Shown: in pieces, positions 1-25,541 of the stretch
Position numbering within the stretch: the first letter of the stretch is position 1
How the letters are laid out: the number at the start of each line of letters is the position of its first letter
The notes under the pieces: generated by a model
Seen by the model: only the letters and a program-made list of their open reading frames with translations
The model's database searches: none
Told to the model about the DNA's origin: nothing
Program-made: the position numbers and the translations under genes
From: a virus
Direction: 5' to 3' (one strand)
DNA: 25,541 bases
Virus record (IMG/VR): IMGVR_UViG_3300042301_003038
Coordinates: 1-25,541 of that record

Positions 1-278
1 TGTATATCAGAAATAGTGTCAAGAGTTATCTTTAATAATAACTCCTGACTAATTTCACTCTTAGCTTTTTGTTGAATTGTCTCAAAACTAGGACTGTGTT
101 CAAACTTTGAATAGTATTCTTTTACCATCTGAACAAATAATCTAAAGTATTTGTTTTCAAAATAAGTAGATTCCATCACCTCAATAATTGAGTGTGAAAA
201 ATCCTTATCAAGTATCATTTGATTAAGAAGTTGTAATTGGAAGGTCTCTCCCAAATAGTCAAAATTTTTGTCAGCCAT
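1..278 (-). CDS. Replicative DNA helicase, gp41/DnaB-like (N-terminal part only)
   Basis: The gene starts at an ATG at 278 and runs off the left edge, so only about 92 residues are visible. The start reads MADKNFDYLGETFQLQLLNQ. Further on, a segment around residues 36-66 (ESTYFENKYFRLF, then KEYYSKFEHSPSFETI) fits the helical N-terminal domain of DnaB-type hexameric helicases such as T4 gp41. In that family a Y/F-rich stretch precedes a K.PS..T motif. The Walker A and other ATPase motifs would lie outside the window, so the helicase call is inferred from this domain and from the neighbours: UvsX, gp32 and RNase H lie just upstream, as expected for a T4-type replication cluster. The protein would unwind DNA at the replication fork and work with a primase. 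A TATTTAT box lies 18 nt before the start. No Shine-Dalgarno motif is seen. A DnaB-like fold is likely; the exact family is less certain. Confidence 0.7.
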   Translation of the reverse strand, partial: MADKNFDYLGETFQLQLLNQMILDKDFSHSIIEVMESTYFENKYFRLFVQMVKEYYSKFEHSPSFETIQQKAKSEISQELLLKITLDTISDI

Positions 279-296
279 ATTATGTTTGTTTTTAGA

Positions 297-303
297 ATAA
301 ATA
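297..303 (-). promoter_or_regulatory. TATTTAT box before the helicase gene
   Basis: The minus strand reads TGATATTTATTC. The box directly follows the TGA stop of the upstream gene and ends 18 nt before the helicase ATG. It belongs to the recurrent set described in the findings, and its function is unknown. Confidence 0.4.
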
Positions 304-756
304 TCAACGAGCCAGCTGATAACCCATGTATTCGTGTGTTAAATTTCTAGATGACAACACGTCAGTAAGACCAAAAAGGATACCTTTTAGGAACGGGCGT
401 ATGTCTACGGTGTATCTCACCTTAGGTGGATAAAGTTTAGCATCAAACGTATAATGACACATTGTCGTATCACCATTTTTGATATAGATGTTAAACGACT
501 CAGGTCCATCAGTAAATGATGTGTTCAATACCTCAGGGTCTTCACTAATCTGATATTGATTGTCCAACATATAGTTTACAGTTTTCATCTTGAAATTTTC
601 TTTCAATTCTGAAATGAAACCATCCATCAAATCAATCAACTCAGCCGAGTTGTGAGCCTTTGGGCTATACCCCTTAACGTTAAAAAAACGTTGTACGATA
701 AAATTGTTGTTTACCGTCATCAAGAATTCCAGTTTGGTAATGTCTTGTTCTTTCAT
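304..756 (-). CDS. Unidentified phage protein, 150 aa
   Basis: This 150-residue protein starts at an ATG 8 nt after the RNase H stop and is clearly part of the same co-directional cluster. I do not recognise it. It is soluble-looking, with no signal peptide or membrane segment. The N-terminal half mixes charged and hydrophobic residues that suggest helices (AELIDLMDGFISELKENF, about residues 37-54). The C-terminal half looks beta-rich, with a CHYTFDAKLYPPKVRYTVDI segment near residues 99-118. Its place between a 5'-3' exonuclease and the helicase suggests a role in DNA replication or recombination, perhaps an accessory factor, but nothing in the sequence proves this. Codon use and AT content match its neighbours. 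Confidence 0.75.
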   Translation of the reverse strand: MKEQDITKLEFLMTVNNNFIVQRFFNVKGYSPKAHNSAELIDLMDGFISELKENFKMKTVNYMLDNQYQISEDPEVLNTSFTDGPESFNIYIKNGDTTMCHYTFDAKLYPPKVRYTVDIRPFLKGILFGLTDVLSSRNLTHEYMGYQLAR

Positions 757-764
757 AATTTATG

Positions 765-1769
765 TTATTTTTTGTTTGTTTTTGTTTTTTCTTTTCTTGT
801 TAACTTCATGAACGGTTGGATGAAGTATGTCCATGAGTCGTCACCCTTTGGTAGGTATTTAAATAACCCGTCTTGAACCATATACTTAATTAAGTTCTTG
901 TAACTTCTACCTTCAATATCTAATTTTTCGGTAACAATTGATAGTATTTCTTCTTTGTCTTCATCACTCAATAAAGGATTAGATAAGTCAACAATCTGTT
1001 CATTAACTTGGAAAAATTCTTTTTCAAAAATACCTGATTTTGTTTTACCTGTTAAAAGATTCTTTAGAGCTTGATTGTCTTTATTCTCTTTTAATAAATT
1101 TTCAGCTCTTGTTAAAATATCGTTATAAGAAACTTCTGTTTCAAGTATTTGAGGAAAAAATTTAACTAAAGTTTTTTCACCCAAAAGATAGATGCCTTCA
1201 ATATTATCTGATTTATCACCAATTAATATCTTCAATGTCTTTACGTTATAGTGTGGGTACTCAAAGTCGTCAAATTTAATCTTATCCCCCTGTTTAAACG
1301 TAGCTTTAACTGATGGTGAGTATATGGACACGTTTTCGGAAATAAGTTGTGTTAAGTCTCTGTCTGATGAAAAAATTAATTTATCTTCATTTTCAGATAC
1401 TTGACAATAATAAGCAATTAAATCATCAGCTTCTCTTCCACTAATCTCTAATTGTCTTATATAGACTTCTTCCAAATATTGTTTGATACGATTTTTTTGT
1501 TTTAGATAGGACATAAAGATAGCATCCTCCATAACCAATCGTCGGTTTTGTTTGTATTTGGGATAAAGAATTCCACGTAAACTCGTGGAATCTTCACCAT
1601 CCCATAATACTACTACTTTATCAAAGTTTTGTTCGTTAATGAATTTACGAAGTGTATTCATAAAATGATACAACGCTCCAATGTGTTCTCCATTGTGGAA
1701 GTAATCCTTCACACCATGAAACCCAATTTTCATTAGATTGTTTCCGTCAACAAGTAGTGTTTTTTTCAC
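765..1769 (-). CDS. rnh: RNase H / 5'-3' exonuclease, T4 Rnh-like (FEN family)
   Basis: This 334-residue protein has the full PIN-like core of the 5'-3' exonuclease/flap endonuclease family. Acidic metal ligands appear in order: D8 in LLVDGNN, D57 in VVLWDGED, E113/D115/D116 in the EADD motif, D136 and D138 in SSDRD, and D185/D188 in IGDKSDNIEG, which is also the helix-3-turn-helix signature. The region R65-R76 (LRGILYPKYKQNR) matches the conserved basic segment after the second motif. In T4 this enzyme removes RNA primers and short flaps from lagging-strand fragments, working with gp32; that role is inferred here. T4 RNase H is somewhat shorter (about 305 aa), so length is close to normal. 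The start is GTG at 1769, supported because the catalytic D8 lies immediately downstream. The gene follows uvsX by 9 nt and is probably co-transcribed with it. Confidence 0.9.
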   Translation of the reverse strand: MKKTLLVDGNNLMKIGFHGVKDYFHNGEHIGALYHFMNTLRKFINEQNFDKVVVLWDGEDSTSLRGILYPKYKQNRRLVMEDAIFMSYLKQKNRIKQYLEEVYIRQLEISGREADDLIAYYCQVSENEDKLIFSSDRDLTQLISENVSIYSPSVKATFKQGDKIKFDDFEYPHYNVKTLKILIGDKSDNIEGIYLLGEKTLVKFFPQILETEVSYNDILTRAENLLKENKDNQALKNLLTGKTKSGIFEKEFFQVNEQIVDLSNPLLSDEDKEEILSIVTEKLDIEGRSYKNLIKYMVQDGLFKYLPKGDDSWTYFIQPFMKLTRKEKTKTNKK

Positions 1770-1778
1770 GAACTAAAA

Positions 1779-2771
1779 TTAAAATTGTTCGTTTGTAAAA
1801 GTTTCTTCAGTCTCGTCAAGAGTTATTTCACCTGTTCCTGTAAGGATTGCGTTCCAATATTGTGAATACTCTTTCTTATATGTTTCAAGAGCATCTTTAT
1901 CGTCAGCAATATATCCTTGAGCAGTTGCGATAATCTTACCATCTTTATACCCTAATCCATTGATATGGTTCTTTAGGACAGATATTTTTGTTCTGATAGC
2001 GTAAGATACCGTTCTACCATTTTTAGTGGCAGTAATGTGGTTAATACCAGCATTTTTCTGATTACCAAACAAGAATACAAGAGCCGATGCCAACCAAAGA
2101 GCTTCACCACCTTTTGCTTTAATTGTTGGTTGTCCAAATGGATTGTCAGGTAATTCAACCCAAGGTTGATTAACTACCACCATTGTGTTTGTGTATGGAT
2201 AATCTTCCTTACGAGATTTGGTAATACGAGCCTGAATACCCATACCAATCTTATCAGCTAATACAGATGCGTTATGTTGTTTTCCACCCTTACCGTCAAA
2301 TGTCATCTTACAAGGAACTGAACCAACTGAATCCCAAAGGAAACAAAGAGAATAAGGAATATTACCTTTTTCTTGTTCGTCTAATAGTTCGTTAATGTAA
2401 TCTGTAACTTGTTCAATATAGTCAAAGTTATCATTAAAGATAAATTGACCATCCCATTCTCCGTCTACCATTTTAGCTTCAAGACCAAGTTCTACTGCAT
2501 GGTCCCAGCTCCATTTTTTCTCGGTGATAATAAAAACAGGCAAATGCCCCTTCTTCTGTACAGACACAGCGGCTTTGACAAGCGCGGTCGTTTTTGAAGA
2601 GTTCGAGTGACCCAAGAACATGTTGATGTTACCCAAAGCAGGACCAGGTAAACCGCAACTATTATGGAAAGCTTCACCGACCTCATAAAAGTCTGTTTCT
2701 TTATATTTTGTCTTGGTTGAATATTTGTCTTTGATTGCATCTAATGAAAATTCTTTTTTCTTTATTGCCAT
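1779..2771 (-). CDS. uvsX: UvsX-like recombinase (RecA family)
   Basis: This 330-residue RecA-family strand-exchange protein is of the phage UvsX type. The Walker A loop at residues 54-62 reads GHSNSSKTT, lacking the usual second glycine before lysine, as in T4 UvsX where that position is also not glycine. E84 in FIITEK fits the catalytic glutamate, and Walker B is LCFLWDS at about 142-148. The segment MVVVNQPW followed by a KAKGGEALW stretch corresponds to the L2/DNA-binding region and the base of the core. The protein would form filaments on single-stranded DNA, displacing gp32, to drive recombination-dependent replication and repair. It is followed after 9 nt by the RNase H gene and preceded by gp32 and a terminator-like hairpin, so it may rely on readthrough or on a promoter I cannot identify. 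No UvsY mediator was recognised in the window. Confidence 0.9.
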   Translation of the reverse strand: MAIKKKEFSLDAIKDKYSTKTKYKETDFYEVGEAFHNSCGLPGPALGNINMFLGHSNSSKTTALVKAAVSVQKKGHLPVFIITEKKWSWDHAVELGLEAKMVDGEWDGQFIFNDNFDYIEQVTDYINELLDEQEKGNIPYSLCFLWDSVGSVPCKMTFDGKGGKQHNASVLADKIGMGIQARITKSRKEDYPYTNTMVVVNQPWVELPDNPFGQPTIKAKGGEALWLASALVFLFGNQKNAGINHITATKNGRTVSYAIRTKISVLKNHINGLGYKDGKIIATAQGYIADDKDALETYKKEYSQYWNAILTGTGEITLDETEETFTNEQF

Positions 2772-2811
2772 AAATGTCTATGATTTAATTTGTTTGTTGT
2801 TTAAAAATAGC

Positions 2812-2850
2812 AAAGGTTGGACACTTTGTGTATGTTAGTGTCCAACCTTT
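2812..2850 (-). terminator. Strong hairpin after gp32, probable terminator or attenuator
   Basis: A perfect 14-bp stem pairs 2812-2825 with 2837-2850 around an 11-nt loop, starting a few bases past the gp32 stop. On the minus strand the stem is followed by GCTATTTTT, so the T-run is offset by three bases from the stem. This could weaken termination and allow some transcription into uvsX; it could also stabilise the gp32 mRNA 3' end. Confidence 0.7.
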
Positions 2851-2856
2851 TATAAA

Positions 2857-3696
2857 TTAGAATGGTAAATCACCATCTGGTTCTGCTTCTGCCTGTGGGT
2901 CAACATATGAACCACCGATAGTACCTTCGTCAGATGAACTATCACCATAAACGTATTTACCTAAATCAGATGACCATCTTGGAGTTTCTCCACGAGCAAT
3001 TGCTTCCAAATACTCAACAGGTTTCTTAGAGTAAACATCCATCCAAGTAAGTGGGTCTTCAGTCCAAGCCTTAGCAGTCTCAGCGTCTGTGTGAACAGGT
3101 GTTGGGTCATCATGCATAACAGTCTGAATAACTGTGTAAGTAGCACCTTTTGGTGTCTTTGCCTTTGTCAATTCTATGATAAGGTCACGACCATTAACAG
3201 GGTCAGTGATATCACCTTTAGCTTTCCAAATCGGAATGATTTTATCAAGAATACCTTCGTTCTTGTAGTTGTGTTTAAAACGCCAGAACTTAACTCCGTC
3301 CGCTTCGTTATCACGGTCAACCACTTTAACGATATAGAATTTACGTGGCTTATACGCCTTTGCAAGTTCTTTATCAGACTCTTTACCTGTTGACATTAAT
3401 TCATCATGAATTTCAGTCAAAGGTGAACGCTCGTTATCGTTCTTTCCTGGGTCATAGATTTTATTCCATTTACCCTCAACTTGTACTTCGTGGTACCATA
3501 CTTCTTTGAAGGGTGATGACCCATCAGGTGTAGGTAGAATACGAAGACGTTTCTGTCCTGAGTTCTCATTTTGCATCAAGATTGCTGCAAAATATTTTTT
3601 CATTCTGTCTTCTTGAGACATTTTGTTTGCAGAGTTACCTCCACTTTTCGCTTTTTCATACTGTGCGAGTACAGCATCTAGGGAATTTGTCGCCAT
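2857..3696 (-). CDS. Single-stranded DNA-binding protein, gp32-like
   Basis: This 279-residue protein aligns by eye with the T4 gp32 core. KRLRILPTPDGSSPF (about residues 49-63) matches the first OB-fold strands, and FYIVKVVDRDNEADGVKFWR followed by NEGILDKIIPI matches the gp32 segment ending in the WDKI helix. It coats single-stranded DNA at the fork and works with UvsX, RNase H and helicase, which are its neighbours. There are no cysteines anywhere, so the zinc site of T4 gp32 (three Cys and one His) is absent; the position of its CPVC knuckle is occupied by roughly SPLT. After a Ser/Asp/Glu-rich linker the protein ends in DGDLPF, resembling the acidic D-x-D-[IL]-P-F tip of bacterial SSB rather than the T4 gp32 tail. 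A good Bacteroidota-type promoter lies in the 69-nt leader and a strong hairpin follows the stop, consistent with high expression. Confidence 0.82.
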   Translation of the reverse strand: MATNSLDAVLAQYEKAKSGGNSANKMSQEDRMKKYFAAILMQNENSGQKRLRILPTPDGSSPFKEVWYHEVQVEGKWNKIYDPGKNDNERSPLTEIHDELMSTGKESDKELAKAYKPRKFYIVKVVDRDNEADGVKFWRFKHNYKNEGILDKIIPIWKAKGDITDPVNGRDLIIELTKAKTPKGATYTVIQTVMHDDPTPVHTDAETAKAWTEDPLTWMDVYSKKPVEYLEAIARGETPRWSSDLGKYVYGDSSSDEGTIGGSYVDPQAEAEPDGDLPF

Positions 3697-3725
3697 TTTG
3701 TGTGTATAATTTATTAGTTAATATT

Positions 3726-3757
3726 CAAGTATAAGTGTGTCAGCCGTAATAGTCAAA
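3726..3757 (-). promoter_or_regulatory. Bacteroidota-type promoter for gp32
   Basis: On the minus strand, TTTG is followed after 20 nt by TATACTTG, matching the Bacteroidota -33 TTTG and -7 TAnnTTTG pattern in all but one position. The same bases also read as TTGACT, 17 nt, TATACT, a near-consensus sigma-70 promoter. Predicted transcription would start some 20-30 nt upstream of the gp32 ATG. This suggests that the host's housekeeping polymerase transcribes gp32. It is the only site of this type I found in the window. Confidence 0.6.
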
Positions 3758-3765
3758 TTTGAAAT

Positions 3766-4428
3766 TTAGAATTTCAAAGGTTTGTATTGTGTTTCTTCTC
3801 CGTAATTGTTAAAAGTTGTTTTAATTTCTGAAGGAGTAAAATCTTCAACTTCATCAGTTGTTAAAACATATTCATTTTTTCCTGACTTTTCAATATCTTC
3901 TTGTTTGTCAACAAAAAAGTCAGTCAATTTTTGATTGAATGGCCCTGAGTCTAAACTTCTTAGTTCAAGTTTTTCTTGTGGAGTTTTTTCTCTGTATTTT
4001 TCAATCTTAGCTTCGATATCATTTAATTTAGTAAAAATATTTTCCATATTACTTAACTTACTTTCTAAATCAGTTAATTGGTTAAATAAATTATTAAAAT
4101 ATTCTTCTTGTTTTGTTTCAATATTTTGTTGTGATTTTACTAAATCAGTAATTTCTAATTCTTCAGTTTCTGATGATTCATTTTCGTCATCAAGTTTTTC
4201 AACATCAGGGTCTGATGCCACATCAATAGGTTCTGCAGTTGGTGGTGTTGCCGCTCCCATACCAGCGTCAGGTGCCGGTGGTAAAGCTTCAGCATCAGGT
4301 GCCGGTGGTAAAGCCGCGTTAGGGTCACCTTCAGGTGCCGGTGGTAATCCCGTTTCTTGTTCGGTAATATAATTATTAATTTTATTATATCTTCTTAACT
4401 CTTCAATAATTGTTTCTGAAATTGCCAT
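3766..4428 (-). CDS. Unidentified protein with Pro/Ala repeats and coiled coil, 220 aa
   Basis: This 220-residue protein has a modular layout. A short helical N-terminus (MAISETIIEELRRYNKINNY) is followed by a Pro/Ala/Asp-rich tract at about residues 27-70 with three LPPAP repeats, then an acidic stretch, then a predicted coiled coil at about 95-145 (segments such as LTDLESKLSNMENIFTKLND), and a charged C-terminus ending in YKPLKF. I do not recognise a family. The ATG lies one base after the stop of the preceding 74-codon gene (TAA-G-ATG), so the two are probably translationally coupled. The repeat tract is richer in G and C than surrounding DNA because of Pro/Ala codons. Its position at the boundary of the tail and replication modules gives little functional clue; a flexible structural or assembly protein is possible. 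Confidence 0.75.
   Translation of the reverse strand: MAISETIIEELRRYNKINNYITEQETGLPPAPEGDPNAALPPAPDAEALPPAPDAGMGAATPPTAEPIDVASDPDVEKLDDENESSETEELEITDLVKSQQNIETKQEEYFNNLFNQLTDLESKLSNMENIFTKLNDIEAKIEKYREKTPQEKLELRSLDSGPFNQKLTDFFVDKQEDIEKSGKNEYVLTTDEVEDFTPSEIKTTFNNYGEETQYKPLKF
4268..4347 (-). repeat. Three copies of a 17-bp in-frame repeat encoding Leu-Pro-Pro-Ala-Pro
   Basis: The plus-strand sequence TCAGGTGCCGGTGGTAA occurs at 4268, 4295 and 4331. Spacings of 27 and 36 bases are multiples of nine, so the reading frame is kept. This is a coding repeat producing a flexible proline-rich linker, not a CRISPR array. Confidence 0.85.
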
Positions 4429-4429
4429 C

Positions 4430-4654
4430 TTAACCGTTCAGTAATTGTTTGAAACCTTGTGTTGTTTCTACGTTTATTTTTTTATTAGTATTAAGAGTAT
4501 TGTTAACTCTTTCAATTAATCCATCCTTCATTCTGATTGTATAACAATCACCAGTATCTAAATCACACACTTCTTTAAAACCATTTCCTTTATCAGTTTC
4601 AGTAATTCGTGTACTCTTACCCAAGTATCTATCTAAAATTTGTTTAGTGTTCAT
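4430..4654 (-). CDS. Unidentified small protein, 74 aa
   Basis: A 74-residue protein with no recognisable family. It contains two cysteines in CDLDTGDCYTIRMKDG (about residues 29-44), a short beta-hairpin-like segment, and a charged C-terminal half. No signal peptide or membrane helix is visible. Support for it being real comes from its tight packing: the next gene starts one base after its stop, and its ATG is preceded at 14 nt by a well-conserved TATTTAT box within a 17-nt sequence also found before the tail tube gene. It follows the baseplate hub gene, so a small tail or assembly role is possible but unproven. Confidence 0.65.
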   Translation of the reverse strand: MNTKQILDRYLGKSTRITETDKGNGFKEVCDLDTGDCYTIRMKDGLIERVNNTLNTNKKINVETTQGFKQLLNG

Positions 4655-4668
4655 AATATTATTTTATT

Positions 4669-4675
4669 ATAAATA
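4669..4675 (-). promoter_or_regulatory. TATTTAT box before the 74-aa gene
   Basis: The minus strand reads TATTTATAATAAAATAA, identical over 17 nt to the element before the tail tube gene. The box ends 14 nt before the ATG at 4654. Confidence 0.5.
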
Positions 4676-4691
4676 TTCATCAATAATGAAA

Positions 4692-7600
4692 TTACTCATT
4701 AATAGGAATAATACTTTGGTAAATATCAAATCCTTTTTTAATTTTACTTAACAGTTTTTGATAATTTTCTTTATTTGTTTGTGAATAGTCATTAAAAATT
4801 GTTGGAGTGTTAACTACTTTATTATATGGAAAATATTCAATCCAAAATTTAGAAAATTCAGTTGCAAAAATATCCTTGTCAGTTATATTATTTACTGTAT
4901 TATTAATATTGTCAGGATACGCAGCAATCATAAATTCATATAAACTGTTTTCTCTTTCAAAAACTGCATATGTTTGTGTGTATTGACTAGAGTTATTAGT
5001 TAAACACATGAAATTTGAAGTGAGGTAATTTTTAAGTTCACCAGGATAATCGTAATCTAATGTTACCCCCGCAATATTATTACCAAAAAACTGTAAACGA
5101 TGTGTAGTTTCATTTATAGATAATCCAGATTCAATCCAACAACTAATAAAAATACAAAGTCTAACCTTATCAGTTGTAGGTAATACTTTAATTGCCGAAA
5201 CAATAACATCCGCACCTTCATTTTTATTAGTTTCTGAATATTTTGTATAATTAGAATAAGCTTCATCTTTATTACAATTTGGTGTATTAGACATTATTTT
5301 ACCACCAATTATAGAATTAGTTATACTATTTTTTATTTGTACAGAATTATTAGGTATACCTGTAGTAGACCCTCCTTGATTTTTAAATGTACTACCTAAA
5401 TTAGTTAATAATTGTTTTTTAATTGTTTGGAAAAGTGTGTCCACTTTTGGTAATGTTGCAATAGCTTGTCTCGTACCTGTAAATGATGTTGAAAATTCTT
5501 CTAATCCTATATTATGATTAACTTCAGTTATAAAATAAGAACCAGCGAATAATGGTATGTTTCTTAAAACAAAATACATTGATGGTTGAATCATAACATT
5601 ACCCATTGCCTCTACGGATGCCGCATAACTTCTAGTTTTATAAATGTTGTATAAACTAACACTTTGTGTCGATGTTTGAATTCCCGCACTTGAGTTAGCT
5701 AAATTATACTCAGCCATTAGGGATTCACTTGTAGCCTTACCTAAATCCTGACTTACATTTATTTTTTTAAAAACTCCTTGATTTTGTAATTCAAAGTCAA
5801 CCGCAAAACCAACTATTCTATTTTCTAAAGAAAAATTTCTTTTTTGAGATGCGTCAACTCCAACAGAATTTTCCGCACATATTGTAATATCTAAACCATC
5901 ATCTTTATATCCATTAAGTTTGGATTTATTATCCGTTTGTTGTGAAGGTTTATCTACAAATATATTTAACATTTTTGGTTTTGAACTTTGATAATCAACA
6001 GTATCAAATGTTCCAAACAAATTATTTGCAAATTCATTTGGTTCAGTATTTTTTGAAGTTTCATCCTGTCCAGTTGGGGTTTGTCTTCCATAAAAATTAA
6101 TGTATGACGGCATTAAAAAACTAACAAAATTATGGTCTTTGATTATTGAACCAACAACAGTAAAAACGTTAGCTTTAACATTCGCCCCTTTTAAATATGA
6201 ATTTACTTTTGCAATATCAACAAATATATCACCAACATTTCTGTTTGCTCTGTCAACAAATAAGTAATCTTTAAATAGTGGAGCGTCAGAGTTTTCATCA
6301 ATTTTTGTATAATCATTTCCAGCTATCCATTTATCATTAATTGCTTTAAACATGTCATATAATTCAACTTTACTCTGGAACCCTTCTAAAACCGAATCAA
6401 TTTTTTCAGTATTCGTATTACCTCCACCTAATCTTTTTTGTAAAGATGTGATAAAATTTGTGAAAGTTTCTCCCGATAAGTTATCAGTAACACTTAAATA
6501 AGTGTCTATTTTATTTCTAAAAACATCAATATTCCCAGAATTACCCAAAATTGATGTTGTCCCATACATTTTAATTAAATTTCTAAATAATTTAATGTTA
6601 TCAACTGTGAAACCTATATTAAAAACTCTAAAGAAATTAGTTAAATAATTTTCATTTGTCACTGAAGTATTTGTATCATATTCTAACCCATTAATTGTTG
6701 AAAACCCAACGTAAAGTTCCATAGTCTTCCATTCGTTTGGATAAAGAGACTTTGATTCATTATAAGTTAGACCAAAGTTAGTCGGTACTGAATTTGGAGT
6801 TGTTTCATAGTTTGGGATATTATATCTATTTACAATTGCCGGTGATGGATTTGATGAAAGTATGTTAAATAAATTTTTATCAAATCCCGTAGGATTTCCT
6901 CGTTTAATTAGTACATCATATTGTAATGAATTTGTTATTGTTGTATTAACATCATAACTTTGTGAAGTGGCAATACTTTTAACAATTTCGTTATAGTCAA
7001 CACCAATAATATTTTCAGATTTTTCATTATAGAATGTTATTTTTTTAAGTATTGACTCAAAAGAATAAACACTTGAACTTCCCTGATTTGCAAATTTTAA
7101 AAATTCAATTTCAAAATTATTTAATTCTTCAGTATCAAAAACAGAAAATAATTCCTCAATATTTGAATAGACAAATTCACTAAATAACTCAAAACTTACC
7201 TGTTCTTGTTTATCAGGATAAACTTTTTTAAGATATTCATTATAACCAGATTTTCTAATTGGTGTTGTATTAAAATACCCATAGTTAGGTGCCCCCCAAA
7301 ATAACCTTACCGAACCATTATGAACACTTGGGTTATTTGATAGTGATATTATATTATTTTTATTATTATCAAAACATTCTTTTTCAATTTGATTAGTTGT
7401 AGTACCAAAAGAAGGGCATATTGTATAAGACTCTTCACCTTCTGAATTACTAACTTTAATTAAAACAGTCCAAGTTTTTAAATTAATATTTGTTGATTGT
7501 ATGTTTGATTGATTAGCATTAAATAAAATAATTTCTCTTTTATCAAGTGCAGTTTGTAATGCGTTTTGTATCTCTAATGAAGTAGTAACTGAGTTTGGGT

Positions 7601-10600
7601 TGTATAAATAAGAACCATTGTGTAAAAAATAAAAATCATTTATCAGTTTTGGATAAAATCCAATATGATAATTTATTGTTGATGTTTGAGTATTTTCTAA
7701 TGTAATTGACGTTGTATTAAATGTTTCTGAAGATAAAACATACGTAGTTGATGCTAAATTATTAATCGGGTCAAAATTATTCAAATAATTAAAATTAGTC
7801 CAAATAGATGTAATATAATCAGTTCCATTATTTACATAATTTTTATATCGGTTCCAAATTGAACCTAATTTTAGAATCCAAAAATATGGTAACCTATGAA
7901 CACCACCAAATTTTTTTAAACCTGCAAAAATAAAATCAGAATATGTATTTAAATTATTTTCAAATGACAAATATCTTTCTTTTAATGTTGATAAAGGTAA
8001 GCTGTTTAAGAAAAGATAAGACGCTTCTAAATAAGCACTACTTTGACCATTTAAAGTCGTGTTAATACCTTTTTGTATAGCATTAACAAAATAAGGTGTA
8101 TTAAGAATCGAAGTTGTTTGTTTATTAGTTAAATTAGAGTCAATATAATTAATAAATCCTTCTGTCGGTAAAAATTCTGTAGGTTTTCTATTATTGTAAA
8201 AAGTTTGTAAATCAACAGGTGTTGTTATCTCATTAGACCTCCAATTATAATCAGTATATGGTCGTAGTTTGGTTTTATCACCATTAGTACCTACAACTGA
8301 AGATTTTTCAAAATTTGTAATTTTTTTAAAATATGTATTATAATAAATTGAAAGTTCCGTCGAATTAATGTTTTTAAACTTTGAATTATTTTGTCCAGCA
8401 GCTAAATTAACGTAATCCCAATTTGAATCAATATATGGATATGTATCAGTAAAACTAATATCATTATGGACATTAGAATTTAAATAATTTACCATGTATT
8501 TTTCTTTATCATTGGTTATTTGAATTGTTGGTAAATCTTCAAATAAAATTTTATTCGGATTTTCATTAACTTCTCTTTTCAAATAATCAGTTACAAAATA
8601 CCCTTGTGAATAAATTGAATAATCCTGTTGTAAATTAACAAGTTCAGAAAAATAAGAATCTTTAGTAAAGTTCGATGTTTTAAAAAGAAAATTTAATCTT
8701 GGCGAATTTTCTCGATTACCCGAATTTAAGGCGTTAAACACATTCAGACTTTCTGTTTCTGCTAAGTAATTTAATATGTTTTGATTAGTAGAACTGTCAT
8801 TATTTTTTTGAAATCCATTATATTGTGTTATAGTTTGAATTCTTTCCCAAACCTCATATAAAAATTTACTTTCAGCTAAATTACTATATGGTTCATTACT
8901 TGGTAAAGTATCAAACCCTGATATTAAAATTCGATTAATACCTTCGTTAGTTGGTATTGGTGGAACTGGTGGTGTTTCTCTTTGTAAATAACCTTTTAAA
9001 AACTCTTCAACAAACTCGACTTCAGGCCAAATAGTATAGTTATTACCTTTAGTTACTGATATAACTGAATTATCACCAGGATATTGTATTTCAAATTTTA
9101 CTTGACCATCAATATTTTTTTCAACCACAAATTGTGGCCAAGGATATACAGGTGATAACTGTGAAGCGGAATCGTTTTTAGTTACTAATTTTTTTATTTC
9201 ACTATTTCTAACATCAAACGCCTTTTTATGAACATCTTGCATTAATCTTAAAAAGGCTTCTGCCGATGCCATAATAACCGCAACGACATTTCTTATCGTT
9301 GGTGAAAATCCTAAACCACTTGTTGTTTGTATAAAACTAGATAATTCTTTAGTAAGTTTATCTTCAATTAATGTTTTTCTATCATTTAATATCTTATCTA
9401 ACTCATATGTTAAATCTAAAAATCTACTTGTCCCATCAAATTGAAATAAAAATCCAATTTCACTTTCTTTAAAAAGATTTTTTAAATTATCAATTTGATT
9501 TACAATTGATGTAACTTGTTCTTGATTTACTGTTTCCACATTATTTCTTTGTTTATATGTTTCAACATAATCAATATTAGTATCATCAGTTCTTATATTT
9601 TCAATATCTATTGGGTTTTCAATTTTGTATTCACCTGAACCAAAAGTTGTATTGTTTTTTAAATTTTCATTATTTTTTGTAATAATTGATTGTAATTTAG
9701 AATATTGAGTATCAATATCATTGATTACAACTGTATCTAATTTTTGAAAATTTGATAACTTATAAGTGTAGATTTTATATCTTACATTATTAATTGGGTT
9801 TGAAATAAAGAAATTCGTTGTGTCTAAATTTAAATTAAACCACGAAGTAGTAAAATTATAAATTTCTCCACGATATTGTGTTAAATCTTGTGAGTATGTA
9901 TCAATATCATTAAGTGGTGTTAGATTTGATTGACCAAACTTTGCTAAACTATAATTGATAAAATTATCTAACTTTGTTGATAACTGTTGTACCGTTAATT
10001 CGGGAAAATCTTTTGGAATTAATCCTAAGTTTTTGTAATCTGTGTAAACATCTCTAATCTTTTCATACCCAAGTTGTGTTATTTGTTGAGTATTAGTTTG
10101 TGTTTGATTTCCCGTATTTTCACCTTGAGGAACATTAGTTCTCTTGAGATACATCTGAGGAACTGCAAAAAGTTCCGCCATAGTAATATCAGTTAAAACA
10201 TTAAATTTATATCCAATCATTACTAAACTAATATCAAAGTTACCTGTTGATGAGTTAAATGAAGATGTAAATTTTTGTAAAATTAATGGATATTGAACCG
10301 CTTTACCGTAGTAACCTTTAAGTGTTAGATAAAATGTCGGGTATGGTAAATTAAAAAACGCAGAATATGGTGAATTTTCACCACTTTCAAATAATGCTCT
10401 ACCTTTAACATCCTCTAAATTTATTGTGATTGTTGGGATATAACTTAAACCTACTCGGTATGAAATTGTTTTTATTCCAAGAAGTTGATTAGCAATTTGG
10501 TTTTGATTAGCCGTTCTGTCTTGGATTGATGTCCATTCAGTAGTTAATGCTCCTGTCCCTGTAGGATTTAAGAAATTCATACTTGCTAATGAAACTGTTT

Positions 10601-10799
10601 TTACAGTGGTTTTGTCCGCACCTGAAATTAGTCTACTTCTTGGTTCAAGGTCACATTCTAAATTAGCGTAATAAATTAAGTTTTCTTGTTTTATATTCCT
10701 ATCTTCAGCGTTACCATATTGGTTAGTAACCTTATTTGGGTTAATAACAAAAATGTTATCACATGTACTTGGAAAAACGTATATATTCTCACTCTCCAT
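4692..10799 (-). CDS. Giant baseplate hub protein with C-terminal glucosaminidase-like domain
   Basis: This 2035-residue protein is the largest in the window. Residues about 150-225 (FNLPYPTFYLTLKGYYG, later LVMIGYKFNVLTD) and about 1535-1780 (YAASVEAMGNVMIQPSMYF, then AGSYFITEVNHNIG) resemble the tube-like domains of contractile-tail hub proteins such as T4 gp27. In T4 gp27, a 'mean/low-order product plus VDEVIHELS' segment occupies the equivalent C-terminal place. The roughly 1300 residues between them match nothing I recognise and are rich in Asn, Tyr, Ser and Thr. Residues about 1865-2010 look like a glucosaminidase/lysozyme-type fold: a CWIESG motif with E1890 as candidate catalytic acid, then FFGNNIAG (1904-1911), then YAVFERENSLYEFM, in the order seen in GH73-like enzymes. 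This would place cell-wall hydrolysis on the hub, as gp5 lysozyme does in T4. The start overlaps the upstream gene by 11 nt. The hub call is moderate and the enzyme call is an inference. Confidence 0.6.
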   Translation of the reverse strand: MESENIYVFPSTCDNIFVINPNKVTNQYGNAEDRNIKQENLIYYANLECDLEPRSRLISGADKTTVKTVSLASMNFLNPTGTGALTTEWTSIQDRTANQNQIANQLLGIKTISYRVGLSYIPTITINLEDVKGRALFESGENSPYSAFFNLPYPTFYLTLKGYYGKAVQYPLILQKFTSSFNSSTGNFDISLVMIGYKFNVLTDITMAELFAVPQMYLKRTNVPQGENTGNQTQTNTQQITQLGYEKIRDVYTDYKNLGLIPKDFPELTVQQLSTKLDNFINYSLAKFGQSNLTPLNDIDTYSQDLTQYRGEIYNFTTSWFNLNLDTTNFFISNPINNVRYKIYTYKLSNFQKLDTVVINDIDTQYSKLQSIITKNNENLKNNTTFGSGEYKIENPIDIENIRTDDTNIDYVETYKQRNNVETVNQEQVTSIVNQIDNLKNLFKESEIGFLFQFDGTSRFLDLTYELDKILNDRKTLIEDKLTKELSSFIQTTSGLGFSPTIRNVVAVIMASAEAFLRLMQDVHKKAFDVRNSEIKKLVTKNDSASQLSPVYPWPQFVVEKNIDGQVKFEIQYPGDNSVISVTKGNNYTIWPEVEFVEEFLKGYLQRETPPVPPIPTNEGINRILISGFDTLPSNEPYSNLAESKFLYEVWERIQTITQYNGFQKNNDSSTNQNILNYLAETESLNVFNALNSGNRENSPRLNFLFKTSNFTKDSYFSELVNLQQDYSIYSQGYFVTDYLKREVNENPNKILFEDLPTIQITNDKEKYMVNYLNSNVHNDISFTDTYPYIDSNWDYVNLAAGQNNSKFKNINSTELSIYYNTYFKKITNFEKSSVVGTNGDKTKLRPYTDYNWRSNEITTPVDLQTFYNNRKPTEFLPTEGFINYIDSNLTNKQTTSILNTPYFVNAIQKGINTTLNGQSSAYLEASYLFLNSLPLSTLKERYLSFENNLNTYSDFIFAGLKKFGGVHRLPYFWILKLGSIWNRYKNYVNNGTDYITSIWTNFNYLNNFDPINNLASTTYVLSSETFNTTSITLENTQTSTINYHIGFYPKLINDFYFLHNGSYLYNPNSVTTSLEIQNALQTALDKREIILFNANQSNIQSTNINLKTWTVLIKVSNSEGEESYTICPSFGTTTNQIEKECFDNNKNNIISLSNNPSVHNGSVRLFWGAPNYGYFNTTPIRKSGYNEYLKKVYPDKQEQVSFELFSEFVYSNIEELFSVFDTEELNNFEIEFLKFANQGSSSVYSFESILKKITFYNEKSENIIGVDYNEIVKSIATSQSYDVNTTITNSLQYDVLIKRGNPTGFDKNLFNILSSNPSPAIVNRYNIPNYETTPNSVPTNFGLTYNESKSLYPNEWKTMELYVGFSTINGLEYDTNTSVTNENYLTNFFRVFNIGFTVDNIKLFRNLIKMYGTTSILGNSGNIDVFRNKIDTYLSVTDNLSGETFTNFITSLQKRLGGGNTNTEKIDSVLEGFQSKVELYDMFKAINDKWIAGNDYTKIDENSDAPLFKDYLFVDRANRNVGDIFVDIAKVNSYLKGANVKANVFTVVGSIIKDHNFVSFLMPSYINFYGRQTPTGQDETSKNTEPNEFANNLFGTFDTVDYQSSKPKMLNIFVDKPSQQTDNKSKLNGYKDDGLDITICAENSVGVDASQKRNFSLENRIVGFAVDFELQNQGVFKKINVSQDLGKATSESLMAEYNLANSSAGIQTSTQSVSLYNIYKTRSYAASVEAMGNVMIQPSMYFVLRNIPLFAGSYFITEVNHNIGLEEFSTSFTGTRQAIATLPKVDTLFQTIKKQLLTNLGSTFKNQGGSTTGIPNNSVQIKNSITNSIIGGKIMSNTPNCNKDEAYSNYTKYSETNKNEGADVIVSAIKVLPTTDKVRLCIFISCWIESGLSINETTHRLQFFGNNIAGVTLDYDYPGELKNYLTSNFMCLTNNSSQYTQTYAVFERENSLYEFMIAAYPDNINNTVNNITDKDIFATEFSKFWIEYFPYNKVVNTPTIFNDYSQTNKENYQKLLSKIKKGFDIYQSIIPINE

Positions 10800-11112
10800 A
10801 ATAATAGAAATATTCTTTCACCGATGTTTTATAATCTAACAAAGAACTCAATAAAGGGAATGGTATATTCAACACGGCGTTATCAGGAATATTTAATTCA
10901 GAACCACTGTATTGTGGATTTGACTGTAATATTAACCAACCATAAAACGGTGAGTTATAATATAACTGAGAAACTTTATCCAATCTTGATACACCTAATT
11001 TATAGATGTATTTCTTATCAGTAGTTTTTAATGGAATGTTAACAAAAGGAATATATGTAGTTGTTCCATCAACAGTAAAATTTTGGTATCTATTGTAATA
11101 TTCGTTAGCCAT
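10789..11112 (-). CDS. LysM-like / gp53-like baseplate protein, 107 aa
   Basis: This 107-residue protein has the layout of a phage LysM-type tail protein. A segment at about residues 32-70 (YKLGVSRLDKVSQLYYNS, then PFYGWLILQSNPQY) corresponds to the LysM pattern of 'start, hydrophobic helix, Y-[GN]-x-P, second helix, N-P', and is followed by an IPDNAVLNIPFP segment resembling the closing 'I-P-x-G-x-x-L-x-I-P' strand. T4 gp53, a baseplate wedge protein, contains the same kind of fold. In headful injection systems the LysM domain is often fused to the tube-capping protein; here it is a separate gene whose ATG overlaps the stop of the 1592-aa tube/baseplate gene (TGATG), which suggests translational coupling and assembly together. 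Its own stop overlaps the start of the hub gene. Confidence 0.65.
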   Translation of the reverse strand: MANEYYNRYQNFTVDGTTTYIPFVNIPLKTTDKKYIYKLGVSRLDKVSQLYYNSPFYGWLILQSNPQYSGSELNIPDNAVLNIPFPLLSSLLDYKTSVKEYFYYYGE

Positions 11113-14100
11113 CAGTCAAAAATTATTTTTCCGTTAAAGGTCGTTTTATCTAAATTAACATTCACATTCGAATACAAATTTTTCAAATTTTCGTTTTGTG
11201 TAGGAGTTGCACCTGCACTTGTATAAGAGAAATTTCTTGTTTTTCCAACAATACTTTGGTTTGAGACTTGTGGATTATAATTTTTATAACTTAAATAGTC
11301 AGGTGAATTAAAGAAAGTATCAACTTTATTTGTTTGAGCATTTTTTTCAATTGTAAAACTTGGGACTAATCCATTAATAGTTGTTTCAACAATACTTTTT
11401 GTTAACTGTATAGTGTCTGAAACTAAATTTAGAGTTAAATTATTAATTAAACTTTGTCTTGAGTTGTTGTCAATTATTTCATTACAAAAAAGAGTAAAAA
11501 ATCTATTTAAATTACCTGTAATATTTTGACTTGATATAGGTATAAATGTTGTACTTGGAGTTGTCACGTCAATAATAATATCATTAGAATTCAATAATGT
11601 ATAGTATGATTGAATATCAGATGCTAATTTAATATAGTCTGTTCTTATTGAAGTTAGTGTGTCACTTACTCCGTCAGGTAATCCTGTAAGAGTATAAACA
11701 TAAGGACTACCAAGAGATGTAATTTTACCATCCGTTGATGAACATATTAAATCAAGTTTTCGATAATTTTGATATATACTAACTTGTGTATTAGAAACAC
11801 TTTGTATTTGACTAGATATTTTAGAAATTATACTATTAACCTGATTTGATACTTGTGATATATAATTAGCTCTTACAGCTCTAATGTCTGATGTTGATAC
11901 ATTATTAATGATTAATGCTGAAATTAAAAAATCAGTTCCATTAGTAATTTCAGTACTCAGTTCATTTGCAACATTTAAAAGATAATTGTTGTAATTAAAC
12001 ATTTTACCAAGTATCTTAACGTTTGTAACTGGAGTATCTAAACTATTTAATGAACCAATTAAAAATTGTTTTTCAGAACTCACCTGTTTATAAACACCGT
12101 AATTTGTGGTTTGAATAATTTTTGTCACAAAACTTTCAATATTATTAAAATAGTTTTGAGTATAAACAACCGTATTATCAAATAAACCACCATATAATAA
12201 TGTACCCGTTTCAACACCACCTGAAGTTTGTGAATTAGTAATATTTCCAGCTTGTGTACCCCCATTATTTGTTATTTGGGTATTAAGTTGGTTACTCATA
12301 GAAGGTGTTGAATTTGCAAATGCAGCATTTGCTTGACTAACATTACTTGATTGTTGATTACTTAAAATAAAAGACTCAACTTCCGTTTCGTCGGTAGCGT
12401 CAGCTCTTTCATCATATACTTCAGTATTTGCATAGAAATTAAAACTCAAAGCGTTTTGAAGTTTTTCAATTGGTTCTTTTAATCCATGACCACCAATCAT
12501 TTTAAAACCAAGTTTAACACTAACGATTGTCGGTTGTACACCAATTCCTTCAGGATTAAAATCTAATTGTTCATAAGTAAAAGATAATGTATCGGGTACA
12601 ATTTTACAATTATAAAAATCACCAACTCTTAAAATTAAAATTGGAGGTCTACCAAAATTAGTATTAAACGCATCTTTGTTTTTAACACCCCCTTGGTTAT
12701 TAGTTGTTGTCGGTATAGTTCTACCTGGTCTTACACATTGATTTAAAAATGTGATTCTTGAGTTAAAACCTTCAGGTGTTATAGAATGGAATAACGGATT
12801 AAAAAATTTAATTCTTTGTTTAATACCATCATATAAAAATGGGTCAGAGTTTTTTATTGTTTCAAAATAATCTTGTTCATTTAAAAGTTCTCTAATAAGT
12901 CTTTTTGTAACATTTTTTAATTTACTCTGAAAATCAGCGACAGGTACTTGTTTTAATCCGATAGTATTATTATAACCCTCACTTACCGATTTAGCTACTC
13001 TCGTACCAAATGGTGTATACGGTTGTACTGTAATTTTACTAATAACCAAAGCACTACAGGCGACACGGATTACATTATATTCATCGGCAATATTATTACC
13101 ATTACAATTATAAGTTTGACTACTATCTTTAGGTTTGTAATTATCAATAGTTCCAGAGTTAACATCAATTTTTAATCTTTTAGCTTCAACATAGTCTGAA
13201 ATGTTTGTACCTTGGTACGTAAGTTGATTAAAATAATCAATAATACTTTGTTTTCTATCTTCACCTAAATTTTGTGATTCAGGCCCTGAAAAATTTCCAA
13301 CACCAAAATTAGTTGCCTTTAAATCTATTTTAACTTCATTATCATTCACTAACGCATCTGCAATTTCTTGTGCCAATTCAATAAAGTTTTCATAATTTGG
13401 GGTTATTGTGTTTTCTAAAAAACTTTTAGAAGCGTCAACACCATCAAAAAATGCCGAATTTATATTTAGAACAACTTCATATTCATAAATGTCAGGATAT
13501 GGTTGATTATAATTAGAGTCTCTTGGGTCTGAATCAAAATACAAAGCGTTACCAACATATGAACTTAAATTAGGTAATTCTTTTGGCCCTGAATTATCCT
13601 CTTGTGGTATTTGTGTTAAAGCGTCTACTTTATCACTTTCTGATGTATCCAAACTTTCCAAGACCTGTTGGTAAACTTCGTCAATAGTACCTAAACTTAA
13701 TGAACTAAATTTCTGAGCCAATTCATATATATCATACCTCTTACATCCCGCAAAAAATGACTCAACTATTGATGTTACGGTTGAGTTAGATTGATTTTGT
13801 AATTCTTTATTAACAATTAAATTTAACACGGACGGATGGTCAACAATAATTTTAAAATTTAAACTACCCGACCTTTTAGTATTTTTATAAGTGTATATTG
13901 GTTCAGGTCTACCAATAAAATCTGTTTCATTAAATGATGGTGTAGAACTATCATCAAAAGTTAAATCATATGGTGGAAACCACATAACTCTACCACCATT
14001 AGGCCCTTTTTCAGCGGATGGAAGTTGATTATATTCAGGAGTATCTTTCCAAGCTAAGTTTTCTAAAGACAACATGTATTTCTTTACCTGTCCATTAATA

Positions 14101-15890
14101 ACATTTGTTCCACCATTTTTAAAAGGTGTTATATTAAGATTGTAGGTACTATCTAAAACAGAATAAGTAAACCTTCTAATGTTACCATTAGTTTCTAAAC
14201 CTGAGTCATTAGCAACTGTTTTTTGTAAATTAGCATATGTGTAATAAGGTTTATCTTTTGTAAAAATTCTACAATATTCTTGTCCTACCTCAGTACCTGA
14301 GTTATTAACATATTTTTTAACTTTTGAACCTTTGGTTAATATTTTATAACCATCTGAAAATACTTTAGACGCTTGGTTAATCGCATTTCCAACATGTCCT
14401 AATCTATCCGCTCCTTGTGCCGGTGTTGAGTTAATTAATCGTTGTGTAACGTCTAAAATAGAACCAGGTCTAAATGTATAGTTTGTAGATAAAACTTGAT
14501 TATAAGAAGATGCCAGTGGTGCGAAATTTGGATTGTTACTTAATAATTGTCCACCTTGTCCAACATTTCTTCCAATCTCAGGTTTTGTAAATTCAGTAAT
14601 CCAAACAAATCCACCATCAAAAGAAGGTTTTTGTTCGTAATTTAATCCAGCTAAACCGAATTGAAAATTTTGGTCACCTTCATATAATATACCAACTTTA
14701 TCAGGCCCATATACAGGAGCTTGTGTTGGTATTCCAAAAGCGTCAATAGGTGAAGCGTTTGGTGGTGATACAATATTTGTAATATCTGTTTCTTGTCTAC
14801 CAACATAAAGGTTTCCTATTGAAGTAAAATTATCAAATAAATTATTAATAAAATTACCTACCTGTGTAGATGTTATAGCGTAGTTAGGTTTAAACCTATT
14901 ATAGTTAAGAGCATTAAATAAAACAGACTTAGTACCAGCTCCCGTGTTTTGTAAGAACTTAATTGACGGATTTGGTCTATTAATAATATTACCACCACCT
15001 AAATTACCTAAAGCTTGTAGTGGTCGTAATCTTAAAAGTTCAACATCTGAAAAATAACTTCCCTCAATAGGAGATGCGGGTAAATAAGTACCACTTAACT
15101 TTTGTATAAAAAACGCCGCGTAATCTAATAAACCATCAGGTTTTGTAATTGTATAATCTCTATAAATAAAAGGTTGTTGTCCTGTTGCTAATAATGTTGC
15201 ATTAAATGGATTAGTAAGAGTGTCAAGATTAATCGCCCCAAGAGTATTTCTTTCAATTTCTCTAGCAATACGAGACTGAGTCGCCTCTCTTAAACTTTGA
15301 GCTGCTAATTGTTGTAAAAACGAGTCGTTTGCTAACGCTGCTTCACCAAATAATATTTCGTAAATAGTATAATCTCCCTGAACAAATATGATTGGGGCGG
15401 CTCTACCATCACCATAAACTTGTGAACCGGCAGATAACTTTCCAAGTATTAAATCCGATGTAACAAATAAATCTTCATAACCTTCGGGTGGTAAGTATCT
15501 ATTAATAACTTCAACATTATTAATAAACTGTTCATTGTTCGACACTATTCTATCTGACTGTAAACTATATGGTTGTGAAGTACCTAAAGGGTTATTTTCA
15601 ATACCCGTTCCACCAGGAAGGACTGTATTATCAACAATCAAAGCCCCATCAAAAAACTGACCTGCGGGACTATACAAATTCATTCTTGTACTATATGCTG
15701 GTTCAATATATAAATTTGAACTTACACTTTCAGAATCTGCTGGTGAATTGTCTTGTAATTTAATTGGATAGTTTTGTAATCCTTGTGGAGCAGTAAAATT
15801 ACCCTGAACACTATACGGTGCTAAATTCCTTGCAACTAACGCTTTTCTAAATTGTTCCGAATTGTTGAATGATAAGAATTCTACAGCCAT
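11112..15890 (-). CDS. Giant tube-initiator/baseplate protein (CIS-tube-like) with OmpA-like insertion
   Basis: This 1592-residue protein contains two separated segments that resemble the tube-initiator protein of contractile systems (Afp7/Pvc7 and gp53-associated, 'CIS tube' family). One is at about residues 635-690 (VMWFPPYDLTFDD, then RSGSLNFKIIVDHPSVL) and the other at about 1082-1165 (PPILILRVGDFYNCKIVPD, then IVSVKLGFKMIGGHG). Between them, at about 800-905, lies an OmpA-like segment: VVLNINSAFF, then YENFIELAQEIADAL, then NLGEDRKQSIIDYF with R879 at the position of the RA motif. OmpA-like domains bind peptidoglycan, so this part could touch the cell wall during infection; that is inferred. 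The first 600 residues and the last 400 (Ser/Asn/Gln-rich) are not recognised. The gene lies between tape measure and LysM-like genes, as expected for a tail-tip protein. A TATTTAT box sits 14 nt before the start. Confidence 0.6.
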   Translation of the reverse strand: MAVEFLSFNNSEQFRKALVARNLAPYSVQGNFTAPQGLQNYPIKLQDNSPADSESVSSNLYIEPAYSTRMNLYSPAGQFFDGALIVDNTVLPGGTGIENNPLGTSQPYSLQSDRIVSNNEQFINNVEVINRYLPPEGYEDLFVTSDLILGKLSAGSQVYGDGRAAPIIFVQGDYTIYEILFGEAALANDSFLQQLAAQSLREATQSRIAREIERNTLGAINLDTLTNPFNATLLATGQQPFIYRDYTITKPDGLLDYAAFFIQKLSGTYLPASPIEGSYFSDVELLRLRPLQALGNLGGGNIINRPNPSIKFLQNTGAGTKSVLFNALNYNRFKPNYAITSTQVGNFINNLFDNFTSIGNLYVGRQETDITNIVSPPNASPIDAFGIPTQAPVYGPDKVGILYEGDQNFQFGLAGLNYEQKPSFDGGFVWITEFTKPEIGRNVGQGGQLLSNNPNFAPLASSYNQVLSTNYTFRPGSILDVTQRLINSTPAQGADRLGHVGNAINQASKVFSDGYKILTKGSKVKKYVNNSGTEVGQEYCRIFTKDKPYYTYANLQKTVANDSGLETNGNIRRFTYSVLDSTYNLNITPFKNGGTNVINGQVKKYMLSLENLAWKDTPEYNQLPSAEKGPNGGRVMWFPPYDLTFDDSSTPSFNETDFIGRPEPIYTYKNTKRSGSLNFKIIVDHPSVLNLIVNKELQNQSNSTVTSIVESFFAGCKRYDIYELAQKFSSLSLGTIDEVYQQVLESLDTSESDKVDALTQIPQEDNSGPKELPNLSSYVGNALYFDSDPRDSNYNQPYPDIYEYEVVLNINSAFFDGVDASKSFLENTITPNYENFIELAQEIADALVNDNEVKIDLKATNFGVGNFSGPESQNLGEDRKQSIIDYFNQLTYQGTNISDYVEAKRLKIDVNSGTIDNYKPKDSSQTYNCNGNNIADEYNVIRVACSALVISKITVQPYTPFGTRVAKSVSEGYNNTIGLKQVPVADFQSKLKNVTKRLIRELLNEQDYFETIKNSDPFLYDGIKQRIKFFNPLFHSITPEGFNSRITFLNQCVRPGRTIPTTTNNQGGVKNKDAFNTNFGRPPILILRVGDFYNCKIVPDTLSFTYEQLDFNPEGIGVQPTIVSVKLGFKMIGGHGLKEPIEKLQNALSFNFYANTEVYDERADATDETEVESFILSNQQSSNVSQANAAFANSTPSMSNQLNTQITNNGGTQAGNITNSQTSGGVETGTLLYGGLFDNTVVYTQNYFNNIESFVTKIIQTTNYGVYKQVSSEKQFLIGSLNSLDTPVTNVKILGKMFNYNNYLLNVANELSTEITNGTDFLISALIINNVSTSDIRAVRANYISQVSNQVNSIISKISSQIQSVSNTQVSIYQNYRKLDLICSSTDGKITSLGSPYVYTLTGLPDGVSDTLTSIRTDYIKLASDIQSYYTLLNSNDIIIDVTTPSTTFIPISSQNITGNLNRFFTLFCNEIIDNNSRQSLINNLTLNLVSDTIQLTKSIVETTINGLVPSFTIEKNAQTNKVDTFFNSPDYLSYKNYNPQVSNQSIVGKTRNFSYTSAGATPTQNENLKNLYSNVNVNLDKTTFNGKIIFD

Positions 15891-15904
15891 CTATACTTTT
15901 TTCT

Positions 15905-15911
15905 ATAAATA
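15905..15911 (-). promoter_or_regulatory. TATTTAT box before the 1592-aa tail gene
   Basis: The minus strand reads CTATTTATAGAA and ends 14 nt before the ATG at 15890, inside a 41-nt gap after the tape measure stop. The flanking bases TTTCTAT and ATAGAAA could pair into a weak AT-only hairpin. Confidence 0.45.
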
Positions 15912-15931
15912 GAATAGAAATAATTTTATGT

Positions 15932-17944
15932 TTATACAGTTAGACCATAATCAGAACCAACTACTCCAATTTTATCTCTTAATGTTCTTAAAGTATCGTC
16001 ATTATTAAATGCCGATAGTATTGCGTTTTTAACTTGTAAATCATTTGAATTGGCATTTACATCTAATGTAATTTTAATTTCTTTAGGTGATGATTTAGTT
16101 TCAGGTGTTGTATTATTAGCAAAAACTTGTCCTGAGGCACCTATTGATTGAGCTAACATTTCTTGATTCACAGCCATTAATAAATCACCTTTGTCTAAAG
16201 AAAATTTACTACCATTTGCATTTACAACAACATCTTTTTCTTCAGGTAGGTTAGTTCCAGTTATGAAGTTTAAGACACTTTTTATTATCGGAAATTCCAC
16301 TGCCGCAGTTGTTAATACATCACCAATTGCTTTAAGGTCTACGCCCACAGTAGTTAAAGTTTTATCTACTATTTCCATTTTACTTGCCACTGAACCTAAA
16401 GCAGCATTAAATGGGTTCTGTTCAATTTTTTCACCTAATTGTGTTGCAACATCAATATAATTTTCACCTATTCCCAAACCAATATCCGTAATAAGTTTTT
16501 TTATTGCCTCATCTGTCATTTGCAACTCACCTTTATTTAATTTAGTTAAAGTTTCATAAGTTGTTGTACCAAATTCTCTTTTATTTGATTTATCTAATGA
16601 AAATTTTGAAAAACCAACCTCATACGCCTTTATTTGTGCTTCAACCGCGGATTTCAAATAATCTTGACCTTCTTTGGTTATTGCATACTGAGTTTGTATT
16701 GTCGCATTTAAGGAAGCGTTTTGATTAACTAATGTTTCAGTATAGCTTAACTGTTGTTTAGCAACATCAACTAATTGTTTTTGTGGGTCGTCAAGATTTT
16801 GTTGTTTTTTAAGTTCATTTAAATAATCATATTGTCCATCTTTAAGCTCACTCAATCCTTTTTCCACTGTTTTACCAGATTCTGGGTCGGTAAATTTAAC
16901 AGTATATTCACCTTTAGCTTTATTAAATTCCGCAAGATTTGCAACCAACATTTTATCTTCTTCAGTTGCGTTAGGCATTAAACCTGAAAAGTCAATTTCA
17001 CTCATTTTCTTTTCAATTTTTGCAGACTCTAATGCCATTTTTTCAAATTCAGCTCTGTCAATACCTAAAGCAGTTGCGACTTCACCAAGTTGTCTTCTTG
17101 CTTCAGGCATAATTTGAAACTTACCTGTTTTTTCATCAAATTTTGTAAAGGTTTTGGATAATTCGGATAATTGGTTTTGTAACTCAGGTACATTATTTTG
17201 AGCTAAATCCATTAATTTTAATGGGTCAAGCAACGCACTTGAAGTTGCACCTAACCTTTGTAAAGTAGATGCAACGTCTATTGCAGACTCAGGTGAAAAT
17301 AATTTGTCAGCAACCGCCATGGTTTGTGAAATATCAACTCTCATTGCTGCCGCTTTTGCCGCCATTTTAGCCATACCTTCAACACCAGTACCAAACCCGT
17401 ACCTATTCATTTTGTCTAAATTATTAACAACCATTGCCGAAACTACTTGAGCATTGACACCCATACTATTTGCAGTATTGTAAACTGTTCTCATTTCTTC
17501 TTCAATATGGGTTGTCTCCATACCAGCGTTTCTAAAAGAAGTTTCTAATGTTTTTGCTGCAACTCCTGTAACTTGCGATACCGCAAATAACTTTTCAACA
17601 TTTTCAGTACTTAAAACAATCGTTCTATTTGTTGCTTCAATGTATTCTTTTTGTAATCTATTGATGTCTTCTTGTTTACCACCCATTGCAGTTACTTCTG
17701 TAACTGCTCTACCTAGTTCTTGTTTTAAAAGCTGTGAATATTCCCTAGTAACACCCATACTTTTAACCAATGAACCCATATTTTGGTCCATTTTAGTTAG
17801 ATATTCCGCAGAATTTTTAAAAGCAAATGCTTGAGATTTAGTTACTTCTAAAAAATCATTAGCAAGCTGGGTCAATCTAACATAACCAATTTGTTGACCT
17901 TGTAAATTATTAGGGTCTGTATTTCCGTCATTTGGATTGAACAT
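15932..17944 (-). CDS. Tail tape measure protein
   Basis: This 670-residue protein is largely helical, Ala/Lys/Glu/Gln-rich, and has the look of a phage tape measure: heptad-like stretches in the first 130 residues (for example QLLKQELGRAVTEVTAMG), then repeated amphipathic helices (AMVVNNLDKMNRYGFGTG, MAKMAAKAAAMRVDISQ), and a short hydrophobic segment near residues 565-575 (FPIIKSVLNFITG). Position supports the call strongly: it directly follows the tail tube and the chaperone with its frameshift-like extension, the conserved order in long-tailed phages. The tape measure sets tail length and is ejected ahead of DNA. With the usual relation of about 1.5 angstrom per residue the tail would be near 100 nm, similar to T4, whose gp29 has 590 residues. 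A TATTTAT box lies 14 nt before the start. No enzymatic domain is visible. Confidence 0.82.
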   Translation of the reverse strand: MFNPNDGNTDPNNLQGQQIGYVRLTQLANDFLEVTKSQAFAFKNSAEYLTKMDQNMGSLVKSMGVTREYSQLLKQELGRAVTEVTAMGGKQEDINRLQKEYIEATNRTIVLSTENVEKLFAVSQVTGVAAKTLETSFRNAGMETTHIEEEMRTVYNTANSMGVNAQVVSAMVVNNLDKMNRYGFGTGVEGMAKMAAKAAAMRVDISQTMAVADKLFSPESAIDVASTLQRLGATSSALLDPLKLMDLAQNNVPELQNQLSELSKTFTKFDEKTGKFQIMPEARRQLGEVATALGIDRAEFEKMALESAKIEKKMSEIDFSGLMPNATEEDKMLVANLAEFNKAKGEYTVKFTDPESGKTVEKGLSELKDGQYDYLNELKKQQNLDDPQKQLVDVAKQQLSYTETLVNQNASLNATIQTQYAITKEGQDYLKSAVEAQIKAYEVGFSKFSLDKSNKREFGTTTYETLTKLNKGELQMTDEAIKKLITDIGLGIGENYIDVATQLGEKIEQNPFNAALGSVASKMEIVDKTLTTVGVDLKAIGDVLTTAAVEFPIIKSVLNFITGTNLPEEKDVVVNANGSKFSLDKGDLLMAVNQEMLAQSIGASGQVFANNTTPETKSSPKEIKITLDVNANSNDLQVKNAILSAFNNDDTLRTLRDKIGVVGSDYGLTV

Positions 17945-17958
17945 AAAATGTTTTATTA

Positions 17959-17965
17959 ATAAATA
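17959..17965 (-). promoter_or_regulatory. TATTTAT box before the tape measure gene
   Basis: The minus strand reads TATTTATTAATAAAA, identical over 15 nt to the element before the sheath gene. It ends 14 nt before the ATG at 17944 and begins just past the stop of the chaperone extension. Confidence 0.5.
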
Positions 17966-17967
17966 AC

Positions 17968-18162
17968 TTAACTTTGATTTTTATTACTATTTAAATCAAT
18001 CAACTTGTTAATTAAAAACTTTCTTTGGAAAGTAGGCATTTTTAAAAAGTCCGAATACGACATTGTTAATTGTCGTGACAGATAAATGTATTCGTCTAAA
18101 AGATATTCTAAATAATCAGAAGAAAGGTCGAAAAAACTCTGCCCCAAAGGTAATACGTGCAA
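17968..18162 (-). CDS. C-terminal extension of the tail chaperone, probably made by frameshifting (gp51-like)
   Basis: This reading frame overlaps the 3' end of the gp26-like chaperone gene in the +1 frame and has no ATG near its beginning; only a TTG at 18162 and a CTG further upstream are available, and the first ATG (18063) would leave just 31 residues. It is therefore best read as an extension fused to the upstream protein. Shifting at TTTTTTC (18130-18136) gives 246 chaperone residues plus 53 more, a 299-residue product. The extension contains DYLEYLLDEYIYLSRQLTMS and then SDFLKMPTFQRKFLINKLI, a pattern like the helical C-terminal half of tail assembly chaperones (a Y..S..[DE].L.MP..ER segment). 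The order tube, chaperone, overlapping extension, tape measure mirrors the lambda G/GT arrangement. An independent small gene starting at TTG remains possible. Confidence 0.65.
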   Translation of the reverse strand: MHVLPLGQSFFDLSSDYLEYLLDEYIYLSRQLTMSYSDFLKMPTFQRKFLINKLIDLNSNKNQS

Positions 18163-18868
18163 GTACCTTTTTTCCAGATGGGGCTATAATTTCTTGTGTT
18201 AAATCTAATCCTGGTGAATTTTCTTGTAAAAATCTTGTAATGTACTTTGAATCCATAATTGGCATCCTTTCTATAAACTTAACAATTTCCCCCTTATCGG
18301 TATTCCCGTCTATTGATACTATTTGTTTTTGTAATCTCCAAGTTACAACTGGAACAGTCATGTTTTTTGGATAAGATAATTCTCTTTCGTTTAATTCTTT
18401 AATTTCACCAAAATTAAGAATTTTTAATTTTACATTTACGTTAGATTTTGGAAGAATTGTTTCAAAATAACCATTTTCATCAGGGTTAACTAATGGTTTA
18501 ATAAAGTTAATTTCATCTAACACAATAGAAACTTCAAAAGGTTTTTGTGTTTCAGGGTCAATTAAATTTAATTTATACTCAGGTGTAAATGATGTATTTC
18601 TTAAAAACAATAAAATTGCTTGGATGTCGCCATCTAACATTTCTTCAATCTTCAAATCAGGTTCATAAACTTTATTTCTGATTAAATTATAAATTATTTG
18701 GTCTCCACCAACGTTACTAGCACTTGCTAAAATATTTTCATCAGCAGCAGTTAAAAAACCAACTTTAACCGACTTTTTTTTATTTTTATAAAATTTTCCC
18801 TGACTCGGTAATTGAATTACGTCGTGAGGTAAGTTGAAATTCATTTGATTTACACTATTATCTTCCAT
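18116..18868 (-). CDS. Tail assembly chaperone / baseplate hub assembly protein, gp26-like
   Basis: This 250-residue protein fits the T4 base plate protein family (gp26 type). Its N-terminal third reads FNLPHDVIQLPSQGKFY, then VKVGFLTAADENILAS, then DGDIQAILLFLRNTSFTPEY, which match the family's 'LPS-x-G-x-x-Y', 'EE-x-x-LA' and 'lR' motifs. The family is thought to act as a chaperone for the tape measure or hub during tail assembly. The tail tube gene lies upstream, the tape measure downstream. Near the stop the sequence GAGTTTTTTCGA allows a shift into the +1 frame (see the neighbouring extension). An intrinsic terminator precedes the gene, so it must have its own promoter; its leader contains TATTTACATAAAG, a one-base variant of the TATTTAT box. 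Confidence 0.78.
   Translation of the reverse strand: MEDNSVNQMNFNLPHDVIQLPSQGKFYKNKKKSVKVGFLTAADENILASASNVGGDQIIYNLIRNKVYEPDLKIEEMLDGDIQAILLFLRNTSFTPEYKLNLIDPETQKPFEVSIVLDEINFIKPLVNPDENGYFETILPKSNVNVKLKILNFGEIKELNERELSYPKNMTVPVVTWRLQKQIVSIDGNTDKGEIVKFIERMPIMDSKYITRFLQENSPGLDLTQEIIAPSGKKVLARITFGAEFFRPFF
18130..18136 (-). promoter_or_regulatory. Candidate slippery heptamer for programmed frameshift
   Basis: The coding strand reads GAG TTT TTT CGA in the chaperone frame, twelve bases before its stop. A +1 slip lets tRNA-Phe move from TTT to TTC and continue with GAC in the extension frame; a -2 slip also enters that frame. A second possible +1 site is TTT GGG GCA, about 15 nt upstream. Confidence 0.55.
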
Positions 18869-18913
18869 AGTTTTTGTTTAAAACATAGTTTAAAATTATC
18901 TTTATGTAAATAA

Positions 18914-18937
18914 AAAACCCACATTTCTGTGGGTTTT
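18914..18937 (-). terminator. Intrinsic terminator after the tail tube gene
   Basis: A perfect 10-bp stem (AAAACCCACA with TGTGGGTTTT) closes a GAAA tetraloop as read on the minus strand and is followed by a run of six T. It starts about 20 nt after the tube stop at 18959. The plus strand also carries a T-run, so it could work in both directions, but no plus-strand gene ends here. Confidence 0.85.
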
Positions 18938-18958
18938 AATATAAAGTTTGTAGTAATA

Positions 18959-19447
18959 TTAGTAAAGTAATACACAATAGTCGGGACGAAGAGTTAAAGT
19001 GATATCAGCCAATCCATCTTCAGAATATGATACACTACCAAAATCAACGTCAGTTAAAAAACATTGTATTAATGACCACTTTTCAATAACAACACCTGTT
19101 GGGTCTAACATTTCAAGTTCTACGTCTTTTTTGTAACCCGCGGCATATCCCATACGACCTGTAACTTCTTCAGCATGTAATCTTACCCACTCCATCATAG
19201 CCTGAGCTGCTGATGGCCCGATTGGGTCAAGAAGTTTAACCTGAATAGTGTTCCACTCATACATACCCGCAACATATCTTTTGGTATTCAAGAATGGAAT
19301 ATCATTTGATTTAATAGTAATTTTAGGTCGAGCCGCAGATTGAACAAACCACTCGTTTATTCCCAACGAATCAGGAAATCTCAAAATGAACCTGTTTTTC
19401 TTTTTGGGTTCATATGGAAAGGGCATTTTGGTTAACAAATCAGCCAT
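18959..19447 (-). CDS. Tail tube protein, gp19-like
   Basis: This 162-residue protein matches the contractile-tail tube family, whose T4 member gp19 has 163 residues. Characteristic segments are the N-terminal FPYEPKKKNRFILRFPD, then FVQSAARPKITIKSNDI, then GMYEWNTIQVKLLDPIGPSA, and the C-terminal GLADITLTLRPDYCVLLY. Hexameric rings of this protein stack inside the sheath to form the DNA conduit. The gene carries its own terminator, is preceded by a 116-nt gap with two TATTTAT boxes, and has comparatively high GC and conservative codons, consistent with heavy expression. The tube is normally beside the sheath gene, but here a HAD-family gene separates them. Confidence 0.92.
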   Translation of the reverse strand: MADLLTKMPFPYEPKKKNRFILRFPDSLGINEWFVQSAARPKITIKSNDIPFLNTKRYVAGMYEWNTIQVKLLDPIGPSAAQAMMEWVRLHAEEVTGRMGYAAGYKKDVELEMLDPTGVVIEKWSLIQCFLTDVDFGSVSYSEDGLADITLTLRPDYCVLLY

Positions 19448-19481
19448 ATTATTTTGTTTTTAAATTTTCTTTTATTTTATT

Positions 19482-19488
19482 ATAAATA
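19482..19488 (-). promoter_or_regulatory. TATTTAT box before the tail tube gene
   Basis: The minus strand reads TATTTATAATAAAATAA, the same 17 nt as before the 74-aa gene. It ends 34 nt before the tube ATG at 19447. Confidence 0.5.
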
Positions 19489-19556
19489 GTCTCAATTAAA
19501 TATTTTTCTATTTACTTTGAACTTTTTTTCAGTCAAACTTGCTATAAGTCCAGTTT

Positions 19557-19563
19557 ATAAATA
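19557..19563 (-). promoter_or_regulatory. Second TATTTAT box, directly after the HAD gene stop
   Basis: The minus strand reads TAATATTTATAAAC, so the box touches the TAA stop of the HAD gene. It lies 109 nt before the tube start, in the same 116-nt gap as the first box. The rest of the gap holds no gene. Confidence 0.35.
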
Positions 19564-20379
19564 TTAATATAATTTCTTTTCTCCTCCATGTGTTGATATT
19601 GTTTGAATAATATTTTCTGGGTCTTTTGATAATTCATCTTTAACTTTTTCCAAATTTCTTAAATCATCATCTGAAAAACCTATTTTAGGTATAAATCTAT
19701 TACTAATATCATCTTTAAACATTATTGGTTTTTTTAATAAGTTTGCCAAATATTTTACATACTGTTGAAACTCTCTTAAAGCTTCAACCTTTCCTTTTTC
19801 AGGACTTTGGGCAGAACCGGCTCCAAATGTTACAGGATAATACTTATTCATATCCATATAAGCATTTATAAGTTCTTTGTCCGTCATATCTTCTTCACCT
19901 GCAAACTTTCTAAACTTTCTTAAATTTTTAACTAATTCTTTTTTAGATATCCCCTTAAAATTAGTTTCAATCATATTTTCAATCGCCCTACGTAAAGCCA
20001 ATGGTGAATGTCCTCTTGCGGTAACTATTGAAAAGATTGAACCCCCATTAATCGCTTCAACAAAGTCGTCCCATGCTGGACCTTCTTTTGCCATCATTGC
20101 GTCAATAATGAACCTCTTATCCCCTTTGGTTCCAAAATTTCTGAACGGGTCGTCAGCAAATCCAACAACTGTTTTATTTTTATATTCAAAAGGTTCAACT
20201 CCAACTTTTACACGATATTCCGCAAAGTCTTCCGTTGACATACCAACTTCTTTATTATCTTCGGTACGAAGTATTATTTGTGTCGGCATTGTAAGAATAT
20301 TATCATCCCAATCAAAAGCATAATATTTTAAATCGGGTGTGATTTCTTCATCAAATTCTTCTACTAAAAATATTTTCAT
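19564..20379 (-). CDS. HAD-superfamily phosphatase-like enzyme
   Basis: This 271-residue protein carries the full set of haloacid-dehalogenase-fold motifs. Motif I is YAFDWDDNIL with nucleophile D23 and D25; the usual Thr/Val after DxDx is Asn27. Motif II is SIVTARGHS with T120. A candidate motif III lysine is K195 or K197 in SPEKGKVEAL. Motif IV is GFSDDDLRNL with D237-D239. Between motifs I and II lies an insert of about 80 residues that may act as a cap. The family hydrolyses phosphate monoesters; the substrate cannot be deduced, and a role in nucleotide metabolism, nucleic-acid end processing or modification of structural proteins is possible. It sits between sheath and tube genes and appears as its own unit, with a terminator upstream and a TATTTAT box just 4 nt before the ATG. 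Confidence 0.75.
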   Translation of the reverse strand: MKIFLVEEFDEEITPDLKYYAFDWDDNILTMPTQIILRTEDNKEVGMSTEDFAEYRVKVGVEPFEYKNKTVVGFADDPFRNFGTKGDKRFIIDAMMAKEGPAWDDFVEAINGGSIFSIVTARGHSPLALRRAIENMIETNFKGISKKELVKNLRKFRKFAGEEDMTDKELINAYMDMNKYYPVTFGAGSAQSPEKGKVEALREFQQYVKYLANLLKKPIMFKDDISNRFIPKIGFSDDDLRNLEKVKDELSKDPENIIQTISTHGGEKKLY

Positions 20380-20383
20380 ATCT

Positions 20384-20390
20384 ATAAATA
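20384..20390 (-). promoter_or_regulatory. TATTTAT box before the HAD gene
   Basis: The minus strand reads AATATTTATAGATATG, so the box ends only 4 nt before the ATG. A classic promoter this close would give a leaderless or truncated mRNA, which argues for an RNA-level role at least here. Confidence 0.45.
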
Positions 20391-20402
20391 TTATGTAAAA
20401 TA

Positions 20403-20428
20403 AAAACCCCCACTTTCGTGAGGGTTTT
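20403..20428 (-). terminator. Intrinsic terminator after the sheath gene
   Basis: An 11-position stem with one mismatch (20403-20413 with 20418-20428) closes a GAAA tetraloop on the minus strand and is followed by TTTTTATTTT. It lies about 20 nt beyond the sheath stop at 20447. Its form closely resembles the terminator after the tail tube gene. Confidence 0.82.
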
Positions 20429-20446
20429 CAATTATTTTATCGTTGA

Positions 20447-23400
20447 TTAAATATTTTCAAACGACGCTCCTGTTGGAGTGATTAAGAATTCAATATCTAT
20501 GAATTCAAGAGCTTTAGTTGGTTTGATATAAATCTTACCTACTAATTGGTTAGCATCTAAGTCTTCAGGTGTGTTTTGAACAGTAACTCTGAAGTCATAC
20601 AAACCTCTGTCTCTACGAATTGCATCTAAGATTGGGTTAACAGAATCTAAGAACTGTTGTCTTACCAAGTTATCGTTTTGTTCAAACAATAATCTTACAG
20701 CTACTGCTGAAATCAACTTACGAGCTTGTAACAACAATCTTCTTACGTTTATTCTGTCAAGAGCTGACTCTCTAATTTGAAGAGTTTTGTTACCCCAAAT
20801 TACAGTTCCAACGTCGTTAAAAGTTGCGATTGGGTTAACTCTTCCCTTGTAAAGAGTGTCTCTATCTTCTTGAGTTAATCTCTTTCTTGCTCTAATAGCA
20901 TTTACAATACCTCTTGTGTAACCCGCAGTTGCGAACCATGGGAAAGCTATATTGTCAGTTAACGCTAAGTTTCTTGTAACTTCAGCAGTTGCTGGTATAT
21001 AGATTTGTGTATTGTTTACAGTATCACGAGTAAGAACCCATGGATAGTAAGTAGCAGTGTAGTTAGAGTCAATTCCTGTATTTTCTAAGTTGTCAACCGC
21101 TTCTTGTGGGTAAATTAAGTTATCCATTGAAGTTGATGGTTGGAACAAGTTAAAGTCAGGAGTTGTACAAATGTAGATTGAGTCCGCTCTATCGTTTTCA
21201 ACAATGTCAATTGTTGCTGAAACTAAATCACTATTGTTAACATAATCAACACCAGGAGTTACAAGAACATTGATGTTTGTTATTTCAGGATTTGCAAACG
21301 ACTGTACACCTAACAAGTATGCGTAATAGTCAGTATTTGCGTAATCAACCGTGTTATCACCAACTGTGATTTGTTTAAACGCTCCCCATCCTGTAGCATC
21401 TGTGTACGGTGCACAAGATAGTGCTCCTTGTTTGTATCCTGTGTTTCCTAAACGGAATCTGTCAGCATTTGTTCTATATTCTCTGTATATATCCCATCCG
21501 TCAAATCCTGCTTGAACAAGGAATGTAAACTTACGAGAGTATAAGAAGTAATATGGACTTGTTTGTGACGTAGGTTCTGAATTAAACGACCCAGCTCCAA
21601 CTTCAAATGCCGTTTGACCACTGTTTTGGTAAGCATTTGCTATAACAATAGAAGTTGCTCCTGAATCCATGTGGAAACCTTTTGTAACATTTGGCCAATA
21701 TACATGAGAAGGTGGTGTACAAGTTGACGAATTCGGATTTGGCATCCCTTTGTATTGGAAGAAATCAGGGTCATAACCTGGTGCATCCGATGAAAATGCT
21801 ACCGCTGAAGAAATACCTAAATAAGTTCTTCTTATGTTATCACCAGCACTTGGTGTACTGTTAGAACCATTAGATGAATTTCCAAACGGTGGGTTATAAA
21901 TAACTTCACCAGGATAATCATATTTTGTCTTGAAGATTTGGAATGGTGATTTAGCACCTGAGTATGTTCTTGTAACAAAACCTTCAAATCCACAAGGAAG
22001 AGCATCCACTGGAGCTTCCTGATTTACCTCAACAAAAATGTATTTTGACTGTACTGCGTATTCACCATCAGATGAACCAACTTTTTTAGCTACGTAACTA
22101 TTTTCAGCAGGGTCCATACTACAGTTTGTAAACTTTTCTAAAACAACAGGATTTGAATCTGTGTCAAAGAAATCACGTACAATAAGGTCAAATGTACCAT
22201 TGTTAAAGGATATATTCGCAATAGATACTTTAATTTCAGTATTAGCGTCATTACCATCAGCAATTGTATAAACTTTAAACAATCTATAAACTAAATTACC
22301 ACGTAATTCTGAAACAACCCATGGAGATTCAGGTGTTTGGTATTGTTCAAGGTAATAAGCTATAGATGATGTATCATTATTTCTAGCTTCAGGTAAAGAA
22401 ATTAAACTACAATTTAAACCACGAATATAACCTTTGTTATAACCGTAATTTAATAATGTTGGATAACGCTCTTCAACAAACAATGGAACTTCAGTTCTAT
22501 CTTTAGCAAAGTTTTCAACACCAAATACTTTAGCAATATAGTTAGCGTTACCTGCATTAAACGAAGTTTCAAATTGGAATGCTGAATTTTCATAAGTTAA
22601 ACCTGAAATTAAAAATGTACTAAATGGATTTTTAGTAACTCCTGAATAAGAACCTGTACAAATCATTTGAACATCCGAAGTACCTGTTACTTGATAATCA
22701 GGCCCGTCTTGTGTAGTTGAATAGTTTGTAATACCTCTTGAACGTAAAGTTGCAACAACCAAATCATTATAACCTGAATAAGTTAAACCTGAGAAGTTAT
22801 AAATATTACCTGTTATAGAACCACTATAAGAACCTGATGCACCAGTTATTGTACTAATTCTACTAAAGAATGAATAACCATCGTAATTTTCACCCGTTGT
22901 CGGAGGTGTGAATGTCGCATAATACCATACATCATTAACTTCAGAACAATAATCAATACTTGACGCACTTATTGCATTAACTCCAAATACGTTTGTAGAT
23001 GCCGAATATCCTGCCGCAATGTTTGCTGTAACTTGAGCTCCAGAAACCGCTCCAAAATAATAGATAGAAGATGCTGAAGTAGCATTAGAACTAATTACAC
23101 CTGAAATTTGACTTTGGAGTTGTGCGTAAATTGTTGATGAACCTCCACTATATGTTGTATAAGGAGTTGTTGCATTTGCTATACCGGCAGGTAAACCTGT
23201 AATTGTTACTGTTGCAGTTGAGGCAGTTGTACCAACAAATGTTGCTGTAAATGTTGTTGGTGTACCTGTAAGAGCAACCGTATTACAATCAACATTTGCG
23301 ACAGTTGTAATAGACCAAGATGGACCTGCGTCATAACCTGATAATCCTAAAATTCTTGTTACAAACAATTGGTTAGATTGTTGAAGGTATGATTTAGCGA

Positions 23401-23638
23401 TATAAGCCGCTTCATACTTTGGGATTTGTGTGTTCACAAATTTTTCAGGAGTAGTACCGCCGAAATAGGTTTCAAACTCTCCATAACTTGTGATGAAGAT
23501 TGGTTCAAAAGCCGGACCTTTTAAGGTTTCTCCAGCTATACCCAACGTGGTAATCCCAACACTTTGTGAAACAAAAGATAAATCTCTTTCTGATGTATAT
23601 ACACCAGGTGAGACGAAAACTTTGTTTGATGTTGCCAT
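20447..23638 (-). CDS. Tail sheath protein, gp18-like, enlarged
   Basis: This 1063-residue protein has both conserved ends of contractile sheath proteins. The N-terminus reads VFVSPGVYTSERDLSF, with GIAGETLKGPAFEPIFIT and FVTRILGLSGYDAG up to about residue 104. The C-terminal 250 residues include FPWFATAGYTRGIVNAI, RVNPIATFNDVGTVIWGN and RINVRRLLLQARKLISA, the interlocking sheath domain. T4 gp18 has 659 residues, so about 400 are extra. Part of the surplus lies at residues about 107-290, a Ser/Thr/Gly-rich, beta-like stretch (STATVTITGLPAG, SASSIYYFGAVSG) that probably forms outward-facing domains. The sheath contracts to drive the tube through the host envelope. It has its own terminator and a TATTTAT box 36 nt upstream of the ATG. 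Confidence 0.93.
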   Translation of the reverse strand: MATSNKVFVSPGVYTSERDLSFVSQSVGITTLGIAGETLKGPAFEPIFITSYGEFETYFGGTTPEKFVNTQIPKYEAAYIAKSYLQQSNQLFVTRILGLSGYDAGPSWSITTVANVDCNTVALTGTPTTFTATFVGTTASTATVTITGLPAGIANATTPYTTYSGGSSTIYAQLQSQISGVISSNATSASSIYYFGAVSGAQVTANIAAGYSASTNVFGVNAISASSIDYCSEVNDVWYYATFTPPTTGENYDGYSFFSRISTITGASGSYSGSITGNIYNFSGLTYSGYNDLVVATLRSRGITNYSTTQDGPDYQVTGTSDVQMICTGSYSGVTKNPFSTFLISGLTYENSAFQFETSFNAGNANYIAKVFGVENFAKDRTEVPLFVEERYPTLLNYGYNKGYIRGLNCSLISLPEARNNDTSSIAYYLEQYQTPESPWVVSELRGNLVYRLFKVYTIADGNDANTEIKVSIANISFNNGTFDLIVRDFFDTDSNPVVLEKFTNCSMDPAENSYVAKKVGSSDGEYAVQSKYIFVEVNQEAPVDALPCGFEGFVTRTYSGAKSPFQIFKTKYDYPGEVIYNPPFGNSSNGSNSTPSAGDNIRRTYLGISSAVAFSSDAPGYDPDFFQYKGMPNPNSSTCTPPSHVYWPNVTKGFHMDSGATSIVIANAYQNSGQTAFEVGAGSFNSEPTSQTSPYYFLYSRKFTFLVQAGFDGWDIYREYRTNADRFRLGNTGYKQGALSCAPYTDATGWGAFKQITVGDNTVDYANTDYYAYLLGVQSFANPEITNINVLVTPGVDYVNNSDLVSATIDIVENDRADSIYICTTPDFNLFQPSTSMDNLIYPQEAVDNLENTGIDSNYTATYYPWVLTRDTVNNTQIYIPATAEVTRNLALTDNIAFPWFATAGYTRGIVNAIRARKRLTQEDRDTLYKGRVNPIATFNDVGTVIWGNKTLQIRESALDRINVRRLLLQARKLISAVAVRLLFEQNDNLVRQQFLDSVNPILDAIRRDRGLYDFRVTVQNTPEDLDANQLVGKIYIKPTKALEFIDIEFLITPTGASFENI

Positions 23639-23674
23639 TTTTATTTTAAATGTTTTTAAAAATTTATTTTATTA

Positions 23675-23681
23675 ATAAATA
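23675..23681 (-). promoter_or_regulatory. TATTTAT box before the sheath gene
   Basis: The minus strand reads TATTTATTAATAAAA, shared over 15 nt with the tape measure leader. The box ends 36 nt before the sheath ATG. Confidence 0.5.
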
Positions 23682-23717
23682 TTGTGTTTTTAACCAAAAA
23701 CTAATAGGTATAATAAC

Positions 23718-23724
23718 TATTTAT
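23718..23724 (+). promoter_or_regulatory. TATTTAT box on the plus strand, before the RHH-like gene
   Basis: The plus strand reads ACTATTTATCTA, ending 35 nt before the TTG of the only plus-strand gene. It is the only intergenic TATTTAT on this strand I found, and it stands in front of the only gene on this strand. Confidence 0.45.
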
Positions 23725-23729
23725 CTATT

Positions 23730-23759
23730 GGTAGGAATAAATTCTACCTTTTTTCTACC
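23730..23759 (+). promoter_or_regulatory. GGTAG/CTACC inverted and direct repeats: operator or attenuator
   Basis: GGTAG (23730-23734) is inverted as CTACC (23744-23748), with inner AAT/ATT pairs, followed by six T and a second CTACC (23755-23759) immediately before the TTG start. The first part reads as a small terminator hairpin on the plus strand. It could instead be an operator for the RHH-like protein encoded just downstream. Confidence 0.4.
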
Positions 23760-23909
23760 TTGAAAATTAAGAACATTAAAATATCCCCTGAGAGTCATGA
23801 AACCTTAAAAACCTATTGTAATAAACATGGCTATAAAATTCATAAGTTTTTAGAAAAACTAATTAAAGAAAATTGTGAAGAAAAAAAGGATATCTATGGT
23901 GAACATTAA
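23760..23909 (+). CDS. Small ribbon-helix-helix-like DNA-binding protein, 49 aa
   Basis: This 49-codon frame reads from a TTG at 23760 and has no ATG. Its translation has the layout of an Arc/MetJ-type ribbon-helix-helix protein: a short basic beta strand (KIKNIKI), then SPESHETLKTYCNKHGY as first helix and turn, then KIHKFLEKLIKENC as second helix, and a charged tail ending in YGEH. Such dimers usually repress transcription. It is the only gene on this strand and occupies the gap between the sheath and terminator genes; its stop overlaps the end of the gp15-like gene by a few bases. The frame remains open upstream to 23694 but without ATG, GTG or a better start. A matching TATTTAT box 35 nt upstream and repeats in its leader support it being real. 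The rare start and small size keep confidence moderate. Confidence 0.55.
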   Translation: MKIKNIKISPESHETLKTYCNKHGYKIHKFLEKLIKENCEEKKDIYGEH

Positions 23910-24958
23910 AGAATTATTGATACAAGATTAATAATACTAATAACACTATTATTTGTTTTAACAACATTCAATGTTAACACATCCCCACTATTAATTTGAA
24001 TATATCCTGTTGATAACGGTATTGTACTATTCCCGTAATATAAACCATTAATGTATATTTCATAAGAGGTAACATTTTTACTACCCTCAATTTTTATGTT
24101 TGCGGTATAATCAAACGTTTGAGTATATGCGGTAGTCCCAATAGGATAATTAGCATTAAATTCGTATTGGTCAGGATTAGGTGGGTTAACGTTTTTTCTT
24201 ACTTTTTTCTTTCTGTTATCCATCTCAATTAAAATTAAACTTCTACTAACTGCAGGTTTAACTTGATATTCTTCTTCATCACTTAAGAAACCCTGTAAAG
24301 TAAAAGCGTAAGATTGTATGTAGTATCTTCTTTTTTCCACATCCATAATTGATTCATCTGAAATTTCATCTAAAGTTATTGGAATATAATGTCCTTTTAT
24401 TTTAGTATAAGCTTGACGAGATGAAAATTTTTCAATAACAGTTTGATTGAATTTATTTAATTCTCTCATCCTATTACAAATAATTTTAACTGAATATTTT
24501 ATATCAACAGGAACTGGCTGAGGTATTGTGTATATATCCATACCTTTTCTTTGACCATCCCACGTTGGTACCGCAGCGTAATAAAATTGTTTTCTATTAG
24601 GTATTGTATATTTTAAAGACGGTAATGTACCAAATTTCACTTCAGGTGTTCTTACTGTGGTAATAATCGGTGGTTCAACATTTTTATCAATGTTGTTAAA
24701 ATCCCAAGTTTGTGTAAACTGAGACCAATTTTGAGTGGTCATTAAAATATCAACAACTTTTATTATTTTACCACTAACAACAGTTTTTAAATCATCTTTA
24801 ACAAAATCCAAAAACCCCCTATCCAAATCTTCATGTAAAATAGACTTAGGCAAGTAAGTTCCATCCTTGTTAATATCTTCAAGAAGTTCTAATCTTCTCT
24901 CATAACCAATAGGTGGGTATGTAAGGGGTAAAGTTTTTTTAATTTTTGGTAATCCCAT
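23906..24958 (-). CDS. Tail terminator, gp15-like, with C-terminal extension
   Basis: This 350-residue protein resembles T4 gp15, the hexameric protein that caps the tail tube and sheath and joins the tail to the neck. The best match is in the middle: IPQPVPVDIKYSVKIICNRM, then GHYIPITLDEISDESIMD, then RRYYIQSYAFTLQGFLSDEE. These line up with gp15's strand-helix region, its 'D-I-x-I-V-L' strand and 'RRRIEWSLTFEVNGWM' segment. T4 gp15 has 272 residues; the extra part here is a C-terminal beta-rich domain of about 85 residues after a proline linker (NVNPPNPDQY), ending in a hydrophobic VISIINLVSIIL. The ATG overlaps the stop of the gp14-like gene as TAATG, so the two neck genes are translationally coupled. 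Confidence 0.75.
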   Translation of the reverse strand: MGLPKIKKTLPLTYPPIGYERRLELLEDINKDGTYLPKSILHEDLDRGFLDFVKDDLKTVVSGKIIKVVDILMTTQNWSQFTQTWDFNNIDKNVEPPIITTVRTPEVKFGTLPSLKYTIPNRKQFYYAAVPTWDGQRKGMDIYTIPQPVPVDIKYSVKIICNRMRELNKFNQTVIEKFSSRQAYTKIKGHYIPITLDEISDESIMDVEKRRYYIQSYAFTLQGFLSDEEEYQVKPAVSRSLILIEMDNRKKKVRKNVNPPNPDQYEFNANYPIGTTAYTQTFDYTANIKIEGSKNVTSYEIYINGLYYGNSTIPLSTGYIQINSGDVLTLNVVKTNNSVISIINLVSIIL

Positions 24959-25473
24959 TATAATCCTCTAAATTCGTTTTCCATTACAGGTGATGCATTT
25001 ATTGTTCTATAAAAAGGTTTGTATCCTGCGTATGTGTGTTTATTATCTGAAACAACACGTCCGTCATTATTAACCACGTAATATCTAACTCTACTTTCAG
25101 TTTCGTAATAACCAATATAATCACCATATTCAATATCAATTTCTAATTCATCTAAATGTTTTTGATAAACTGAAATCCTAGCGTTACCTGGTTCCATCTG
25201 ATTAATCTTACTTGTCCCAAGAAATTTATTTTCAGGTGCTACAATTTGTAAAAACGCCTTAAACTCAACAGGTGGTAAAAATTTAACACCGTCAACGGAA
25301 GCCTCACCATACACATCATCAACATTTGTTTTCTGTTTGTCAACACGGTATAGTACAAGAGTGAAGTTCATATCACCTTCTAACCACTCTCTCCCCATAC
25401 TAATATCTAAGTTATAATCTTCCGCTCCGAAAAATTTACCTAATCTTGTTATTGGAACTATTCTATTTGACAT
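24958..25473 (-). CDS. Neck / head-tail joining protein, gp14-like
   Basis: This 171-residue protein resembles T4 gp14, a neck protein between portal and tail terminator. Supporting segments are YRVDKQKTNVDDVYGEA, matching the gp14 'DKDDILGE' region, then VEFKAFLQIV, then ARISVYQKHLDELEIDIEYG followed by DYIGYY, equivalent to gp14's 'F-x-[VI]-S-x-x-x-[FL]' and 'P-x-x-G-D-x-I-[YF]' motifs. T4 gp14 is longer (256 aa), so this version is compact. It would close the head exit and dock the tail. Gene order agrees: gp14-like, gp15-like, sheath. A TATTTAT box ends 4 nt before the ATG. The remaining bases to the right edge (25485-25541) hold no clear gene; six codons and a TAA at 25521 could be the end of an upstream gene. 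Confidence 0.65.
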   Translation of the reverse strand: MSNRIVPITRLGKFFGAEDYNLDISMGREWLEGDMNFTLVLYRVDKQKTNVDDVYGEASVDGVKFLPPVEFKAFLQIVAPENKFLGTSKINQMEPGNARISVYQKHLDELEIDIEYGDYIGYYETESRVRYYVVNNDGRVVSDNKHTYAGYKPFYRTINASPVMENEFRGL

Positions 25474-25477
25474 ATTG

Positions 25478-25484
25478 ATAAATA
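25478..25484 (-). promoter_or_regulatory. TATTTAT box before the gp14-like gene
   Basis: The minus strand reads AATATTTATCAATATG, placing the box 4 nt before the ATG, the same distance as at the HAD gene. Confidence 0.45.
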
Positions 25485-25541
25485 TTTCTTTTTTGATTAT
25501 TATTATAGTTGTATAGTTAATTAAAATAATTTGACAACTTC

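Follow-up and report, generated by a model that had tools for sequence, protein, structure and literature searches.

A programmed +1 ribosomal frameshift near the end of a gp26-like gene very likely (probability about 0.92) gives this virus a second, longer tail assembly chaperone; the conclusion is drawn from sequence comparison, without peptide or reporter evidence. The window, that is, the whole stretch of DNA analysed, is a 25.5-kb viral fragment (25,541 nucleotides) with genes on the minus strand for a tail sheath, an unnamed product, the tail tube, the chaperone and a presumed tape measure protein (Table 1). The product of the chaperone gene (18868..18116) matches PF12322 (T4_baseplate; E 8e-8, 32.6 bits against a curated cut-off of 24.5) and phrog_150 (baseplate hub; E 1e-13), and the gene sits between the tail tube gene and the presumed tape measure gene. 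Profile searches with the latter (15932..17944) gave no convincing family match, and it is named by its position, as annotated after the chaperone in Flavobacterium phage immuto and Listeria phage LIS04. The tail sheath protein (20447-23638) is very long, at 1063 aa, and the best match of the sheath profile begins only at about residue 733.

Table 1. Coordinates of the chaperone locus and its recoding elements in the window.
Feature	Position	Strand	Remarks
Tail tube protein	18959..19447	-	phrog_4542 (tail tube), E 2e-26
gp26-like tail assembly chaperone, short form	18116..18868	-	250 aa, 0-frame; PF12322, phrog_150
Hairpin, whole	18184-18141	-	Precedes the slip site
Outer stem, 5' arm GCCCCA	18179..18184	-	Pairs with 18141-18146
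Inner stem, 5' arm AAGGT	18165..18169	-	Pairs with 18147-18151
Inner stem, 3' arm ACCTT	18147..18151	-	From the RNAalifold fold and pairing counts
Outer stem, 3' arm TGGGGC	18141..18146	-	Ends 4 nt before the T-run and 7 nt before the slip codon
Slip site TTT_TTT_C	18130..18136	-	122/123 distinct junctions have YTT and then T/C
Proposed P-site TTT	18133-18131	-	+1 re-pairing onto TTC, 18132-18130
A-site codon CGA (0-frame Arg)	18128..18130	-	CGN in every window-clade relative
0-frame stop TGA	18116..18118	-	Four sense codons past the slip codon; fixed distance in the window clade
+1-frame C-terminal extension	17968..18129	-	53 codons (DLSSDYLEYLL..MPTFQRKFLINKLI..) and stop TAA (17970-17968); dN/dS 0.147, this frame only
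Presumed tape measure protein	15932..17944	-	670 aa; named by position only

The 0-frame closes with the codons GCA GAG TTT TTT CGA CCT TTC TTC TGA (protein end EFFRPFF). An original prediction, made without database searches, had placed a TTTTTTC run 12 bases before the end of the gp26-like gene, followed by 53 open codons in the +1 frame with no usable ATG and a 299-residue fusion formed by a +1 slip. Each of these claims held. The last base of the run lies at 18130 and the stop begins at 18118; the +1 frame is open over the stated length and is conserved well beyond chance; the first ATG in that frame lies 55 nt past the 0-frame stop, within the conserved core of the extension; and the 0-frame joined to the extension by a +1 slip gives a fusion of 299 aa. 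The predicted gene order of tube, chaperone, extension and tape measure held as well, the tape measure by position only. A helical C-terminal segment, also claimed, finds its counterpart in the AlphaFold model of the extension, in which three helices are predicted (pLDDT 91); the extension and a gp51 were each folded separately as unchanged sequences. Foldseek with the extension model returned no significant match, and three low-ranking matches were named tail assembly chaperone. The -1 frame that follows an X_XXY_YYZ signal of the canonical G-T type is not where the extension of the window lies; it lies in +1. Between the extension stop and the tape measure start (17945-17967) there is a TTATTTAT-like motif, which recurs at the corresponding position in most loci of the window clade and may be a late promoter or a signal of the untranslated region. 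The extension of one relative (L086:2857-3081) shows a weak Pfam match to DUF6760 (E 0.003).

The extension is under strong purifying selection as a protein, and in the +1 frame only. Beyond the 0-frame stop its dN/dS is 0.114 in that frame, compared with 1.49 and 1.71 in the other frames, as computed from 44 non-overlapping pairs. Taken clade by clade, the +1-frame values are 0.147 (window clade) and 0.099 (sister clade), with the other two frames above 1.

Conservation of both frames is shown by a comparison of almost 200 related virus sequences. A first round comprised 80 IMG/VR relatives, 55-100% identical, that reduce to 43 distinct junctions. All 80 read TTY GGG GYN GAR TTY TTT CGN, followed by CCTTTCTTC (GTTTTCTTC in L078) and a stop. 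The 0-frame stop, whether TGA, TAA or TAG, stands at one fixed place in all 43 distinct window-clade junctions, and the +1 frame remains open for 136-172 nt past it. A wider set of 192 loci was scanned with a profile of the extension, which was detectable in 184; in 181 of these it occupies the +1 frame. The same overlap layout was found in four distant isolate or large-phage genomes, and the +1 layout is also present in the isolates SP-15, GXN1, Mel-JY01, RM378 and immuto. Scans for relatives in bacterial genomes found none. The extension is an ATG-started separate gene in only three loci, L171, L182 and L187, where it lies in another frame; the first two are without the slip motif and L187 retains CTT_TGG. 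This state is probably derived in L182 and L187, since both nest within the +1 clade.

The slip codon is conserved across the family. A second large clade, formed by Microcystis phage Mel-JY01, Flavobacterium phage immuto and many aquatic contigs, carries TTT TTT TGG CCT (FFWP in the 0-frame, FFGL in the +1 frame), with the variants TTC TTT TGG, CTT TTT TGG, TTT CTT TGG and TTT TTT TAC. Over all 123 distinct junctions the second codon of the pair is TTT in 121, CTT in one, CTA in one and TTC in none, and in 122 the slip codon is TTT or CTT and the next base T or C. TTT is thus used in 121 of the 121 cases in which the second codon encodes Phe, against a background share of TTC among the Phe codons of the same genes of 13% in the window clade and 25% in the others. 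Clustering at 75% identity left 49 clusters, all with TTT, for which the chance at background rates is about 1e-5 to 1e-3. The single exception, Listeria phage LIS04 (L168, ~3200-3230), reads TTT TTT AGT and is the only +1 relative with A after the slip codon; the first TTT may be its slip codon instead, as re-pairing at TTT_AGT would otherwise be poor. The A site holds a sense codon (CGN/TGG), with the stop several codons later. In the window clade this codon is CGC or CGG in 28 of 42 CGN sites, as opposed to 3 of 304 upstream Arg codons in the same genes, and AGA, their usual Arg codon, never occurs there. The C that opens CGN is needed for +1 re-pairing, and the third base varies because the 0-frame Arg is silent to the change and the +1 frame encodes a small linker residue there. 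The preference for CGC and CGG fits a slow A-site codon, or possibly serves the +1-frame residue (Ala, Gly).

In the proposed mechanism, a single start would serve two tail assembly chaperones. Most ribosomes would read through to the 0-frame stop and produce the 250-aa short form, and a minority would slip +1 at the point where P-site tRNA-Phe is paired with the second TTT and CGA, a slow Arg codon, occupies the A site. Re-pairing of this tRNA on TTC would let reading resume at GAC and give the 299-aa long form with its three-helix extension. By analogy with lambda gpG/gpGT, coating of the tape measure protein would fall to the short form, and the long form would probably recruit tube subunits. 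Slipping in cells and its rate are inferred, as are the roles of the chaperones; binding of the tape measure and absence from the virion would be expected of a tail assembly chaperone of this type. As originally predicted, the best-supported explanation is programmed frameshifting of a tail chaperone of the T4 type, in which tRNA-Phe would move from TTT to TTC. Two other positions for the slip were considered and rejected. A slip at the TTC_TGA stop does not agree with distant relatives, in which the stop-proximal codons differ (GAC, AAG, GAG) and TTT_(C/T) is shared. A slip downstream of CGN was suggested by the varying third base of that codon, a variation for which dual coding accounts.

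An RNA hairpin shortly before the slip site is conserved in the window clade, as shown by comparison. The alignment of this clade contains invariant GCCCC and GGGG(C/T) blocks, and RNAalifold folded 36 distinct sequences into two stems separated by a 9-nt bulge, an outer one of 6 bp (columns 13-18 with 51-56) and an inner one of 5 bp (columns 28-32 with 46-50). All six outer pairs are kept in 36/36 distinct relatives; 95% of cells are paired in the inner stem, with compensatory changes that include one between two wobble positions, and 97.7% of cells pair in the two stems together. Doubly changed cells and the covariation score lie above all 500 shuffles, and covariation also exceeds all slid controls, whose registers pair in at most 64%. 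The hairpin is the minimum-energy form of each of ten divergent members, and its single-sequence stability is only modestly above that of shuffles (z -0.8 to -3.7). L063 forms an inner stem of 8 bp, of different sequence, in a shifted register. In 36/36 distinct window-clade sequences, 4 nt separate the end of the hairpin from the T-run that follows. A Shine-Dalgarno at the GGGG was rejected, as these bases are the 3' arm of the hairpin. No hairpin was found at the sites of the Mel-JY01/immuto clade when one was looked for, and no downstream stimulatory structure was found at the slip site. As the hairpin is seen in the window clade only, +1 slipping across the family cannot depend on it. Since the 3' arm stops 7 nt short of the slip codon, within the stretch that a ribosome would cover, re-forming of the stem would press the ribosome forward. 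In the window clade the hairpin would thus probably refold behind the ribosome and favour the forward slip, but this role as a pusher is inferred, and the hairpin is regarded as a candidate stimulatory signal.

Several rival explanations for the second frame were weighed. The original prediction had left a +1 slip and a -2 slip undecided, and a -2 frameshift at TTT_TTT would indeed reach the same frame, with tRNA-Phe re-pairing on TTT in TTTTTTC and TTTTTTTGG. It is very unlikely, as 13 of the 123 distinct junctions (TTC TTT in 11, TTT CTT, TTT CTA) break -2 and keep +1 re-pairing. Such interrupted runs are seen in GAG TTC TTT CGC (L050), GAA TTC TTT CGT (phage GXN1), TTC TTT TGG (L172-L181) and AAC TTT CTA (LR756508), and they argue for +1, since a -2 slip would put tRNA-Phe on TCT or ACT and a +1 slip keeps it on TTC or TTT. 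Re-pairing in +1 (TTT to TTC or TTT, CTT to TTT) is possible in all junctions except LIS04, and comparison thereby shows that the forward direction is conserved. Slippage of the polymerase on the T-run, which would give a mixed mRNA population, draws support from the runs of T6-T7 in most members. However, runs are of only 3-4 T in several relatives (TTC TTT CGC, TTC TTT TGG, TTT CTT TGG, AAC TTT CTA) with the frame relation unchanged, and because most of the junctions that break -2 have such runs, too short for polymerase slippage, a ribosomal origin is indicated and the transcriptional one is improbable in the extreme. An assembly error that splits one in-frame gene might be suspected from the position of the junction in a homopolymer, but it is all but ruled out by about 120 distinct sequences and several isolate genomes that share the frame relation, and by the fixed place of the 0-frame stop in the window clade.

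The extension could instead be a separate protein started in the +1 frame, from a TTG upstream of the slip or by coupled re-initiation. A TTG often occurs 29-44 nt before the 0-frame stop, annotators sometimes call a small downstream gene, and the extension has its own ATG-started gene in L171, L182 and L187. Nevertheless, the positions of start codons are not conserved; L055-type sequences lack any ATG, GTG or TTG in the +1 frame until an ATG 55 nt beyond the stop, the only candidate in L078 is a TTG at +37, and the TTG at -29 is present because it is part of the TTTGGGG of the hairpin. In L171 and L182 the slip motif has been lost and the frame differs. A separate start also leaves the invariant slip codon unexplained, and we consider it very unlikely. 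The original prediction would have been refuted by homologues with a clear ATG-started second gene; these are confined to the same three loci, in another frame, and its proposed alignment of homologues found the overlap and slip motif kept in all 80 first-round relatives, so the outcome favours the frameshift. A further rival, less likely but not negligible, touches only the role of the hairpin, which may serve another purpose, such as mRNA stability, without any effect on slipping. The sites of the Mel clade, which have no hairpin, speak for it; against it stand the compensatory changes, the fixed distance to the slip site and the invariant wobble bases (C in the Ala codon GCC, 36/36 at the hairpin versus 25/322 in the background; G in the Gly codon GGG, 36/36 versus 48/543).

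The frameshift was placed in the context of the T4 superfamily, in which the original prediction had missed, besides the upstream hairpin, a -1 version in cyanophage-type phages and the solution of T4 itself. T4 gp26 and gp51 both belong to PF12322 (E 9e-64 and 4e-52), and gp51 has about 45 additional C-terminal residues. Two PF12322 genes are present in T4 and in Campylobacter phage CP220; frameshift phages with a detected PF12322 gene (near-whole relatives) carry only one, and gp51 has no gene of its own in them. In T4 (L085), genes 26 (short) and 51 (long) are paralogues, and gp51 looks like a long chaperone encoded separately by its own gene. Similarity between the +1 extensions and the C-terminus of gp51 is weak: phrog_634 is the best match of three extensions (E 0.014-0.041), and hhalign aligned the extension to the gp51 C-terminus in the expected place with E 0.003 and low probability. 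The predicted models of both show the same long-short-long order of helices. Foldseek of the gp51 model found no match in the PDB and, in a viral structure library, gp26-like proteins including that of SP-15. The gp51 model also matched BFVD entries A0A343LED6 and A0A343LED7 of Leptospira phage LE4, which have consecutive accessions and were matched, not significantly, by the extension model; they may represent another split chaperone.

A -1-frame extension at T_TTT_TTC/T was identified in P-SSM2, S-PM2, HTVC008M, phiM12, phiW-14, Atu_ph07 and PA5oct, in the last two by reading frame and not by profile match (-1 set: L228-L232 and L241-L329, Kyanoviridae-type, phiM12 and phiW-14). Of 75 distinct cyanophage-type junctions, 73 carry T_TTT_TTC at the corresponding pair of Phe codons, and in 72 a -1-frame ATG 5 nt past the stop offers an alternative start, which is absent in L320. 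In a tree of the common domain, T4 falls with the Kyanoviridae and the lineages of the window, Mel, SP-15 and RM378 lie elsewhere; support for the deep branches is moderate. On balance we lean, without much margin, towards a bolder joint reading, in which one orthologous gene makes its long form in at least three ways (+1 at TTT_(C/T), -1 at T_TTT_TTC and the paralogues of T4) and the hairpin of the window clade is a pusher of a new type.

Tail-chaperone frameshifting is textbook knowledge; most phages slip backward, and +1 sites are rare in bacteria. It has been described as conserved in long-tailed phages 'except T4' (review, Atkins 2016, PMC5009743). Short and long T4-like chaperone genes were reported by Vladimirov, Gautam and Davidson (2022, Virology 566:9; cited in PMC10885494 and PMC12846349), and poly-T -1 signals are known from T4-like/Kyanoviridae chaperones (cited in PMC12846349). 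Neither the +1 form nor the hairpin was found described in the literature searched, which excludes most subscription journals. T4-like short and long chaperones and tail frameshifting are thus already known, and the family-wide +1 version and the hairpin are apparently new. Like the window gene, lambda G/G-T (PMC5009743) lies between tube and tape measure and yields a short form and a minor, C-terminally extended long form; unlike it, lambda slips -1, and the window has PF12322 instead of the lambda family and, in its clade, an upstream hairpin. T4 shares PF12322, and its gp51 consists of a gp26-like domain and a C-terminal extension whose predicted helices follow the same order, but it uses two genes where the window has one gene and a frameshift. 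The Kyanoviridae signal acts in the orthologous gene at matching Phe-Phe codons, in the opposite direction and with the additional ATG past the stop. The +1 site of prfB (RF2) is CUU_UGA with an upstream Shine-Dalgarno; a +1 slip rule of this kind is also given in PMC10885494. There too the P-site tRNA re-pairs +1 onto UUU/UUC with an upstream element near the P site, and CTT_TGG of immuto is close to CUU_UGA. In the window, by contrast, the A site holds a sense codon rather than a stop and the hairpin replaces the Shine-Dalgarno, so that the site does not meet the criteria of a prfB-type signal (A-site stop, Shine-Dalgarno 3 nt upstream). The archaeal myovirus HSTV-2 resembles the window in a suspected or very likely +1 slip at the tail chaperone of a contractile-tailed virus (PMC5009743), but is a single case.

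In current annotations the long protein is overlooked or replaced by small, partial gene calls. T4-type phages, which have been said to lack tail-chaperone frameshifting, most likely use a forward slip here, and the family offers close to 200 naturally varied +1 sites, together with a hairpin whose role is open to direct testing. It is also a natural example of a single gene whose frameshift is forward (+1) in some lineages and backward (-1) in others.
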